From Alphaproteobacteria bacterium (GTDB taxonomy: Bacteria > Pseudomonadota > Alphaproteobacteria > JANQMY01), in the NCBI GenBank assembly GCA_028289425.1, contig JANQPL010000004.1, positions 496,001 to 560,000 on the forward strand: a DNA stretch of 64,000 bases, given 5' to 3'. Shown piece by piece: positions 1 to 64,000 of the stretch. How positions within the stretch are numbered: the first letter of the stretch is position 1; each line of letters opens with the position of its first letter. The notes under the pieces were generated by a model. It did no database searches, was not told the origin of the DNA, and was given only the letters and a program-made list of their open reading frames with translations. The position numbers were made by a program, and so were the translations under genes.

Positions 1-804
1 GGTGGCGGGCGGCTCCGTGGTGTTCATCCAGGGCTGCAGTGTGGGCAGCTCCACCACATCGTTGTTGTACATATTGTCTTTGCGGTTATGGAGCGCGGCC
101 CAGTTGCGCACGTTCGCTTTGTCGACCCATTTCGCAATCTGCGCTGGGTCGCCGTATTTTTCGTGAAACTGCTTCAGGAAGTGCGCGGGCCGGTAAATGA
201 AAGGCGGCCGCGGCTGCGCCAACAGGCCTAAGAAGCGTGGGTTGGGTTTGTGCCAGCGATACTGAACGGTCAGGTCATCCAGGATCAGCACTTGCGGCTT
301 TTGGCCGTCGACCAGCAGGGCCACGGGCGGGCCCGCAGGCGACAGCTCAGGACTATTGGCAACGTCTTCCCAGAAGTATCTAAAGTCTTCAGCAGTAAAG
401 GGGTGGCCGTCCGACCAGCGGTGGCCGGGGCGCAGGTGAAACGTGTAGACCGCGCCGTCCGCTTCCACATCGACGGCCCGTAGAATATCGGGCTCCAGCT
501 CCAAATCTTCGTTGTAGCCCACCAGCCGGGCATAGCCGTAGACCACCATGTAGCGGATATCTTTCGACCGGCTGACCATGGTGCGCAGGGTGCCGCCATG
601 GTGGCCGTAAGACTTGCCTTGGGCTTCCAAATCGACCACCAGCGGCGTGAGCGGCACGCGGGCTTCCACGGGCGGCAGGTCGCCTGCGGCCACGCGCGCC
701 ACAAGGGCCGGCGTTTCTTCCAGCAAGAAGGCTTGGGCCACGTTGGGCATCAAACAGAGCAGTCCAATCAGCAGTATACGGAGGTTTAGGACAGACGACC
801 TCAT
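1..804 (-). CDS. Peptide ABC transporter substrate-binding protein (family 5), C-terminus cut by window edge
   Basis: Reading leftward from the ATG at 804 gives 267 open codons to the window edge, with no stop. The start overlaps the stop of the upstream ATPase gene as ATGA. Residues 1-25 form a signal peptide (MRSSVLNLRILLIGLLCLMP, then an AQA cleavage site). The mature part has the family-5 solute-binding pattern: GGTLRTM near residue 70, YARLVGYNEDLELEPDIL, and the motif YTFHLRPGHRWSDGHPFTAE. Such proteins bind oligopeptides or other solutes in the periplasm and deliver them to an ABC importer. Permease genes would be expected further left, outside the window. The substrate cannot be told. 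The C-terminal half is missing because of the window edge, not a mutation. Confidence 0.85.
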   Translation of the reverse strand, partial: MRSSVLNLRILLIGLLCLMPNVAQAFLLEETPALVARVAAGDLPPVEARVPLTPLVVDLEAQGKSYGHHGGTLRTMVSRSKDIRYMVVYGYARLVGYNEDLELEPDILRAVDVEADGAVYTFHLRPGHRWSDGHPFTAEDFRYFWEDVANSPELSPAGPPVALLVDGQKPQVLILDDLTVQYRWHKPNPRFLGLLAQPRPPFIYRPAHFLKQFHEKYGDPAQIAKWVDKANVRNWAALHNRKDNMYNNDVVELPTLQPWMNTTEPPAT

Positions 805-2660
805 GCACCACCCCCGCTCATGGCGACAAAATGATCGGGCGTTGTTTCGACCAAACCCTTTCCGCCGCCAAAGCCCGTAAAAGGGGCGGGCCACAAGGCC
901 GGGTCGTTGATCGGGTTGGCTGCCAGGGCCGCGAAATCGGACGGCTGGTCCGGATCGATGCTGGGAATCGCCGCCAGAAGCGACTTTGTGTAGGGGTGCG
1001 TCGGCTCCGAAAAGATTTTGTCGGCGGAGGCGATTTCCACCAGGCGCCCACCCACCATAACCGCCGCCCGGTCGGCGATATAGTGCACCACCCCCAGATT
1101 ATGGCTGATGAACAGGTAGGTAAGGCCCAGCTTTTCCTTGAGATCCATCATCAGATTGAGGATCTGGGCCTGGACCGACACATCAAGGGACGAGACGGGT
1201 TCGTCCAAGACCAGCACGTCTGGCTGAAGGGCCAAGGCACGGGCGAGGCAAATACGCTGGCGCTGGCCGCCCGAAAACGCATGGGGGTACCGGTTCATGC
1301 AGTTGGGGTTCAGGCCCACCATGCGCAAAAGTTCCGTTACCCGGTCCACTTGTTCCGTATACCCGCATATTCGGTGGATATCCAGCGGTTCGCGGACGAT
1401 GTCGCAGACCGTCATGCGCGGATTGAGCGAGGCAAACGGGTCCTGGAACACATACTGGATGCGCCGCCGATAATCTTTGAGCGCAGCCCCTTCCAACGAA
1501 AGGACCGATTGCGCCGTGCCGTCCCGGTTGAAGGTAATCTCGCCCGCATCCGGCCATACCGCCCGCATCAAGGCGCGGCACAGAGTGGTTTTGCCGCTTC
1601 CCGACCCGCCCACCAGGCCGAGGCATTCGCCCTTGAAAATCGATAGGGACACGTCGTCCAAGGCTTGGGTGCGGTCATCCGTGTCGGACGCGAACATGCC
1701 CTCGCTGCGCGGCCGAAACGATTTGCTGACGTTGCGAATCTCGATCAGAGGGGCATCGTGCCGGCCCGACTTGTGGCCCGATGTCCGATCGAAATAGGGG
1801 TTCAGACCCTGGGTTTCCTTGCCCATGGCGTCCAGCCGGTCGATGCCCGATCCCACAATGGGCACGGCCTTCAGCAGCCCCTTGAGATAGGGGTGACGGG
1901 GGTCTTTCAGGGCAGCGGCGCAGGGGCCGGCCTCCATCACTTCGCCCCGGTGCAGCACCACAATGCGATCGGCGATTTGGCTCACCACCCCCAAATCATG
2001 GGTGATCAGCAACACCGCCATGCCGAATTCCGCTTTCAATTCGGCGATGGTGTGCAAAATCTGCGCTTGCACCGTCATGTCGAGGGCTGTGGTCGGTTCG
2101 TCGGCGATCAGCAGCGCCGGCCGGCACACCATGGCCATGGCGATCAAGGCCCGCTGGCGCATGCCCCCCGACAATTCGAAGGGGTAGAGCCGATGGGCGT
2201 TGGCGGCATCGGCAAAACCCACCCGCTCCAGCATGGCGCAGGTCTTGTCCAACGCAGCCGTGCGGGTGACTTTTTCGTGCAGGCACACCACTTCGCTGAT
2301 TTGGTCGCCAATAGTGTGGACCGGCGACAGGGCCGACATGGGTTCCTGAAAAATCATTGCGATCTGCTGGCCGCGCAGTGCCCGGAATTCTTCGCCCTGA
2401 CGCCGCAGCTTTGCCAAATCGATCCGCATACCGCCATATTGACGGCTGTGGTACTGGATCTCGCCGCCCGTGATTTGGCCGTTTGACGGCAGCAAGCCCA
2501 TGATGGCGTTACCGATGGTGGATTTGCCCGACCCGGTCTCGCCCACCAGCGCCGTGGTCTGACCTTCCAGCACATCGAAGCTGACGCTTTCCACCGCCTG
2601 GGTTTGCCCCGCAGGGAGGCGGAAGGACACACTCAGATCCTTGATGGACAGGACCGCCAT
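801..2660 (-). CDS. Dipeptide-type ABC transporter ATP-binding protein, two fused ATPase domains
   Basis: 619 residues holding two complete nucleotide-binding domains, as in the GsiA/YejF type, where DppD- and DppF-like halves are fused. Domain 1 has Walker A GETGSGKS (40-47), signature LSGGMRQ (163-169) and Walker B DEPT (187-190). Domain 2 has GGSGSGKT, FSGGQRQR and LVLDEPVSSLD. All catalytic motifs are intact, unlike the exporter-like protein at 8776. The C-terminal HPYTKSLLAAIP segment is typical of oligopeptide importers. It would power uptake of whatever the binding protein at 1-804 captures. It starts 2 bases after the stop of the preceding membrane-protein gene and overlaps the next gene by 4 bases, so it looks co-transcribed with the glycosyltransferases upstream. 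Confidence 0.93.
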   Translation of the reverse strand: MAVLSIKDLSVSFRLPAGQTQAVESVSFDVLEGQTTALVGETGSGKSTIGNAIMGLLPSNGQITGGEIQYHSRQYGGMRIDLAKLRRQGEEFRALRGQQIAMIFQEPMSALSPVHTIGDQISEVVCLHEKVTRTAALDKTCAMLERVGFADAANAHRLYPFELSGGMRQRALIAMAMVCRPALLIADEPTTALDMTVQAQILHTIAELKAEFGMAVLLITHDLGVVSQIADRIVVLHRGEVMEAGPCAAALKDPRHPYLKGLLKAVPIVGSGIDRLDAMGKETQGLNPYFDRTSGHKSGRHDAPLIEIRNVSKSFRPRSEGMFASDTDDRTQALDDVSLSIFKGECLGLVGGSGSGKTTLCRALMRAVWPDAGEITFNRDGTAQSVLSLEGAALKDYRRRIQYVFQDPFASLNPRMTVCDIVREPLDIHRICGYTEQVDRVTELLRMVGLNPNCMNRYPHAFSGGQRQRICLARALALQPDVLVLDEPVSSLDVSVQAQILNLMMDLKEKLGLTYLFISHNLGVVHYIADRAAVMVGGRLVEIASADKIFSEPTHPYTKSLLAAIPSIDPDQPSDFAALAANPINDPALWPAPFTGFGGGKGLVETTPDHFVAMSGGGA

Positions 2661-2662
2661 GG

Positions 2663-3223
2663 TCAGGCAGCCCTTCGCAGCACGGCCCGAAGTCCGGACG
2701 GGGCCGACGCCGTCTTCGTAAATCGGACCAAATTTGTGCGCGTGACTTCGCTGAGGGAAAGGCCTTTGACGGCGGCCGTCTGTTCTGCTGCCCCGAGAAT
2801 CCGGTCAAAGTCCGACAGGGAGCTGAATATCGTTATGGATGCCCGGTCGTCTTTCACTGTGAGTTCGAACCAGCCTTCACTCTGATCGCGCCGGGTGCTG
2901 AAGTATCGCAAGCGGATGCCGGTCAGCCGGTCCCATTGCACATGCCGCGCCCTAACCGAAGGCAGGGCCTTCAGGGGGCCGGCTTGGGTTACGGTCAGAC
3001 CCTGGTCGGTCAGCGATATTTGCGATGATGCGCGTCGTGCCACCGATCCCAGATAGAAGGCGGCGCCAAAGAAGATCGCCAGCAACACCCACAGCGCCAC
3101 GCCAAAAGCGGGCACAAATAATGCCAAGCCGATGGCAATGGCGGCCACGAATAGACCCCTCAAAAACTCTGATCGTACAGCGTGGTGTGGGTAGGTGTGT
3201 GTCGACGGTGTTTGGCGTGTCAT
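2663..3223 (-). CDS. Small membrane protein, possible PH-like cytoplasmic domain, unknown function
   Basis: 186 residues. Two closely spaced hydrophobic helices (about residues 20-60: FLRGLFVAAIAIGLALFVPA, then VALWVLLAIFFGAAFYLG) are followed by a soluble domain of about 120 residues. That domain has alternating short strands (ISLTDQGLTVTQ, ITGIRLRYF-like, WFELTVKDDRASITIF), resembling the bacterial PH-like domains that follow paired helices in small membrane proteins. This fold guess is inference from pattern only. It lies 2 bases after the glycosyltransferase stop and 2 bases before the ABC ATPase start, so it is inside the operon. I do not recognise a specific family and assign no function. 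Confidence 0.75.
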   Translation of the reverse strand: MTRQTPSTHTYPHHAVRSEFLRGLFVAAIAIGLALFVPAFGVALWVLLAIFFGAAFYLGSVARRASSQISLTDQGLTVTQAGPLKALPSVRARHVQWDRLTGIRLRYFSTRRDQSEGWFELTVKDDRASITIFSSLSDFDRILGAAEQTAAVKGLSLSEVTRTNLVRFTKTASAPSGLRAVLRRAA

Positions 3224-3225
3224 TC

Positions 3226-4389
3226 TTACCGGTCTAATAGGCCCGCAGTGTCAATGGCGTGTTTGACAAGCGCCGCCGATTTTGCGCCCCCACCCAGACG
3301 AAACGGCGGATCTTCACGCAGAGGGTTTGTCAGGGCTTTGGTCATAGCAGCCAAAAGGCGCTGGGGCGACAGAGATTTTTCCTCTATCGCAACCGCGCGA
3401 CCCGCTGCTTCGAGGCACCCGGCCCTCAGACCCTGTTCTTTTTCGTCATGGCCGCTATAGGGCACCAGCACGGCCTTTGTGCCGCTGACGGCCAAATCCA
3501 CCACCGTATTGTATCCGGCTTGGCTCACGGACAGGGCGGCAGAGGCGAGGTCGCGCGCGAAATCCGGCGTAGCGGCGGAAACCGAGAAGGTGCCGGTCGC
3601 TTCAGCCCGCAGGCGGCGGGCGACCTCCTCAGGAAAGCTTGCCCCAAGTTTGACGTCCCAGTTCATGCCCAGCGACTCGAGTTGGTATGCGGCCCAAGCG
3701 GTCTCCACCAGCGGCCCGCCCGTCCGCCCGTGACCCGCTGAAATCACGATCCGCTTTGCACGCTGGGGCACAGTCTGGATTTTCGACCCTCCCACATAGC
3801 CGGTGTAGTGGATCTTTGGTTCGAGCTGAGAGGCTGACGGAAACGATAGGTCCAACGGCGCAAAGTCGTGGTCGCCATGGACGAGGATTGCGTCATAGTG
3901 AGAATTGGCCAGGTCAAGGAATCGGTTGGCTTTCTTTTCACTTTCCGGCGGCTCGATAATGTCTCGGACAGAGGCAAACAAAAGCGGCCGGGGATTTAGC
4001 GTCCGGCAGGCCTCCAAAAGAGGGAACAGTTCGAACATCAATTTTCCCCGCCCGAAGGGAAAGTGTTCCGTGAGCACCAGATGCGGGCGGAAGGACCGCA
4101 GATGCTCAAGCAACACATCCCGCCGCTTGGTGCGGAAGGCGTCGTCAATGGGGTTGCCCTCGCCGTCAATCAAGACCGAATAGGTGGTTCCCTGGGTGGT
4201 CACCGGCGGAAGCTGTACGAAGCGCACGGACTCCAAATCCAGGTCCCGGTGAGGCAACCCGCCCGATACCAGCATCACGTCCAAATCCAGGACGCTCATG
4301 GCGCGGGCCAGATCCGCCGCCCGCATCAAATGGCCGATCCCCATCAGATGCTGAACGTAGAGAAAGACTCGTGGCCGCATGAAAGGCAT
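3226..4389 (-). CDS. Predicted glycosyltransferase, COG4671/MurG-like fold
   Basis: 387 residues. The N-terminus VFLYVQHLMGIGHLMRAADL has the glycine-rich first loop of GT-B enzymes, with the xGIGHxxR pattern seen in the COG4671 predicted glycosyltransferases. The C-terminal half has ASAALSVSQAGYNTVVDLAV near residue 290, matching the donor-nucleotide loop (SxxGxNT) of MurG-like enzymes, followed by VPYSGHDEKEQ. It probably transfers a sugar from a nucleotide donor in a surface-glycan pathway; donor and acceptor are unknown. The ATG directly abuts the TAG of the phosphatase gene; a second Met three codons in (MRPRVFL) is an alternative start. A paralogue opens the same operon at 7360-8571. 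Confidence 0.85.
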   Translation of the reverse strand: MPFMRPRVFLYVQHLMGIGHLMRAADLARAMSVLDLDVMLVSGGLPHRDLDLESVRFVQLPPVTTQGTTYSVLIDGEGNPIDDAFRTKRRDVLLEHLRSFRPHLVLTEHFPFGRGKLMFELFPLLEACRTLNPRPLLFASVRDIIEPPESEKKANRFLDLANSHYDAILVHGDHDFAPLDLSFPSASQLEPKIHYTGYVGGSKIQTVPQRAKRIVISAGHGRTGGPLVETAWAAYQLESLGMNWDVKLGASFPEEVARRLRAEATGTFSVSAATPDFARDLASAALSVSQAGYNTVVDLAVSGTKAVLVPYSGHDEKEQGLRAGCLEAAGRAVAIEEKSLSPQRLLAAMTKALTNPLREDPPFRLGGGAKSAALVKHAIDTAGLLDR

Positions 4390-4983
4390 CTAAGATTTGC
4401 AATCGAGCGGCACGTTCATTTCCACAGGCCGCACCGCGCCATCGGGGGCCACATCGAATAGGTGGGCCGCTTGCCAGGTGAGTTTAATGGGCGCTTTGTT
4501 CATCATGTCCCAGTCATAAGCCAAGGCGAAGACGGCCCGTATCACCCCCTTATGGGTGACGGTGCCCACGGGCCTTTCCCGCGCCCCAATCTGTGCCAGA
4601 AACGGCTGAACACGCTCGATCACATCGGCGGGACTTTCCCCATTTGCGGGCCGGAAATGGCGTCCTTTTCCTTCATTCTCCAGAAACTTAGCTCCCAATT
4701 CCTCGCGCAGCTGCGCTGTTGTGTAGCCCTGCCAATCGCCCCAATCGGTCTCGATCAGCCGCTCTTCCGCAATGGCGTCGGAAATGCCCAACAGGCGCGC
4801 TGTTTGCCGTGCCCGGGCAAGCGGGCTCACAAACCATTGGGCGCCGGCCAGTGCCGGCGGCGGTGCGAGCTGCGCCAACTGCTGGTGCGCTTCTTCCGTA
4901 AGCGGAATATCTGCATGGCCTTGCATCTTGCCCAGCCGATTCCATTCAGTTTCGCCGTGACGGATCAGGCCGAGGAGCGGCAT
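4390..4983 (-). CDS. Histidine phosphatase family protein (phosphoglycerate-mutase-like)
   Basis: 197 residues. The N-terminal LIRHGETEWN contains the RHG motif whose histidine is phosphorylated in this superfamily. FVSPLARARQTARLLG supplies the second conserved arginine region, ERLIETDWGDWQGYT the third, and VTHKGVIRAVFALA the second catalytic histidine. This layout fits a cytoplasmic phosphomonoesterase of the PhoE/CobC type rather than glycolytic mutase. In this context it may remove phosphate from a sugar phosphate or other glycan precursor, which is inference from neighbours. The start lies inside the end of the upstream glycosyltransferase gene (19-base overlap), supporting translational coupling. 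Confidence 0.9.
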   Translation of the reverse strand: MPLLGLIRHGETEWNRLGKMQGHADIPLTEEAHQQLAQLAPPPALAGAQWFVSPLARARQTARLLGISDAIAEERLIETDWGDWQGYTTAQLREELGAKFLENEGKGRHFRPANGESPADVIERVQPFLAQIGARERPVGTVTHKGVIRAVFALAYDWDMMNKAPIKLTWQAAHLFDVAPDGAVRPVEMNVPLDCKS

Positions 4984-6104
4984 GCTTCTGCTTCCCGTGA
5001 GCTAAAGAGGCTCTCCCTCAATGCCGGCAACCGAGAGTCGAGAGACCTGTGCGCGAGGACAAACGACTCGGCGGCCCGGCCCATGCGGCGGCGGCGGTTC
5101 TTGTCTTCCAGCAGCGCCCGTAGTGCCTGGGCAAAGAGTTGGGAGGATGCGCCTTCCGCAAGAAATCCCGTCTCGTCGTGGCGGATCACCTCGGCAACGC
5201 CGGGGCCTTCGACCGCAACAGACGGCAGCGCCGCTGCCCCGGCCTCCAAATACGCCATGCCATAAGCCTCGCCCAGGCCCGGCCAGGCAAAGACATCGGC
5301 GGCGGCAAAAAAGTTATATAAATCAATGCCTTGAATGGCACCCAGGAAGGTAGTTCGGGACGCCATCGCGGCGAAATCTTGCTCAATCTCCGGTTTGCCC
5401 GGTCCATCACCGGCGATCACCAAATGCCAGTCCAGATCCGTCACATGGCCAAGGGCGGCTGCCAGCAGTCGATAACTTTCGCATTTCACGCCGGGCCGCA
5501 TCATGGCCGTACACAGAATAATAGGTCCCGTTGGGGGCCCCCCGATTGTCCTCCGTAGACGGTCTATTGCGGCCGCCCTGTCCTTGCGGGCCCGCTCGAA
5601 TGGTGATGGGTCGACAAAAGGCGGAAAGCGCTTGAGTTTGCGGTCAGAACCAAGGGCCTTGGCGAGGGGCCGCCAATCCTTCTCTTTCATGACGAACAGC
5701 CGGTCGGCCCGGTCGAATGAGCGTTTGGCATCCGCGAGCGCCTCGCGCCAGGGCGTATCGGTCTTGCTCGGCGCGTAAGAGGGTTCGAAGACCAGATACG
5801 GCATCCCCCAGGCTTGCTGCGCCAATGGTCCCAGCACGTCGGGGGATTTATAGTAGGAATGATAGGTCACCCACAGATCGGGCGGCGTCATCTCTCTGCA
5901 CTCTCGGGCCCATCGATCCAGAAGGCGGCATTTCTGTTCAGCATAGAGGGCCGGCTCCCCGTGATAGGACGAAAACCCGTCAACGACGTCCACGTCGCAG
6001 CCGACCTGCTGAAACGCCTGAACGAGCAGCCGCGCCATGGTGCGGTCGCCGGACGGCACGGGATGGTTGGGCGATTTCATGGGGGCGTAAAAGATTGCTC
6101 TCAT
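4965..6104 (-). CDS. Glycosyltransferase family 4 type protein
   Basis: 379 residues with a two-domain GT-B layout. The N-terminus MRAIFYAPMKSPNHPVPSGD carries the acceptor-side loop with PxSGDR, and the C-terminal domain has the donor-binding pattern FAWPGLGEAYGMAYLEAGAA, where E-x7-E-like glutamates contact the nucleotide sugar. IILCTAMMRPGVKCESYRLL is the start of the Rossmann-like donor domain. It probably adds a sugar to a lipid-linked or polymer acceptor at the inner membrane. The start overlaps the upstream GT4 gene by 4 bases (ATGA) and the end overlaps the phosphatase gene by 19. Substrates cannot be predicted. Confidence 0.9.
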   Translation of the reverse strand: MRAIFYAPMKSPNHPVPSGDRTMARLLVQAFQQVGCDVDVVDGFSSYHGEPALYAEQKCRLLDRWARECREMTPPDLWVTYHSYYKSPDVLGPLAQQAWGMPYLVFEPSYAPSKTDTPWREALADAKRSFDRADRLFVMKEKDWRPLAKALGSDRKLKRFPPFVDPSPFERARKDRAAAIDRLRRTIGGPPTGPIILCTAMMRPGVKCESYRLLAAALGHVTDLDWHLVIAGDGPGKPEIEQDFAAMASRTTFLGAIQGIDLYNFFAAADVFAWPGLGEAYGMAYLEAGAAALPSVAVEGPGVAEVIRHDETGFLAEGASSQLFAQALRALLEDKNRRRRMGRAAESFVLAHRSLDSRLPALRESLFSSREAEACRSSA

Positions 6105-7363
6105 GCCGCCGCCTCATTTTGGCGGGCCGGTTGCTGCGCCGTGGCACCGAACAGGGCTGCCAATCGGCCGATATGGGCCGGTAGCAGAAAATGCTCTTCC
6201 ACGCGGCGCTGGGCAGCGGCGCCGAGCCCTTGACGAAAGGTGGCGTCATCCACAAGCCGTTTGATCGCGCCGCTCACGGCCTCAGGATTTTCGGGCAGCA
6301 CCAGCAGTCCGTTTTCGCCGGGAATGATGAGTTCCGGGATCCCCCCGATGTCGGAGGCGATACAGGCCATGCCCTGGGATTGGGCCTCCAGCAGCACATT
6401 TGGCAGCCCGTCCTGATCGCGGTTCTGGGCGCGGCGGGACGGCAGAACGAACAAGTGATGGCTGCGATAGGCGTCCAACAACTCTTCCTGCGGGGCGGCG
6501 CCGCACCAAGTGATCCTGTCTTCAAGGCCAAGCTGCGCGGCAAGCCGTGATAGCTTTGCCGCTTCCGGTCCGGCGCCGTAATGGGTCCATCGCCAATCAA
6601 GATCATCGGGCAGCAGGGCGAGCGCCTGCAGCAAGATATCGAAACCCTTTTTGGGAACCAGTCTGCCTACGGATAAAATTCGTACGGGCAATGCTTTTAG
6701 GGCGGAGGCCGTCTTTGGCGCCGGGAACCGGTCGGGATCGAGCCCGTGATAGACCAGGTGGAGTTTGGCAGGATCGGCGCCGGTCGCGCAGCGCTGCAGG
6801 TCGGCAAGCCCCTCCCGGGTGCAGGTCACCCCGAAGGCGGCATCGGCAATCTTGGCTGTTTTCTCCCAATTTTTTGTGGTCCAGATGTCTTTTGCATGGG
6901 CCGAAAAACTGAACGGCAATTGCCGCATGACGGCCGCATAGCGTGCCACCGAACAGGGTGTGTGGAGAAAATGAGCGTGGATGTGCGCCGTGTCTTCCGG
7001 CAGCTCGGCGGCCAACACCAGGGCCTGTCCGAACCGGCGTAAGCGATTTGGTGTCGGATCCCGCAAAAGATCGTACACGAACTTTTTGCGTGTCGCCGCA
7101 TACCCTGGCAAGCGCCGCGCTACGCGCCGGGCGCGCCACACCCGGCCCGGGTCATCTCTTAGGTACTCCGGCAGGTAGGTGGCCCGTGCACGAATTCGAC
7201 CGTGAAAGGCGCTGACGGCCTTGTCGGTGGGATGGCGTAGGGAATAGAGATCGATGTCCAGTCCTAACCGCTCGAGCGCCAGCACTTCTTGGGCAATGAA
7301 GGATTCGGACAGGCGCGGCCAGCCCTTAACCACCACGGCGATTTTCTGCGGCGTGCCCATCAT
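6101..7363 (-). CDS. Glycosyltransferase family 4 (group 1) protein
   Basis: About 420 residues. I place the start at the ATG 7363, which overlaps the upstream stop as ATGATG and gives the normal N-terminus MMGTPQKIAVVVKGWPRLSE; a longer reading to 7459 adds 32 residues unlike the family. WPRLSESFIAQEVLALERLG is typical of GT4 enzymes of the colanic/exopolysaccharide type. VRILSVGRLVPKKGFDILLQ starts the donor domain, and DGLPNVLLEAQSQGMACIAS holds the E-x7-E motif. Expected role: retaining sugar transfer in surface polysaccharide or glycolipid assembly. It overlaps both neighbours by 4 bases and so belongs to the operon. Confidence 0.92.
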   Translation of the reverse strand: MMGTPQKIAVVVKGWPRLSESFIAQEVLALERLGLDIDLYSLRHPTDKAVSAFHGRIRARATYLPEYLRDDPGRVWRARRVARRLPGYAATRKKFVYDLLRDPTPNRLRRFGQALVLAAELPEDTAHIHAHFLHTPCSVARYAAVMRQLPFSFSAHAKDIWTTKNWEKTAKIADAAFGVTCTREGLADLQRCATGADPAKLHLVYHGLDPDRFPAPKTASALKALPVRILSVGRLVPKKGFDILLQALALLPDDLDWRWTHYGAGPEAAKLSRLAAQLGLEDRITWCGAAPQEELLDAYRSHHLFVLPSRRAQNRDQDGLPNVLLEAQSQGMACIASDIGGIPELIIPGENGLLVLPENPEAVSGAIKRLVDDATFRQGLGAAAQRRVEEHFLLPAHIGRLAALFGATAQQPARQNEAAA

Positions 7364-8571
7364 GCGGGGCGCGCATAGGCCTGCACGCCGGTGGAAGGGC
7401 CGATCCACGGGGCGGCCAAGTCCGCGATGCCGTCCAAGCCGTCCAGCATGGTGGGCCACATGCGCTCCGAGGGCAGTCGCCCGCTTGTGAGTTGGCGCAA
7501 TTCATCGGCCAGGCTGTCTTTGTCGGCGCGCGCAGGGTGGGCATCGTTCCAATGAACGCGCATGCGCAGCAGGCCCAGCGCTTGGGCTCGCTCCGCCCGA
7601 ATGAATTGCTCCCGCCGGGGGGCCGTCCGGGGCACCATCAGGCAGGGCTTATCCCGGGACAGCATCTCGGAAAAGGTGTTGTAGCCCCCCATGGTCACCA
7701 GGCCCGCGGCCGTTTCTTCTGAAAGCTCAATGTGCGGGTCGAAGGTTTTGATCTTGAGGCGCGCATCGCCGGCTGCCCGTTCGATGGCGCTTTGTTGATC
7801 CGCCAGGGGCATGAAGGGCCCGGTGACGATCAAGGCCGGCGGCAGGTCCCGGTCATGGTCGGCATATGTGTCCAGAACCCAATTGATCAGTGGGCTGCCG
7901 TCACCGCCACCGCCCGCCATGACCAAGATAAACGGGTCGTCGAAGGGCCGCTTGGGCTTGGTGGCGGCACCATTGCCGATCCGCCGTCTCAAATATCCGG
8001 TAAACGCAGATTTTTCACGGACCCCGGCGGGCAGCTTCAAATCGGTGAGCGGATCGTAGAACCGGCGTTCGCCGAAGATCCAAATGTCATGGTAAAGCGA
8101 CTCAAGGGCGTGGAAGGCCTTCTTCCGGGCCCATTCCCGCTGCAAGCGGTCGGGGGAATCGAGAATGTCGCGCAAGCCCAGCACCAGCCGGGTGCCGTGG
8201 GCGCGGGCCCACGCCAATGCCGGGGCCACTTCCCCCCGAAGCCCCAGCGGCTCCTTGTCCACCAAAAACATATGGGGGCGGAATTGTTGGGTTGCTTGTT
8301 TAATCAGGGCCGTCCGCAGCCCGATGATTTTGTCGATATCGCCGCCGGGATCGTGGGGCGCATAGCTGCCATCGGCGGTTTTGGTGACCCCCGGTACGCG
8401 CAGGAAATCCACATTCTTCCGAAACGAAAATCGCCCCACCAAAGGGGAGCCGGAAATGATCAGCACAGAAAGATCCTGCCAGCGCCGTACCAGATCGTGT
8501 GCGATCGTCCGGCATCGTCTTAAATGGCCTAGTCCGAAAGAATCGTGGCTATAGATCAATAAACGGCGCAT
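7360..8571 (-). CDS. Predicted glycosyltransferase, COG4671 type, first gene of the operon
   Basis: 403 residues. MRRLLIYSHDSFGLGHLRRC has the GLGHLRR loop of this family, and LVTMGGYNTFSEMLSRDKPC near residue 305 is the donor-loop region (GGYNT in place of GGxNT). LVLGLRDILDSPDRLQREW resembles the central segment of COG4671 proteins. It is the promoter-proximal gene of a leftward operon of at least eight genes; all downstream junctions are overlaps or gaps of 2 bases or less. It is paralogous to 3226-4389, so the cluster holds two enzymes of this uncommon type plus two GT4 enzymes. The exact sugar is unknown. Confidence 0.87.
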   Translation of the reverse strand: MRRLLIYSHDSFGLGHLRRCRTIAHDLVRRWQDLSVLIISGSPLVGRFSFRKNVDFLRVPGVTKTADGSYAPHDPGGDIDKIIGLRTALIKQATQQFRPHMFLVDKEPLGLRGEVAPALAWARAHGTRLVLGLRDILDSPDRLQREWARKKAFHALESLYHDIWIFGERRFYDPLTDLKLPAGVREKSAFTGYLRRRIGNGAATKPKRPFDDPFILVMAGGGGDGSPLINWVLDTYADHDRDLPPALIVTGPFMPLADQQSAIERAAGDARLKIKTFDPHIELSEETAAGLVTMGGYNTFSEMLSRDKPCLMVPRTAPRREQFIRAERAQALGLLRMRVHWNDAHPARADKDSLADELRQLTSGRLPSERMWPTMLDGLDGIADLAAPWIGPSTGVQAYARPA

Positions 8572-8775
8572 GGGGCGCGCGGCCTTCCCTTCTCTCCTAA
8601 TGCCTTAGGATTTAACCATTTATCGGCCCATGTCAGCATTTCATCCACAATATTGTGATTCGATCACAGAAACGGTGCATGGGCCCCGCCAAGGGCGGGC
8701 TACATATAGGGTCTTTGGCGTTGCGGCCCCAGGATACGCATCATAGGGTCGGGGCGGAAGGACACTCAGCCATCC
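8572..8775. promoter_or_regulatory. Divergent control region with a 15-bp palindrome
   Basis: The 204 bases between the leftward glycosyltransferase operon and the rightward exporter-like gene must hold both promoters. A perfect palindrome TGTGATTCGATCACA lies at 8654-8668. It resembles a CRP/FNR-type half-site pair, but with 5 rather than 6 central bases. A GC-rich hairpin, CCCGCC-aag-GGCGGG, follows near 8685-8700, then a TATAGG-like element near 8705. No convincing -35/-10 pair could be fixed. That a regulator binds here is inference. Confidence 0.45.
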
Positions 8776-11511
8776 ATGGAACAAGGCATTTTTCCATATA
8801 TTTGGCGCCACAGCCGACGCGAACAGCTCACGGTCCTGATGATCGTGCTGGCGTCGCTGCCGTTCTATTTCATGTCGCTGTCCCTGCCCAAGACGATCGT
8901 GAATGAGGCGATCGAAGGCAAAAGCTTTGAGTACGCCGACGACACCGCGCCCGCCCTAAAGATCACCCTCCCGGCGCCCGACGCCTGGTCCGACGGCAGC
9001 GGCCAGTGGGTGCTATTCGACGGGTTCGAATTGGAACGCACAGGCTTCTTGTTCGCCATGAGTTTCGTGTTCCTGGGCCTTGTTTGCATCAACGGCCTCT
9101 TCAAGTTCCAGATCAACACCATGAAAGGGCGCATGGGGGAGCGTTTGCTGCGCCGGCTGCGCTATCAGTTGGTGGACCGGGTACTGCGCTTTCACCCCAC
9201 CCAGTTCCGGCGGGTCAAGCAATCGGAAGTGGCCACGATGGTGACGTCGGAGGTGGAGCCTCTGGGCGGCTTCATCGGCGATGCCTATGTGCAACCGGCT
9301 TTCTTGGGCGGCCAGGCCCTGACCGCCCTGCTGTTCATCGTTGTGCAGAGCGTTTGGCTCGGCATGGTGGCGATTGCGGTCGTTCTCATCCAGTCGTTTT
9401 TGATCCCGCGCTTGCGCGTGCCCATTCTTCAGCTGGGCAAACAGCGCCAATTGGCCGCGCGGGATTTGGCCGGCAAAATCGGCGAAATCGTCGATGGGGC
9501 GGCGGCAATACATGTGCACGATACGTCGAATTACGAACGGTCGGACATCACCCGGCGCCTCGGCATCATCTACCGCATCCGGTACGAGCTTTACCGGCGG
9601 AAGTTCTTCGTCAAGTTTCTCAACAATTTCTTGGGCCAGTTCACGCCGTTCCTGTTCTACATCATCGGCGGATACTTCGCGATCCAAGGCACCATGGATG
9701 TGGGCTCGGTAGTGGCGGCGCTGCTCGCCTATAACCAGCTGCCCGCACCCGTCCGTGATCTGATCAATTGGGACCAGCAGCGCTTGGATGTGCAGATCAA
9801 ATACGAACAGGTCATTCAGCAATTCAATCCGGACAATATTTTGGACGATGCGCTTCAGCAGCCCTCGGACGGTCCGCCGGAGCCTTTGGGCGGCGACCTG
9901 ACCTTTGCCAATGTCTCGGTGGTGGACGATACGGGCGCCCGGCTGCTGGACCATGTATCGTTCACGGCCCCACTTCATGAAAGCGTGGCCGTGGTGGGGG
10001 ATTCTGGCTCAGGCAAAGAGTTCCTGGGTATGGCGCTCGCCCGCCTGATCGAGCCCTCTACCGGGCGCATCACCATCGGCGAGAAGGACCTGTCGCGCCT
10101 GCCGGAATCGGTAACCGGCCGCCGCTTGGGCTATGCGGCTCAGGATTCGGTCGTCTTCCCAGGCTCAATCCGGGACAATGTGCTTTACGGGCTCAAGCAT
10201 CAGCCAATCGCTGCTCCCGCGCCAGATGCGATGGACGAGCGGCAACGGCAGTTTGAAGAAATAGAAATTGCACGGTCGGGCAACGCGCCTTTCGATTTCG
10301 ATGCGGATTGGGTTGATTATGAGGCTCTAGGCCTTTCCACGGCGGACGATGTGGATCAACGCATCCTGGATACGTTTCAAATGGTGGATTTGGCCGACGA
10401 CGTCTTTGCCTATGGCTTGCGCGGTATCATTGACGTCGAAGAGAACGCGCATCTGGCGGACCTTATTCTGGAGGCCCGCCGCAAGCTGCGTGGCCAAATG
10501 GCCGATGCCCAAATTGCCCAATTGATCGAGCCGTTCGACCCCCATCTTTACAACCGCAATGCCACCGTTGCGCAGAACTTGATGTTCGGCACGCCACTGG
10601 ATGACCGGCTGAAGACCGATGCGTTGGCGTCAAACGCCTACATGCTGCAGACGATCCGCGGCGCGGGGCTTGAACAGACCCTCATCGATATGGGCTATGA
10701 GCTAGCGGAAACCATGGTCGAATTGTTCCGGGATATTCCGCCGGACCATCCCTTCTTCGACCAATTCAGTTTTATCGCGGCCGACGAATTGCCGCTCTAT
10801 CAGGATTTGTTGATGCGCACGCCGCTCTCCGATGGGCGGGTCTATCTGGATGCCATCAGCGGCGAAGATCATGAGCGGTTTTTGACGCTGCCGTTCAACT
10901 ATATCGAGGCGCGCCATCGCCTGGATCTGGTGAACGAAGACATGCAGGAAAAGCTCCTGTCGGCGCGCCGCCTTTTTCGTCAAAACCTGCCCGGCGAGCT
11001 CAACGATGCGGTCGCCTTCTTCGATCCCGAAACCTACAACCGCGCCGCCACCATTCAGGACAATGTGCTGATGGGGCGGATCGCTTATGGCCAGCCCCGC
11101 GCGCAAGAGCAAGTGCGGCTGGTGGCCCGCAATATTCTGCGCGAGATCGGGCTGGAGCTTGAAATCTTCCGGGTGGGGCTTGAATTTCAGGTGGGCAGCG
11201 CGGGCCGGCGGCTGACCGGTGCTCAGCGGCAAAAGCTGGGGGTGGCCCGCGCACTCATTAAGAATCCCGACTATCTGGTGGTGAATCTGGCACTGGCTGC
11301 GCTGGATCAAGGCAGCCAAGGCAAAATTCTGCAACAAGTGTTAGAAGCGCGAGACGATAAGGGCGTTTTTTGGATCGTGGCGCGCCCATCCATGTCCATC
11401 GGCTTTGACCGGGTGCTGGTGATGGATGGCGGGCGGCTGGTGGAACAGGGCATGCCGGAAGATTTGGCGAATCGTAAGAGTGAATTTGAGAAACTAAAGG
11501 CCTACGGATGA
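8776..11511 (+). CDS. ABC exporter-like protein with degenerate nucleotide-binding site and a ~330-residue insertion
   Basis: 911 residues. The N-terminal half looks like an ABC exporter membrane domain: helices near 18-36, 90-110, 176-208 and 285-305, with MGERLLRRLRYQLVDRVL as the usual coupling segment. From about residue 373 an ABC ATPase domain follows, but key residues differ. Walker A is GDSGSGKE (408-415), with Glu where Ser/Thr binds Mg. Walker B reads LVVNLALAALD (834-844), lacking both the Asp and the catalytic Glu. The switch histidine is replaced in FWIVARPSMS (Arg870). Gln456 of the Q-loop and a signature-like LTGAQRQ (813-819) remain. Between Q-loop and signature about 330 residues replace the usual ~60. 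It is followed by a cNMP-binding gene. ATP hydrolysis looks unlikely; nucleotide binding or a structural role is possible. No frameshift is seen and the frame is clean throughout. Confidence 0.85.
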   Translation: MEQGIFPYIWRHSRREQLTVLMIVLASLPFYFMSLSLPKTIVNEAIEGKSFEYADDTAPALKITLPAPDAWSDGSGQWVLFDGFELERTGFLFAMSFVFLGLVCINGLFKFQINTMKGRMGERLLRRLRYQLVDRVLRFHPTQFRRVKQSEVATMVTSEVEPLGGFIGDAYVQPAFLGGQALTALLFIVVQSVWLGMVAIAVVLIQSFLIPRLRVPILQLGKQRQLAARDLAGKIGEIVDGAAAIHVHDTSNYERSDITRRLGIIYRIRYELYRRKFFVKFLNNFLGQFTPFLFYIIGGYFAIQGTMDVGSVVAALLAYNQLPAPVRDLINWDQQRLDVQIKYEQVIQQFNPDNILDDALQQPSDGPPEPLGGDLTFANVSVVDDTGARLLDHVSFTAPLHESVAVVGDSGSGKEFLGMALARLIEPSTGRITIGEKDLSRLPESVTGRRLGYAAQDSVVFPGSIRDNVLYGLKHQPIAAPAPDAMDERQRQFEEIEIARSGNAPFDFDADWVDYEALGLSTADDVDQRILDTFQMVDLADDVFAYGLRGIIDVEENAHLADLILEARRKLRGQMADAQIAQLIEPFDPHLYNRNATVAQNLMFGTPLDDRLKTDALASNAYMLQTIRGAGLEQTLIDMGYELAETMVELFRDIPPDHPFFDQFSFIAADELPLYQDLLMRTPLSDGRVYLDAISGEDHERFLTLPFNYIEARHRLDLVNEDMQEKLLSARRLFRQNLPGELNDAVAFFDPETYNRAATIQDNVLMGRIAYGQPRAQEQVRLVARNILREIGLELEIFRVGLEFQVGSAGRRLTGAQRQKLGVARALIKNPDYLVVNLALAALDQGSQGKILQQVLEARDDKGVFWIVARPSMSIGFDRVLVMDGGRLVEQGMPEDLANRKSEFEKLKAYG

Positions 11512-11557
11512 CGAACAGTCGGAACAATAAGACGGCCGAAGATCTGGGAGTAGTGTG

Positions 11558-12019
11558 ATGAGCATTAAGCAAGAAGTTGATTTGCTGCGCCGTATTCCCC
11601 TGTTTGAGAACATCGATCTGGCAAAGATCAAATTGCTGGCTTTTGCCAGCGAACGCATCTGTTTCGAACAGGGCCACGAAATGTGCCGCCAGGGCGAAAT
11701 CGGCGATGCGGCCTATGTGATCATCGACGGCGAAGCGGAGGTGTCGGTGGAAGGCGACAAGGGGTCAACGGTTGTCGCCACCTTGGGCAAAAACGCCTTT
11801 GTGGGCGAGATTTCGATCCTCACCGACGTACCGCGCACGGCCACCGTCACGGCCAAGACCAAGGTCGAAGCACTGCGTATCACCAAGGAATTGTTCTATC
11901 GAATGATCTCCGAATTTCCCCAGATGGGGCTCGAGATCATGCGGGTCCTTTCCATGCGCCTTGCCGACACCACCCGCGACTTGACCGAAGCGCGGGCGAA
12001 GCTGAACACCACGGGATAA
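11558..12019 (+). CDS. Stand-alone cyclic-nucleotide-binding domain protein
   Basis: 153 residues from the ATG at 11558, which has GGGAG 7 bases upstream; a GTG one codon earlier is a weaker choice. The fold pattern is that of CRP/PKA-type cNMP domains: LLRRIPLFENIDLAKIKLLA, then GDAAYVIIDGEAEVSVEG, then the phosphate-binding cassette FVGEISILTDVPRTATVTA, whose Glu and Arg are the residues that hold the ribose and phosphate. No DNA-binding helix-turn-helix follows, so it is a sensor-type module rather than a transcription factor. It starts 46 bases after the degenerate ABC protein and is probably co-transcribed, suggesting that it partners or regulates that protein. Confidence 0.9.
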   Translation: MSIKQEVDLLRRIPLFENIDLAKIKLLAFASERICFEQGHEMCRQGEIGDAAYVIIDGEAEVSVEGDKGSTVVATLGKNAFVGEISILTDVPRTATVTAKTKVEALRITKELFYRMISEFPQMGLEIMRVLSMRLADTTRDLTEARAKLNTTG

Positions 12020-12030
12020 GGCGCTCGCGT

Positions 12031-12669
12031 TTACTCTCGGCCGCGGAAACGATCATTGGCGTCGCGGAAGCGTTCTTGAGCCGCCTCAAAATCCATGGGC
12101 CGTTCGCGCAGCGTTTCCGGATCCCATTCGCTTTTCTCGGCCGCAAAAAAATCGCCCCCATAAATGTGAATTGCACAAGTAAGCCGCGGAAGCGGATTTG
12201 TGACCGAATGCACGCCATGTTCCGGCAATGAGAAAACTTCTCCGGCGCCCACCGACGACGCGGTTGCCGCCTCTGCATGGATACCGCGCCGATGCCAAAT
12301 TATGTTGTCCTCACGGCCCGAGTATATGCCAATCGTGGCCCACATCTTATGGTCATGCGGCAGCTGCACCATGTAGGGCGACCAGACTACATTGAGGATC
12401 GTTAAGTCGTCGGCGCGATAAATTTCCTGAAGCCCGACGTCGGTTGGCTCTCCCAACGCCGTAAGCACCTCATCATGGTTGGAGATCGCCCTCCCCAGCA
12501 CTTCTTCGATGGCGGGCTGGCCGCCGCCCGCGGCAACCGCCTGCTTTGCGTCCTCAATCAAGCGATCCATGGAAAATGGAACCGGTCGGGCAGAAGAAGA
12601 ATTTGCCCCGAATTGTGCGGCCGCAATTCCTGCTGCCCCTGCGATGACAGAACGCCGTGACATGTGCAT
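12031..12669 (-). CDS. Exported cupin-type predicted metal enzyme (COG5553-like)
   Basis: About 212 residues from the ATG at 12669, 4 bases after GGAGG; the ATG at 12663 (MSRRSV) is equally possible. The N-terminus MSRRSVIAGAAGIAAAQFGA looks like a twin-arginine export signal. The core carries LPHDHKMWATIGIYSGREDN with the two metal-type histidines of the double-stranded beta-helix fold, then LPEHGVHSVTNPLPRLTCAI with further histidines. This matches the COG5553 predicted metal-dependent enzymes, distant relatives of cysteine dioxygenases. The substrate is unknown. It is divergent from a LysR-type regulator that probably controls it. Confidence 0.8.
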   Translation of the reverse strand: MHMSRRSVIAGAAGIAAAQFGANSSSARPVPFSMDRLIEDAKQAVAAGGGQPAIEEVLGRAISNHDEVLTALGEPTDVGLQEIYRADDLTILNVVWSPYMVQLPHDHKMWATIGIYSGREDNIIWHRRGIHAEAATASSVGAGEVFSLPEHGVHSVTNPLPRLTCAIHIYGGDFFAAEKSEWDPETLRERPMDFEAAQERFRDANDRFRGRE

Positions 12670-12751
12670 GGAACCTCCGTCATTCCCTGTTTCCAACCCG
12701 TCAGCGGGCGAGTGTTCGAAGAGTTTAGGCCAAGCTCTATCACTCGTCTAA

Positions 12752-12778
12752 TGCATATAAACGCGCAATTTCTATGCA
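12752..12778. promoter_or_regulatory. Inverted repeat, likely LysR-type operator
   Basis: TGCATA (12752-12757) and TATGCA (12773-12778) form a 6-bp inverted repeat with a 15-base spacer, midway between the divergent cupin gene and the LysR-type gene. LysR-family proteins bind interrupted dyads of this size next to divergently read targets. Binding itself is inferred. Confidence 0.5.
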
Positions 12779-12797
12779 AAATCGGTATATATGTAAG

Positions 12798-13688
12798 ATG
12801 GACCTACGCCGCCTCAAGCATTTCATCGCCGTTGCCGACAGCGGCAGCATCTCGCGTGCGGCGGAGCAATCACATTTGTCGCAACCGGCGCTCTCGCGGC
12901 AGATCCAGAACTTTGAGCAGGATCTTGGCGTCGAGTTGTTCGAACGGGTGGAGCGCGGCGTACGTCTTACCAGTGCCGGGCAAGACTTGCTTGAACGCGG
13001 CCGACGGCTGTTGGACGAAGGGGACGCATTTGCCGAACGGGCTCGGTTGCACAAAAGCGGCGACGTGGGATTATTGCGGGTCGGCGCGACACCGCAAGTG
13101 CTCGAAAGGGCCGTCGCCGATGTGTTGGTTGCGTTTCGGTCAGAATTTCCAGGTGTCGAAGTCCGCCTCACCGAAGGCCATCCCCGAGCCATCACGGAGT
13201 CCTTGCACCGCGGCGAACTTGACCTGATTGTCACCCAATTCCAGGAGGGGCTGCGTGATTCTTGTCAACCGGCGGGTGTGCTTCAAATTGCTGTGGTCTC
13301 CCGAGATGGCATCGGAAACCGCGGAAGGTCGGTCGATATCCGCGAGTTGATAGATCTGCCTCTGCTGGCGCTCAGTCCCGGGTTCGGCAGTCGGTCCCTG
13401 TTCGACGCCACCTGCGAAATCGCCCACATTCGGCCGAACATCATTTTTGAGTGCGCCTCACCTGCAACTTTGCTGTCGCTCGCAAAAGCCGGATACGGCG
13501 CCGCTATTCTACCGACAACCGTTGCTCTGCCGGACAGGCGCGCGAGCGTCAGGCTCTTGGCCCATAAGGGGACTGGGGTGTCTCGACCGATCGCCGTGCA
13601 TTGGAATCCTAAGCGCCACTTGCCGTCTTACGGTTTGCACTTCGCATCGAAACTGGCCGACAAAGGCCGGTCATTGTTCAGGAAGTAG
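12798..13688 (+). CDS. LysR-family transcriptional regulator
   Basis: 296 residues from the ATG at 12798 (MDLRRLKHFIAVADSGSISR), the standard LysR start; an upstream in-frame ATG at 12774 adds eight unlikely residues and overlaps the candidate operator. The winged helix-turn-helix is SISRAAEQSHLSQPALSRQI, with the typical LGVELFERVERGVRLTSAG wing. The remainder is a substrate-binding-like effector domain (VGATPQVLERAVADVLVAFR, ELDLIVTQ). It probably controls the divergent cupin enzyme gene and itself. The effector is unknown. Confidence 0.93.
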   Translation: MDLRRLKHFIAVADSGSISRAAEQSHLSQPALSRQIQNFEQDLGVELFERVERGVRLTSAGQDLLERGRRLLDEGDAFAERARLHKSGDVGLLRVGATPQVLERAVADVLVAFRSEFPGVEVRLTEGHPRAITESLHRGELDLIVTQFQEGLRDSCQPAGVLQIAVVSRDGIGNRGRSVDIRELIDLPLLALSPGFGSRSLFDATCEIAHIRPNIIFECASPATLLSLAKAGYGAAILPTTVALPDRRASVRLLAHKGTGVSRPIAVHWNPKRHLPSYGLHFASKLADKGRSLFRK

Positions 13689-13717
13689 CGGGCCTAACGC
13701 TTTGGGGCGCACCAGGC

Positions 13718-14557
13718 CTAACCAAAGAGCCGTTCCGCGTGCCAGCGCAGGTGGTCTTCCATAAATGTGGAGATGAAGTAGTAGCTGTGGTCGTAGCCGT
13801 CTTGGCGCCTTAGGGTGAGCGGCTGGCCTGCTGATTTGCAAGCCTCTTCCAGCAATTCGGGCTTGAGCTGTTCCGCGAGAAACCCGTCCGCCATGCCTTG
13901 ATCGACCAAGATACGTGGAGCGCGCCTCCCGTCTTCGATGAGGGCGCAGGCATCGTATTCACGCCACTTTTGGCGATCGGGCCCCAGATAGCCGGAAAGC
14001 GCCTTATGCCCCCAGGGGCAATTGAGTGGAGACGAAATGGGCGCGAAAGCGGAGACGCTTTTGAACCGCGCTGGACTGCGCAGGGCGATCGTCAGGGCGC
14101 CGTGCCCGCCCATGGAATGCCCGGTGATGCCCTGCGATTTCATATCGACGGGAAAACTCTCGGCGATAAGAGCCGGCAGTTCCTCCTCAATGTAACTACG
14201 CATGCGAAAGTGTTCAGACCACGGAGCTTCGGTGGCGTCCACGTAGAAGCCGGCCCCCTGGCCGAAATCATAGGCGTCATCGTCCGGCACACGATCGCCG
14301 CGCGGGCTGGTATCAGGCGCAACAAAGATAAGCCCCAGTTCGCTGCAGGCGCGCCGGAACTCGCCCTTTTCGGTGACATTTGCATGGGTGCAGGTAAGGC
14401 CCGACAGGTACCAAATTATCGGCAGTTTCGTGCCACTTTCACGGGGCGGCACATAGGCGGAAAAGACCATGTCGGTGCCCGTCGCCGACGATCGATGTTT
14501 GTAGACCCCCTGCTCTCCGCCAAAGGCAGCGACCTGAGCGGTGATTTCAAAGTCCAT
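13718..14557 (-). CDS. fghA: S-formylglutathione hydrolase
   Basis: 279 residues from the ATG at 14557, with AAGGA 6 bases upstream; an upstream TTG is rejected. It hydrolyses S-formylglutathione to formate and glutathione, the last step of glutathione-dependent formaldehyde detoxification in the cytoplasm. The alpha/beta-hydrolase nucleophile elbow is ITGHSMGGHGAL (Ser148), and Asp224 and His257 (GYDHSYYFIS) complete the triad. WYLSGLTCTHANVTEKGEFR and APDTSPRGDRVPDDD are hallmark segments of the family. The usual partner, glutathione-dependent formaldehyde dehydrogenase, is not in the window. Confidence 0.96.
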   Translation of the reverse strand: MDFEITAQVAAFGGEQGVYKHRSSATGTDMVFSAYVPPRESGTKLPIIWYLSGLTCTHANVTEKGEFRRACSELGLIFVAPDTSPRGDRVPDDDAYDFGQGAGFYVDATEAPWSEHFRMRSYIEEELPALIAESFPVDMKSQGITGHSMGGHGALTIALRSPARFKSVSAFAPISSPLNCPWGHKALSGYLGPDRQKWREYDACALIEDGRRAPRILVDQGMADGFLAEQLKPELLEEACKSAGQPLTLRRQDGYDHSYYFISTFMEDHLRWHAERLFG

Positions 14558-14653
14558 AGCCAATCCTTGAGGATATTGACGTGTTGTCGGTCTTCATCGC
14601 GCCAGACACCCGTCATCGTGGCAGAGAATAAGGTTTTCTGATACGGTAAATGT

Positions 14654-14899
14654 ATGAGCGACGTGAAAACATTTGATCCGGCCAGCATTAAATTTGATTC
14701 TACGGTCTATCCGACCGAGGCCGATATGAAGCTTTGGAACAGCCTGACAGCCGAAGAAAAGCGTGCCGTCATAAACCATAGTCTCGATCAGGGCCTTGCA
14801 AGCGGCCTTACCGACCCGGAAACATTTGAGAAGCGTTTTTCCCGCGCTCTCGAACGCGCAAAGCATGGAAACAATTCTGAGCCGCAAAGCGTCGGCTGA
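14654..14899 (+). CDS. Antitoxin of a type II toxin-antitoxin pair (ParD-like position)
   Basis: 81 residues. The protein is small, mostly helical and charged (TEADMKLWNSLTAEEKRAVI, then ETFEKRFSRALERAKHGN). It overlaps the start of the ParE-like toxin gene by 35 bases, the usual antitoxin-first arrangement. I do not recognise a DNA-binding family with certainty; the N-terminal PASIKFDSTVYPTEADMKLW segment could be a ribbon-helix-helix-like region. Function is inferred mainly from its partner. It would neutralise the toxin and repress their shared promoter. Confidence 0.7.
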   Translation: MSDVKTFDPASIKFDSTVYPTEADMKLWNSLTAEEKRAVINHSLDQGLASGLTDPETFEKRFSRALERAKHGNNSEPQSVG

Positions 14900-15143
14900 T
14901 TACGATGCCATCTTAGACTACACCATCAAGAGTTTTGGCGTCGAACAGGCCCAAAAGTACGGCAATGGGCTGGATTACAGTTTCAAGCTTTTGGCTGAAA
15001 ACCCGTATATGGGTACGCCGTACCAAGACAAATTCCGAAGATACGTATACCGGGAACACGTGGTCTATTATCAGATTACGCCCAATTACATTGTGATCGT
15101 TGAAATCCGCCATGGCCGCCAAGCCCCACCGGAGGATCCGTAA
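14865..15143 (+). CDS. ParE/RelE-superfamily toxin
   Basis: 92 residues from METILSRKASADYDAILDYT; an upstream in-frame ATG at 14796 lies deep in the antitoxin gene and is rejected. The pattern matches ParE-type toxins: an N-terminal helical hairpin (ASADYDAILDYTIKSFGVEQ), LLAENPYMGTPYQDKFRRYV, then strands REHVVYYQITPNYIVIVEIR and a short basic tail with HGRQAP, close to the usual HxRQ/DP ending. ParE members poison DNA gyrase, while RelE members cut mRNA; the sequence looks closer to ParE. Together with 14654-14899 it forms a stability module. Confidence 0.83.
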   Translation: METILSRKASADYDAILDYTIKSFGVEQAQKYGNGLDYSFKLLAENPYMGTPYQDKFRRYVYREHVVYYQITPNYIVIVEIRHGRQAPPEDP

Positions 15144-15197
15144 AGCGCGGCAATGTTGGGCGGCGCCACGCTGCTGTTGTGACGGCGGTCCAGACGC

Positions 15198-15818
15198 CTA
15201 AGCCGCGGCGGCGGCCCCGCGTTCTTCCAGCGCTTGCACGACAATCGAGATCGCCGACCTCGTGAACAGGCCGGCGATAAGAGCGGCAACAATTAGGTCC
15301 GGCCAAAAGGAGCCTGTCGCCCACACGGCGGCGCCCGCGCCGATCACCGCCACGTTGCCGATGGCATCGTTGCGGGAACACAGCCAAACGGACCGGATGT
15401 TGGAATCCCCATCGCGCCATTGAAAGAGAATGAGAACGCTCAGCAGATTCGCGGCCAGCGCCAGCGCGCCAATGCCGCTCATGACGGGGGCCTGGGGCTC
15501 GGTGCCCGCAAAGGCGCTCATGACGGTCGTCGTTAGAACGAACAGGGCCATGAGGCCCAGGCTGAGCCCTTTGATCAGAGCGGCCGTCGCGCGCACATAG
15601 AGCGACGCGCCGATGACGGCCAACGAGATGGCGTAAGTCGCCGTGTCGCCCGCGAAATCGAGAGCATCCGCTTTCAATGCCTGAGATTCGGCCCAATAGC
15701 CGGCGGAGAGCTCCACAAGAAACATGGTCGCGTTGATGGCGATCACGGTCAGCAGCGCTCGCTTATAGGCCCGAGAGGCACCGTCAAACCGTATTTCCGA
15801 ACAGCCGCAACCCGACAT
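15198..15818 (-). CDS. Cation diffusion facilitator-like metal exporter
   Basis: 206 residues from the ATG at 15818, with GGAG 7 bases upstream. Longer readings to 15869 would start inside the promoter. The N-terminal MSGCGCSEIRFDGAS holds closely spaced cysteines. Six hydrophobic segments follow. WAESQALKADALDFAGDTAT and SVWLCSRNDAIGNVAV carry the Asp residues (DALDFxGD and RNDxxGN) that form the metal site in the CDF family. The C-terminal cytoplasmic domain is essentially absent (ends VVQALEERGAAAAA). It probably exports a divalent metal such as Zn, Cd or Co under control of the divergent MerR-type gene. Confidence 0.88.
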   Translation of the reverse strand: MSGCGCSEIRFDGASRAYKRALLTVIAINATMFLVELSAGYWAESQALKADALDFAGDTATYAISLAVIGASLYVRATAALIKGLSLGLMALFVLTTTVMSAFAGTEPQAPVMSGIGALALAANLLSVLILFQWRDGDSNIRSVWLCSRNDAIGNVAVIGAGAAVWATGSFWPDLIVAALIAGLFTRSAISIVVQALEERGAAAAA

Positions 15819-15849
15819 CGCTGGGCTCCATTGCGTCACGTTGAGGGGG

Positions 15850-15880
15850 AGCATACTCTCTACAGACACTGTAGGTTCAA
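15850..15880 (-). promoter_or_regulatory. MerR-type promoter of the metal exporter
   Basis: On the minus strand, -35 TTGAAC (15880-15875) and -10 TATGCT (15855-15850) are separated by exactly 19 bases, longer than the standard 17. The spacer contains the perfect dyad CTACAG-TGT-CTGTAG. An over-long spacer with a central dyad is the hallmark of promoters that MerR proteins twist into activity when metal is bound. It lies between the exporter gene and the divergent MerR-family gene. Confidence 0.85.
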
Positions 15881-15887
15881 GAGAAAA

Positions 15888-16331
15888 ATGCCCTTATCAG
15901 ACAAAAATGCACTTACCATCGGCGGGCTGGCCAAAGCGTCCGGCGTTAAGGTGACCACCATCCGGTATTATGAAGGTATCGGGTTAATCGAGCCACCGGT
16001 TCGGTCGCCGGGCGGGCAGCGTCTCTACGGTGGAGAAGCGGTCGAGCGCATGCGCTTCATCCGCCATAGCCGGGATCTGGGGTTCTCCCTCGATACGATT
16101 CGAGAGCTAATTGCCTTGTCCGGCGACAAAGACCGTTCCTGTGCGGAAGTGGACGAAATCGTCAAGCGCCACGCAGGCGATGTGCGTCTCCGCATTGAGC
16201 GCCTTAAGTCGCTGGAGAAAGAACTCAATCGGATGATTCGGGAATGCTCCGCCAATCGGGTCGCCGAATGCCATGTGATGGAAGTGCTCGCTAATCACGC
16301 GCTATGTGAAACGGAACATCTCAAAGCTTGA
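15888..16331 (+). CDS. MerR-family metal-responsive regulator
   Basis: 147 residues from MPLSDKNALTIGGLAKASGV at 15888; an upstream ATG at 15831 would lie across the promoter and is rejected. The DNA-binding part is TIGGLAKASGVKVTTIRYYE GIGLI with PPVRSPGGQRLYG, diagnostic of MerR. A dimer helix (VDEIVKRHAGDVRLRIERLK) follows. Cysteines in CAEVDE, RECSANRVAECHVME and HALCETEH could bind metal at the C-terminus. Its operator lies just upstream and controls the exporter. The 3' end overlaps the convergent xthA gene by 11 bases. Confidence 0.93.
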   Translation: MPLSDKNALTIGGLAKASGVKVTTIRYYEGIGLIEPPVRSPGGQRLYGGEAVERMRFIRHSRDLGFSLDTIRELIALSGDKDRSCAEVDEIVKRHAGDVRLRIERLKSLEKELNRMIRECSANRVAECHVMEVLANHALCETEHLKA

Positions 16332-17121
16332 AGCGCGTGATGACCGGCACGTGGTCCGACGGTTTTTCCCATCCGCGCGCTTCGCGAATAATCTCCGATG
16401 AGACCGGCGCATCGGCCAGTGCCGGTGTGACCCAAATGTGGTCGAGCCGCCGCCCCCGGTCAGAGGCGGCCCAGTCCCGCGCCCGATAGCTCCACCAGGA
16501 ATAAAGCTTTTCGGGTTCCGGGATGAAGCGGCGGGTCACATCGATCCATTGATGGCTCTTCATCACCGCGTCCAGGTGTTCCACTTCGATGGGCGTGTGG
16601 CTCACCACATTGAGAAGCTGCTTGTGAGACCAGACGTCCGACTCGAGTGGCGCGATGTTCATATCGCCCACGGCAATAAGCTTGTTGGTTTTCTTGCCCC
16701 GCCGTTTCCCAAAAAAATCCTTCATTTCTTGGAGAAAGGCGAGCTTATGGGCGAATTTTTCGTTTTTTTCAGGGTCCGGCTCGTCGCCGCCCGCAGGCAC
16801 GTAGAAATTGTGGAGCTCCACACCCCCATCGAGGGTGACGCTCACATGGCGCGTGTCGCCCTTGCCGCAAAACTCTTGCGCTTTGGTGCCGTTGAAAGGG
16901 ATCCGGGAAACGGTCGCCACCCCGTGGTAGCCCTTCTGACCGTTGATTGCCCGGTGCACATAACCCAGCTCTTCAAATGGTTTGTGTGGGAACAATTCGT
17001 TGGCCACTTTGGTTTCTTGCAGGCACAAGACATCGGGCTCGAATTCCGTCAAAAACTTTCTGACGATGTCGATGCGAAGGCGAACGGAATTAATGTTCCA
17101 GGTAGCTATTGTCAGTTTCAT
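16321..17121 (-). CDS. xthA: Exodeoxyribonuclease III
   Basis: 266 residues, full length for the family. It is a Mg-dependent AP endonuclease and 3'-5' exonuclease of base excision repair. Motifs: TIATWNINSVRLR at the N-terminus, DVLCLQETKV with the metal-binding Glu, YHGVATVSR, LIAVGDMNIAP with the catalytic Asp and Asn, WSYRARDWAASDRGRRLDHI and KPSDHVPVI with the final Asp-His. It ends inside the convergent MerR gene, and about 50 bases separate its start from the structured element at 17168. Confidence 0.96.
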   Translation of the reverse strand: MKLTIATWNINSVRLRIDIVRKFLTEFEPDVLCLQETKVANELFPHKPFEELGYVHRAINGQKGYHGVATVSRIPFNGTKAQEFCGKGDTRHVSVTLDGGVELHNFYVPAGGDEPDPEKNEKFAHKLAFLQEMKDFFGKRRGKKTNKLIAVGDMNIAPLESDVWSHKQLLNVVSHTPIEVEHLDAVMKSHQWIDVTRRFIPEPEKLYSWWSYRARDWAASDRGRRLDHIWVTPALADAPVSSEIIREARGWEKPSDHVPVITRFKL

Positions 17122-17167
17122 TTTTGTTTTGCTAGCGAAGAGTGAGTTGATGGGAGCGCGATAAACT

Positions 17168-17447
17168 AGAGCAAGTCTGACCTAGATTGAAGCAGTTCTG
17201 TTGCTCAAACGAATGGCGTCCGCTAGGCGTGGTCCGCAACGCGATGTGGGGCATCGGGTAAGGACCACAACAACGCGGACGCCTTTCGTTTGGCAACCCC
17301 CCAATGATTTTCTTGGGGGACGGGCCCTTTTACGCCAGGGCATCGTCAAGCGTCTTGACCGTAGCCCCACTATGGCCTGCGACGCTTTCCTTGCCCTGTC
17401 GCAAAATGGCTCCGTCAGAACGATTCAATCTAGGTCAGATTTGCTCT
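17168..17447. mobile_element. 280-bp palindromic MITE-like element with terminal inverted repeats
   Basis: Terminal inverted repeats of 24 bases (17168-17191 and 17424-17447, one mismatch, both beginning AGAGCAA) bound 280 bases that are folded almost throughout. An inner 18-base inverted repeat (17206-17223 with 17275-17292, one mismatch) encloses GTGGTCC/GGACCAC (17229-17235, 17262-17268). Then come a CCCCCAA/TTGGGGG hairpin (17298-17319) and paired CAGGGCA/TGCCCTG (17336-17342, 17392-17398) around AAGCGTC/GACGCTT (17348-17354, 17381-17387). There is no credible protein gene inside and no clear target duplication. A related end sits at 56875. It fits a non-autonomous mobile repeat, or a structured RNA locus. 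Confidence 0.7.
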
Positions 17448-17468
17448 GAAGCGGCTTCGTGATCCGAT

Positions 17469-17771
17469 TTAAACCGACGGAATCGCGCGCGATAAACGAG
17501 AGATAAGCGCCGCAACGATCGCCGCGAAGATGGCGACGAAAAAGTCGAGCGCGAATATCGGTATGTCGGGCGGCATCAATCCGCCTGCGACAGTACGGTG
17601 TAAAACAAGCCACCAAATATCCGTAAACGGATTTGTTGCCCCCACCTGCATCTCTGCGAGGCTGAACAGGCCGTTGAGAAGGCCCAGCAGCATGAAGGCC
17701 ATGCACAGCGCCAGCATCGGGTATATGATCACACGCAACAACGTGCCGATCACAAGTTCTGCGAAACTCAT
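17469..17771 (-). CDS. Small integral membrane protein, unknown function
   Basis: 100 residues from the ATG at 17771 (MSFAELVIGTLLRVIIYPML); GGGGG lies about 12 bases upstream. An ATG-like start further out at 17831 is less likely. There are two or three hydrophobic segments (LLRVIIYPMLALCMAFMLLG, then FALDFFVAIFAAIVAALISR) and no recognisable motif. It stands alone between the structured element and an SDR gene on the same strand, about 150 bases downstream of the latter. I do not recognise a family. Confidence 0.6.
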   Translation of the reverse strand: MSFAELVIGTLLRVIIYPMLALCMAFMLLGLLNGLFSLAEMQVGATNPFTDIWWLVLHRTVAGGLMPPDIPIFALDFFVAIFAAIVAALISRLSRAIPSV

Positions 17772-17925
17772 TTTAGTCTGCCCCCAAAATACAATTTGGT
17801 CTGTTACTTCCGCGGATATTCTCGCGCGCAAGGGGCATTTTTGAAACGTTCAATTTTAGGCACGCTGCACAAATATTGGACAACGTATCCGCCCAAAAGT
17901 AAGGCAGTGCCTACGGATTGGGGCG

Positions 17926-18753
17926 TTAGTTCCTGCCGCCCGCTTCGCGAATGAGGCCGGGGTCCGCGGATGAAAATTGTGCGGGGGTGCCGCCTGCCAG
18001 TTGACCTGAATCCACCAGCAAGCAATGACCCGACACATAGCGGGCCTCGTCGCTGGCCAGATAGAGAAGTGCGTTCGCAATGTCGACCGGTACGCCCGCG
18101 ATCCCCAATGGCGACATGGAAGCGATGGCATCTTCGGCGCCGGAAAGGCTCTGCGGATCGCCTGTAATAACATCGGCGGTCATGGCGGTGGCCGTATTGC
18201 CGGGCGCCACCGCATTCGCGCGAATGCCATACTGGTTGAGCTCAGACGAAATCGATTTCGTCAGGCCAATGACGGCGTGCTTAGCTGCCGTATAGGCGTG
18301 AGGGCCGAGACCGCCGGCCATCCCCGCCGTGCTGGAGATGGACAGGATGTTGCCGGACTTTTGCGGAATCATAACGCGCGCTGCGTGTTTTGCGCCCAAA
18401 TAGGTGCCGGTCAGAAGAACGGCAATTGTCGCATCCCAAGCGTCCCGGGGTGTCTCGTGAATCGGGCCCACGGCGCCGACGATGCCGGCATTGTTGATCA
18501 TGCAGTCCAGGCGCCCGAACTCGGAAACGGCAAAATCGACGGCGGCGGCCACTTGCGCTTCATCGGTCACGTCGGTCCTAATGAAGCGGGTATCGGCACC
18601 CAACTTTTCAGACAGCGCGCTGCCGGGGCCCTCCTGAATGTCCGCCAGAATGACCCGCGCACCTTCCTCAACGAAGCGTTCCGCGGTGCCGGCGCCAATG
18701 CCGCTGGCGGCGCCGGTGACCACAACAACCTTGCCTTTGAGCCGATCTCCCAT
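17926..18753 (-). CDS. Short-chain dehydrogenase/reductase
   Basis: 275 residues. It is a classical SDR: cofactor loop TGAASGIGAGTAERF, Asp for NAD preference in VILADIQEG, MINNAGIVG, the Ser of LSISSTAGMAGG, catalytic YTAAK and the NAVAPGNTATAM segment. These enzymes oxidise or reduce an alcohol or ketone with NAD(P)H in the cytoplasm. GGGAGG 5 bases before the ATG supports the start. It is divergent from a luciferase-like oxidoreductase gene 84 bases away, hinting at shared regulation. The substrate cannot be told. Confidence 0.93.
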   Translation of the reverse strand: MGDRLKGKVVVVTGAASGIGAGTAERFVEEGARVILADIQEGPGSALSEKLGADTRFIRTDVTDEAQVAAAVDFAVSEFGRLDCMINNAGIVGAVGPIHETPRDAWDATIAVLLTGTYLGAKHAARVMIPQKSGNILSISSTAGMAGGLGPHAYTAAKHAVIGLTKSISSELNQYGIRANAVAPGNTATAMTADVITGDPQSLSGAEDAIASMSPLGIAGVPVDIANALLYLASDEARYVSGHCLLVDSGQLAGGTPAQFSSADPGLIREAGGRN

Positions 18754-18837
18754 AATGTCCTCCCGTGATTTAGTGTTGCGGTGATCTTGCCCTAAAGCAC
18801 AATTGACGAAAAGCGGGCGGTTTCCGGGGAGGCGTTT

Positions 18838-19764
18838 GTGGCAAATTTGCAGATAGGCACCCTAGCCAGTGCAGAAATCTTGAATGCGCCGTTCAATCGG
18901 CGCACGGAACTGTTGTGGCGCATCAGATCCGCAAAGCTCGATCATGTGTTCGTCGCGGACCATGTGAGCTTCTTTGTCGGCGCCGGCATGGACGGGTTGA
19001 TCCAGGCGGCAACCGTGATCGGATCGGTCCCGGATTTGCGCGTTGTGGTTGGGATCTACCTTCTTGCTTTGCGGCACCCGGTGCCCGTGGCCCGTCAAAT
19101 TGCAAGCATTGCGGAATCGGGGCCGGGTAGGCTCATCCTGGGCGTTGGGGTGGGGGGCGAAGACCGCCACGAAATCGAAATCTGCGGTGTTGACCCGGCA
19201 ACGCGCGGGCGGCGCACGGATGAATGCTTGGCGGCATTGGAAGGCCTTCTGAGCGGGGAAGCGACCTCTCACGATTGCGAGTTCTTTTCCTTTGATGATG
19301 CGCTCATCAAGCCGGCGCCCACGCCGCCGGTGCCGATCCTGATCGGTGGTCGGTCGGACGCAGCGGTCAAGCGGACGGCACGGTTTGGCCAAGGTTGGCT
19401 GGGCGCATGGTGCTCGCCAAATCGGCTCGCGCAAGTGGCCGATCAGTCAGCGGCGCTTGCGGACGCGGCCGGACGTCAAGTTGATCCGTGGACGCATGGT
19501 TTGCAGGTCTGGGTGGGCGTCGACGAGGATCGCGGCCATGCGCGCGCCCGGCTTGCCAAGGGCATGGAGAATTTCTACCGCATTCCTTTTGAGCGTTTTG
19601 AAAAATACAGCCCCTACGGGACGGCCGAAGATGTTGCCGATTTTTTGGTGCCCTACGTGGAAAGCGGTTGCCGCGTGTTCAACATCATGCCCGTCGCCGA
19701 AAGCCCCGAGGCGGGGATCGATGCGGTCACACAGGTTGCGGAGCGGTTGCGCGCGGCCGTGTGA
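18838..19764 (+). CDS. Luciferase-like (LLM class) flavin- or F420-dependent oxidoreductase
   Basis: 308 residues starting at GTG 18838, with GGGGAGG 6 bases upstream. The TIM-barrel pattern of luciferase-like monooxygenases is clear: LDHVFVADHVSFFVGAG, VVVGIYLLALRHPVPVARQI, GPGRLILGVGVGGEDRHEIE and PPVPILIGGRSDAAVKRTAR. Members use FMN or coenzyme F420; the sequence resembles F420-type family members found widely in alphaproteobacteria and actinobacteria. The divergent SDR gene may act on a related substrate, which is inference. Confidence 0.9.
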   Translation: MANLQIGTLASAEILNAPFNRRTELLWRIRSAKLDHVFVADHVSFFVGAGMDGLIQAATVIGSVPDLRVVVGIYLLALRHPVPVARQIASIAESGPGRLILGVGVGGEDRHEIEICGVDPATRGRRTDECLAALEGLLSGEATSHDCEFFSFDDALIKPAPTPPVPILIGGRSDAAVKRTARFGQGWLGAWCSPNRLAQVADQSAALADAAGRQVDPWTHGLQVWVGVDEDRGHARARLAKGMENFYRIPFERFEKYSPYGTAEDVADFLVPYVESGCRVFNIMPVAESPEAGIDAVTQVAERLRAAV

Positions 19765-19785
19765 AGATAGCCCATTCAGTCTATT

Positions 19786-20808
19786 CTATTGCAGGGGCAA
19801 CAACTTTACTTCTTGCCAAAACGGGGCGTGCCGAAGCGGGATGCTGCTTGCCACCGCTTGCGCTTCCACATAAGCGAGGCTCTGCCGCGGCGTAAAGTTC
19901 AGAACGTCCGACCACAATCTGTTTGCGATCCTGGGTTCGTCCCCCAACGGATGGGTCAGGCTGTCCCAATGCACCGGTACAAGAAGGTCAGGTTTGGTGG
20001 CCATCACCACATGCTGCCAATACCCGTTTTGATAGTCGGCCGATTGGGAGCCCAAGCCGCCAATGCCCAAGAACAGGACGTCAACGTCCAACTCATCCAG
20101 GCCGTTCGGAACAAAGCCGGCGCTTCCTTGCAGAAGCAAGCTGCCGCTCGGGTGTTCGACCAGCACACTGTAGGAGCCCCCTTCGCGATAGTCCTGCCAG
20201 GCGACAGGCGGCCGCAAAGGGGCATCAATCGTCGCGCCCACAGCAGCCTGCGAACTGGTGTATCCGCCCGGAAAGGTGAAGTGTTTTGACTTTATCAGCG
20301 TGACCTTGAATGCGCCGAAGGTCAGCACCTCCCCATCTTCCGGCACATAGATCTGTTCTTCGGGCAGGTCCCAACCGCGGCCGATATTGGCGGTGGACTC
20401 GGACCCCACCAGCATGGCCCCGGTGCGGCGCGCCACTTCCGGCGCATCCATGGCGTGATCGAAATGGGAATGAACGGGGATGACGGCGTCAAGCTCGGTG
20501 ATGCCCGCGTGTTCAAGTCCCCAGTCAATGGCTGCGAGGTCCGGCGCAATTTTCCCGGTCAGAATCTTCCACGTGGAAAAGCGCGAAAACCACCCATCGG
20601 TCAGCAGATGGGTTTCCCCATCACTGACCAGCAGGTTCGTGTTTCCCATGTATTGAATCGTCACCGGGTTGCCGTTCGCGCTATCGCCCACATAGGCAAA
20701 CTTGGATTGGTCGACCGATGGTGAGGTGAGCAGCAGATAGACCAGCGCCAATGCGACGGCACCGACAGAGGCGGCCACCACATAGCCGCCGATGCGAATG
20801 AATGACAT
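19786..20808 (-). CDS. Membrane-anchored metallo-beta-lactamase-fold hydrolase (UlaG-like)
   Basis: 340 residues. An N-terminal hydrophobic helix (GGYVVAASVGAVALALVYLL) anchors or exports the protein. The metal site is PVHSHFDHAMD (His113, His115, Asp117, His118), as in the UlaG/YcbL-type beta-lactamase fold, with VTIQYMGNTNLLVSDGETHL as the first strands and LLVPVHWDSL near the end supplying a late His. Such enzymes hydrolyse lactones or phosphoesters; the substrate is unknown. The stop lies 22 bases from the convergent oxidoreductase stop. Confidence 0.88.
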   Translation of the reverse strand: MSFIRIGGYVVAASVGAVALALVYLLLTSPSVDQSKFAYVGDSANGNPVTIQYMGNTNLLVSDGETHLLTDGWFSRFSTWKILTGKIAPDLAAIDWGLEHAGITELDAVIPVHSHFDHAMDAPEVARRTGAMLVGSESTANIGRGWDLPEEQIYVPEDGEVLTFGAFKVTLIKSKHFTFPGGYTSSQAAVGATIDAPLRPPVAWQDYREGGSYSVLVEHPSGSLLLQGSAGFVPNGLDELDVDVLFLGIGGLGSQSADYQNGYWQHVVMATKPDLLVPVHWDSLTHPLGDEPRIANRLWSDVLNFTPRQSLAYVEAQAVASSIPLRHAPFWQEVKLLPLQ

Positions 20809-20838
20809 GTCCCGTCCCCTATCGTGCTTGTTCCTATT

Positions 20839-21402
20839 TTAATCCGTATCCGGATAAAGAGCCGCTTGTCGAATGCTTTGGGCCACCCGCGGGTCCAATT
20901 GATCATATGCGTCGGCAAGGGCGACCAACAATCCGGGTGTGTCGCTGCCATAGTCGCCGATCACGGCCACCACCACGGCTTCTTGAAGGTGTGAGAGCGC
21001 TCGGTCGTACTCTTCGGCACCAAGGGCGATATCGCCGAGCAGCACCAAAGCGTCAAACGATTGCCGGCTGCTATAGCCGAGCGCAAATTGAAAGGCCGCC
21101 TGGGCCTGTCCAACCAGCTCTAAAGCGCGCTCGAAATTGCCGCTGCGGTGATGAGCCGACCCCACTTCCAGGGCCAGGCGTCCGAATTCCGGGTTATGGT
21201 AGTTGAGATCCTGGGCAGCCGTGTCGATGAAACCGTCGCCGATTTGAGCCGCTTTCTTGTCTTCGCCTTCAAGGACGGCAGCACGAAACGCATCATATTC
21301 CACGGTCCAAGCGAATTGGTCATAGGGGGATTCCTTGGCGGACAAGTGAGCCCAATGGAACGCAAAGACAATCAGAACAAGCCAAGCTGATATGTGTTTC
21401 AT
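20839..21402 (-). CDS. Secreted TPR-like helical-repeat protein
   Basis: 187 residues from the ATG at 21402, with GGAGG 6 bases upstream; a longer reading to 21453 is rejected. MKHISAWLVLIVFAFHWAHL SAKES is a signal peptide. The rest is alpha-helical repeats of TPR type: PEFGRLALEVGSAHHRSGNF ERALELV, then SFDALVLLGDIALGAEEYDR ALSHL, then GLLVALADAYDQLD. It is probably a periplasmic protein-interaction scaffold. It lies 30 bases upstream of the MBL-fold gene on the same strand, so the two may be co-transcribed. Confidence 0.75.
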   Translation of the reverse strand: MKHISAWLVLIVFAFHWAHLSAKESPYDQFAWTVEYDAFRAAVLEGEDKKAAQIGDGFIDTAAQDLNYHNPEFGRLALEVGSAHHRSGNFERALELVGQAQAAFQFALGYSSRQSFDALVLLGDIALGAEEYDRALSHLQEAVVVAVIGDYGSDTPGLLVALADAYDQLDPRVAQSIRQAALYPDTD

Positions 21403-21507
21403 GGCACGCCTCCGCAACGGTAGGGCGTCCATGCTGAGCGGAAATTGTGGCAAGGAAAAGGGCCCGTATCGGCGGCCGATCGGACCCTCACAGCTATGCC
21501 ATGACGT

Positions 21508-21795
21508 CTAACGGTCAAAAGGCGCGCGCATGATCAGCCACAGGGTCGACAAAATCATGCGTGTCACAATGACAAAGCCGAACAAGGTCAATTGGGTCTC
21601 ATTGATCAAAAACCGAACCCATACATTGTACTGTGTTGGAATCCCTGCATCGGTGATGGCATCCGTGACATAGCCGGCCCCGTCAAATATGGCTTCCATG
21701 CCGGACGGATACTGAACCGCGACCAGGGCAAAGGCGATACCGCCCAATACGAAAGAGAAGAAAAGGCTTGTTGTTGCGCCGAAAATACGTGCCAC
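21508..21795 (-). CDS. Small membrane protein, unknown function
   Basis: 95 residues starting at GTG 21795, preceded by a GGGGGG stretch that can act as ribosome-binding site. It has two membrane segments: ATTSLFFSFVLGGIAFALVA and LTLFGFVIVTRMILSTLWLI. Between them is a short acidic loop (MEAIFDGAGYVTDAITDAGI). No family is recognised. It precedes the TPR-like protein on the same strand, with about 100 bases between. Confidence 0.6.
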   Translation of the reverse strand: MARIFGATTSLFFSFVLGGIAFALVAVQYPSGMEAIFDGAGYVTDAITDAGIPTQYNVWVRFLINETQLTLFGFVIVTRMILSTLWLIMRAPFDR

Positions 21796-21983
21796 TTGGA
21801 CCCCCCGTCTTGTGAACCACTACTCAATACCAGACCGCGCCTATGTGGCCCCATATTGCCTTAACAGCCGCCCTGGCGCTAATGAAAATATGTTGGTCAA
21901 ATTTTGTGCATGCCGCACAGTTGACTGGAATTTGAGCATATTCATACTGACGGCAGAGTGAAAATGGATACGGTGAACGCTGG

Positions 21984-23402
21984 GTGATCGAGATCTTCGA
22001 TGAGATGGGAGGGGAAGTGGCGTGCCGGCCCCACTACCGCCAGATCCTGGAATGGCTGAACGAGACCCCGACGGATCTGCTTGAAGCCAAGCGCCGCGAG
22101 GCGGAGATATTGTTCCGGCGTATCGGTATTACCTTTGCCGTCTATGGCGAAGGAGGCGACCCGGAACGGCTCATTCCCTTCGACATTATCCCGCGCGTCA
22201 TTTCAGCGGCCGAATGGGCGTTTCTCTCCAAAGGGCTGGAGCAACGTGTCCGTGCCTTGAACGCTTTTACGTGGGACGTCTATCACGAGCAGGAGATCAT
22301 CAAGGCGGGGCACATCCCGCCGGAACTGGTGCTGCACAATGAATCGTTCTGCGCTGAAATGCAGAACTTGAATGTGCCCGGGCGCATCTACAATCACATT
22401 TCAGGCATTGATTTGGTGCGCGTGGGTGAAAACGATTTCTACGTGCTTGAAGACAATTGCCGGGTGCCGTCGGGTGTTTCATATATGTTGGAAGACCGCG
22501 AAGTGATGATGCGCCTGTTCCCGGACTTGTTTTCCATGCATGACATCGCGCCGATTGCTCAGTATCCGGAGATATTGCTTGAGACGCTGCATTCAATCGC
22601 GCCGCGGCCGTCAGTGGCGGACCCGACGGTTGTTTTGCTTACGCCGGGCGCCTTCAATTCCGCCTATTATGAGCATTGCTTCCTGGCGGACGAAATGGGC
22701 ATCGAATTGGTTGAAGGCCCCGACTTGTTTGTCGATCACAACGTAGTCTACATGCGCACGACCCGGGGGGCGAAGCGTGTCGACGTCATTTATCGGCGCA
22801 TCGATGACGCCTTTATCGATCCGTTGACCTTCCGTGCCGACAGTGTGCTTGGGGTGCCCGGATTAATGGGCGCCTACCGAAGCGGCAACGTGGCCATCGC
22901 CAATGCGGTGGGCGCCGGTATTGCCGACGACAAATCGATCTACATCTATGTGCCTGAGATGGTGCGCTTCTATTTGGGTGAAGAGCCTATCCTCAAAAAC
23001 GTGCCCACCTTCAACTGCGACGATGCCGACGACCGCGCCTATGTGCTGGAGCATGTGGACGAATTGGTGGTGAAAGAGGCGCGGGGATCCGGCGGTTACG
23101 GCATGCTGGTAGGACCGAAGGCCACAAAAGATCAGTGTGAAGAGTTCAAGAAGCGCATTGTCAAGACGCCTGGCGAATACATTGCGCAGCCCACCTTGGC
23201 GCTGTCGACGGTGCCCACATTCGTGGATTCCGGGGTTGCACCCCGGCATGTGGATTTGCGGCCCTTTATTTTGCAAGGCGCCGACGGCATCAAGATTGCG
23301 CCGGGGGGGCTCACCCGGGTGGCCCTACGCGAAGGATCGTTGGTGGTAAATTCAAGCCAAGGGGGCGGCACCAAAGACACTTGGGTCCTGGTAAGCCGTT
23401 GA
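21984..23402 (+). CDS. Circularly permuted ATP-grasp protein of the Anbu operon (COG2308)
   Basis: 472 residues. The only usable start is GTG 21984 (MIEIFDEMGGEVACRPHYRQ), since an in-frame stop lies at 21948; no strong ribosome site is seen. The family hallmarks are present: LEAKRREAEILFRRIGITFA VYGEGGDPERLIPFD, FYVLEDNCRVPSGVSYMLED and ELVVKEARGSGGYGMLVGP, with the ATP-grasp lysine and glycine loop. Members probably ligate an amine to a carboxylate using ATP. The next three genes (alpha-E, transglutaminase-like, Anbu) are the standard partners of this protein. The reaction product is not known. Confidence 0.93.
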   Translation: MIEIFDEMGGEVACRPHYRQILEWLNETPTDLLEAKRREAEILFRRIGITFAVYGEGGDPERLIPFDIIPRVISAAEWAFLSKGLEQRVRALNAFTWDVYHEQEIIKAGHIPPELVLHNESFCAEMQNLNVPGRIYNHISGIDLVRVGENDFYVLEDNCRVPSGVSYMLEDREVMMRLFPDLFSMHDIAPIAQYPEILLETLHSIAPRPSVADPTVVLLTPGAFNSAYYEHCFLADEMGIELVEGPDLFVDHNVVYMRTTRGAKRVDVIYRRIDDAFIDPLTFRADSVLGVPGLMGAYRSGNVAIANAVGAGIADDKSIYIYVPEMVRFYLGEEPILKNVPTFNCDDADDRAYVLEHVDELVVKEARGSGGYGMLVGPKATKDQCEEFKKRIVKTPGEYIAQPTLALSTVPTFVDSGVAPRHVDLRPFILQGADGIKIAPGGLTRVALREGSLVVNSSQGGGTKDTWVLVSR

Positions 23403-23403
23403 T

Positions 23404-24345
23404 ATGCTCTCACGTTCCGCAAACAATCTGTTTTGGCTGACCCGCTATATGGAGCGCGCCGAATATGTTGCGCGTCTGATCGAAACGGCGATCCGCCTGA
23501 CCAGTATGTCGAAATCGGTCCAGGCTGGCATGAATGAATGGCATTCCATTTTGGAAGCGTCCGGATGCGAAGAAAGCTACTACGAAAAGCATGAGAAAGT
23601 GTCCGCGCGGGCGGTCATTGACCACCTCTTGCGCGACCGCTCCAACCCGTCATCGGTTTTGTCGTGCTTCGAAACGGCCCGCCATAATGGGCGCACGGAA
23701 CGCACCAGCCTATCGAACGACATTTGGGAAGCGGTCAATCAAACGTGGCACGAGGCGCGTCAGCTCACGGACAAGGATTTCACAAGCGACGGGGTGCGCG
23801 GCGTTCTTGACTGGACCAAGAACCGATCGCTTTTGTTTCGCGGTGCCGTTTCGTCCACCATGCTGCGCAATGAGGCCTATTGGTTCGCGAGGCTGGGGCT
23901 TTTCCTGGAACGCGCGGACAATACGGCGCGCATCTTGGACGTAAAATATCACACGCTTCTGCCCAGCCCCGACGAAGTGGGGGGCGGCTTGGACTATGTG
24001 CAATGGACAGCGATCCTGCGGTCGGTGTCGGCGGCGCGGGCCTATCACCGGATCTATCACCGGGAGCTGAAACCGTGGCTGATCGCGGAGCTTTTAATTC
24101 TACGTCCGGAAATGCCTCGGTCGCTTATGGCCTGTATGAATGAGATGATCTATCTTCTCGATTTGCTGGGACGGGAACTGGGCCATGAAGGGGAATGCTC
24201 GCGGCTCGCGGGCCAGCTTCATTCCAAGCTTCGATATGGCCGCATTGACGATATCATCCAACAAGGCCTACACGAATTCCTGACGGATTTCATTGACGAC
24301 AGCGTGGTGCTCGGAAACGAAATTTCGCAGCAATACCTGACCTGA
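23404..24345 (+). CDS. Alpha-E domain protein (COG2307)
   Basis: 313 residues, almost entirely helical. MLSRSANNLFWLTRYMERAE and VARLIETAIRLT are the conserved opening of the alpha-E family, RNEAYWFARLGLFLERADNT ARILDVKYH repeats the same helix pattern with the invariant glutamates, and LNMDRTNPRS-like SLSNDIWEAVNQTWHE segments occur between. It starts 1 base after the ATP-grasp stop. In known operons it always travels with the ATP-grasp and transglutaminase-like proteins, so it is likely a partner subunit in the same peptide-modifying pathway. Confidence 0.94.
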   Translation: MLSRSANNLFWLTRYMERAEYVARLIETAIRLTSMSKSVQAGMNEWHSILEASGCEESYYEKHEKVSARAVIDHLLRDRSNPSSVLSCFETARHNGRTERTSLSNDIWEAVNQTWHEARQLTDKDFTSDGVRGVLDWTKNRSLLFRGAVSSTMLRNEAYWFARLGLFLERADNTARILDVKYHTLLPSPDEVGGGLDYVQWTAILRSVSAARAYHRIYHRELKPWLIAELLILRPEMPRSLMACMNEMIYLLDLLGRELGHEGECSRLAGQLHSKLRYGRIDDIIQQGLHEFLTDFIDDSVVLGNEISQQYLT

Positions 24346-24356
24346 TTGACCTCTCT

Positions 24357-25175
24357 ATGCGAATCCGCGTTACCCACAAAACGATTTATCGGTATGACAC
24401 GCCCATCGATTTTTCGTTCCAGGCCATTCGCCTAACGCCGCAACCCTTCATTGGGCAGCGCGTTCTGTCCTGGCGCGTGCGTGAAGAAGATGAGGGTGTT
24501 TTGCCCAATTACATGGACGGTTTTCAGAATGTGGTAAGCCTGCTGACACTGTTGCGCGAACATGAAGAAGCGCAGGTGACGGCGGAAGGGGTTGTCGACG
24601 TCTCGGATCAAAAAGGGATCATCAATGGGGCGCCCGAACCATTGCCGATTCTGTATTTCCTGCGCCAGTCGCCACGAACGGCAATCAGCGACGCGTTGAA
24701 ATCACTGGCATCCGCTGTCGACGGGACCGATCCGGTGTTGCAGCTCCACGATCTGATGAACTGTATCCACAAGCAAGTGCGCTATGACACGCAGGCGACC
24801 CACGTGCAGACGACCGCGACCCAGGCGCTGGAAGCCGGCGCCGGCGTCTGCCAGGACCACGCGCACATCTTTATCGCTTGTGCCCGGGCGCTTGGTTTTC
24901 CGTCCCGCTACGTCTCCGGCTACCTGCTGTCCAGCGAACCGGGGCGGGAAGAAACCTTCGAAGCGAGTCACGCGTGGGCCGAATCCTACATTGAACGAGT
25001 CGGCTGGGTAGGCTTCGACCCGGCCAATCAGGTTTGCCCGACCGATCAATACATTCGAACAGCCGTCGCCCTTGATTATGACGGCGCCGCGCCGGTTCGC
25101 GGCGTGTGGCGCGGCAAGGCCGAGGAATCACTTGCGGTCACCGTGTCGGTTCAGCAAACTGGCGCCGATCAATAA
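24357..25175 (+). CDS. Transglutaminase-like cysteine peptidase (COG1305)
   Basis: 272 residues. The N-terminal beta domain MRIRVTHKTIYRYDTPIDFS FQAIRLTPQ is typical of bacterial transglutaminase-like proteins. The catalytic triad is visible: Cys165 in GAGVCQDHAHIF, His205 in EASHAWAESY and Asp221 in GWVGFDPAN. No signal peptide is present, so it acts in the cytoplasm like its partners. It probably cleaves or forms an amide bond in a peptide made or modified by the ATP-grasp and alpha-E proteins. It is 11 bases downstream of the alpha-E gene and 18 upstream of Anbu. Confidence 0.95.
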   Translation: MRIRVTHKTIYRYDTPIDFSFQAIRLTPQPFIGQRVLSWRVREEDEGVLPNYMDGFQNVVSLLTLLREHEEAQVTAEGVVDVSDQKGIINGAPEPLPILYFLRQSPRTAISDALKSLASAVDGTDPVLQLHDLMNCIHKQVRYDTQATHVQTTATQALEAGAGVCQDHAHIFIACARALGFPSRYVSGYLLSSEPGREETFEASHAWAESYIERVGWVGFDPANQVCPTDQYIRTAVALDYDGAAPVRGVWRGKAEESLAVTVSVQQTGADQ

Positions 25176-25193
25176 GACTGAGTCGGAAAAACC

Positions 25194-25934
25194 ATGACAT
25201 ATTGCGTTGGCCTGCGCCTGAAAGACGGTCTGGTCATGTTGGCAGATACGCGCACCAATGCCGGTGTCGACAATATTGCCACTTTCAAAAAAAGCCATTT
25301 GTTTCAGATCGACGGCGACCGCATGATCTGCGCCATGACATCGGGCAATCTCGCCATCACGCAGGCTGTGATTAATCTGCTGTCGGATGGATTTGAGAGT
25401 GCTTTCTCCGGCGAACAAGAATCCCTTTTCACCGTAACCTCCATGTTTCGCGCGGCGGAGCTTGCAGGTGAGGCGGTGCGCCGGGTCTATCAGCGCGACG
25501 GCGATGCCCTGGAACAGCAGGACATGACGTTTAGCTGCGGTCTTTTGATCGGCGGCCAAATCAAAGGCCGCGGCATGCGCCTGTTTCAAGTTTATTCCGC
25601 GGGCAACTTTATCGAAGCCACGGAAGACACACCCTTCCTGCAAATCGGCGAACACAAATATGGTAAGCCCATATTGGATCGGGCGTGCAATTTCGAAACC
25701 GGTCTCAATGACGGTGTGAAACTTTCGCTGATCTCCATGGATTCGACCTTGCGCTCTAATCTGACGGTGGGCATGCCGCTCGACTTGGTCGTTTACAAGA
25801 AGGACCAGGACGGCCCTCCCTTGTGCCGGCGCATCGAAGAGGATGATGTCTATTTCCAAACGATTCGCGACAGCTGGTCCAACGCCCTGCGCGATGCCTA
25901 CCGCGCCATTCCCGTGGCCGATTGGTTGAGTTAG
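25194..25934 (+). CDS. Anbu, proteasome-type protease homologue (COG3484)
   Basis: 246 residues. It belongs to the Ntn-hydrolase proteasome/HslV superfamily; Thr2 after the initiator Met would be the nucleophile (MTYCVGLRLKDGLVMLADTR TNAG). LEQQDMTFSCGLLIGGQIKG, MRLFQVYSAGNFIEATEDTP and LNDGVKLSLISMDSTLRSNL are conserved Anbu segments. Anbu forms helical or ring assemblies and lacks a dedicated unfoldase. Its physiological substrate is not established. The gene closes the four-gene cluster with ATP-grasp, alpha-E and transglutaminase-like proteins. A possible terminator follows at 25983, then a cNMP-binding gene. Confidence 0.95.
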   Translation: MTYCVGLRLKDGLVMLADTRTNAGVDNIATFKKSHLFQIDGDRMICAMTSGNLAITQAVINLLSDGFESAFSGEQESLFTVTSMFRAAELAGEAVRRVYQRDGDALEQQDMTFSCGLLIGGQIKGRGMRLFQVYSAGNFIEATEDTPFLQIGEHKYGKPILDRACNFETGLNDGVKLSLISMDSTLRSNLTVGMPLDLVVYKKDQDGPPLCRRIEEDDVYFQTIRDSWSNALRDAYRAIPVADWLS

Positions 25935-25982
25935 CGCGCATTTATGGCGACGGTGGTCTGTCGCAAAACTGTCATGCGCATG

Positions 25983-26006
25983 CCGCAGAGTGCGGGCAAT
26001 ATTTTT
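25983..26006 (+). terminator. Weak terminator-like hairpin after Anbu
   Basis: CCGCA-gag-TGCGG (25983-25995) is followed by GCAAT and a T-run near 26002-26006. The stem is short (5 bp) and the T-run is displaced, so termination would be partial at best. The next gene starts 22 bases further on. Confidence 0.3.
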
Positions 26007-26027
26007 CTCGATTGAACGGACGATGGG

Positions 26028-26402
26028 ATGAGTGCTCAGCTTGAAAACCTCCTGACACAGATGGACGGTCAAACATATCGTCCCGGCGACACGATTTTTG
26101 CCGAGGGAGACGATGGCGACTGCTTGTACGTCATCCGGAGCGGCGAAGTTGAAATCGAATTTCATGGGACGGTTCTGGAGCAACTCGGCCCGTCGGATAT
26201 ATTTGGGGAAATGGCTCTGATCGATCATGCCCCGCGCAGCGCCACGGCCAAGGCGAAGACCGAGTGCACACTGTCTGTGCTGCGGCAACGCGATTTCCTG
26301 TTGATGGTCGACCAAGTGCCCTATTTCGCCATTAACGTGATGCGCACCTTAACGCAAAGGTTGCGTTTGATGAACGATCACGCGACGACGAAGCAATCTT
26401 AA
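26028..26402 (+). CDS. Stand-alone cyclic-nucleotide-binding domain protein
   Basis: 124 residues and a single cNMP-binding domain: YRPGDTIFAEGDDGDCLYVI RSGEVEIEF, then the phosphate-binding cassette IFGEMALIDHAPRSATAKAK with the Glu and Arg that hold the cyclic phosphate. The C-terminal helix is INVMRTLTQRLRLMNDHAT. There is no DNA-binding domain. It lies 93 bases after Anbu on the same strand and may share its transcript by read-through. This is the second such single-domain sensor in the window (the first is at 11558); they are related in design but not close copies. Confidence 0.9.
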   Translation: MSAQLENLLTQMDGQTYRPGDTIFAEGDDGDCLYVIRSGEVEIEFHGTVLEQLGPSDIFGEMALIDHAPRSATAKAKTECTLSVLRQRDFLLMVDQVPYFAINVMRTLTQRLRLMNDHATTKQS

Positions 26403-26442
26403 TGCTGCCGCTTCCTCCATGCCTTAAGCAAACCTAAATTTT

Positions 26443-26464
26443 CGTTCAGGCTGCGTTCAGTCTG
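26443..26464 (+). promoter_or_regulatory. Tandem 11-bp direct repeat, likely response-regulator site
   Basis: CGTTCAGGCTG (26443-26453) is followed immediately by CGTTCAGTCTG (26454-26464), ten of eleven bases identical. Back-to-back 11-bp direct repeats are the usual binding pattern of OmpR/PhoB-type response regulators. The repeat ends 47 bases before the start of the His-rich secreted protein gene, a sensible activator position. Which regulator binds is unknown. Confidence 0.5.
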
Positions 26465-26511
26465 ACCTGCCTAGCGTTCGATCCTGAGAGGTTCAAACGT
26501 GGAGAAGACCC

Positions 26512-27099
26512 ATGGCCATTGGGAAAGCAGGGGTTGCGTTGCTTACGGCGTGCGCGATGATCGCCGCGACGAGTGTTACGCCGGTATTTGCTGGCGACTA
26601 TCACCGCGGGAGCGGTCATGGCGGCTATCATCGCGATCATGGCAGCCATGCCCACAGAGGTCACCGAGGTCATAGGGGTCACGGCCACCATCATCGGCGA
26701 AAAAAGGACAAGGACTGGGTACCGTTTGCCATCTTGGGCGGCATCGCTGCGGTTGCCATCATTGCCAGCCAAGCGAACCGGAAGGATCGGCATGGTCATC
26801 GGGGGCATGGCGATGGCGGTTATCACCGTGGAAGTGGCCATGGCGATTACCACCGGGGAAGCGGCCATGGTGGGTATCACCGGGGCAGCAGCGCCGATCA
26901 CGGCGGTCATCGTGGCCATCGTGGTCGCGACGGCGGTTATCATCGCGCGTCATCAGGTGGTGACAACTGCCATGTGGTGTACAAGACGGAACGCGTCAGA
27001 GGCCGCACAGTGCGGAAAGGATGCACGATTTGCTACAACCCCGATGGGTCCGCCTACATCGTTGAAGGCAGCGAGTTTGTTGTCGGCTACGTAGACTGA
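26512..27099 (+). CDS. Secreted histidine- and glycine-rich protein
   Basis: 195 residues from the ATG at 26512, with GGAGAAG about 8 bases upstream. The signal peptide MAIGKAGVALLTACAMIAAT ends at VFAG. The mature protein is dominated by imperfect repeats of GYHRGSGHG and HRGHRGHRG; His, Gly and Arg make up most of it. A hydrophobic helix (WVPFAILGGIAAVAIIASQA) sits in the middle. The C-terminal 50 residues are different and ordered: NCHVVYKTERVRGRTVRKGC TICYNPDGSAYIVEG with three Cys. A metal-binding or envelope role is plausible but not shown. An open frame in the +1 register over the same bases is a shadow of the repeats. Confidence 0.75.
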   Translation: MAIGKAGVALLTACAMIAATSVTPVFAGDYHRGSGHGGYHRDHGSHAHRGHRGHRGHGHHHRRKKDKDWVPFAILGGIAAVAIIASQANRKDRHGHRGHGDGGYHRGSGHGDYHRGSGHGGYHRGSSADHGGHRGHRGRDGGYHRASSGGDNCHVVYKTERVRGRTVRKGCTICYNPDGSAYIVEGSEFVVGYVD

Positions 27100-27154
27100 A
27101 GATAAATCATGACGGCGAATGCGGGCGGTCCCCGGCTTTCACGGAACCGCCGTC

Positions 27155-27289
27155 TAGATCATCATGCGATCAACTGGACTCATGTTGGATAATCCAGTTG
27201 ATCGCATAAAGATGATCTACATCTATGAAATAGAGCAACTTTGTGCGCTCAAACCAACCCCGTATGGTCGGCTTGAGCGCACGTTGCTC
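27155..27289. repeat. Pair of large tandem hairpins
   Basis: Hairpin 1: a 24-base left arm at 27155-27178 pairs with 27193-27219 (perfect apart from a 3-base AAA bulge in the right arm), loop of 14 bases. Hairpin 2: 27233-27252 pairs with 27273-27289 (perfect apart from a 3-base TTT bulge in the left arm), loop of 20 bases. They lie between two convergent genes (stops at 27099 and 27302), so they could act as a two-way terminator; they may also be a mobile palindromic repeat. The second hairpin opens TAGAGCAACT, like the ends of the element at 17168 and the repeat at 56875. Confidence 0.65.
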
Positions 27290-27301
27290 GAGCAGAGTGT
27301 T

Positions 27302-30300
27302 CTAAAGGTCGGGCACTGTGCCGACGGTCGTGGTTTGTTCGATGTGGCGCGCATATACGTCGCGGTAGGCGTTCAGATCGTGGATGGCCACGTTTAGAAT
27401 CATGTTGTCCCGATAGCCTTGCATTTCGGCAAGGACGGTTGGGCCACAGGTCTCCCATTTGTCGGAGTCCCAAGAAAACGTTCTGGGATAATCTTGGCTT
27501 CGGGACTGCGCGCCGCGGATATCGAGGACCGGCAGCGAAGCGGGCATGAGCTTGTTCTCATCGCTCGTGGTTTCCTGTCCGTCGATCTTAACGAGTTCCA
27601 GGGCCGACCAGGCATTGCCCACATACGCGTTGCAAGATCCGTCCTTGAACGCTCTTTCTGGCGTCATGCGGTTTGGTGCTTTGAGCTTGCCGTTTTCGTA
27701 GAACCGGTCCGGCAGTACGCCAAAATCGACCGTCCACAGCCACTGCGGGTTCGCCTCCAACACGTCGCTGCCATATTTCTGCTTAAGCTGGTCAAAGACT
27801 GCTTCCTTTGGCGTGTTTTCTTCCAGCATGACGGTACGGATGATCGCGAACAACTTGTTGCCGGCATCAGGCTGGAAGTGGAGCACCATTTGCTGTCTGC
27901 CATCGGCGCTCACATAGGCATGAAAATGCTTGTAAGGACGATTGGGGCTGACACGTGCGCTGTTGGATGCACCACGCACCTTGTCTTTGAGTTTCGCTAC
28001 CCAAGCCACGTCCATTTTCTCGCGCAGCACGCTTTCTGCTTCTTGCAAGGTCATGCCCAGCCTGATTCCCAGAATATCGGCGCTGCGCAGTTGGTTGCGC
28101 CGCTCCGCCTTTTGTTGATCTACGGCTGCTTGGGCCTCGGCAGCGTCTGCTTCTTGTTTCGCGGCTTCGGCCGCGTCTTGTTGCGCCTGGGCATCTAATT
28201 CTTCACGCCCAACGAAGCTGCTGGGATCAAACGAGGCGAGCACCCTTTGTTGGCCATCTATCACATCGACGCCCGTGACCGTTGCAAAGAAGATCGGCGG
28301 TTTTTGTAAATCGTTACCCCGCAAGCGCGCACCAAATTCGATCTTGTCAATTTCAAATTTGACTCGGGCAAAAAGCATCTGGTTGCGCTGACCCTTTCGG
28401 GCCTCTGCGGTTGCACGGTCTACGGATACGGAGTCGATTTTGAGTTGCCGGTCGAGGGCAAAAATGCCATTGCCCAATCGGAGACGCGTGATCGCCACGC
28501 GCCAGCTGTTTGCCGCCGGAGAATTCGTAATACTTTTGAGCCTAGCCGTTTGGGTTCGTTCGTGGCCGGCACGCTCGAAATCACCGTCATATTTCACAAG
28601 ACTATCGTCGTTGGTCAGAACGACCGCGCGTTCAGCCGATCGGGGCACGTAGACGGTAGCTTCACGATTCTCGGCATCGGCGCCCGGGTCGTCGGAGTAC
28701 ACCACGCGGCCAAATATGTCGTTCACCAGCGAAACGGACTCACCCTTGCCGAATGTGTAGACCTCTTTCTCATAATCATAGCGTGGCTCACGCAGAATGA
28801 GATCGGCGTAGAGCGTATTGGGCGCCGCCTTTGCCGCCGCCAATAAGTGCTTCTTGAAAACCGGGGCCACTTCGCGGGCGACAAACTCCGCTTCTCTGTT
28901 CTCGATCGTCGCTCGGTCAAATACCAGAGCGTCAACCCGGTATTGGAAGCGTTGGTCCAAAGACGCCGCTTGGTCAAAGTAACCCCAGCTCGGACGGGAC
29001 GTGACAAAGCTCTTTTGAATGAGGGTTGCCGCCAAACTGTCGCCTTGCGCGTCGAGTGTCTGCCAGTCGCGCACGTGGACGGGGCGCTGCCAATCGAAAC
29101 CCTGTGCTTTTAAGTACTCCGGATTGGCCTTGGCTTGTTCGCGTATCTTGTCCACTTCCGGCCAGACCTTTTGTTCCATCCGAATCTGATAGGCCGCCGC
29201 ATCGATAAGACCTTGGCCATCCGCCAATTCCGGGTGGTGCCGCAAGACTTGGAGGGTCATCATGCCGCGCGTCGCCATGATGAATGGATCTTGTTCCGTG
29301 CTGGCTGCCGGTTCGGAAGCGATTTCTTTATCGTCCGACGCGTGATCTTCGAAAAGGGCCGGATCGTAGGAATGGAGAACTTGCTTCGTTTTGTAGTTGA
29401 GCGCGCGAGCCTCCACGATTCGGGATGGCGCCCCATTGTCGACGCCGATCGGCCCAAATTCCACGATGACTTCGAGATGTATTTGGTGACCGACCCTGTT
29501 CAGGTATTCATCCGCCTTGTCGGCGGTCATCGGTAAGCGGACAATTTTGTCTTCGCCTGCCGGCAGGGCGGTTACGCCCGAGTAACTCACACCGGGAAAC
29601 GTGCGATTGCCCATGTAACAGCCCTTCACAAATCCGGCATTTCGGAACTCCGTGAAGTAACCTGCTAGCGTGGCCTCCCGCACAAACATTTCCTTAAATG
29701 GGAAGTAGTTTTCCGCAGCGTTGTAGTCTCCCAATGCCCGTGACAGTAGGATTCGAAAGCGCTTTGTCTTCGGTGACGATGCGATGTGAGTTTTGCGCGT
29801 TTCGAGAAAACTCTGAGCGTCGGCGAGAATGGCGGCACGGCGAATCTCGTTATTGTCCACCTCTTTGTTGAGGTCCATGCAGCGCCTTTGCGTTTGACTT
29901 TGGTCGAGCGACGGATCTTCGAAAAGCAGATAGTGGTGATAGGCGAATCGGTCATTGTTAAGAAGATCGATATTGGCCGCCATGAAGAGCTCAAAAAGCT
30001 CGAGATGGGTCGGTGCTTCGTAGCTTTCAAATCCCGTCTGCGACGGGGCCGGCGCCGCCTTGCTGGGCGATGCCTTCGCCACTGTTGGCGCTGCGGCCTT
30101 GGACCCGCTGACACTTTGCATTGTGGTCGTCTGGGGCGCAGTTGTGGGGGATGATGTCGATTCGGAAGCCGGCGCGGCCGTTGCGGTGCTCGCCAACGGT
30201 TTCTTCACAAGGCCCAATCCATTTCGTTGATCAAGCTCGCCTTGAAAGACGTAAACACTGTCGGCTTCGCCCGCGATCCGAAAGAGTTTTGCGGCTGGGC

Positions 30301-30541
30301 ATTGCAGTTTCATGATAGACTGCATTGCCACCAGAAACTTCCGCAATTCGGTTCTGTTTCCCTTGAATACCGCCGCCGATGGACTGCGCACGGTCACGTC
30401 CAACTCCTCAGCACACGCGCCTTTTTCCATATGCGCCGTGAGGTCGCCATTGCGCATCAGAACGGTCTCTTCCGCCCGAACAAGGTTTGAGATGGACAGA
30501 ACGGCAGCGCTTGCTGCCAAGATCATAAGGGTGCGAATCAT
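27302..30541 (-). CDS. Large secreted protein of unknown function
   Basis: 1079 residues from the ATG at 30541, with GGGGGA 7 bases upstream; a longer start at 30580 gives no signal peptide. Layout: signal peptide (MIRTLMILAASAAVLSISNL VRA); a small N-terminal domain; a Thr/Ala/Ser/Pro linker near residues 115-170; a large mixed domain to about 760; a charged coiled-coil-like stretch QDAAEAAKQEADAAEAQAAV DQQKAERR; then a C-terminal domain opening ILGIRLGMTLQEAESVLRE, a pattern seen in small periplasmic SmpA-like modules. Three Cys near the C-terminus may form disulfides. No enzyme motif is seen. It stands alone downstream of deoD and I assign no function. Confidence 0.8.
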   Translation of the reverse strand: MIRTLMILAASAAVLSISNLVRAEETVLMRNGDLTAHMEKGACAEELDVTVRSPSAAVFKGNRTELRKFLVAMQSIMKLQCPAAKLFRIAGEADSVYVFQGELDQRNGLGLVKKPLASTATAAPASESTSSPTTAPQTTTMQSVSGSKAAAPTVAKASPSKAAPAPSQTGFESYEAPTHLELFELFMAANIDLLNNDRFAYHHYLLFEDPSLDQSQTQRRCMDLNKEVDNNEIRRAAILADAQSFLETRKTHIASSPKTKRFRILLSRALGDYNAAENYFPFKEMFVREATLAGYFTEFRNAGFVKGCYMGNRTFPGVSYSGVTALPAGEDKIVRLPMTADKADEYLNRVGHQIHLEVIVEFGPIGVDNGAPSRIVEARALNYKTKQVLHSYDPALFEDHASDDKEIASEPAASTEQDPFIMATRGMMTLQVLRHHPELADGQGLIDAAAYQIRMEQKVWPEVDKIREQAKANPEYLKAQGFDWQRPVHVRDWQTLDAQGDSLAATLIQKSFVTSRPSWGYFDQAASLDQRFQYRVDALVFDRATIENREAEFVAREVAPVFKKHLLAAAKAAPNTLYADLILREPRYDYEKEVYTFGKGESVSLVNDIFGRVVYSDDPGADAENREATVYVPRSAERAVVLTNDDSLVKYDGDFERAGHERTQTARLKSITNSPAANSWRVAITRLRLGNGIFALDRQLKIDSVSVDRATAEARKGQRNQMLFARVKFEIDKIEFGARLRGNDLQKPPIFFATVTGVDVIDGQQRVLASFDPSSFVGREELDAQAQQDAAEAAKQEADAAEAQAAVDQQKAERRNQLRSADILGIRLGMTLQEAESVLREKMDVAWVAKLKDKVRGASNSARVSPNRPYKHFHAYVSADGRQQMVLHFQPDAGNKLFAIIRTVMLEENTPKEAVFDQLKQKYGSDVLEANPQWLWTVDFGVLPDRFYENGKLKAPNRMTPERAFKDGSCNAYVGNAWSALELVKIDGQETTSDENKLMPASLPVLDIRGAQSRSQDYPRTFSWDSDKWETCGPTVLAEMQGYRDNMILNVAIHDLNAYRDVYARHIEQTTTVGTVPDL

Positions 30542-30606
30542 GCAACGATCCCCCGACACTTCCCGGTTGCAAATCACCAACAGTATACGTGACTGAATCT
30601 GGCAGG

Positions 30607-31311
30607 CTAGAGCGCCGCTTGCAGGGCGATGGCGATCATCTGATCGAAAGACTCCTGGCGCTCATCGGAAGTGAGCGCACCCCCCAGCTTGATGTGATCG
30701 CTCACCGTACAGATTGCCAAAGCGCGCGCGCCGAACTCCGCCGCGACGCCGAATAATCCCGCGGCTTCCATCTCGACGCCCAGAAATCCGTATTTTTCAA
30801 GCAGGTCGAATACATTCTCTTTGGGGTGGTAGAACAGGTCAGACGAAAACAGGGCTCCGACGTGATAGGGCGCGCCTGAACTTCTGGCGGCGATCACCGC
30901 GCGTTCTACCAGGTCGAAATCCGCCATGGCCGCGAAATCATAGCCGTCAAAGCGCAGCCGGTTCACGTTTGAATCCGTGCCGGCGCCCATGGCAATGATC
31001 ACATCCCGCATTTTCACATCTTCGCGCACGGCGCCGCAGCTTCCCACACGGATGATTTTCTTTACGCCGTAGTCGGTGATTAATTCCTTGGCGTAAATGG
31101 ACGACGACGGAATGCCCATGCCGCTGCCACTGACCGAAACGCGATGGCCGTTAAAGCTGCCCGTGAACGCCAGCATGTTGCGCACATTGGAAATCTCTTG
31201 GGCGTGCTCAAGAAACCGGTCGGCGATGTATTTGGCGCGTAAAGGATCCCCTGGAAACAAAACCGTGTCGGCGAAGGCGCCGTCGGGGGCGTTATAGTGT
31301 ATGGTCGCCAT
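30607..31311 (-). CDS. deoD: Purine-nucleoside phosphorylase, DeoD type
   Basis: 234 residues, standard length. It splits purine nucleosides with phosphate into base and ribose-1-phosphate in the cytoplasm. Family motifs: [76 protein letters not shown] (Met-Glu sugar-binding pair) and [19 protein letters not shown] with the catalytic Asp. It lies 39 bases downstream of a nucleoside transporter gene on the same strand, so uptake and breakdown of nucleosides form one unit. Confidence 0.97.
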
Positions 31312-31350
31312 GATATGCGTGCTTTCGATGATGGGCGTGAACGGCGTCCA

Positions 31351-32574
31351 TCATAGCGAAAGCAACAAGCCCGCCAAGGCTGCATTTGTCAGGTTCACAA
31401 GCGTGCCGGCGGCAACGGTCCTCAATCCGAATTGCGCGACTTCGGACCGGCGTGTCGGTGCCAGGCTTTCGATCGTGCCCAAGACCATGGCGATCGAGGC
31501 AAGATTGGCAAACCCGCACAAAGAGAAAACGGCGATGATGCGCCCGTCTTCCGATAGGCTCTCCTGAATATCGATATACGCCACATAGGCCACGAACTCG
31601 TTCAGGATAATCTTTTGCCCGATCAGCGCGCCCACTTGATTGGCCTCCTGCCACGGCACGCCCATCAGCAGGGTGACCGGCATGAGGGCAAGGCCCAGCA
31701 GATATTGCACGGTCAAATCCGGAAAGCCGAACAGGCCCCCCACCGACCCCAGGATGATGTTGGCGAGCGCGATCAAGGCAATGAACGCCACAAGCAGCGC
31801 GCCCACGGCCACGGCCACGCGCAGGCCCAACAGCGCGCCGCTTGCGGCCGCGTCGATCACATTGATGGGCGCGCGGTCGTCATCATAGGAAAGGCCCTTG
31901 AATTCTGCGTTCGGGGTTTCGGTTTCCGGGCACATGATCTTGGCGATCATTAAGCTGCCGGGCGCGGACATGAAGCACGCGGCGATCAGATATTTAATCT
32001 CGACCCCAAGCCCGGCCACGCCCGCCAACACCGCGCCGGCAATGGTGCTCATGCCGCTGCACACAAGGGCGAAAAGTTCCGACCGGGTAAGCTTGGGCAA
32101 ATAGGGCCGGATGAGCATGGGCGCGTCCGTGTGGGCGATGAAGATGTTTGCCGCCGCCGTCACGGATTCAGCATGGCTCGTACCGATCAAGCGCCGTATG
32201 GCCCCTCCAAGATATAGGATCACCCATTGCATGATCCCGAAATAGTATAAGAGAGAAATCAGTGTAGAGATGAACACGATGACCGGCAGAACGCGGAAGG
32301 CAAAGATAAACCCCGTATTGTCATCGGCCAGTGGCCCGAAAACGAAAGCACTGCCCGCTTCCGCGCTGGCAATAACCGACCGAATACTCTCCGCCATGCC
32401 GCCCAACAGGGCTTGCCCGAATGGCACGTACAGAACGAACAGTGCTACCGAAAACTGAAGCAGGAACGCCCGGCCGACCAGCGACCAACGAATGGCCCGC
32501 CTGTTCTCCGAAAGCAGGAACGCAAGCCCCAGAAAGGCGAGCAGGCTGGCAATGCTCTGTAAGATGATCATCAT
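31351..32574 (-). CDS. Concentrative nucleoside transporter (NupC family)
   Basis: 407 residues from the ATG at 32574 (MMIILQSIASLLAFLGLAFL); a second ATG follows directly, and an upstream one at 32616 adds an unusual N-terminus. About nine hydrophobic helices. Diagnostic segments: FRVLPVIVFISTLISLLYYF GIMQW, ESVTAAANIFIAHTDAPMLI RPYLPKLTRSE, and LMGVPWQEANQVGALIGQKI ILNEFVAY. CNT transporters import nucleosides with Na+ or H+ across the inner membrane. The deoD gene follows immediately. No clear ribosome-binding site was found, so the start is uncertain by one codon. Confidence 0.93.
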   Translation of the reverse strand: MMIILQSIASLLAFLGLAFLLSENRRAIRWSLVGRAFLLQFSVALFVLYVPFGQALLGGMAESIRSVIASAEAGSAFVFGPLADDNTGFIFAFRVLPVIVFISTLISLLYYFGIMQWVILYLGGAIRRLIGTSHAESVTAAANIFIAHTDAPMLIRPYLPKLTRSELFALVCSGMSTIAGAVLAGVAGLGVEIKYLIAACFMSAPGSLMIAKIMCPETETPNAEFKGLSYDDDRAPINVIDAAASGALLGLRVAVAVGALLVAFIALIALANIILGSVGGLFGFPDLTVQYLLGLALMPVTLLMGVPWQEANQVGALIGQKIILNEFVAYVAYIDIQESLSEDGRIIAVFSLCGFANLASIAMVLGTIESLAPTRRSEVAQFGLRTVAAGTLVNLTNAALAGLLLSL

Positions 32575-32698
32575 GGAATGACGGAGGTGTATGGACCAAA
32601 GCAGAAGAAGGTGCATTTTTGTAACACATTCTTAGACAGTTTATCTGTTAGTGTGCCGGTTGGTGCCGGTCCGCAGTGCGAGAACTGATGTCATTGCC

Positions 32699-33388
32699 AT
32701 GAGCGAGCTAAAAGAACCCCATCCGTTACGTCTGTTTCGTGAAATGCGGCTGCCGTTCGATTTCGCGTCGCTTCCGCTCCGGGCGATCAATCTTAACAAG
32801 GCGCCGCGCGGCGATGGGGAACCGGTGATGGTGCTGCCCGGTTATCTCGCCGACGACAGTTCCACATGGGTGATTAGAGCCTATCTCGACTATCTGGGGT
32901 ATGACGTGCGGGGCTGGGGTCTCGGGCTCAATCGCGGTGGCGTCCGCAAAAAAGCGGCCGCCCTTATTGAGCAGCTGGAACAAGTCATGGCCGACCGCGG
33001 CCAATCGATTCGCCTGGTGGGGCAAAGCCTGGGCGGTGTGATCTCGCGGGAAATCGCCCGAGAACGGCCCTATTTGGTGGACCGGATCATCACCCTCGGC
33101 TCACCTGTTGTGGGCGGCCCCAAATACACGACCCTTGGTTCATTCTTCAGTATGCTGACGGGGAATGATCATGATCGTGTGGAAGAAATCATCAATGAGC
33201 GCAATAAGGTGCTCATCAAAACGCCGATTACGGCAATCTACAGCCGGTCCGATGGCGTTGTGGCCTGGCGCGCCTGCATCGACGACCACAACCCCAATGT
33301 GGAACATGTGGAAGTATCGAGCAGCCATGGCGGCATGGGCGTCAACGGTATCGTGCTCGAAATCATTGCGGAGCGGCTGGCGGCGTGA
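32699..33388 (+). CDS. Alpha/beta hydrolase, lipase-like
   Basis: 229 residues from the ATG at 32699 (MSELKEPHPLRLFREMRLPF); a longer reading from 32651 lacks support. EPVMVLPGYLADDSSTWVIR AYLDYLGYDVRGWGLGLNRG gives the oxyanion region, RLVGQSLGGVISREIARERP holds the Gly-x-Ser-x-Gly nucleophile, and YSRSDGVVAW and SSSHGGMGVN provide the Asp and His. This resembles PGAP1/LipA-like lipases without a signal peptide. It is divergent from the nucleoside transporter. The substrate is not predictable. Confidence 0.88.
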   Translation: MSELKEPHPLRLFREMRLPFDFASLPLRAINLNKAPRGDGEPVMVLPGYLADDSSTWVIRAYLDYLGYDVRGWGLGLNRGGVRKKAAALIEQLEQVMADRGQSIRLVGQSLGGVISREIARERPYLVDRIITLGSPVVGGPKYTTLGSFFSMLTGNDHDRVEEIINERNKVLIKTPITAIYSRSDGVVAWRACIDDHNPNVEHVEVSSSHGGMGVNGIVLEIIAERLAA

Positions 33389-33435
33389 TTTGTTGGGCTG
33401 TGTGGGTGTAAACCGCCACAGAGAAAGGCCAACAC

Positions 33436-34479
33436 ATGCAGGTATCGAGCACGCTCATCCAAAGCGATCTTCAAAAGGTCCCAGATGAAGCACGGCGCAT
33501 CGAAGCGGCGGGCTATGACGGCATTGGCACCCAAGAAAATCGCCACGATCCGTTCTTGCCTCTGGCAGTCGCCGCGGTAAACAGTACACGGTTGAGCCTG
33601 TCGACCAGCATCGCGATTGCCTTTGCGCGCAGCCCCATGTCCACGGCCAATTTGTCGTGGGACTTGCAGGTGGCAAGCAAGGGCCGGTTCGTGCTGGGCA
33701 TCGGCAGCCAAGTGAAGGGACATAATGAGCGGCGCTTCAGTGTGCCCTGGTCGGCGCCCGCACCGCGCATGCGGGAATATGTGAAGTCGCTTCGCGCCAT
33801 TTGGCGTACCTGGAAGACGGGGGAGCCCCTTAACTTTGAAGGCGAGCATTATCGCTTCACGCTGATGACGCCCAACTTCACGCCGGAAGAAATGCCTTAC
33901 GATCCGCCGCCGATCACCATTGCGGCGGTCGGGCCGGCCATGCTGCGGGCGGCGGGAGAGCTTTGCGATGGGGTGCGCTTGCATGGCTTCTGTACACGGA
34001 AATATTTCGAGAATGTGATTTTGCCGGAACTGAATACGGGGATGGAGCGCGGCGGCCGGTCCCGCCAAAGCTTCCATGTCACCGGCGGCGGCTTTGTGGC
34101 CACGGGCGCTAGCGACGAAGAAGTTGATGCGGCGGCGAATTTCGTGCGGGCCCGCGTGGCTTTTTATGGATCGACCCGGGCCTATTGGCCGGTCTTCGAA
34201 CAGCATGGGCTTGAGGAGTTGGGCGCCAAGCTCAATCACATGTCCAAAACCGACCAGTGGGACGCCATGCCCGGCGAGGTGTCCGATGATGTGGTGCGCT
34301 TGTTCGCGGCGGTGGGCCGACACGATGAAATCGCCGGCGCGATCACCGAACGGTTTGGTGGGTTTACGGACAGCGTTTCCGACAGTGCGTCTTACGACAA
34401 GCCGGGGGCGTTACCGCCGGACGTCATCCAAGACATTCAGCGCATCGATACGGCGTTTAAGGGATTTGGGGCGGGATAG
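33436..34479 (+). CDS. LLM-class F420-dependent-type oxidoreductase (TIGR03617-like)
   Basis: 347 residues, start at ATG 33436 with AAAGG 7 bases upstream. It is a luciferase-like TIM barrel: ARRIEAAGYDGIGTQENRHD PFLPLAVAA, LSLSTSIAIAFARSPMSTAN, WDLQVASKGRFVLGIGSQVK GHNERRF, and ITIAAVGPAMLRAAGELCDG VRLHG. The pattern matches the subfamily of probable F420-dependent oxidoreductases known from mycobacteria and also found in proteobacteria. Whether this organism makes F420 cannot be seen here. It is 48 bases after the lipase-like gene on the same strand. A second, more distant LLM protein is at 18838. Confidence 0.9.
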   Translation: MQVSSTLIQSDLQKVPDEARRIEAAGYDGIGTQENRHDPFLPLAVAAVNSTRLSLSTSIAIAFARSPMSTANLSWDLQVASKGRFVLGIGSQVKGHNERRFSVPWSAPAPRMREYVKSLRAIWRTWKTGEPLNFEGEHYRFTLMTPNFTPEEMPYDPPPITIAAVGPAMLRAAGELCDGVRLHGFCTRKYFENVILPELNTGMERGGRSRQSFHVTGGGFVATGASDEEVDAAANFVRARVAFYGSTRAYWPVFEQHGLEELGAKLNHMSKTDQWDAMPGEVSDDVVRLFAAVGRHDEIAGAITERFGGFTDSVSDSASYDKPGALPPDVIQDIQRIDTAFKGFGAG

Positions 34480-34537
34480 AAACGTTCAAGAATGTGGAGC
34501 GTTCTGGTCGTTCTTGCGCACATCCCAACTCCGCTCA

Positions 34538-34609
34538 CTCCCGCGAGAGCGGGAGTCTGGAGCCGCTGCTCTTGAGGCTATCGTCTGAGATGCCCGCGTG
34601 CGCGGGCAT
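34538..34609. repeat. REP-like palindromes between convergent genes
   Basis: Two perfect GC-rich palindromes: CTCCCGC-GAGA-GCGGGAG (34538-34555) and ATGCCCGCG-TG-CGCGGGCAT (34590-34609). They sit between the oxidoreductase stop (34479) and the convergent accA stop (34658). This repeat type is common between genes in alphaproteobacteria and may stop transcription from both sides. Confidence 0.7.
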
Positions 34610-34657
34610 GAGCGGGTAAGGGCAAAGCCCGTGTTTCGCAATGAATGTATACTGGTC

Positions 34658-35644
34658 CTAAGCCAGACCTTCGCGGCCCATGCGCAGGAATTTCTCGCGG
34701 CGCTGGCGGCGCAGCTCATCCGGCGACAGAGCGCCCAGCGTCTTCAACGCCGCCTCCAACGCGTCGCCTGCGCTTGAGATCATCGCTTTTGGGTCGCGAT
34801 GGGCGCCGCCCACCGGCTCGACCAGTATCTCGTCGATCACGCCCAGTGACTTAAGATCTTGTGCCGTGATTTTCATGGCGGCGGCAGCGTCTTTCGCTTT
34901 GTCCGAGTCACGGAACAAAATGGATGCGCAGCCTTCGGGCGAGATCACCGCATAGGTCGAATGTTCCAGCATGATGATGTGGTTCGAGGTGGCAAAGGCG
35001 ATGGCGCCCCCTGACATGCCTTCGCCCGCAAAGATCGTGACAAGCGGCACGCCCAAGCTCAGGCACATATCCGTCGACCGGGCGATGGCTTCAGCCTGTC
35101 CGCGTTCCTCGCCCGCCAGCCCGGGATAGGCCCCGGCCGTATCGATGATGGTGACCACCGGCATTTTGAACCGGTCCGCCAATTCCATAATCCGCGCCGC
35201 CTTGCGATATCCTTCCGGCCGCCCCATGCCGAAGTTATGACGTATACGGCTTTGGGTGTCGGACCCTTTTTCGTGACCGATGATAAAGAGCGATTGACCG
35301 CGAAACCGGCCGATGCCGGCCATCACTGCCTCGTCTTCCCCGAAGCAGCGGTCGCCGGCCATATTGGTGAAGTCTTCCACCAGCTCGCCCATGTAGTCCA
35401 AAAAGTGGGGCCGGTTTGGATGGCGCGCCACCTGCGTTTTTTGCCACGGTGTCAGCTTGGCGTAGGTATCTTTGAGGAGCTGTTGGGCCTTTGCTTCGTG
35501 CTTTGCCGCTTCGTTCACAAGAACCTGGTCGCCGCCTTCGGCCGCCATTTGGCGCAGCTCATGCGCCTTGCCTTCCAGCTCGGCAATGGGTTTTTCGAAG
35601 TCAAGGTAGGTGTGGCCAGTCGATTTTGGCGTCGGTTCTTTCAT
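34658..35644 (-). CDS. accA: Acetyl-CoA carboxylase carboxyltransferase, alpha subunit
   Basis: 328 residues, close to the usual ~318. It pairs with AccD to move the carboxyl group from biotin to acetyl-CoA, making malonyl-CoA for fatty acid synthesis. Hallmarks: YLDFEKPIAELEGKAHELRQ, KLTPWQKTQVARHPNRPHFL DYM, EDFTNMAGDRCFGEDEAV, the CoA loop GMGRPEGYRKAARIM, TIIDTAGAYPGLAGEERGQA and IFAGEGMSGGAIAF. It is transcribed alone. The gap upstream (35645-35821) shows no other gene. Confidence 0.98.
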   Translation of the reverse strand: MKEPTPKSTGHTYLDFEKPIAELEGKAHELRQMAAEGGDQVLVNEAAKHEAKAQQLLKDTYAKLTPWQKTQVARHPNRPHFLDYMGELVEDFTNMAGDRCFGEDEAVMAGIGRFRGQSLFIIGHEKGSDTQSRIRHNFGMGRPEGYRKAARIMELADRFKMPVVTIIDTAGAYPGLAGEERGQAEAIARSTDMCLSLGVPLVTIFAGEGMSGGAIAFATSNHIIMLEHSTYAVISPEGCASILFRDSDKAKDAAAAMKITAQDLKSLGVIDEILVEPVGGAHRDPKAMISSAGDALEAALKTLGALSPDELRRQRREKFLRMGREGLA

Positions 35645-35821
35645 GCTTCTATCGGCCTATTTAATCGCGCATCCGAATCGGCCCGGTTGGCTATGTGACC
35701 GGCCGCGAGAACCAACGCCTCACGTCCACAAATCGTCTGTTACGCCACCATACCGTATGCCCCTGATTCGCCGCACACTGACCCGCAGCGGCGCGGCTGT
35801 CAATGAATCTAGGTGAGCAAT

Positions 35822-35848
35822 TGTCACAAAATATGGCGGTTCTTCGTC
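35822..35848 (+). promoter_or_regulatory. ECF41-type sigma-factor promoter
   Basis: TGTCACA (35822-35828) and CGTC (35845-35848) are separated by 16 bases, which matches the published ECF41 target promoter (TGTCACA at -35, CGTC at -10). It lies about 75 bases upstream of an operon whose second gene encodes an ECF41 sigma factor, so the operon is very probably autoregulated. Confidence 0.8.
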
Positions 35849-35927
35849 ATTCCGATAACACCCTTTGTCAACAGAGTGAGCGGCGCCGCGGTTGGGCGTC
35901 GTCATAGCCCGGAACAGGACCCATAAC

Positions 35928-36479
35928 ATGCTGAAAAGATTAATAAATTGGCTCATTGACGATAGCGAAAAGAAGACCGGGGAAAGCGCCGATTGGATGC
36001 GCGATATTGCCCGCGTTTCAACCCGGTCTTTTTTTGTGTTCGGTATGTTCACGCCGCTGGCCACCCATCGGCGGGCCTTGCCGCTGCATTTACATCATTT
36101 GGCGCGCATCGCCGCCATCGCCGAAGCCGATTGTGGGCCCTGTTTTCAAACAGTTGTAAACTATGCCGTTCAAGACGGGATTGACAAAGACTTGATCAAA
36201 GCCGCCATCGAAGGTGACACATCTCGCATGAACGATCTGGAAGCCACCGTGTTCGGGTTTGCCTCTGCCGTCGCGCGCAAGGAATTCGATGACGGCAGTG
36301 CCCGGCAAAAAATCATCGACACGTGGGGCGAACAGGCCCTCATCGATCTTGCCTATGCGGTGGCCGGCGTACGCGTGTTCCCCACCGTGAAACGGGCAAT
36401 GGGATATGCCCAAGCGTGCCAAATCTTGGATCTCAAAGGAGAGCCGGTACATCCGCAAACCAGACTGGAAGCTGCATGA
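35928..36479 (+). CDS. AhpD/carboxymuconolactone-decarboxylase-like protein
   Basis: 183 residues from the ATG at 35928 (MLKRLINWLIDDSEKKTGES); an earlier start at 35892 is less natural. EADCGPCFQTVVNYAVQDGI contains a CGPC redox pair (Cys69, Cys72), the active-site pattern of AhpD-like peroxidase partners. LATHRRALPLHLHHLARIAA and FVFGMFTPLATH complete the helical fold. ECF41 sigma factors are typically encoded beside carboxymuconolactone decarboxylase-like, oxidoreductase or epimerase genes, and this is such a partner. It overlaps the sigma gene by 4 bases and lies under the ECF41-type promoter. The substrate is unknown. Confidence 0.85.
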   Translation: MLKRLINWLIDDSEKKTGESADWMRDIARVSTRSFFVFGMFTPLATHRRALPLHLHHLARIAAIAEADCGPCFQTVVNYAVQDGIDKDLIKAAIEGDTSRMNDLEATVFGFASAVARKEFDDGSARQKIIDTWGEQALIDLAYAVAGVRVFPTVKRAMGYAQACQILDLKGEPVHPQTRLEAA

Positions 36480-37363
36480 CATCCACAACGTCTTCCGAAA
36501 CGGCGGTCTTCGAAGAGGCGCGGTCCCATTTGTTGGGGGTGGCCTATCGCATGCTGGGCACGCTGACCGAAGCGGAGGATGCGGTGCAGGAGACTTTTCT
36601 TCGTTGGCACAACGCGGATCGGGACGAAATCGCCAATCCAAAGGGCTGGCTCACCACGGTGCTTTGCCGGTTGTGCATTGATGAATTGCGATCGGCGCGC
36701 ACCCGGCGCGAGGCCTATCCGGGGCCGTGGCTGCCGGAACCGGTGGCGACCGACGACGAAAGCCCCTTCGAAATCCTAGACAAGGCGGACAACATCTCCA
36801 TGGCATTCATGTTGATACTCGAACGGCTCGCGCCCGAAGAACGCGCAGCGTTCCTGTTGCGGGATGCCTTCGACTACGATTACAGGGAAATCGGCAGTAT
36901 TCTGAACAAATCGGAAGTGGCGTGCCGGCAACTTGTTTCGCGTGCGCGGTCGCGCTTGCGTCAGGAACGGCCGCGTTTTAGTGCCGACAAAAATGACTAT
37001 GAGCGCTTGATCGAGGCGTTCCGAACGGCGACGGAAACGCTGGATATGTCGGGCCTGCTCCAGTTGTTTGCGGATGATATTGCGCTTTGGGCCGATGGCG
37101 GGGGGCGCGCCAAGGCGGCGCTCAACGTTATTCACGGCAAAGATAAAGTGGCGCGCTTCTTTGTGGGCATTGCGGGCAAGATGCCTGCGGATCTTCACGG
37201 CGAGGAGCGGACCGTGAACGGGTTTCCCGGCTATGTTCTCTACGAAGGCGGTTCAGTGTTTATGACCGTGAGTTTCGATGTGGTGGACGATAAGATTGTC
37301 AGCATTCAGATCGTTCGCAATCCGGATAAGCTGGGTGCCATCGCACCCCCGAAGCCTCACTAG
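36476..37363 (+). CDS. ECF41-type RNA polymerase sigma factor (SigJ-like)
   Basis: 295 residues from the ATG that overlaps the upstream stop (ATGA). Regions 2 and 4 are clear: LLGVAYRMLGTLTEAEDAVQ ETFLRW, and AFDYDYREIGSILNKSEVAC RQLVSRARSRL. Three ECF41 signatures are present: WLPEP (85-89) in the linker, DGGGR (207-211) and NPDKL (282-286) in the C-terminal SnoaL-like domain. That extension replaces an anti-sigma factor and tunes activity from within the protein. It should transcribe its own operon from the promoter at 35822. The inducing signal is unknown. Confidence 0.95.
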   Translation: MTSTTSSETAVFEEARSHLLGVAYRMLGTLTEAEDAVQETFLRWHNADRDEIANPKGWLTTVLCRLCIDELRSARTRREAYPGPWLPEPVATDDESPFEILDKADNISMAFMLILERLAPEERAAFLLRDAFDYDYREIGSILNKSEVACRQLVSRARSRLRQERPRFSADKNDYERLIEAFRTATETLDMSGLLQLFADDIALWADGGGRAKAALNVIHGKDKVARFFVGIAGKMPADLHGEERTVNGFPGYVLYEGGSVFMTVSFDVVDDKIVSIQIVRNPDKLGAIAPPKPH

Positions 37364-37390
37364 CAATTTGCCGAAAAGTCATTTAGGCCC

Positions 37391-37476
37391 TTCGAGACGG
37401 GCCTATCGGCCCTCCTCAGGGTGAGGAATAATCAGTACAGCCTCATGGTGAGGAGGCGCGAGAGCGCCGTCTCGAA
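37391..37476. repeat. 86-bp nested palindromic repeat
   Basis: Outer arms TTCGAGACGG (37391-37400) and CCGTCTCGAA (37467-37476) are perfect inverted repeats. Inside, CCTCCTCA (37411-37418) pairs with TGAGGAGG (37449-37456), and GGGCC-tatc-GGCCC and GGCGC-gaga-GCGCC form smaller hairpins. It lies between convergent genes (stops 37363 and 37514). The sequence is of a repeat class widespread in alphaproteobacterial genomes. Confidence 0.75.
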
Positions 37477-37513
37477 CCATGAAGAAGTAAACTCATGACT
37501 TTCCGGCGGAATG

Positions 37514-38443
37514 CTAAACGGCTTTTTTCGCAAGTGGGTGGTTTTCCGCGACCAGCTCCGTCAGCCTTTTTTCCTGGATATGGGTATAGATCTGCGTCGT
37601 CGAGATGTCGGCATGGCCCAACATTTTTTGTACGCTACGTAAGTCGGCCCCATGGGCCAATAGATGCGTTGCAAAGGCATGGCGCAATGTGTGCGGCGAC
37701 AAAGCCTTCGGATCGATACCGGCTTTCACGGCAAGTTCTTTCAGCAGTTGCGCAAAGCGCTGCCGGGTCAGGTGGCCCTGTTCGCCCCGCGATGGAAAGA
37801 GCCAATGGTCGGACGGTTTTTTACCGGCAGTGTTTTGTGCTTTCGAAACGAAATGCGCGCGCACATCCAGATACTTCTCGAGCGCGCCAACGGCCGCCGG
37901 GCTGAGCGGCACCAATCGTTCCCGCCCCCCTTTGCCGACGACAAAGATGAGCCGGTCGTTTCTGCGCACGGACGAAACCGGCAATCCCACCAGCTCGGAC
38001 ACCCGCAGGCCCGACGCATAAAGAACTTCAAGCAAGCAGGCAAGACGCGCGCCCTCAGCGCCTGGCTGTTGGGAGGCCTGCGCGAGCAAGCGTTCCACAT
38101 CGCTTTCGCTCAGGAGTTTGGGTAGCGCGCGGCCCTTTTTGGGCCCGTCAATAACGCTTGTTGGATTGTCGTCCCGGCGCCTGTCCGACACCAGAAACTG
38201 AAAGAATTGCCGCAGGCTGGAAAGGCGCCGTTGTGCCGTACTGGCGCTCAAGCCCGCCGCCGACAGGGATCGCAGGTAGCGCTCAACATCGCTGCGTGTG
38301 GCCGCCGAAATCCGCGTCGCTTTGCCAAGGTAACCGGCGAAGTCCTGCAGATCGCGCTTGTATGCGCTCAACGTATTCAAGGAAGCGCCGCGTTCGCTCG
38401 CCAGCATTTCCAAGAATGCTTCCACATGTGTGGTGTCGGTCAT
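37514..38443 (-). CDS. xerD: Site-specific tyrosine recombinase XerD
   Basis: 309 residues. With XerC it resolves chromosome dimers at dif during cell division. The N-terminal SAM-like domain (VEAFLEMLASERGASLNTLS AYKRDLQDF) is followed by the catalytic domain: the first Arg in ASGLRVSELVGLP, LSPHTLRHAFATHLLAHGAD LRSVQKMLGHADISTTQIYT H with the HxxR and the tyrosine nucleophile. LEVLYASGLR and LFPSRGEQGHLTRQ are typical. The ATG overlaps the stop of the upstream secreted-protein gene. Confidence 0.95.
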   Translation of the reverse strand: MTDTTHVEAFLEMLASERGASLNTLSAYKRDLQDFAGYLGKATRISAATRSDVERYLRSLSAAGLSASTAQRRLSSLRQFFQFLVSDRRRDDNPTSVIDGPKKGRALPKLLSESDVERLLAQASQQPGAEGARLACLLEVLYASGLRVSELVGLPVSSVRRNDRLIFVVGKGGRERLVPLSPAAVGALEKYLDVRAHFVSKAQNTAGKKPSDHWLFPSRGEQGHLTRQRFAQLLKELAVKAGIDPKALSPHTLRHAFATHLLAHGADLRSVQKMLGHADISTTQIYTHIQEKRLTELVAENHPLAKKAV

Positions 38444-40293
38444 TCCCCGGCGCGTTCGGACGGCGCCGAGACAGGAGCCAAGCTGGCCTCTAACGCAAGG
38501 GCACGCGCATCTTGGATTAGACCCACATAGGATAAGGAGCGAATAACTTCGGTCATCGTTGTGGTGGTTGCGGCGCCGGGCCCTTCCGCTCCCAAAGTGA
38601 TGAGGGCCAGCAAGGCGCTTTCGCCCATTTTACCTTCATCGCTTGCGCGCACCAAGTACGCTAGGCTTTGGGGCGGTGGCGACACGTCTTCAAACGCGGC
38701 ACGTCCTTTGTCGGACAACACGGTTTCCGGAACGCGATAACCAAGCGCCTCCAGCATGCGCAGCTTTTGCTGGAATTTCCGGACGGTGCCAAGGGTCTTC
38801 TGTTCCACGGCCCATGCAATTTGGTGCAGTTCTTCCACGTCGCGTTTGCGCCAGGGCAGCCGCTCCGTCGGTTTGGCAATCCACAAATCCGGTTTCAGAA
38901 GCTGAACGGCTTGGGTGTTGGTGACACCGGCCCGCGCCGAGCGTACGTCGACCAGTTCGTACCAGGCAAAGGCGCGTTCGGAATCGCCCACCGTCAAGCT
39001 CGATTTGAGAAAGCCACCGGCCGCCCAAGCGAGAACAATGTCAGGCTCGATTTGCTTCGCATAACGCTCCATCACGCGCGCCGTGATGGGAAAAATGCCT
39101 TGCTGCTCGCCCAAATGCCAGGACGTGCTCAATAGCTCGATCCGCTGTTCGACGTTTTGCGTGGCCCCTGCCGCCTGATACAGCAGCGCCTGACCCACGC
39201 TTGGCGATTTTGAGGACCAATCCGTTTTGGCGTTCGCCAAATCCTTCGTCTCAAATGGATAAAGCGCATAGAGCCGCTCCAACTGGCGGCTGTTGATGGC
39301 GCCGATCTGCGCGGCCATTTCGCCCAGCACCAATCGCTGTTCGAATGTGCCCGTCGGTGCGTTTGCGAACGCAGCCAGGAAGGGTGGCGTCATATTGAGC
39401 GGGTCGATGTGATTGACCGGATCCGCTTCCACTGCGCGCAGCATGGCAATGTCGAGCGCATCGTCCGCAAGCAGATTATCGGGCAGTTTGTCCAGATAGC
39501 CCAGGGCCCGGTCCATGACGGTGAAGAAGAACTTGTCGTCTCCCTCTTTCTCGCGCAGAAAATCAACCGTCAGACCGGCCGCTGATGGATTGCCTTTGTG
39601 GACTTGGCAGAAGGCGCCCACCTTACCCCAATAGGGGCTTTCCGCGACCAACCTTACCCGATCCGCGGTTTCGCAGGCCGGGTCGTTGCGGCCGAGCAGC
39701 AACAACGCATCGACCCTGTACTTCAGCAAGTCTTCATCGGTGACGGTGCGCGGGATGCCGTCGGTCAGGCTCACCACGTCTTCCAGATTACCCGCCTGAT
39801 AAAGCTGGCTTGTGCGCACCAGCAACAGGCTTTTGCCCGGCGATTTGCCTTGCGGCGGATTGACGTTGGACAACAGCAACCGGCGCTTCAAGTCGTTCAT
39901 GGCGATCGACATCGTCCGTGTCGGGATTTGTTGCATCAACGCAATCACCCGAGCCCGGTTGGTGCCCTGCCATAAATTATCCGGCATCGGATTGTCGACA
40001 GTGGTGGATGGGTTGACGTTCGAGAGATCGACCGCGCCCAATGTGCCCACGGTCACGCCGCCGTCGTTCAGACCCGGGCGTGCTTGAATGGATTTGAGCT
40101 CATGCTCCGTCGAAAACGGGTTGGGCGGCGCATCGGACGGTTCCGCGGGCGCCTGCCCAGGTGCCGGCACAATGCCAACGGGCGGGCCCGTGACCCGGCG
40201 TTCAGAGGGTCCTTCGCTTTGGGCCTGTGCGGGCCCAAAACCGGTCAGCAGGGCAACAATGCCGATTGCGGCAAAAAATGACTTGGCGCTCAT
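38440..40293 (-). CDS. Large secreted protein, unknown function (alphaproteobacterial)
   Basis: 617 residues. MSAKSFFAAIGIVALLTGFG PAQAQ is a signal peptide. A Pro-rich segment (GPPVGIVPAPGQAPAEPSDA PP) follows, then a mostly helical body without enzyme motifs; segments such as SLLLVRTSQLYQAGNLEDVV SLTDG and YRVDALLLLGRNDPACETAD look like helical repeats. Proteins like this occur in alphaproteobacteria next to shikimate kinase and xerD and are sometimes misleadingly labelled antifreeze-like. It is 15 bases downstream of a 46-residue membrane peptide gene and overlaps xerD by 4 bases. A periplasmic scaffold role is possible but unproven. Confidence 0.8.
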   Translation of the reverse strand: MSAKSFFAAIGIVALLTGFGPAQAQSEGPSERRVTGPPVGIVPAPGQAPAEPSDAPPNPFSTEHELKSIQARPGLNDGGVTVGTLGAVDLSNVNPSTTVDNPMPDNLWQGTNRARVIALMQQIPTRTMSIAMNDLKRRLLLSNVNPPQGKSPGKSLLLVRTSQLYQAGNLEDVVSLTDGIPRTVTDEDLLKYRVDALLLLGRNDPACETADRVRLVAESPYWGKVGAFCQVHKGNPSAAGLTVDFLREKEGDDKFFFTVMDRALGYLDKLPDNLLADDALDIAMLRAVEADPVNHIDPLNMTPPFLAAFANAPTGTFEQRLVLGEMAAQIGAINSRQLERLYALYPFETKDLANAKTDWSSKSPSVGQALLYQAAGATQNVEQRIELLSTSWHLGEQQGIFPITARVMERYAKQIEPDIVLAWAAGGFLKSSLTVGDSERAFAWYELVDVRSARAGVTNTQAVQLLKPDLWIAKPTERLPWRKRDVEELHQIAWAVEQKTLGTVRKFQQKLRMLEALGYRVPETVLSDKGRAAFEDVSPPPQSLAYLVRASDEGKMGESALLALITLGAEGPGAATTTTMTEVIRSLSYVGLIQDARALALEASLAPVSAPSERAGE

Positions 40294-40308
40294 GGGTTAA
40301 TGCTTCCC

Positions 40309-40449
40309 CTAATATGGGAAATTGGAGGTATCGAGCTCTTTTTCCACGGGCGCGACCGGGGCTTCTATGCTCTGCGCATAGACCAGCAATCCTCCGGCAA
40401 CACCCGCAAACAGCAATACAACCGCGCCCATCACACGAAGTATCGTCAT
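40309..40449 (-). CDS. 46-residue single-pass membrane peptide
   Basis: Short gene ATG 40449 to TAG 40309. The protein begins MTILRVMGAVVLLFAGVAGG, has one membrane helix (about residues 7-24) and a short acidic tail ending ELDTSNFPY. GGTGGAG lies 5 bases before the start, a strong ribosome site. It precedes the large secreted-protein gene by 15 bases on the same strand, so the two are probably co-transcribed. I do not recognise a family; a role in anchoring or assisting the secreted protein is inference. Confidence 0.65.
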   Translation of the reverse strand: MTILRVMGAVVLLFAGVAGGLLVYAQSIEAPVAPVEKELDTSNFPY

Positions 40450-40680
40450 CTCAGCTCCACCTTCATCCAGATCGATTCGGAATGCCTGCTATCAGGCCTT
40501 TTCGCCAACCAATTGTCCATCTAAGGGGGTTATCGTTTGGTTTCTAAAAACTAAATACGGCTGAATTGAGAACAAATCGTATACTTTTCCGCCGTGAAAC
40601 CGATAGGAAGTGTTAAATTCTCTGGTTGGCCAGTCGCCCGCGTGGGACCGGCGGACGAATTTGGGGCTCTGTAAAGGTAA

Positions 40681-41193
40681 ATGGTCGAGAAATCACTTGT
40701 ATTGGTCGGGCTCATGGGAGCCGGAAAGACCACGGTTGGACGGCGCCTGGCCGCGGCACTGGAGTTGCCCTTTGCAGATGCCGACCAGGAAATCGAGGCC
40801 GCCGCCGGCTGTTCCATCAGCGAATTTTTCGAGCGCCATGGCGAAGAGGAGTTTCGGAATGGGGAACGGCGCGTCATCGCCCGGCTTCTCGATGGGCCGG
40901 TTTGCGTGCTGTCGACTGGCGGCGGCGCCTTCATGGATCCCGAAACCCGGCAGAAGATCAAAGAGACGGGGATCTCAATCTGGCTTCGGGCCGAATTGGA
41001 CCTTTTGATGGAGCGCGTATCCCGTCGGCCTACCCGGCCATTGCTCAAGCAGGACGATCCGCGCAAGGTGATGGAACGCTTAATGAATGAGCGGTATCCG
41101 GTATATGCGGAGGCTGACATTATTGTGGATACGGGCGAAGGTCCCCATGAAGCGGTCGTCGCAAAAATCATCCAAGCGTTGAAGGAACGCTGA
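40681..41193 (+). CDS. aroK: Shikimate kinase
   Basis: 170 residues, standard size. It phosphorylates shikimate at the 3-hydroxyl with ATP in the aromatic amino acid pathway. P-loop GLMGAGKT (10-17), shikimate-binding DADQEIEAAAGCSISEFFER, the conserved LSTGGGAFMDPETR and the lid arginines RRPTRPLL are all present. It is divergent from the secreted-protein/xerD operon across 231 bases with no further gene, and 8 bases upstream of aroB. Confidence 0.97.
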   Translation: MVEKSLVLVGLMGAGKTTVGRRLAAALELPFADADQEIEAAAGCSISEFFERHGEEEFRNGERRVIARLLDGPVCVLSTGGGAFMDPETRQKIKETGISIWLRAELDLLMERVSRRPTRPLLKQDDPRKVMERLMNERYPVYAEADIIVDTGEGPHEAVVAKIIQALKER

Positions 41194-41201
41194 GCCAAAC
41201 C

Positions 41202-42338
41202 GTGGCAAAGAATTCGGATCACATCACGCAGGAAACCGTTCGGGTCGACTTAGGCGACCGCTCCTATGACATCGTCATTGGGCAAGGCCTAATTGCGCGG
41301 GCCGGAAAGATGATCTCTGACGTTCGAGCGACGCGGAAAGCTGCCGTCATCACGGATCAGAATGTGGCCCGGTTTCATTTACCTACCTTGCGCAAGTCGT
41401 TGGAAGCCGCAGGGATACAGAGTTTTGAAATCGTGTTGCCGCCGGGGGAACAAACCAAATCCTTCGGCTTCTTCGGATCGCTGCTTGAAGAGCTTTTGGA
41501 CGCAAAAATCGAACGGTCGGATTTGGTGATCGCTTTTGGCGGCGGCGTCATCGGTGATCTGGCGGGATTTGCCGCCAGTGTTCTTCGGCGGGGCGTCGAT
41601 TTCGTGCAGATTCCGACAACCTTGTTGGCGCAGGTTGATTCATCCGTTGGCGGAAAAACTGCGATCGACACCAAACACGGCAAGAATCTGGTGGGCACCT
41701 TTTATCAGCCCCGTCTGGTGCTGATCGATACCGATGTGCTCGAAACCTTGCCGGAGCGGGAGCTGAAGGCCGGCTACGCGGAGGTGGTGAAATACGGCCT
41801 CATCAACGATGCAGCGTTTTTTGCCTGGCTCGAAAACAATGGGTCGAAGCTTCTGCAAGGCGACCGGGAGGCACGGCGACACGCGATTGCCGTATCTTGC
41901 AAATCCAAGGCCGCCATTGTGGCTCAAGACGAAAAAGAAGGCGGGGTGCGGGCGCTCCTAAATCTGGGCCATACATTTGCCCATGCGCTTGAAGTGGCGG
42001 CCGGGTTTGACGGCGATCTGCTGCATGGGGAAGCCGTGGCCATCGGCATGAACTTGGCCTTTCAATACTCGGTACAAAAAAATATTTGCTCGGCGGATGA
42101 CGCTATCCGGGTGGGCGACCACCTAAAAGCGACAGGTCTGTTATGGAATGTGGCGACCGCCATCACGCCCCAACCTTCTGCCAAGGCTTTGGCGGACGCG
42201 ATGCTGCAGGACAAGAAGTCCGTCGGCGGCAAGCCTAAGTTCATTCTTGTCCGTGGCATAGGACAAGCCTTTATCGATGCGGACGTTCCGCTCGATCATG
42301 TCGAATCATTTCTTAAAGCCCAATTGGAAAAAATCTAA
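41202..42338 (+). CDS. aroB: 3-dehydroquinate synthase
   Basis: 378 residues from GTG 41202. It converts DAHP to 3-dehydroquinate using NAD and a divalent metal, the second step of the shikimate pathway. Motifs: VLPPGEQTKSFGFFGSLLEE, VIAFGGGVIGDLAGFAASVL RRGVDFVQIPTTLLAQVDSS VGGKTAIDTKHGKNLVGTFY, AEVVKYGLI with the metal Glu, and LNLGHTFAHALE with a metal His. It is 8 bases after aroK; its TAATG junction gives the start of the next gene. Confidence 0.98.
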   Translation: MAKNSDHITQETVRVDLGDRSYDIVIGQGLIARAGKMISDVRATRKAAVITDQNVARFHLPTLRKSLEAAGIQSFEIVLPPGEQTKSFGFFGSLLEELLDAKIERSDLVIAFGGGVIGDLAGFAASVLRRGVDFVQIPTTLLAQVDSSVGGKTAIDTKHGKNLVGTFYQPRLVLIDTDVLETLPERELKAGYAEVVKYGLINDAAFFAWLENNGSKLLQGDREARRHAIAVSCKSKAAIVAQDEKEGGVRALLNLGHTFAHALEVAAGFDGDLLHGEAVAIGMNLAFQYSVQKNICSADDAIRVGDHLKATGLLWNVATAITPQPSAKALADAMLQDKKSVGGKPKFILVRGIGQAFIDADVPLDHVESFLKAQLEKI

Positions 42339-43645
42339 TGGATCCCCTACTGACAATCATTGCCGTCTTCGGTCTGTTGATTTGCTCCGCTTTCTTCTCC
42401 GGGTCAGAGACGGCCGTCACGGCGGCGTCCCGCGCCCGCATGCACCGCTTCGAGAAGGAGGGCATTTCGCGCGCCGGTATCGTCAATCGTTTGATCGATG
42501 AGCGGGAGAGGCTGATTGGGGCGATCCTGCTGGGCAACAATCTGGTCAATATTTTTGCCTCGATCCTGGTGGGCGGTCTGTTCGCGACCATCTTTGCCGA
42601 TGGTGGTGTTCTTTACGCCACGCTGGTGATGACAGCGCTGGTGCTGATCTTCGCCGAAGTGTTGCCGAAGACGGTTGCCATCACCAACACCGACCGGGTT
42701 GCACTTTTGGTGGCGCCGCTCTTGCGCATTCTTGTCTTCGTGCTGGCGCCCATTGTGGGGTTTGTGCAATGGATCGTTCGGCGCACCCTGCTCATCGCAG
42801 GCCTGGATGTGAGCAATACCGATAGCGTGTTGTCCGCCCATGAAGAGCTCCGTGGTGCCATCGACCTGCATCACCAGGAAGGTGCAGTGGTTCGTGAAGA
42901 CCGCGATCGGCTGGGCGGCGTTCTTGACCTTCATGAGCTGGAGGTCAGCGACGTCATGGTGCACCGAAAAAATATGGTGATGATCGATGCGGACGAACCA
43001 GCCGGGGTCATCATTTCTCAGATTCTAAAGACGCCCCATACCAGGATCCCCCTATGGCAGAACGACCCTGAGAATATCATTGGTGTTTTGCATGCCCGGG
43101 ATATCCTGCGCGCGCTCAGTGCCGCCGGCTGGAATCCCGACAAGCTGGACATTAAATCCATTGCGTCTAAGGCGTGGTTCATTCCGGAAACCACGTCGCT
43201 GCGCGAGCAGTTGGATACGTTTCTGAGCGAGCGCGGCCATCTTGCCTTGGTGGTGGATGAGTACGGCGCTCTTATGGGCCTGGTCACGCTGGAAGATATT
43301 TTGGAAGAGATCGTCGGCGAAATCTCTGATGAACATGATTTGCACATTTCGGGGCTTCGTCCGCAGGCGGATGGATCGATCATCGTCGACGGCAGTGTCC
43401 CCGTGCGAGATCTAAACCGCGCGATGGAATGGGATTTGAACGACGAGGAAGCGACCACAATTGCCGGTTTGGTCATCCACGAGGCGCAAACCATCCCCGA
43501 TGTGGGTCAGGTGTTCACATTCTACGGCTTCAAGTTCGAGATCCTGCGCCGCCAGCGCAATCAGATCATGGCGCTGCGGATTTCACCGCCGCGCAACTAT
43601 AATGGCCGCGGCGAAGCCATGAAAATCGCGAGTCACGCCGGCTGA
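42338..43645 (+). CDS. CNNM/CorC-family transporter-like protein with CBS domains
   Basis: 435 residues. Four hydrophobic helices (DUF21/CNNM: LLTIIAVFGLLICSAFFSGS ETAVTAASR, VNIFASILVGGLFATIFADG) precede a CBS-domain pair (VMVHRKNMVMIDADEPAGVI, and SERGHLALVVDEYGALMGLV TLEDILEEIVGEISDEHD) and a C-terminal CorC/HlyC domain (DGSVPVRDLNRAMEWDLNDE). Such proteins are linked to Mg or Co efflux at the inner membrane. The start overlaps the aroB stop by 1 base. The end overlaps the convergent bolA gene by 13 bases. Confidence 0.95.
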   Translation: MDPLLTIIAVFGLLICSAFFSGSETAVTAASRARMHRFEKEGISRAGIVNRLIDERERLIGAILLGNNLVNIFASILVGGLFATIFADGGVLYATLVMTALVLIFAEVLPKTVAITNTDRVALLVAPLLRILVFVLAPIVGFVQWIVRRTLLIAGLDVSNTDSVLSAHEELRGAIDLHHQEGAVVREDRDRLGGVLDLHELEVSDVMVHRKNMVMIDADEPAGVIISQILKTPHTRIPLWQNDPENIIGVLHARDILRALSAAGWNPDKLDIKSIASKAWFIPETTSLREQLDTFLSERGHLALVVDEYGALMGLVTLEDILEEIVGEISDEHDLHISGLRPQADGSIIVDGSVPVRDLNRAMEWDLNDEEATTIAGLVIHEAQTIPDVGQVFTFYGFKFEILRRQRNQIMALRISPPRNYNGRGEAMKIASHAG

Positions 43646-43911
43646 TCTTCATCCGGTGTGAGCGTTTTAAGGGCAAGCGCATGAACCGGGCCGGCGAGTT
43701 CTTCAGCCAGCACGTCGTAAACCATTTTGTGGCGCGTCACGCGTGAGCACCCCTCGAAAGCGGGTGTCACAATTGTCAGGTTAAAATGTGTCTCCCCTTC
43801 CGGGCGTGCGCCGACGTGACCGGCGTGACGCTTGGAATCATCCACGATGTCCAAGCGCACCGGAGAGAATTGTTGGGTCAGTTTGTTTCGGATTTGATCG
43901 ATGACCGCCAT
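43633..43911 (-). CDS. bolA: BolA-family protein
   Basis: 92 residues. LDIVDDSKRHAGHVGARPEG ETHFNLTIVTPAFEGCSRVT RHKMVYDVLAEEL is the BolA fold, with the conserved His and the RHKMVY helix. BolA proteins bind Fe-S clusters with monothiol glutaredoxins and influence morphology and iron sensing. It is divergent from the J-domain protein gene, as in many alphaproteobacteria. Confidence 0.94.
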   Translation of the reverse strand: MAVIDQIRNKLTQQFSPVRLDIVDDSKRHAGHVGARPEGETHFNLTIVTPAFEGCSRVTRHKMVYDVLAEELAGPVHALALKTLTPDEDQPA

Positions 43912-44037
43912 GAAATGCCTCTGAAAACTACGCGCCCCAGGAAAACTATTTATGCCCGTTTTCTTGGACGCGGCCGCCCGATTGGTTTACCCTTATGCGT
44001 TTTATTTTTCGAGCCCTCAAAAGTGCTTTGAGTAACC

Positions 44038-44661
44038 ATGTCGAACGAAGAAAAGTTTGTCTTTGATATTCCTGTGACCAAGTCCGGCAAAGGGCGCGGT
44101 CGCGCTGGTCAGCAGGAACCGCGCCGGACGAAACGGCAGTGCGCGGTCCGAGGCTGCAATAAGCCCGGTGACCATAAAGCGCCAAAGAACCGCGACAATT
44201 TGCGGGAATACTACTGGTTCTGCATGGATCACGTGCGTGATTACAATCGGAACTGGAATTTCTTTAAGAACATGTCCGACGGCCAGATCGAAGACTTCCT
44301 GTTGGATGGGCTCACGGGTCATAGGCCAACCTATCCGATGGGCTCAAATCCCTACGTTTCCGCGGGGAAAGCCGCCCATGATCGGCTCAAAGATCCTTTT
44401 TCGATTATTGATGACGGTCCCGGCGGCAAGGTGGAAGTCGAGAAAGGGGCCAGGCGGCCCAAGGTCGGCAAGATCACGGCAGAGGCGCTTTCCGTGCTTG
44501 ACCTTGACGATAGGGCAACCTTGAACGAGGTGAAGGCACGGTATAAGGAACTGGTGAAACGGTATCATCCGGATGCAAACGGGGGTGACCGGGGCGCTGA
44601 GGAACGCTTAATGAAAGTGATCCGCGCCTATAAGCAAATCAAGAACAGCGGATTCGCTTAA
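44038..44661 (+). CDS. J-domain protein upstream of cobS
   Basis: 207 residues. The J domain is at the C-terminus: ALSVLDLDDRATLNEVKARY KELVKRYHPDANGGDRGAEE RLMKVIRAYKQIK with the HPD motif that stimulates DnaK. The N-terminal half has RQCAVRGCNKPGDHKAPKNR, EYYWFCMDHVRDYNRNWNFF KNMSDGQIEDFL, a conserved cysteine-containing segment of this alphaproteobacterial family. A CTCAAA-AGTGC-TTTGAG dyad (44016-44032) sits just before the start. It is normally found beside cobS, suggesting help in assembling the cobaltochelatase, which is inference. Confidence 0.93.
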   Translation: MSNEEKFVFDIPVTKSGKGRGRAGQQEPRRTKRQCAVRGCNKPGDHKAPKNRDNLREYYWFCMDHVRDYNRNWNFFKNMSDGQIEDFLLDGLTGHRPTYPMGSNPYVSAGKAAHDRLKDPFSIIDDGPGGKVEVEKGARRPKVGKITAEALSVLDLDDRATLNEVKARYKELVKRYHPDANGGDRGAEERLMKVIRAYKQIKNSGFA

Positions 44662-44737
44662 ACGGAATTTAAGGTTAATGGCGATACGACTGCCCGACCG
44701 CATCTCGGGGGGTGTCCGCTGAAAGAAAGATAGCTCC

Positions 44738-45730
44738 ATGGTGGTTATGCAAGCCGACGCTGATGTGCTGGACAAGCCAGACATAGAAGTTTCCGTCGCG
44801 CAGCTTTTTGGCATCGACTCGGATTTGAAGGTGCCTGCGTTCTCCGAAGCCAATGACTATGTGCCGGACCGCGATGACGACTATCGATTCGATCGGGAAA
44901 CCACATTGGCGATCCTTGCGGGCTTTGCGCATAACCGCCGCGTGATGATTCAGGGTTATCACGGTACGGGCAAGTCGACCCACATCGAACAGGTAGCGTC
45001 GCGCCTCAACTGGCCGTGTATCCGGATCAATCTGGACAGCCATATCAGCCGGATCGACTTGGTCGGCCGCGACGCAATCGTTTTGAAAGACGGCCAGCAG
45101 GTCACCGAATTCCGCGAAGGTATTTTGCCTTGGGCATTGCAACACCCGACAGCGCTTGTGTTCGACGAATACGATGCCGGCCGTCCGGATGTGATGTTCG
45201 TTATTCAGCGGGTGCTCGAGGTGTCCGGCAAGTTGACGCTGCTTGATCAGAATAGGGTTGTCCGTCCGCATCCGGCCTTCCGGCTGTTTGCCACTACAAA
45301 CACGATCGGCTTGGGCGACACGACGGGGCTTTACCACGGCACCCAGCAGATCAACCAGGGTCAGATGGACCGGTGGAATATCGTCACCACGCTTAACTAC
45401 CTGGCTCATGACGAGGAGATGAATATCATCCTTGCCAAGACGAAATCATACAATACGGATGAAGGTCAAAAGACGATCTCGGCCATGGTCAATGTGGCGG
45501 ATCTGACCCGGTCGGCCTTCATCAATGGCGATTTATCCACCGTGATGAGCCCGCGCACCGTGCTGACTTGGGCAGAGAATGCCGAAATCTTCGGCGATGT
45601 AGGGTTTGCCTTCCGCGTAACCTTCCTAAACAAGTGCGATGAGCTTGAGCGGGCGACGGTTGCCGAAATCTATCAGCGCTGCTTCGGTGAGGAACTTCCC
45701 GAGTCGGCCGCCAATGTCACGATGAGTTAG
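44738..45730 (+). CDS. cobS: Cobaltochelatase subunit CobS
   Basis: 330 residues. It is the AAA+ ATPase subunit of the aerobic CobNST complex that inserts cobalt into hydrogenobyrinic acid diamide during B12 synthesis. Walker A GYHGTGKS (73-80), Walker [15 protein letters not shown], sensor [31 protein letters not shown] and the C-terminal [19 protein letters not shown] are diagnostic. It is 16 bases upstream of cobT. The large CobN subunit is not in the window. Confidence 0.97.
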
Positions 45731-45746
45731 GGACAGATAGCACCCG

Positions 45747-47696
45747 GTGAGCAGCGAAGGCCCAGTCGAGTCGTTTAAACGTGCGGTCACCATGACCATG
45801 CGCGCCATTTCGGGCGACGACGAGCTGGTGACCACCTTTGGCGCCGAAGCCCCAAATCTGCGGGGCCACCGGTCGCGTTTGCCTTTGCCGTCGCGCGATC
45901 TGCCGGCTGATGAAGTGGCATGCGTGCGCGGTAATGCAGACGCGCAAGCGCTGAAGATCGCCCATCACGACGAAGCGGTTCACGCCTCGCTATCGCCGAC
46001 AGGACAAAATGCCAAGGCCATTTTTGAGGCCGCCGAACAAGCGCGTGTGGAGGCCATCGGGGCGAACGCCATGTCCGGCATGGCCGAAAATTTGGATGCC
46101 GCTTTGGATGAAAGGTGCCGTGCCCGCGGTTTCGGCCGCATGCGGGAACGTTCGGAAGCCCCTTTGAGCGAAATCGTCGGTCTGATGATGCGCGAACACA
46201 TGACCGGCCGGCCGCTTCCGGAATGTACCCGGCACGTTGTAGATGAGTGGCGCAATTCGGTGGAAGAGAAGGCGGGCAAGGATCTCTCGCAACTCACAAA
46301 ATGCCTGCACGATCAGGCGGAGTTTGCTCAACTCACTCGGAACATTATCGCCGATCTGGGCATGGGCGACGAGTTGGGTGAATCGCCCGACGAGATGGAA
46401 GACGCGGATCAGGACGAAGATCAGTCCGATGCCGATTCGGAGGCCAATGAAGACGGCGGCGAAGGCGCACAGCCAGAGGCCTCTTCATCCGAACAAGTTG
46501 AAATGGCCGAAGGCGAGGGCGACGAAGGCGACGAGCAAGCGGTCGAAGTTCAGGCTGACGAAGAAATGCTCGATGCGGACCCGGAAGACAGCGGCGAGGG
46601 CAAGCAGCCCTGGCGTCCCAATAATCTGTCCGGTGATCCGTCAAGCCATCCCAACTACAAAGTGTTCACCACGTCTTTCGATGAAACGATCGCTGCCGAG
46701 GATTTGTGCGATCTGGAAGAGCTTGGGCGGTTGCGCGCTTATCTTGACCAGCAGCTTCAGCAATTGCATGGCGTGGTATCGCGGCTGGCCAATCGGCTGC
46801 AGCGCCGGCTGATGGCTAAACAGAACAGGGCTTGGGAATTCGACCTGGAAGAAGGCATGTTGGATGCGGCCCGTCTGTCGCGGGTTGTGATCGACCCCAT
46901 GCACCCATTGTCCTACAAGATGGAACAGGACACCGACTTCCGCGACACGGTGGTGACGTTGCTGCTCGACAATTCCGGGTCCATGCGCGGCCGGCCGATC
47001 ACGGTTGCCGCTTTGTGCGCGGACATTCTGGCACGCACCTTGGAACGCTGCTCGGTGAAGGTGGAGATTCTCGGGTTCACCACCCGCGCTTGGAAAGGCG
47101 GTCAGTCGCGCGAGAAGTGGTTGACCGAAGGCAAGCCGGCCAATCCCGGGCGCCTGAACGATTTGCGCCATATCATCTACAAATCGGGCGATGCGCCGTG
47201 GCGGCGCGCCCGGCGCAATTTGGGCCTGATGATGCGCGAAGGCCTGCTGAAGGAGAATATCGACGGTGAGGCGCTCACTTGGGCCCATAACAGGCTTCTT
47301 GGGCGCCCGGAACAGCGGCGCATTCTCATGGTGATCTCTGACGGCGCGCCGGTCGACGATTCAACCCTGTCGATCAATGCGGGTAATTATCTCGAAAAGC
47401 ATTTGCGGGAAGTGATCGAGTACATCGAAACACGCTCGCCGGTGGAGCTGATCGCGATCGGCATCGGTCACGACGTGACACGTTACTATCGCCGTGCCGT
47501 GACGATCGTGGACGCTGAACAGCTTGGCGGTGCCATGACCGAGAAACTTGCCGAACTGTTCGATGAAGAGGCGCCAAATAAGCCGCAGAGGCATCGCAAA
47601 ACGCCCAGCGCGGGTGGTGCCGCTGACGCCGCCAGTCTCAGCCGAGTATCCATGCGCGAATTGCGCCGCGCCGCGGCCAAGGAAACGAAGCATTGA
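45747..47696 (+). CDS. cobT: Cobaltochelatase subunit CobT
   Basis: 649 residues from GTG 45747. It is the partner of CobS in cobalt insertion. A helical N-terminal part is followed by a long acidic linker (near residues 205-285: [20 protein letters not shown] and onward) and a C-terminal von Willebrand A domain with the MIDAS site [19 protein letters not shown] and [14 protein letters not shown]. The acidic middle is normal for the family. It overlaps the next gene by 4 bases (TTGA), which argues for translational coupling. Confidence 0.97.
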
Positions 47697-48772
47697 CGAA
47701 GCACTTCCGTTGCATTGTGCCGATGATATCGGCGGTGTTCGCAATCGTGATGAGCGCTGGCGCAACGGCACCGTCCGCCCAGGCCGAAACCATCTCCATT
47801 AGCCTTCATCTCAAGCAGTTGCCGCTGTCTGCACGCAAAGGCAGCCGGGTGGACCAGGTGGGCGATCTGGTCTATCGGGGCGGGATCCGCATCATCTCCT
47901 CTGAGCGGCGCTTTGGCGGATTGTCCGGTCTGATCGTGAGCCGTGACGGCAGTTCTTTTTTGAGCGTGTCCGATCAGGCGGATTGGGTGACCGGAACGCT
48001 CAACTACGAGGACGGCCGACTGGTGGGCATCAGTGACGTTACCATCGGCCCCATATTGGATGAGCAAGGCAACCCCTTGGTTCACAAAAAGGGGGACGCT
48101 GAGGCCGTCGAACAACTGGATCCCGACGGGCCGTTTCCCGGCTCCGTGGTGGTGAGTTTCGAACGCCATCACCGTCTTTGGCGTTACGACCTGCAGGATA
48201 ACGGGTTCGAAACGCTTCCCTCCGATTTGCAAATACCAGCGCAGTTGGAGGCGATCGAAGGCAATCGCGGCATCGAAGCGCTACACGTGACCGATGATGG
48301 AACCGTCATTGCGGTGACGGAAGGCACGTTTGACGATGACGGGCGCACGCTTGGCTGGGTCATGCAGTTGAACGAAGACAAGCGGTCGGTCGCCCGAAGC
48401 GAACAAATCCTGCTCGAGACCTGGGGCACGTTTCGACCCACGGATCTAACGCGTCTGCCGGACGGCCGCTTCTTTGTCTTGCAACGACATTTTTCGCCGC
48501 AAACGGGCCCCATCATTCAGGTTCGAGACCTGGGGGATCAGGTGCCCCAACAGGATGATGTTCTTGCAGGCACGCTGCTGGCGCAATTCAACATGGCTTA
48601 CAATATCGACAACATGGAAGGCATTGCGGCGCGCCAAACGGAAGATGGACGTACACTGATTTATATTGTGTCGGACGACAATTTTAATCCGTTGCAGCGA
48701 ACCGTTTTGCTGATGTTTGAAGTTGTGCCGACACCCGAACCTGAGCCCATTGCGCCCGTGGAAACGGAGTAA
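47693..48772 (+). CDS. Secreted esterase-like/phytase-like beta-propeller protein (COG4246)
   Basis: 359 residues. Start TTG 47693 overlaps the cobT stop and gives a good signal peptide ([23 protein letters not shown] site near residue 31); an ATG ten codons on is the alternative. The body matches the esterase-like activity of phytase family: [79 protein letters not shown] and [29 protein letters not shown] with acidic metal-type residues. It is probably periplasmic. The substrate is unknown. Position after cobST is conserved in relatives. Confidence 0.87.
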
Positions 48773-48776
48773 CGTT

Positions 48777-49553
48777 CTAAGCCCCGCCGAAGCCGGGAAG
48801 CGGCCGCACCCAGCCGCGCAGCAAGCCATAGGGCAGCAACAACAAAAACGACATGAACGCCTTAACGGCAATGTCCACCGTCATCTGATGGGTCCAGGGG
48901 GCAACCCCCAGCTTCGCAATCGGGTAATAGAGGATGCAGAACGCAAGACCACTGAACAGAATGGCAAATAGCGGCGCGCGCCACCAGGGGCGCCCGCGCA
49001 CTTGGTCGAAGACGATGATGTTCACAACCTGCGCCACAAAAAGGGAAATCACGAACGCGGTCAGCACCCGCCCGGTGGGAATGGCGTCGGTGCGCAGGGC
49101 CGCGTCCATAACGGGATACAAAAAGGCGATCAGTAGACCGACCAACATCCAGCTAATGACCATTTGGGCAATCGCGTAGCCGGCGCCATAGGCCCTGTTT
49201 GTCAGCATAGAGGCAAAGAAAATCACGGGGACCATAAAGTGCCCGGTGGTGAGCCAGTGGCCGGGTCGCAAGTACCAGGGGTCCGCCGGGAAAAAGCCGT
49301 CGAATACCGTAATCGGTTGTGACAAGGTTTCGAACGCCAGCGCGAAAGTGAGCATCATGCCGACGACCGGCAGCATCAAGCGCCGAGCAACAAGCACCCC
49401 GCTGAAAAACACATCCACAAACGTCTCGCTTCGATGTTGGCGCTGCGCGGCTTCTGTCACGGTTTGAATCCCCGAGAAACGAGTTGGAAACAAACCAAGG
49501 TCAGCAAAACCTGTACCGCGAAAGGTTTTGTTAACTCTAATCGTTGCGGTCAA
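48777..49553 (-). CDS. VUT-family (queuosine-precursor-transporter-like) membrane protein
   Basis: 258 residues if the TTG at 49553 is used; a GTG at 49460 is an alternative start and no ribosome site decides it. About six membrane helices. The segments LTTGHFMVPVIFFASMLTNR AYGAGYAIAQ, VAQVVNIIVFDQVRGRPWWR APL and APWTHQMTVDIAVKAFMSFL LLLPYGLL follow the VUT (YhhQ) pattern. Relatives import queuine or preQ0 precursors; this copy is diverged, so substrate is inferred weakly. Convergent with the esterase-like gene, whose stop is 4 bases away. Confidence 0.75.
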   Translation of the reverse strand: MTATIRVNKTFRGTGFADLGLFPTRFSGIQTVTEAAQRQHRSETFVDVFFSGVLVARRLMLPVVGMMLTFALAFETLSQPITVFDGFFPADPWYLRPGHWLTTGHFMVPVIFFASMLTNRAYGAGYAIAQMVISWMLVGLLIAFLYPVMDAALRTDAIPTGRVLTAFVISLFVAQVVNIIVFDQVRGRPWWRAPLFAILFSGLAFCILYYPIAKLGVAPWTHQMTVDIAVKAFMSFLLLLPYGLLRGWVRPLPGFGGA

Positions 49554-49638
49554 AATCGGCAGAATTTGGGCGTGTTGTTATGGCCGCGACATGGCGCCGG
49601 GCATTGCCGATGGCAGAGGTGAATTTGCTGTGTCAGGA

Positions 49639-49656
49639 CGGGACGGTTTCGTCCCG
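49639..49656. repeat. Perfect hairpin downstream of rpmB
   Basis: CGGGACG-GTTT-CGTCCCG, a 7-bp perfect stem with a 4-base loop, lies 31 bases after the rpmB stop on the minus strand. No T-run follows in that direction (the next bases read TCCTGACACAGC), so it is not a standard intrinsic terminator. It may protect the rpmB message end. Confidence 0.4.
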
Positions 49657-49686
49657 CTTTGAAACGATGGGCGCGTCCCGAAATGA

Positions 49687-49977
49687 TTAAGCGCTTGCGG
49701 TTTTCGCTTTTTGAATTTCGCGCTTTATCTTGCGGGCCCTGTCCGACAGATTTTCATCTTTGGATTTGAGAAGGAACGCATCCAAACCGCCCCGGCGGTC
49801 CAGGGTGCGCAGCGCCGACGCGCTGACCTTCAGACGGAACGACCGATCAAGCGTTTCGCTCATCAGTGTGGTCTGCGTCAGGTTCGGTAAGAAGCGTCGG
49901 TTGGTTTTGTTATTAGCGTGACTGACATTATTGCCTGTCATTGCTCCTTTGCCGGTGAGCTCGCAGCGGCGCGCCAT
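49687..49977 (-). CDS. rpmB: 50S ribosomal protein L28
   Basis: 96 residues, the alphaproteobacterial length. [40 protein letters not shown] is diagnostic, as is [28 protein letters not shown]. It is a small component of the large ribosomal subunit. It is read alone, divergent from the helicase operon, with its promoter in 49978-50430. Confidence 0.98.
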
Positions 49978-50430
49978 TTCAGTATCCTCGGATTGGAATG
50001 CCTATTTGTCTTCGGACCTGGGTATGCCGGCGACTTTTGAATTCCAAGTCGGAGCGGGTCTCGAAAGCGCGCACTTTTAAGGGGCGCGCCCGCTCAGGTC
50101 AAGGCTTATTCGCGGGCGCCATTTTAGCGGACCTGTCCGGATCTATCGGGTGGCCCGGCTGCTATCTTGGGCGGCATTCCGGTCCGTCTCGAAGCGCTCC
50201 AACTTTCCGGTGCTAGCGGCCTCTTGCACTTGGTCGTCAGTGAAGGCTATTGTTGTTCGACATTTCGTTCCTACTACATTTTGTGCGTGAACAAATGACG
50301 AATTTGGTGATGTAAGTGATTCGGTCCCGCTATGTCCCATCTTCGTTCTCTGTGTTAACAAGCAGCCTTAACACATCGTTGTTTTCCCGAAGCCCCCAAC
50401 ATACGCTCCAAACAAAGCCGTAAAGACTGT
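49978..50430. other. 453-bp divergent intergenic region with an 8-bp inverted repeat
   Basis: No convincing gene is seen. Short open frames at 49998-50216 (plus) and 50143-50361 (minus) lack ribosome sites and known motifs. A perfect inverted repeat TGTGTTAA (50351-50358) and TTAACACA (50368-50375), 9-base spacer, precedes the helicase start by 55 bases and is followed by a T-rich stretch, so it may be an operator or a hairpin. A palindrome GGGCGCGCCC lies near 50082. Promoters for rpmB and the helicase must be here but could not be fixed. Confidence 0.5.
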
Positions 50431-53400
50431 ATGACTCAACGCCGTCAAGACGCGCCTTCGCACAAGGCGTCCCAGCTTCTTTCATCCCCTTACAAGAAAG
50501 AGGCAGCGGGACGTTTGACAGCCGTTTTGGGGCCGACCAACACCGGCAAGACCCATTACGCGGTAGAGCGCATGTTGGGCTATTCCACCGGGATGATCGG
50601 TCTGCCGCTGCGCCTTCTGGCGCGGGAGATCTATGATCGGGTGTGCCAAAAACTGGGTCCCGGCCCCGTCGCCCTCATCACGGGCGAAGAAAAAATCGTC
50701 CCACCCAATCCGCGCTTCTATGTGTGCACGGTGGAAGCGATGCCGCTGCAGCTCGAAACCGAATTCTTGGCGGTGGACGAAGTCCAACTCTGTGCGGATC
50801 CGGAACGCGGCCATGTCTTCACGGACCGATTGCTCCGTGCACGGGGGACAGAGGAAACCCTATTCTTGGGCGCCGAGACCATCCGCCCACTGATCCGTCA
50901 ATTGCTACCGGAGGCGACATTCTCGAGCCGCTCCCGATTTTCTGATTTGGCCTATATCGGTCCGAAGAAGTTTAGCCGCTTGCCGCGGCGAAGCGCCGTC
51001 GTCGCGTTTTCCGCGGACTCGGTCTACGGCATTGCGGAACTGATCCGCCGCCAGCGGGGCGGTGCCGCCGTGGTCATGGGCGCGTTGTCGCCACGCACGC
51101 GAAATGCGCAAGTTGCCCTTTATCAATCGGGTGAAGTTGATTTCATCGTGGCAACGGATGCGATCGGTATGGGCCTCAACATGGATATCGATCATGTGGC
51201 CTTTGCCAACCTCAAGAAGTTCGACGGCGTGGGACACCGCGAATTGAAGCCGGCGGAAATTGCGCAAATCGCTGGCCGCGCCGGCCGCCACACCAATGAC
51301 GGTACGTTCGGCCCCACGGGAGAAGTCAATCCGTTTGAGGCGGATCTGGTGGAGCAAATCGAAAATCACCGTTTCGATCCCATACGGACATTGCAGTGGC
51401 GCAACCCGGTGTTGGATTTTTCCAGTGTGGAACGGCTTATCCAAAGCCTTGAGGAAACGCCTCCCGCGCGGGGGCTTTCGCGCGCCCGCGCCGCGGATGA
51501 TCTGACGGCCCTTAAGATGATGAGCTCCAACACGGCGATCATGGAGAAGGCCAAGGCGCCGGCCGCCATCGGTCAATTGTGGGAAGTGTGCCAAATCCCC
51601 GATTTTCAGAAAACCACCGTCGACGAACATGTTCGTCTACTGACGAATATATTCGATCATCTCATCGGCGCCGAAAACCGGCTGCCTTCCGACTGGGTGT
51701 CCGGCCATATTCAGCGTCTGGACCGGACGGATGGCGATCTGGATATGATCGCGACGCGGATCGCTCACATCCGCACCTGGACCTATGTGTCCAACCGCAA
51801 TGGCTGGCTCGAAGATCAGGATGAATGGCAGGGCCGGACCCGCGAAATCGAGGACAAACTGTCTGACGCCCTTCATGAAGCGCTGACCCAACGGTTCATC
51901 GACCGCCGGACCAGTCTGTTGATGAAGCGGTTGCAACAAAACGAAGATCTGTCGTCGGAAATCGCGGAAGACGGCAGCGTCCTGGTCGAAGGCGCCTATG
52001 CCGGCAAGCTCAGCGGTTTCAAATTCGTGCCCGATCCCCGGGCGCTGGTGGAAGACACCGGCATTGGCGCAAAGACCTTGCGCACCGCCGCGCTTAAATC
52101 CCTCAACAGCGAAGTGGTGACCCGCGCGGCCCGCCTCGGCAATGTGCCCGATGACGCGATCCAATTGACCGAGCACGGCAAGATTTGGTGGGAAGGCAGT
52201 CCGATTGCAACGCTGGAGCGCGGCGCGGATCCCTTGTCCCCACGTGTGCGAGTCTTGGCGGATGATTTGGTGCCCGCGGCCGCTATTGAACGCATCCAAA
52301 AACGATTGGACAGTTGGGTGAAAGCGCGGATCGACAGTCAGCTTGCCCCATTGGTGGCGCTGCGCGATGCGGATCATCTCTCCGGACCCGCGCGCGGTCT
52401 GGCCTTCCAGCTTGTTGAATCCATGGGCGGCCTACCCCGGCGGGAAGCCGCGGCTCAGCTCAAGGAACTCGATCAAACCTTGCGGGCATCCCTGCGCCAA
52501 CTGGGTGTCCGGTTCGGCGAATACAGCATTTTCGTGCCCACTTTGCTGAAGCCCGCGCCCGCGCATCTGAAGGCGTTGCTTTGGGCGGTTTTTCAACAAC
52601 CCTCCGAAAACGGAACACCTTTGCTGCAAAAATTGCCGCCCCCACCGGGACCCGGCTTGACCTCAATTCAGGTCGACCGCCACGTGCCGAAAGGGTTTTA
52701 CGAGTCGGCCGGTTTTAGAGTGTGCGGCATGCGGGGTGTACGGATCGATATGCTGGAACGGCTCGCGGGTCTTGTTCGCGCAGCGCGCGATGGCGATTCC
52801 GCACCAACCAAAGAGGACAATGCGAGCGGCGAGGTAATTAAGAATAGTGATGCGGCATCTGCGCCAATCTTTGCAGGTGCTCAAACTTCCTCGGAGAATG
52901 GCGCAACAGCGGCCCCGCCATCGATCGGTTCGGAAGCACCAGATGCGCCCGCGGAAACTCACACGGCATCAGCTGCCTCCGACGATACAACAGACGACTT
53001 GTCGCCTGCAGAAGGGCCGGCCGCGGCAACCGATGTCGCAACGCCGGCACCCGCCAAACGGAACCTCCCGGCCGGTTGTTTCGAAGTGACGGCCGACATG
53101 ATGTCTTTGGTCGGCTGCAGCGGAGACGAGTTCGAAGGCATTCTGCGAAGCTTAGGGTATCGAAAGCGCTCCCATACTCCTGATACGGAGGAAAATTCGG
53201 AAGCAATCGAGGTTTGGCATTACCAGCAGCGGCGGCCGGGCCGCTCCCGCCCGCAACGAAAAGAAACCCGATCCGAAGGCCGGCCGGTACCGTCGGGCAA
53301 GAAACAACGGTCCCGGAAGAAAGCTGCCGGCGCCGGAGGTGGTAACAAGAAGCAGCCGCGCGTCACATCTGCCGGACCCCGCAAGTCAAAAGGGGAAATC

Positions 53401-53463
53401 GATCCGGCAAGTCCGTTTGCAGCATTGGCGGCCTTGCGCGACGTCGACAAGGCGGCAAAATAA
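50431..53463 (+). CDS. SUV3-type superfamily 2 RNA helicase
   Basis: 1010 residues. The helicase core is at the N-terminus: motif I GPTNTGKT (34-41), motif II AVDEVQLCAD, VDFIVATDAIGMGLNMDIDH VAF, and motif VI QIAGRAGRH. This is the SUV3 (mitochondrial degradosome helicase) type found in alphaproteobacteria. A C-terminal helical region follows, then a low-complexity stretch (Ser, Ala, Thr, Pro; residues about 785-880), a short ordered domain (GCFEVTADMMSLVGCSGDEF EGILRSLGYRKR) and a strongly basic tail with RSRPQRKETRSEGRP, likely RNA-binding. It is followed after 9 bases by the S4-domain gene. Confidence 0.95.
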   Translation: MTQRRQDAPSHKASQLLSSPYKKEAAGRLTAVLGPTNTGKTHYAVERMLGYSTGMIGLPLRLLAREIYDRVCQKLGPGPVALITGEEKIVPPNPRFYVCTVEAMPLQLETEFLAVDEVQLCADPERGHVFTDRLLRARGTEETLFLGAETIRPLIRQLLPEATFSSRSRFSDLAYIGPKKFSRLPRRSAVVAFSADSVYGIAELIRRQRGGAAVVMGALSPRTRNAQVALYQSGEVDFIVATDAIGMGLNMDIDHVAFANLKKFDGVGHRELKPAEIAQIAGRAGRHTNDGTFGPTGEVNPFEADLVEQIENHRFDPIRTLQWRNPVLDFSSVERLIQSLEETPPARGLSRARAADDLTALKMMSSNTAIMEKAKAPAAIGQLWEVCQIPDFQKTTVDEHVRLLTNIFDHLIGAENRLPSDWVSGHIQRLDRTDGDLDMIATRIAHIRTWTYVSNRNGWLEDQDEWQGRTREIEDKLSDALHEALTQRFIDRRTSLLMKRLQQNEDLSSEIAEDGSVLVEGAYAGKLSGFKFVPDPRALVEDTGIGAKTLRTAALKSLNSEVVTRAARLGNVPDDAIQLTEHGKIWWEGSPIATLERGADPLSPRVRVLADDLVPAAAIERIQKRLDSWVKARIDSQLAPLVALRDADHLSGPARGLAFQLVESMGGLPRREAAAQLKELDQTLRASLRQLGVRFGEYSIFVPTLLKPAPAHLKALLWAVFQQPSENGTPLLQKLPPPPGPGLTSIQVDRHVPKGFYESAGFRVCGMRGVRIDMLERLAGLVRAARDGDSAPTKEDNASGEVIKNSDAASAPIFAGAQTSSENGATAAPPSIGSEAPDAPAETHTASAASDDTTDDLSPAEGPAAATDVATPAPAKRNLPAGCFEVTADMMSLVGCSGDEFEGILRSLGYRKRSHTPDTEENSEAIEVWHYQQRRPGRSRPQRKETRSEGRPVPSGKKQRSRKKAAGAGGGNKKQPRVTSAGPRKSKGEIDPASPFAALAALRDVDKAAK

Positions 53464-53472
53464 TCGCCACGC

Positions 53473-54429
53473 ATGACATCAAAGCCCGCCCCAGAGGTCA
53501 CTTCGATCCGCATCGACAAATGGCTCTGGTATGCGCGATTCCTCAAAACCAGGTCACTCGCGTCCAAATTCGTTGAAGGCGGCAAGATCCGCCGTCGGCC
53601 AGAGACGCCCGAAGAAGCGGAAGCGACGCGGATTACTAAGCCGAACCAACTAGTGTATCGCGGCGACATTCTGACCTTCCCCTTGGGCCCACATATTCGG
53701 GTTGTAAAGGTGGTTGAGATTGGCACCCGCCGCGGGCCCGCGCCGGAAGCGCGCCTGCTCTATGAAGATCTGAGTCCACCCCTGCCCAAATCGGCCAGTT
53801 CAACTTCCCCTTCACCACAAGGTATCAGTGCCGGACGCCGGCCGACCAAGAAGGAGCGGCGTGCCCTCACAAGGTTGAAGGACCTTGACGGAAGTGGTCA
53901 TGGTTCTGACATATGGGAGGGCAGCGCCCAGCCAACGGCGCCGGAAGGAGATCCGCCGACCATGTTGAACCGCATCAAAAGCCTCTTTTCTGCATTCGAT
54001 AGGGGCGAAAGTGCAACAGAAGGCCACAGCTTTGAAGAACATCAGCTGGCGGCCGCCGCCCTTTTGGTGGAAGCCGGCTGTTTGGACGGCGGATTCGAAG
54101 GCGTTGAGAAGGAAACGGTACAATCTCTGCTGACCGGACGGTTCAGTCTGTCGCAGGACGAAGTTGCCGCCTTGATGGAGCAAGCGGAGAGCGCGCAGGA
54201 CAGCTCAAGCCAGCTCTTTCGCTTCACACACGCAGTGAAAGACACGTTCACGGAGGAAGAACGCATACATTTGATTGAAATGTTGTGGGAGGTGGTCTAT
54301 GCCGATGGCGTCCTTCACGATTATGAAGCGAATTTGTTGCGCCGGATCGGGGGCCTTATCCACGTGTCTGACCGCGACCGGGGGGATGCCCTGAGGCGGG
54401 TCAAGCAGAAGCTGGGTATTGAAGACTAA
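53473..54429 (+). CDS. S4 RNA-binding domain fused to a TerB-like domain
   Basis: 318 residues. Residues 10-100 are an Hsp15-type S4 domain (IRIDKWLWYARFLKTRSLAS KFVEGGKIR, VYRGDILTFPLGPHIRVVKV), which binds RNA, with a basic end (GRRPTKKERRALTRLKD). After a linker, residues 164-318 form a helical TerB-like domain (COG4103 type: FEEHQLAAAALLVEAGCLDG, IHLIEMLWEVVYADGVLHDY EANLLRRIGGLIHVSD). The two are usually separate genes. AAGGAG at 53945-53950 lies 11 bases before the ATG of residue 164 (53962), so the TerB part may also be made on its own. Confidence 0.88.
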   Translation: MTSKPAPEVTSIRIDKWLWYARFLKTRSLASKFVEGGKIRRRPETPEEAEATRITKPNQLVYRGDILTFPLGPHIRVVKVVEIGTRRGPAPEARLLYEDLSPPLPKSASSTSPSPQGISAGRRPTKKERRALTRLKDLDGSGHGSDIWEGSAQPTAPEGDPPTMLNRIKSLFSAFDRGESATEGHSFEEHQLAAAALLVEAGCLDGGFEGVEKETVQSLLTGRFSLSQDEVAALMEQAESAQDSSSQLFRFTHAVKDTFTEEERIHLIEMLWEVVYADGVLHDYEANLLRRIGGLIHVSDRDRGDALRRVKQKLGIED

Positions 54430-54480
54430 AAAAAACCGAACTATGAGAGACCCGGTGGCGGCGGTCATTGGAGTGAAAAT

Positions 54481-54819
54481 ATGACATACATCGTTGTGGA
54501 TGCTTGCATAAAGTGCAAATTCATGGACTGCGTTGAAGTCTGCCCGGTGGACTGCTTCTACGAGGGCGAAAACATGCTCGTGATCCACCCGGACGAATGC
54601 ATCGATTGCGGTGTGTGCGAACCAGAATGCCCGGTTGAAGCGATTAAGCCCGATACGGAAGAAGGGCTGGAGAATTGGCTCGAAGTCAACCGCGAATACT
54701 CTGAGAAATGGCCCAATATTACCGTCAAGGGCGAACCGCCGGCGGATGGTAAGGAATTCGAGACAGAGGAAGGCAAGTTCGAGAAGTATTTCAGCTCGAA
54801 CCCCGGCCAGGGCTCCTAA
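54481..54819 (+). CDS. fdxA: Ferredoxin FdxA (7Fe-8S type)
   Basis: 112 residues. Two cluster motifs at the N-terminus: [20 protein letters not shown] (3Fe-4S/4Fe-4S cysteines) and [15 protein letters not shown]. The remaining tail [17 protein letters not shown] is typical of FdxA. It is an electron carrier whose redox partners are not evident here. A TAACCAC-CAAAAAA-GTGGTTA hairpin (54817-54837) includes the stop codon and could end or stabilise the transcript; no T-run follows. Confidence 0.97.
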
Positions 54820-55295
54820 CCACCAAAAAAGTGGTTAACGCGACCTTAAGGTGTTGCCTTTCGTAGCGTCGTGCAGGTCAATCTGTGTCATCAGCACGCG
54901 GAATTGAGCTCGCTTTTTTTCTGCCACATTTTGTGTTATAATACTTTCTCTTTGTGGAGATGAATGGGCTAAGGGGCGCCGCTGGTTATAGGACCGTGTG
55001 CGTCTTTTTTGGTTCCTGGCTTGCCGAAAGAGGGTCACCGATCAAAAGACGGTGAGGCAGCTTAAAAGCACATAAACGGCCGGCCACCGCATTGAAACCC
55101 TGATGGGATCACTAAATAACCGTCAGAGACAGAATTGAGCTGCTTTGCAAAAGGGGTGGGCTTACAGACCATAGGGCACCAAATGTCGAACCTGTCTTGC
55201 AGATGGGTGCGCTTGAGGTCGGCCTCGTCGAAACCGATGAGGGGCTTGCGGCAAGCAGAATAATCCGTTCAGTAACTGGGATGAAAGAGCGAGAA
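54820..55295 (+). other. Long leader region before carD with a strong -10 element
   Basis: 476 bases without a protein gene. A perfect TATAAT stands at 54937-54942 after a T-rich stretch; no good -35 TTGACA is seen 16-18 bases upstream. If used, the carD message would carry a leader of about 345 bases. A folded element, TGCC/GGCA enclosing TCACCG-ATCAAAAGA-CGGTGA (55022-55059), lies in it. It may be a regulatory leader or a small RNA; no known riboswitch was recognised. Confidence 0.45.
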
Positions 55296-55823
55296 ATGGT
55301 GAAAAAAACCACGAAAAAGACGACAAAAAAGCTGGATTTCCGCGCCAATGACTTTGTGGTCTACCCAGCCCATGGCGTCGGCAAGATTGTCGATGTGGAA
55401 GAGCAGGAAGTTGCCGGAACGAAGCTTGAGCTGTTTGTCGTCGATTTCGAAAAAGAAAAGATGACCCTGCGGGTGCCCACGGCAAAAGCCAAGAGCGTCG
55501 GCATGCGCCGGCTGTCGAGCCCTGACATCGTTGAAAGCGCTCTTAAAACCCTTCGCGGGCGTGCGCGCATCAAACGCACCATGTGGAGCCGCCGTGCCCA
55601 GGAATACGAAGCGAAAATCAATTCAGGCGACCTGCAATCCATCGCAGAAGTCGTCCGGGATCTGCACCGGGCCGGCGGCCAACCGGAGCAATCTTACAGC
55701 GAACGGCAGCTTTATGAGGCCGCTCTGGACCGCATGGCGCGAGAAGTGGCGGCCGTCGAGAAGATCGATGAAGATGCGGCAATTCAACGCGTCGAAACGG
55801 CGCTGGAAAAGGAAGCGGCCTAG
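55296..55823 (+). CDS. carD: CarD-family transcription factor
   Basis: 175 residues from MVKKTTKKTTKKLDFRANDF, preceded by AAAGAG; an upstream reading from 55197 does not match relatives. The N-terminal Tudor-like RNA-polymerase-binding domain is FVVYPAHGVGKIVDVEEQEV AGTKLELFVVDFEKEKMTLR, and the C-terminal helical DNA-contact domain includes MWSRRAQEYEAKINSGDLQS IAEVVRDL. CarD stabilises promoter open complexes at rRNA and other promoters. FdxA lies upstream and RpoH downstream, the usual alphaproteobacterial order. Confidence 0.96.
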   Translation: MVKKTTKKTTKKLDFRANDFVVYPAHGVGKIVDVEEQEVAGTKLELFVVDFEKEKMTLRVPTAKAKSVGMRRLSSPDIVESALKTLRGRARIKRTMWSRRAQEYEAKINSGDLQSIAEVVRDLHRAGGQPEQSYSERQLYEAALDRMAREVAAVEKIDEDAAIQRVETALEKEAA

Positions 55824-55988
55824 TTTTCCGGCCCTTTTAAGCGCTGTAGGCCGCCATTGCGGCCGCTTCTCCAAGAATCGCTAAAAAAAGCACTACCTGA
55901 GCGGGTTTGAGACTGATCCGGCTCAGGCCCGGCTTCGTACAACCTCTTGAAAGCGAAACACACGTTTCCGACCGACGAGAGGTGGTAC

Positions 55989-56876
55989 ATGGCGCACATA
56001 GACACGCCCGAAACCCAAAAAGCCAACCGGCGCTTCATTCAGCAGGCCATGAAAAAACCTCTGCTGGAAGCGGAGCACGAGGCCGAACTGGCGCGCGCTT
56101 GGCGCGACAATGGGGATCAGAAGGCGCTCCACCAGCTGACGCATGCTTACATGCGCCTGGTCATTGCCGTTGCCGGTAAGTTTAGAAATTACGGTCTTCC
56201 CATGGCCGACCTTGTCCAAGAAGGCAATGTGGGTCTGATGCAGGCGGCCGCCCGTTTTGACCCTGAACGGGGCGTCCGCTTTTCGACCTATGCCACGTGG
56301 TGGATCCGATCTTGCATCCAGGACTATATTCTCCGGAACTGGTCGATCGTCCGTACCGGGACGACAGCATCGCAGAAATCTCTGTTCTTCAAACTCCGGC
56401 GTTTGCGCGCGCTTCTGGAAGACGATACCAGTTCCTCCCTGTCCTTTGAAAACAAGGAGATCATCGCAGACCGTTTGTCGGTGGATGTGAAGGACGTGGA
56501 ATCCATGGAAAGCCGACTTACTCATGGCGACCGGTCTCTCAACGCCGTGATGACCGATGACGGGAACTCGGAATGGCTGGATGTTCTCGCGGACGATCGT
56601 CCGTTGCCGGAAGAAGAAGTGATGGATAATCGTGACAGTGAACAGCACAAGCGCTGGATCGATCAGGCACTTGAAGGTCTCAACGAACGCGAACTGATGA
56701 TCATTCGCGAACGCCGCCTTCAGGAAGATACAGTGACGCTTGAATCACTGGGCGACCGGCTGGGCGTTTCAAAGGAGCGTGTTCGGCAGATCGAGTTTCA
56801 GGCGCTGAATAAGCTGAAGAAGTCGCTGACTCAGATTGTGGGTGACCCCAAGGCGGTTGGTCTCGTCGGCGTCTAG
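55989..56876 (+). CDS. rpoH: RNA polymerase sigma-32 factor RpoH (RpoH2 type)
   Basis: 295 residues from MAHIDTPETQKANRRFIQQA at 55989, with GAGAGG about 6 bases upstream. Region 2 is GLPMADLVQEGNVGLMQAAA RFDPERGVRFSTYATWWIRS; the RpoH box TTASQKSLFFKLRRLR is present (the family-specific segment), and region 4 is ESLGDRLGVSKERVRQIEFQ ALNKLKK. Alphaproteobacteria often carry two RpoH; the divergence from the canonical heat-shock form and the carD linkage suggest RpoH2, associated with oxidative stress. The TAG stop begins a repeat at 56874. Confidence 0.95.
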   Translation: MAHIDTPETQKANRRFIQQAMKKPLLEAEHEAELARAWRDNGDQKALHQLTHAYMRLVIAVAGKFRNYGLPMADLVQEGNVGLMQAAARFDPERGVRFSTYATWWIRSCIQDYILRNWSIVRTGTTASQKSLFFKLRRLRALLEDDTSSSLSFENKEIIADRLSVDVKDVESMESRLTHGDRSLNAVMTDDGNSEWLDVLADDRPLPEEEVMDNRDSEQHKRWIDQALEGLNERELMIIRERRLQEDTVTLESLGDRLGVSKERVRQIEFQALNKLKKSLTQIVGDPKAVGLVGV

Positions 56877-56910
56877 AGCACTTCCGACCAGATTGAAGCA
56901 GGTCTATTGC
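56875..56910 (+). repeat. Copy of the element end found at 17168
   Basis: AGAGCACTTCCGACCAGATT and onward through GAAGCAGGTCTATTGC matches the left end of the element at 17168-17204 with few differences and small gaps (shared AGAGCA, GACC, AGATTGAAGCAG, TTGC). It begins inside the rpoH stop codon. No second arm is seen nearby, so it is a solo end or decayed copy. Confidence 0.55.
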
Positions 56911-56927
56911 CGAGCCGGCTGCGGCGC

Positions 56928-57704
56928 CTAAGCCTTCTGCGCTTGGCCGCGTTGGCGGATCGATTCGCGCCTTTCTTCCACGTCTTGCGCACGCACAGAG
57001 CGATTTGCCGCACCCGACAGCTCTAATTCGGTTTTCATGGCTTCTCCAAATGACTGAGCGAAGCCCTCGTCAATGAGCGATTTGTAGCCCGTAAGGCATG
57101 TCGGCACGACAGACAGCATGTCTTCGGCCAGGGTCCGGCAGGTGGGCAGCAGGTCTTCAGGCGCCACCACCCGGTTTACCAAGCCCCATTCCGCAGCTTG
57201 TTGCGCGCTTAAGAAATTTCCGGTCAACGACAGTTCTTTCGCGCGATAGACGCCGATGGCCCGGCTTAGTTTTTGGCTGAGCCCCCATCCGGGCAGAATG
57301 CCCACGCGGGCATGGGTGTCGGCAAACCGCGCCTCGGTCGATGCAATAAGCACGTCGCACGCCAAAGCCAATTCGAAACCGCCTGTAATGGCGACGCCAT
57401 TGATCGCTCCGATGATCGGACCGGAAAACCGTCCAAGCGAACGGACCGGATCGCGGTCTTGAATGGTGTTGTTGAGAGCGGACGATTTGTTGGCGCCGAG
57501 CTCTTTTAGGTCGAGACCGGCACAAAAGGCGCGGCCGGCGCCCGTAACGATCAGCACACGCGTTTCCGCATCGGCCTCCAAAGCATCGACCGCTTCGGCA
57601 ATCCCGACACGTAGCTCGGTTGAGAGCGCATTCATCGCTTCCGGGCGGTTGAGTGTGACGGTCGCAATGCCGCCTTCCTTGGCAATTTCCACGACTTGCG
57701 GCAT
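56928..57704 (-). CDS. Enoyl-CoA hydratase/isomerase family protein
   Basis: 258 residues of crotonase fold: IATVTLNRPEAMNALSTELR, FCAGLDLKELGANKSSALNN with the oxyanion-hole region, and IGAINGVAITGGFELALACD VLIASTEARFADTHARVGIL PGWG. The first catalytic Glu (in GGFELAL) is present. The second, normally in a PE pair of FxxPExxxG, reads FADTHARVG here, so the protein may be an isomerase or another crotonase rather than a true hydratase. GGAGTAG lies upstream of the ATG. It stands 6 bases downstream of the M48 peptidase stop on the same strand. Confidence 0.9.
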   Translation of the reverse strand: MPQVVEIAKEGGIATVTLNRPEAMNALSTELRVGIAEAVDALEADAETRVLIVTGAGRAFCAGLDLKELGANKSSALNNTIQDRDPVRSLGRFSGPIIGAINGVAITGGFELALACDVLIASTEARFADTHARVGILPGWGLSQKLSRAIGVYRAKELSLTGNFLSAQQAAEWGLVNRVVAPEDLLPTCRTLAEDMLSVVPTCLTGYKSLIDEGFAQSFGEAMKTELELSGAANRSVRAQDVEERRESIRQRGQAQKA

Positions 57705-57710
57705 TGGGAT

Positions 57711-59198
57711 CTACTCCGTGACGATTTTATACCGGGCGCCTGACGAAACGTTCTCGTCTTCTTCAAGCGCATTTATAAAACGAAAACGATCGACTTTGAA
57801 CGTACGAAAGGCCATGCGGTTCGCCAAACTTTGGACGGTGTCGCCGTCGCGCGCAGTGACGACCCGCAGGCGCAGGGGCTTAAGCTGCGCGGCTTCAGTG
57901 TTCGAGAGCTTTCGAAATCCCATGGCCGTTTCGTGGAACTGCGGCTCATATTTTTGCGTGACCGCCGGGGGCGACAAGAACAAGAAGTGATAGGCAAGGC
58001 TTCCTGAATATTGATAAGCCACAAGGCGCAAATTACGCGTGCCTCTGTTCGATTGCATGCGATAGGTTCCCGTGGCGGCCGGTATGCCGGACCGGGTCGT
58101 GAATGCTTGAACATCGGAAATGGTGATTCTAAGCCGCCCCGCATATTCCTGTTGCAGATAATCGACGATGCTATCGCTTGCCCGGATTCGGCCTGCATTG
58201 AAGCGCAAAGCTGTTTCGTCGGGTCCAAACGCATAAACCGCATCTGTTGAGTTGGTCAGATAGAACCGATCCGGCGCCGTAAAGGAAAGCCGCAAGGACG
58301 GATGAGAGAATGTCCGCCCCCTGATAAAGCCTTGTTCCGGATCGTCCCCAAAGAGAATGCCGTCAATCCGGTCGAGATAGGCGTTGCGTTTTCGTGGGCG
58401 CTCTCCTGGTCCTGATGACGCCCGGCCCGCTTCGGTAATCGCTCGCTCTACGCGCTTGCCGGTGTTTGGATGGGTCGAAAAAAAGTCGCCTCGATTGGGA
58501 TCATAGGGCGTGCCGGTGATTCTCGCGAGCAGGGCGCGCTCATTCGCCATGCTGTCCAGAAAATCCGCCTGCGCATATGGGTCGTATCCGGCATCGGCCA
58601 GGGCGCGGACCCCGACAAGGTCGGCCTCATATTCTTGTTCTCTGGAAAAATTTCTGATGAGGGCGCCGCCGGTGCGCTGCAGTACTTCGTTGACCACATT
58701 GCTGCCGCCAACAGCGCCAACGACGGCGCCAATGATGCCGACGCCGATCTCACGATCGAACCGCTTTGCCATGTGGCGCTCTGTGACGTGGCCCACTTCA
58801 TGGCCTAGCACGCCTGCAAGTTCTGCTTCGGAATTGGCGATCGCGAGCGCGCCGCGTGACACATACACATAGCCACCGGGCAGGGCGAAGGCATTGACAA
58901 TCGGCGAATTGACCACGGTGAACGTGTATCCCACGTCGGGATCGCTTGAGTAGCTTGCGATTAGATCGCCGATCTCCGCCACATAGGTGTCGATACCGTC
59001 TTCGGTATAGGCGCCGCCAAATTGTTGAACCGCCCGCGGGTGCTGCTCGCGTCCGAGGCGCTTTTCTTGTTCCTTCGAGATGAAAACTTGTGCGTGGGAC
59101 GGCACAGTTGATGGCAGCAGCAAGCCTGTTGCAAATGCCACGGCGACAATCCAGCCGTTCCGTGCAGAACGGCGTTCCCCCCGATCGCTCTTTTTCAC
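57711..59198 (-). CDS. Secreted M48-family metalloprotease (BepA-like)
   Basis: 495 residues. I choose GTG 59198 with GAGAGG 4 bases upstream; a TTG at 59213 is the alternative. A signal peptide (NGWIVAVAFATGLLLPSTVP SHAQ) is followed by the Zn site LGHEVGHVTERH (HEVGH near residue 133-137), the downstream Glu in YEADLVGVRALADAGYDP, and FFSTHPNTGKRVERA. The C-terminal part, LRLRVVTARDGDTVQSLANR MAF, looks like a LysM-type module. Such proteases handle misfolded outer-membrane proteins in the periplasm. Confidence 0.92.
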   Translation of the reverse strand: MKKSDRGERRSARNGWIVAVAFATGLLLPSTVPSHAQVFISKEQEKRLGREQHPRAVQQFGGAYTEDGIDTYVAEIGDLIASYSSDPDVGYTFTVVNSPIVNAFALPGGYVYVSRGALAIANSEAELAGVLGHEVGHVTERHMAKRFDREIGVGIIGAVVGAVGGSNVVNEVLQRTGGALIRNFSREQEYEADLVGVRALADAGYDPYAQADFLDSMANERALLARITGTPYDPNRGDFFSTHPNTGKRVERAITEAGRASSGPGERPRKRNAYLDRIDGILFGDDPEQGFIRGRTFSHPSLRLSFTAPDRFYLTNSTDAVYAFGPDETALRFNAGRIRASDSIVDYLQQEYAGRLRITISDVQAFTTRSGIPAATGTYRMQSNRGTRNLRLVAYQYSGSLAYHFLFLSPPAVTQKYEPQFHETAMGFRKLSNTEAAQLKPLRLRVVTARDGDTVQSLANRMAFRTFKVDRFRFINALEEDENVSSGARYKIVTE

Positions 59199-59279
59199 GT
59201 TGCCTCTCACCAAACTTCCCCCACAATCATCTTACGCACTGTACTTCAATTAATGTCTGCGCTACGCCGCTTTCGCCAC

Positions 59280-60179
59280 TCAAAACGGGACCGCGGCGAT
59301 CACATCTCCCACCTGTTCGATCTGGTCCGGATGTGACGCTTCGATAAACGGACCGTTATACTCTTCGACCCAACCGCGCACTCGAATCGTCTTGCCTTCC
59401 AGCCCGAATGGATCAATTTCTTTTTCGAAACGGCGCGAATGTTTGGGTGCGATCGTTACCGTGAAATCACTGCGCCAATCCTCGCCGAAATTCAGAAAAT
59501 AGCGGTTCTTATGCTTGGCAACGACCAGAACTTCGCCTTCGACAATCTGAAAGGTGCCGATTAGATCCTCAGATGGCTCCGGCCGGCGAATTCGATAGAA
59601 ATCGTCGCTCCAGAGCCCGCGGGCGGCGCTACGGGCGGCCCTTTCACGCCGATAGAGTTCGTTGACGCAAACCCGATTGTCCGACAGCACATGAACGCGG
59701 GCAAAGCCGTTCGATATCATTTCGCCTTGGACCCATGACGGGTCCCCTTCAGGCACCTCCAAACGTACCAAGTGTGCCTGCATGCGTCCGTATCGGTCCG
59801 AGCGCTCGGGTCCCAGGTGCAATTTCACAGGCCCTCCCAGCACGAGCTTTCTCAGAAATGATCTGGCTTCGTAAGCAAGCGGCCAGGATTGGAAACCCGG
59901 GCGGCCATTCGCCAATCGTGGGGCCTGGATCCCGATCAGCCGGACCACTTGGCCGCTTTCCATCAAAACCGTATCGCCGTCGATGACATCGACGACGCGT
60001 TCCATCGTGCCGTGAGATTTTGTGGGGCTCTCCAGACCTTCAACGCAGGCTGCCGCACGCGCCACGCCGCTCGCTGCCAGCATCCCGGCAGCGACCAGGC
60101 ATGTCCACGTCCAGCCTCGCCTGTGTGACCGCATTCTCCGCTTTGCCCCCGAGAAACCTGTCGGTCTGTCTTTTTCCAT
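59280..60179 (-). CDS. Secreted thermonuclease-like (SNase) protein
   Basis: 299 residues from the ATG at 60179; an ATG at 60134 (MRSHRRGWTW) is also possible, and neither has a strong ribosome site. The signal segment is TWTCLVAAGMLAASGVARAA. The SNase domain: VDVIDGDTVLMESGQVVRLI GIQAPR, the Asp-Arg-Tyr-Gly-Arg loop (SDRYGRMQAHLV), EMISNGFARVHVLSDN. A further C-terminal domain (GTFQIVEGEVLVVAKHKNRY, IRVRGWVEEYNGPFIEASHP) resembles an OB-like fold. It probably degrades nucleic acids outside the cytoplasm. Confidence 0.88.
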   Translation of the reverse strand: MEKDRPTGFSGAKRRMRSHRRGWTWTCLVAAGMLAASGVARAAACVEGLESPTKSHGTMERVVDVIDGDTVLMESGQVVRLIGIQAPRLANGRPGFQSWPLAYEARSFLRKLVLGGPVKLHLGPERSDRYGRMQAHLVRLEVPEGDPSWVQGEMISNGFARVHVLSDNRVCVNELYRRERAARSAARGLWSDDFYRIRRPEPSEDLIGTFQIVEGEVLVVAKHKNRYFLNFGEDWRSDFTVTIAPKHSRRFEKEIDPFGLEGKTIRVRGWVEEYNGPFIEASHPDQIEQVGDVIAAVPF

Positions 60180-60254
60180 GCTCGCGTGAACCGGGGGGCG
60201 GGTCAAGTGCGCGGAAAGCGTCTATTCCGGCGCCAGATCACCAAAAACGTCGGG

Positions 60255-60695
60255 TCACCGCTGATATTTGATGAATGGGGTCACGGTCGCCACATGGTCG
60301 TACAAGCGCCTTGCGCGGGTATTGAACTCTTGGGTAAGCCAATAGGTCTGGTCGGCACCATGGGCATCGGCTGCGTTATACACGGCTTCAATAAGTGATT
60401 TGCCGATGCCACCGCCACGGACGGTGGGATCGACAAACAGATCCTCCAAATAACAACGGTCGGCGATCGACCACGTCACCGGGTGGAAAAGGTAATGGAC
60501 GATGCCGACCAGCCGTCCCGCCGGTTCTACGGCGCACAGCCCATATGGTTGCTGTCCATCAGCAACAAGCCGCCCCCAGGTTGCCTGCGTCACATTATCG
60601 GGCAGATCGGTTTTGTAGAAGCTGAGATATCCCTGCCACAGGGGTAACCACTGGTCATAGTCTTCGCCACAAAGGGGGCGTATGGCATGGCTCAT
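60255..60695 (-). CDS. GNAT-family N-acetyltransferase
   Basis: 146 residues from the ATG at 60695 (MSHAIRPLCGEDYDQWLPLW); the TTG two codons upstream is rejected. Acetyl-CoA site: YLEDLFVDPTVRGGGIGKSL IEAVYNAADAHGADQTYWLT, with the RGxGxG-type loop, and QEFNTRARRLYDHVATVTPF IKY near the end. The acceptor is unknown. It lies 75 bases upstream of the thermonuclease gene on the same strand. Confidence 0.92.
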   Translation of the reverse strand: MSHAIRPLCGEDYDQWLPLWQGYLSFYKTDLPDNVTQATWGRLVADGQQPYGLCAVEPAGRLVGIVHYLFHPVTWSIADRCYLEDLFVDPTVRGGGIGKSLIEAVYNAADAHGADQTYWLTQEFNTRARRLYDHVATVTPFIKYQR

Positions 60696-60903
60696 GAACA
60701 AATTGCTTTCATACTTGGTGTTTCAAAATGGCACAGGTTCCCGCGTTATGTCTCGGCGTCATATCCAAGGGCGAAATGGGCCTGGGCGCAAACCGCCCAA
60801 TGTAACCCCGGTTTAGTTGCTGCACAGCACGTACCACCCCAGGTTTAAGCTTCTTTCAGCATTGTTTGGTGCAATTGACGTCATCTTAGTGCGGGCATCA
60901 CCA

Positions 60904-62736
60904 ATGCAGATTAGGAATTCGACGACGGCCACGGGACCGATTGTTTCCGTCTTGCAACGGATCGATGTTCTCTGCGACGTCGATATCGATGTTGATTATG
61001 ACCGCGCCATGCGGTTCCGGACGCTCATTATACTGAGTGCGACGCTGGTATCGGCAATTACCTTAGCGGTAGTGATCTCTGCGGTCGTGTCACCAGTCAT
61101 AACGACGTCGAAAGTCACGGGCTTGTTTGTTGCGATGTCAATCGCGGCGGCGCCCGTCTGGGCCGTCAGCAAGAAGACGCTGGATGGGCCAGGCTGGCTG
61201 TTGTGCATCACGTCGTTTATCGGACTCATCCTCGCCTGCTTTATGAATAATGGGGTGGATGCCCATTTGCTTGTCTATCTGCCCATATGTCCCGCCATCG
61301 CCGGACTTTTGATCAGTACGCGGGCCGCCGTGGCCGTCGGTGTGTCGACAGTGCCGTTAATCCTGTTCATGGGATCGGACCTGGGTATTCAGCTCACGCG
61401 GCAGACCGAATACACGCCTGAGGATCTGACGTGGATGAGGACCATTTCAGCAGCCATTGCCATGAGCTGCGCCATCGTCCTGTCCGCCGGCTACTCGGCG
61501 TTGTTTTCCGGAGCCGTGGTTCGTTTGCAAAAGTCGCGCGACGAAGCAACGCGCGCCAACGAGGCAAAAAGCCAGTTTCTGGCAAATATGAGCCATGAAT
61601 TACGCACGCCGCTCAACGGTGTGGTTGCGGTTGCCGGATCGCTCGCCAAAACCGATCTCGACGGTCATCAACGCGAAATGGCGGACCTAATCGTTTCGTC
61701 CGGCCATACGCTGGAACGCTTAGTGACTGACGTGCTGGACGTTTCAAAGATTGAAGCCGGCCGACTTGAATTGGAAGAGATCACATTCGACCTGCGCCAG
61801 ACATTACAATCTGTGTTCGAACTATTCTCCGTTCAGGCCGACAATAAGGGGATAGCGCTTGAGCTTTCGTTCAACGAAGAAGCGCGCGGCACGTTTATCG
61901 GTGATCCCACACGCCTCAAACAGGTCGCGTCGAACCTGATATCGAATGCGCTCAAATTTACCCCGACCGGTAGCGTACGGGTCTGTGTGTCGGCCCAAGG
62001 TGTGAACGACGCCCAAGCGGATGTAACATTACGGGTTGAAGACACGGGCATCGGCATGTCGCCGGAACAATTGGACGCCCTGTTTGCACCGTTCACTCAA
62101 GCGGATTCGACCATCAATAGGCGGTTCGGCGGCACCGGTCTTGGCTTATATATCTGCAAGTCGATCATGGCTGCAATGAACGGCACCATCAACGTCCGCT
62201 CTACGCCCGGGGCAGGGTCTGTCTTTGAAGCAAGTTTCCCGCTGCAGCGGGACCGCTCCCTTGAAGCTTACGACGCTCAGCACAACGCCCGGAAAAGCGA
62301 CGACAGCGTCTGTCCGGTCAGATCGGCCTCTCGTCGTCTGCGCATTTTGCTTGCGGAGGATCACGCAACCAATCGCAAAATCGTGGAGCTCATTCTGGGG
62401 CCTCTGGGCGTCGACATAACAGCCGTGGAAAATGGTGAGGAAGCGATTCTTGCCTTCGAGACCGGACGGTTCGATCTCATTCTGATGGACATGCAGATGC
62501 CGGTCATGGACGGGCTAAGCGCCACCGCCGCCATTCGGCGTCTTGAGGAAGAAGGGAACCGGACGCGAGTGCCGATCGCCATGCTGACCGCCAATGCCAT
62601 GGGCAGCCATGTGGAAGAGGCATTGAGCGCCGGTGCCGACATACATATTTCCAAGCCCGTAACACCGGATAGTCTGATTACTGAAGTTGTGGATCTGATG
62701 AAGAGCTACGGCCATGGGTCGATCATCGCGGCTTGA
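60904..62736 (+). CDS. Membrane hybrid sensor histidine kinase/response regulator
   Basis: 610 residues from the ATG at 60904; a TTG at 60817 gives an odd N-terminus. About six hydrophobic helices occupy residues ~35-210. Then come the dimerisation/phosphoacceptor domain [20 protein letters not shown] (His in [10 protein letters not shown]), the ATPase domain ([47 protein letters not shown]) and a receiver domain ([31 protein letters not shown], phosphoacceptor Asp in [11 protein letters not shown], Lys in ISKPVTPD). The next gene encodes a related kinase. The signal is unknown. Confidence 0.92.
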
Positions 62737-62774
62737 GGCGGAGACCTTATGGCGGCACAGCGGAATGCGGCAAC

Positions 62775-64000
62775 ATGACTGAATTGGCCCAAACTTCCGT
62801 CCCAAATTGGGGGCATCGTGCCATTCGCTTGATCGATCGTGCCTGCGGCGTCGACCCCGCCGTTGATCACGATTTGGCGATCAAATTTCGCATGCTCATC
62901 ATCATGACCGTCATTTGTCTTACGGTGCTGGTCGCCGTGCTCGCTTCTGCGTTTTCCCTATCGATAGCTCTCACGCAGCCCAAGATTGTCGGCTTGGTGG
63001 TTCTGGTCGCCTATCTGATTATTCTGGCGATCGCTTTCCGGACCAAGAAACTAATGCTCCCGGCCACATTGTTTAGTGCACTGACATTGTTTGGAATAAT
63101 TCACGGATGCGTTTTGAACGGCGGATTGACGGCCCAGTTCATCGTCAGTTTGCCGCTGGTTGCCGTCCTGGCCGGGTGGTTGATTAATGCGCGCGCAGGG
63201 TATCTCGCCGGCGGCATCTCTATCGCAGCGATCATCATTATGGGGACAGATTTGAGTGCGGGGTTGGTTCGCACACCTGACTTCACCTCGGATCAGATGG
63301 TTTTTATGCGCATGGTTACCGCAATCGGCACGACCATCGCCGCTCTCGTCGTTGTGCAGTGTTTTCAGCTGGTGTCGCGTGAAGCCTTGGCGCGCGTCCG
63401 CGACTCGCGGGACGCGGAAGCGCGGGCGAACCGGGCGAAAAGCGAGTTCCTCGCCAATATGAGCCACGAGATTCGCACGCCCCTCAACGGAATTGTCGCC
63501 GTGGCGGGAACGTTGAACAAGACAGATCTCACGTCGTCTCAACAGGAAATGGTTGACTTGGTTACGTCGTCCGGCGAAACGCTGGAAAGACTTTTGTCAG
63601 ACATACTGGATGTGTCCAAGATTGATGCCGGGCGCCTGGCAATTGAAAATGTTGTATTCGATCTTGAGCGTACGATACACGCAGCTGCCGATTTATTCCG
63701 CGCTAGTGCCGCGGCAAAAGGCCTCGAGCTTCAAACCAACTTCAACGCCCAATCGCGCGGGCTGTTTCTGGGCGACCCAACCCGCATCAAACAAATCGTG
63801 TCCAACCTCTTGTCAAATGCAGTGAAGTTCACATCGGTCGGCACGGTCACTTTGACAGTCGATGTGATTGAGGAGCCGGCGACCGGCACCACGTTTCACA
63901 TTATTGTCGAAGATACAGGCGTGGGGTTTGACACCCAGAGCCTTTCGTTTTTGTTCGATCCGTTCACCCAAGCCGACAGTTCCATCAACCGCCGGTTTGG
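62775..64000 (+). CDS. Second membrane sensor histidine kinase, 3' end beyond window
   Basis: At least 408 residues from ATG 62775 ([20 protein letters not shown]) with no stop before the window edge. It has about six hydrophobic segments ([38 protein letters not shown] and others), then [57 protein letters not shown] and [31 protein letters not shown]. It is clearly paralogous to the kinase just upstream, 38 bases away, with the same layout, so the pair is a tandem duplication. A receiver domain probably follows outside the window. Confidence 0.9.

Follow-up and report, generated by a model that had tools for sequence, protein, structure and literature searches.

A gene at 8776-11511 on the forward strand of the window, the whole 64,000-nucleotide stretch of DNA that was analysed, encodes an ABC exporter-like membrane protein of 911 amino acids with a type IV exporter fold, which is an ABC exporter by descent and, judged by the residues that define an ATPase, not a functional one. 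It belongs to a family of ATPase-dead type IV exporters in Alphaproteobacteria that appears not to have been described before. The pair formed by the ABC protein and a small cyclic-nucleotide-binding domain (CNBD) protein is the constant core of the system and a glycan locus is its usual setting. We consider it probable that the ABC protein is an ATPase-dead exporter homodimer under cyclic-nucleotide control through its CNBD subunit, and that in the main clade it serves a glycosyltransferase locus.

The gene is a single clean frame, as originally claimed, running from an ATG start to a TGA stop. Its GC content by codon position (0.65/0.37/0.74) is coding-like, and 200 shuffles of the region produced no stop-free run longer than 306 codons, compared to the 911 codons of the frame. 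Both exporter components were matched by Pfam: ABC_membrane (PF00664) at residues 94-322 (E 3.7e-15), and ABC_tran, which is split into two pieces, with PF00005 at residues 391-497. The AlphaFold2 model (pLDDT 86.5, pTM 0.80) has helices at residues 5-46, 88-138, 196-240, 251-304 and 325-349 of the transmembrane domain (TMD; residues 1-345, 8776-9810). A structure search with this model returned type IV exporters, with TmrAB and TM287/288 among the best and SUR2 also present; together with the ABC_membrane homology, these matches identify an exporter TMD. The fold of the nucleotide-binding domain (NBD) is complete, since the predicted domain superposes on the NBD of ComA (3vx4) with a Z score of 30.9 and 1.8 A over 239/239 residues.

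The nucleotide site was aligned with those of four canonical exporters encoded by the same genome, all of which have intact motifs. In the first part of the NBD (residues 372-477, 9889-10206), which holds the A-loop, Walker A and Q-loop, the A-loop Tyr has become Asp and the Walker A motif GPSGAGKS reads GDSGSGKE (residues 408-415, 9997-10020), departing from the GxxxxGK[ST] pattern, while the Q-loop Gln is retained. In the second part (residues 801-905, 11176-11490), the signature LSGGE reads LTGAQ (residues 813-817, 11212-11226), which does not fit the LSGGQ pattern; Walker B LLLLDE reads YLVVNL (residues 833-838, 11272-11289), with Asn for Asp and Leu for Glu; the D-loop ALD is retained; and the switch motif IAHR reads IVAR (WIVAR at residues 866-870, 11371-11385), its His being absent. 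The original prediction had correctly given the GKE ending of Walker A and the Asn and Leu of Walker B, and had rightly seen that a Q-loop, a signature-like motif and membrane helices remain, but it was mistaken in reading the switch His as Arg: that position is Ala (residue 869), and the Arg is residue 870, the conserved neighbour that follows the missing His.

A scan of GTDB genomes yielded 80 relatives, nearly all labelled alphaproteobacterial. The gene is present in 148 of 387 sampled Alphaproteobacteria genomes, mostly as a single copy, and 28 genomes had a match in a phylum-wide sample of 299, 27 of them within Alphaproteobacteria. Its carriers include Sinorhizobium meliloti and Azospirillum, and frames of about 875-930 aa are intact throughout the class. 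Four hallmarks were counted in 110 family proteins: Walker A GK[ST] occurs in five, LSGGQ in none, Walker B Asp and Glu together in three and the switch His in 14, such that the full set is found in no protein and 92 lack every one of them. One relative (L084) comes from a metagenome-assembled genome (MAG) titled Gammaproteobacteria (Cca_20), representing either transfer beyond the class or a mislabelled MAG. SMb20813, an msbA homologue according to PMC10945364, may be the S. meliloti copy. The homologue on pSymB of S. meliloti 1021 (L168, 841723-844432) is broken over two reading frames, and in several other S. meliloti records it is matched as two pieces; in RCAM1750 (CP050512) it is one frame.

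A 323-aa insertion (residues 478-800, 10207-11175), absent from the original prediction, separates the Q-loop from the signature. An exporter half is normally about 580 aa long, and the insertion is the reason why this protein has 911. By profile-profile comparison, it holds two further modules of Q-loop, NxxFG motif and helical segment: copy 2 (residues 583-606, 10522-10593), in which N601, F604 and G605 are invariant in the family, and copy 3 (residues 743-768, 11002-11079), where the motif is NxLxG and N763, L765 and G767 are invariant. The hhalign E-values are 8.7e-16 for copies 2 and 3, 9e-7 for copies 1 and 2 and 1.7e-6 for copies 1 and 3, pairwise values that are strong rather than exact. 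Modelled alone, the insertion reaches a pLDDT of 92.3, and a Foldseek search of the PDB and BFVD with this model found no match with an E-value under 0.4 (the best in the PDB was at E 0.58). The sole PDB sequence match, CpcN (E 1.7e-4), was rejected because it adds up weak matches to linker repeats that are not significant singly, and a Pfam match to TMEM131 fell under its cut-off. At loci L123, L124 and L129-L131 the profile match breaks near residues 475-525, where the insertion starts, and this junction seems variable in length. Five genomes of a single taxonomic family (L161-L165, f59) carry a dead NBD with this insertion (profile match at residues 525-884) and a membrane domain too diverged for a good match; here the unit of NBD and insertion may have been joined to a different TMD.

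The second component, likewise missing from the original prediction, begins about 40 bp downstream of the ABC gene and is a protein of 154 aa (11555-12019, forward strand, starting at GTG 11555 or ATG 11558) that matches PF00027 (E 8.5e-20). A CNBD homologue is the next gene on the same strand at 78 of 82 loci, the gap between the two having a median of 30 bp. The partner is assigned to the CNBD proteins by PF00027 and by a conserved phosphate-binding cassette, G-E-...-R-[ST]-A, in which Gly, Arg and Ala are each present in 78/78 homologues and Glu in 74/78. PF00027 alone reaches its cut-off and no helix-turn-helix was detected by Pfam, so that the protein appears to lack the C-terminal DNA-binding domain that characterizes Crp/Fnr regulators. 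In 12 distant relatives the ABC protein carries the CNBD as a C-terminal fusion, some of these fused copies having degenerate cassettes. Adjacency and fusion provide strong genomic evidence that the ABC protein and the CNBD form one complex. Elsewhere in the window, a second small CNBD-like protein was recognized by eye at 26028-26402 (forward strand; cassette FGEMALIDHAPRSATAKA); its gene follows four consecutive genes on the same strand (21984-25934), which resemble genes for ATP-grasp-like, alpha-E, transglutaminase-like and proteasome-type protease proteins.

Throughout the main clade, the window included, the ABC gene stands opposite a conserved glycosyltransferase cluster. In the window this divergent cluster (3226-8571, reverse strand) comprises four glycosyltransferases, at 7360-8571, 6101-7459, 4965-6104 and 3226-4389, with homologues at 73, 69, 66 and 72 of the family loci, respectively. 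A histidine phosphatase within the cluster (4390-4983) recurs less often, as does a polysaccharide deacetylase found at main-clade loci. Fused clades are mostly devoid of these glycosyltransferases in the few kb examined, and hence the connection with glycans does not extend to the whole family. The cluster has at its far end a peptide-importer-type double ATPase gene (801-2660, reverse strand) with intact Walker motifs, homologues of which occur near 38 family loci.

The conserved linkage to glycosyltransferases would also suit a membrane scaffold or regulator of these enzymes that transports nothing and whose ABC fold is a platform for the CNBD; the large insertion is a possible protein-protein interface and the protein has no energy source. 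We regard this as rather unlikely, given that conservation is highest in the TMD (mean column identity 0.58 against 0.37-0.47 elsewhere), which suggests selection on the membrane path itself.

We think it unlikely that the NBD binds ATP without hydrolysis, as a static or regulatory sensor resembling the degenerate site of heterodimeric exporters. The complete NBD fold is in keeping with such a role, as are the invariant P-loop glycines G408 and G413 and a D-loop Asp that is present in 76 of 82 aligned family proteins; the glycines, together with a Walker A Lys in 51/82, leave room for weak nucleotide binding. However, that Lys is not conserved, the A-loop aromatic residue is replaced by a conserved Asp or Glu in 57/58 proteins, the Walker A Ser/Thr position is acidic (E/D) in 72/82, the Walker B Asp is Asn in 65/82, and LSGGQ is absent family-wide. 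Nucleotide sensing, one of the roles put forward in the original prediction, is thus disfavoured for the protein's own pocket, where the A-loop, the Walker A hydroxyl, the Walker B Asp and the signature Gly-Gly have been lost.

Partnership with another ABC half, also proposed originally, fares worse. There are known heterodimeric exporters in which one half is degenerate, and TmrAB and TM287/288 rank among the best structural matches, so a non-catalytic half could pair with a canonical half that supplies the ATPase. Known degenerate halves retain most motifs, whereas this family has lost the composite site on both sides, and a full-length canonical exporter half lies nearby at a single one of the 82 loci; we therefore judge such pairing to be improbable.

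Adenylate or guanylate cyclases account for five of the 35 genes scanned immediately 3' of the partner. The fused copy L136 has a CHASE2-cyclase at a distance of about 28 bp, a CHASE3-cyclase adjoins the TMD-diverged copy L165, a third cyclase adjoins L137, and on a Mesorhizobium plasmid two cyclases and a DUF3095 gene occur in the vicinity of the locus. The genome of the window contains 11 matches to PF00211, the class III cyclase family, although none was found next to the ABC gene. A metallo-beta-lactamase-fold gene (PF12706) occurs near the CNBD gene at L170, L026, L038, L041 and L042, and two neighbour genes at distant loci match the model of the cyclic-nucleotide phosphodiesterase Apyc1; a phosphodiesterase of the system is possibly to be found among these metallo-beta-lactamase neighbours. 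The main-clade genes of this type that were tested match only PF12706/PF00753, and we do not claim that role for them. Cyclase adjacency in some clades, and matches of the PADLOC models PycC and PycTIR to the cyclases and the CNBD, recall a Pycsar-like anti-phage system of cyclase and CNBD effector, with the ABC protein as membrane effector. This is very improbable: the PADLOC matches span generic cyclase and CNBD domains alone, most loci have no adjoining cyclase, and the family, usually present once per genome, is spread widely through its class in a recurrent genomic context, unlike patchy defence genes.

Among close family pairs dN/dS is 0.02-0.2 overall and far below 1 in every region; between the window gene and its nearest relative it is 0.09. 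Codon-level selection is accordingly purifying, and on the evidence of these sequences the gene is under selection and its ATPase is not. Since the loss is common to the homologues and purifying selection is strong, the gene appears to have been kept for another job, in agreement with the original prediction. Of the jobs proposed there, a channel or fixed gate is still a possible one; the insertion, the CNBD partner and the fusions, none of which it described, point to control by cyclic nucleotides. Decay, whether of a single copy among intact homologues under relaxed selection or as a pseudogene or annotation artefact, would account for the lost catalytic residues but is scarcely credible in view of the family-wide loss, the low dN/dS in all regions and the intact frames across the class.

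In the mechanism that we favour, that of a dead exporter under cyclic-nucleotide control, the protein would most likely be a homodimer in the usual exporter architecture, in which the normal ATP sandwich would be neither formed nor hydrolysed and no ATP would be productively bound. The cytoplasmic part, enlarged by the two module copies, would act as a docking and relay platform. The CNBD subunit would bind cAMP, cGMP or a similar nucleotide produced by class III cyclases and would switch the membrane domain between states; the partnership comes from genomics, while the gating is what we infer from it. Because the protein lacks a working ATPase, whatever it transports would move passively or draw its energy from another component. 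The position of the main clade at a conserved glycosyltransferase locus indicates, from context alone, that what is controlled is probably either the synthesis of a precursor of an envelope glycan or glycolipid or its passage or scrambling. We advance more tentatively the possibility that the exporter has become a channel gated by cyclic nucleotides, or a scramblase of lipid-linked glycans, that works independently of ATP; the messenger of a class III cyclase would then replace ATP as controlling ligand, and the tandem, triplicated helical module would be the new regulatory interface.

Type IV exporters (MsbA, TmrAB, Sav1866, ComA/PCAT1) have the same TMD and complete NBD fold and are the best profile and structure matches of the protein, but they keep the A-loop aromatic residue, Walker A Ser/Thr, signature Gly-Gly, Walker B Asp-Glu and switch His that are lost here, while the 323-aa insertion and the CNBD partner are features of this family. 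CFTR (ABCC7) and SUR1/2 (ABCC8/9) are exporter folds turned channel or channel regulator; they are eukaryotic and ATP-gated, and retain one or more competent ATP sites. The likeness to them lies in the repurposed exporter fold and is an analogy of mechanism only, for the protein contains no competent half with which to build a composite site of their type, neither site of the homodimer would be functional, and a cyclic nucleotide is the probable ligand. Pycsar and related CNBD effectors share the combination of class III cyclase, CNBD and membrane effector, but this family has no fixed cyclase pairing, is class-wide and lies outside a defence context. CNBD-regulated channels and exchangers have the same nucleotide-binding domain, and in fused members it is likewise at the C-terminal cytoplasmic end, although the membrane part here is an ABC exporter TMD-NBD and not a channel pore domain. 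No earlier description of the family was found in the open-access full text searched, and there is a real chance that the family is mechanistically new.

These results correct the labels 'ABC transporter ATP-binding protein' and 'Crp/Fnr transcriptional regulator' carried by these genes. ABC exporters are textbook ATP engines, to which CFTR and SUR are the best-known exceptions; here, a large bacterial family appears to be free of ATP chemistry and to have a cyclic-nucleotide sensor as its constant partner, offering a system for studying how ABC folds shed energy coupling and acquire ligand control. To our knowledge, the class III cyclases of Alphaproteobacteria are numerous and have few known targets, and the family would supply them with a concrete membrane effector.
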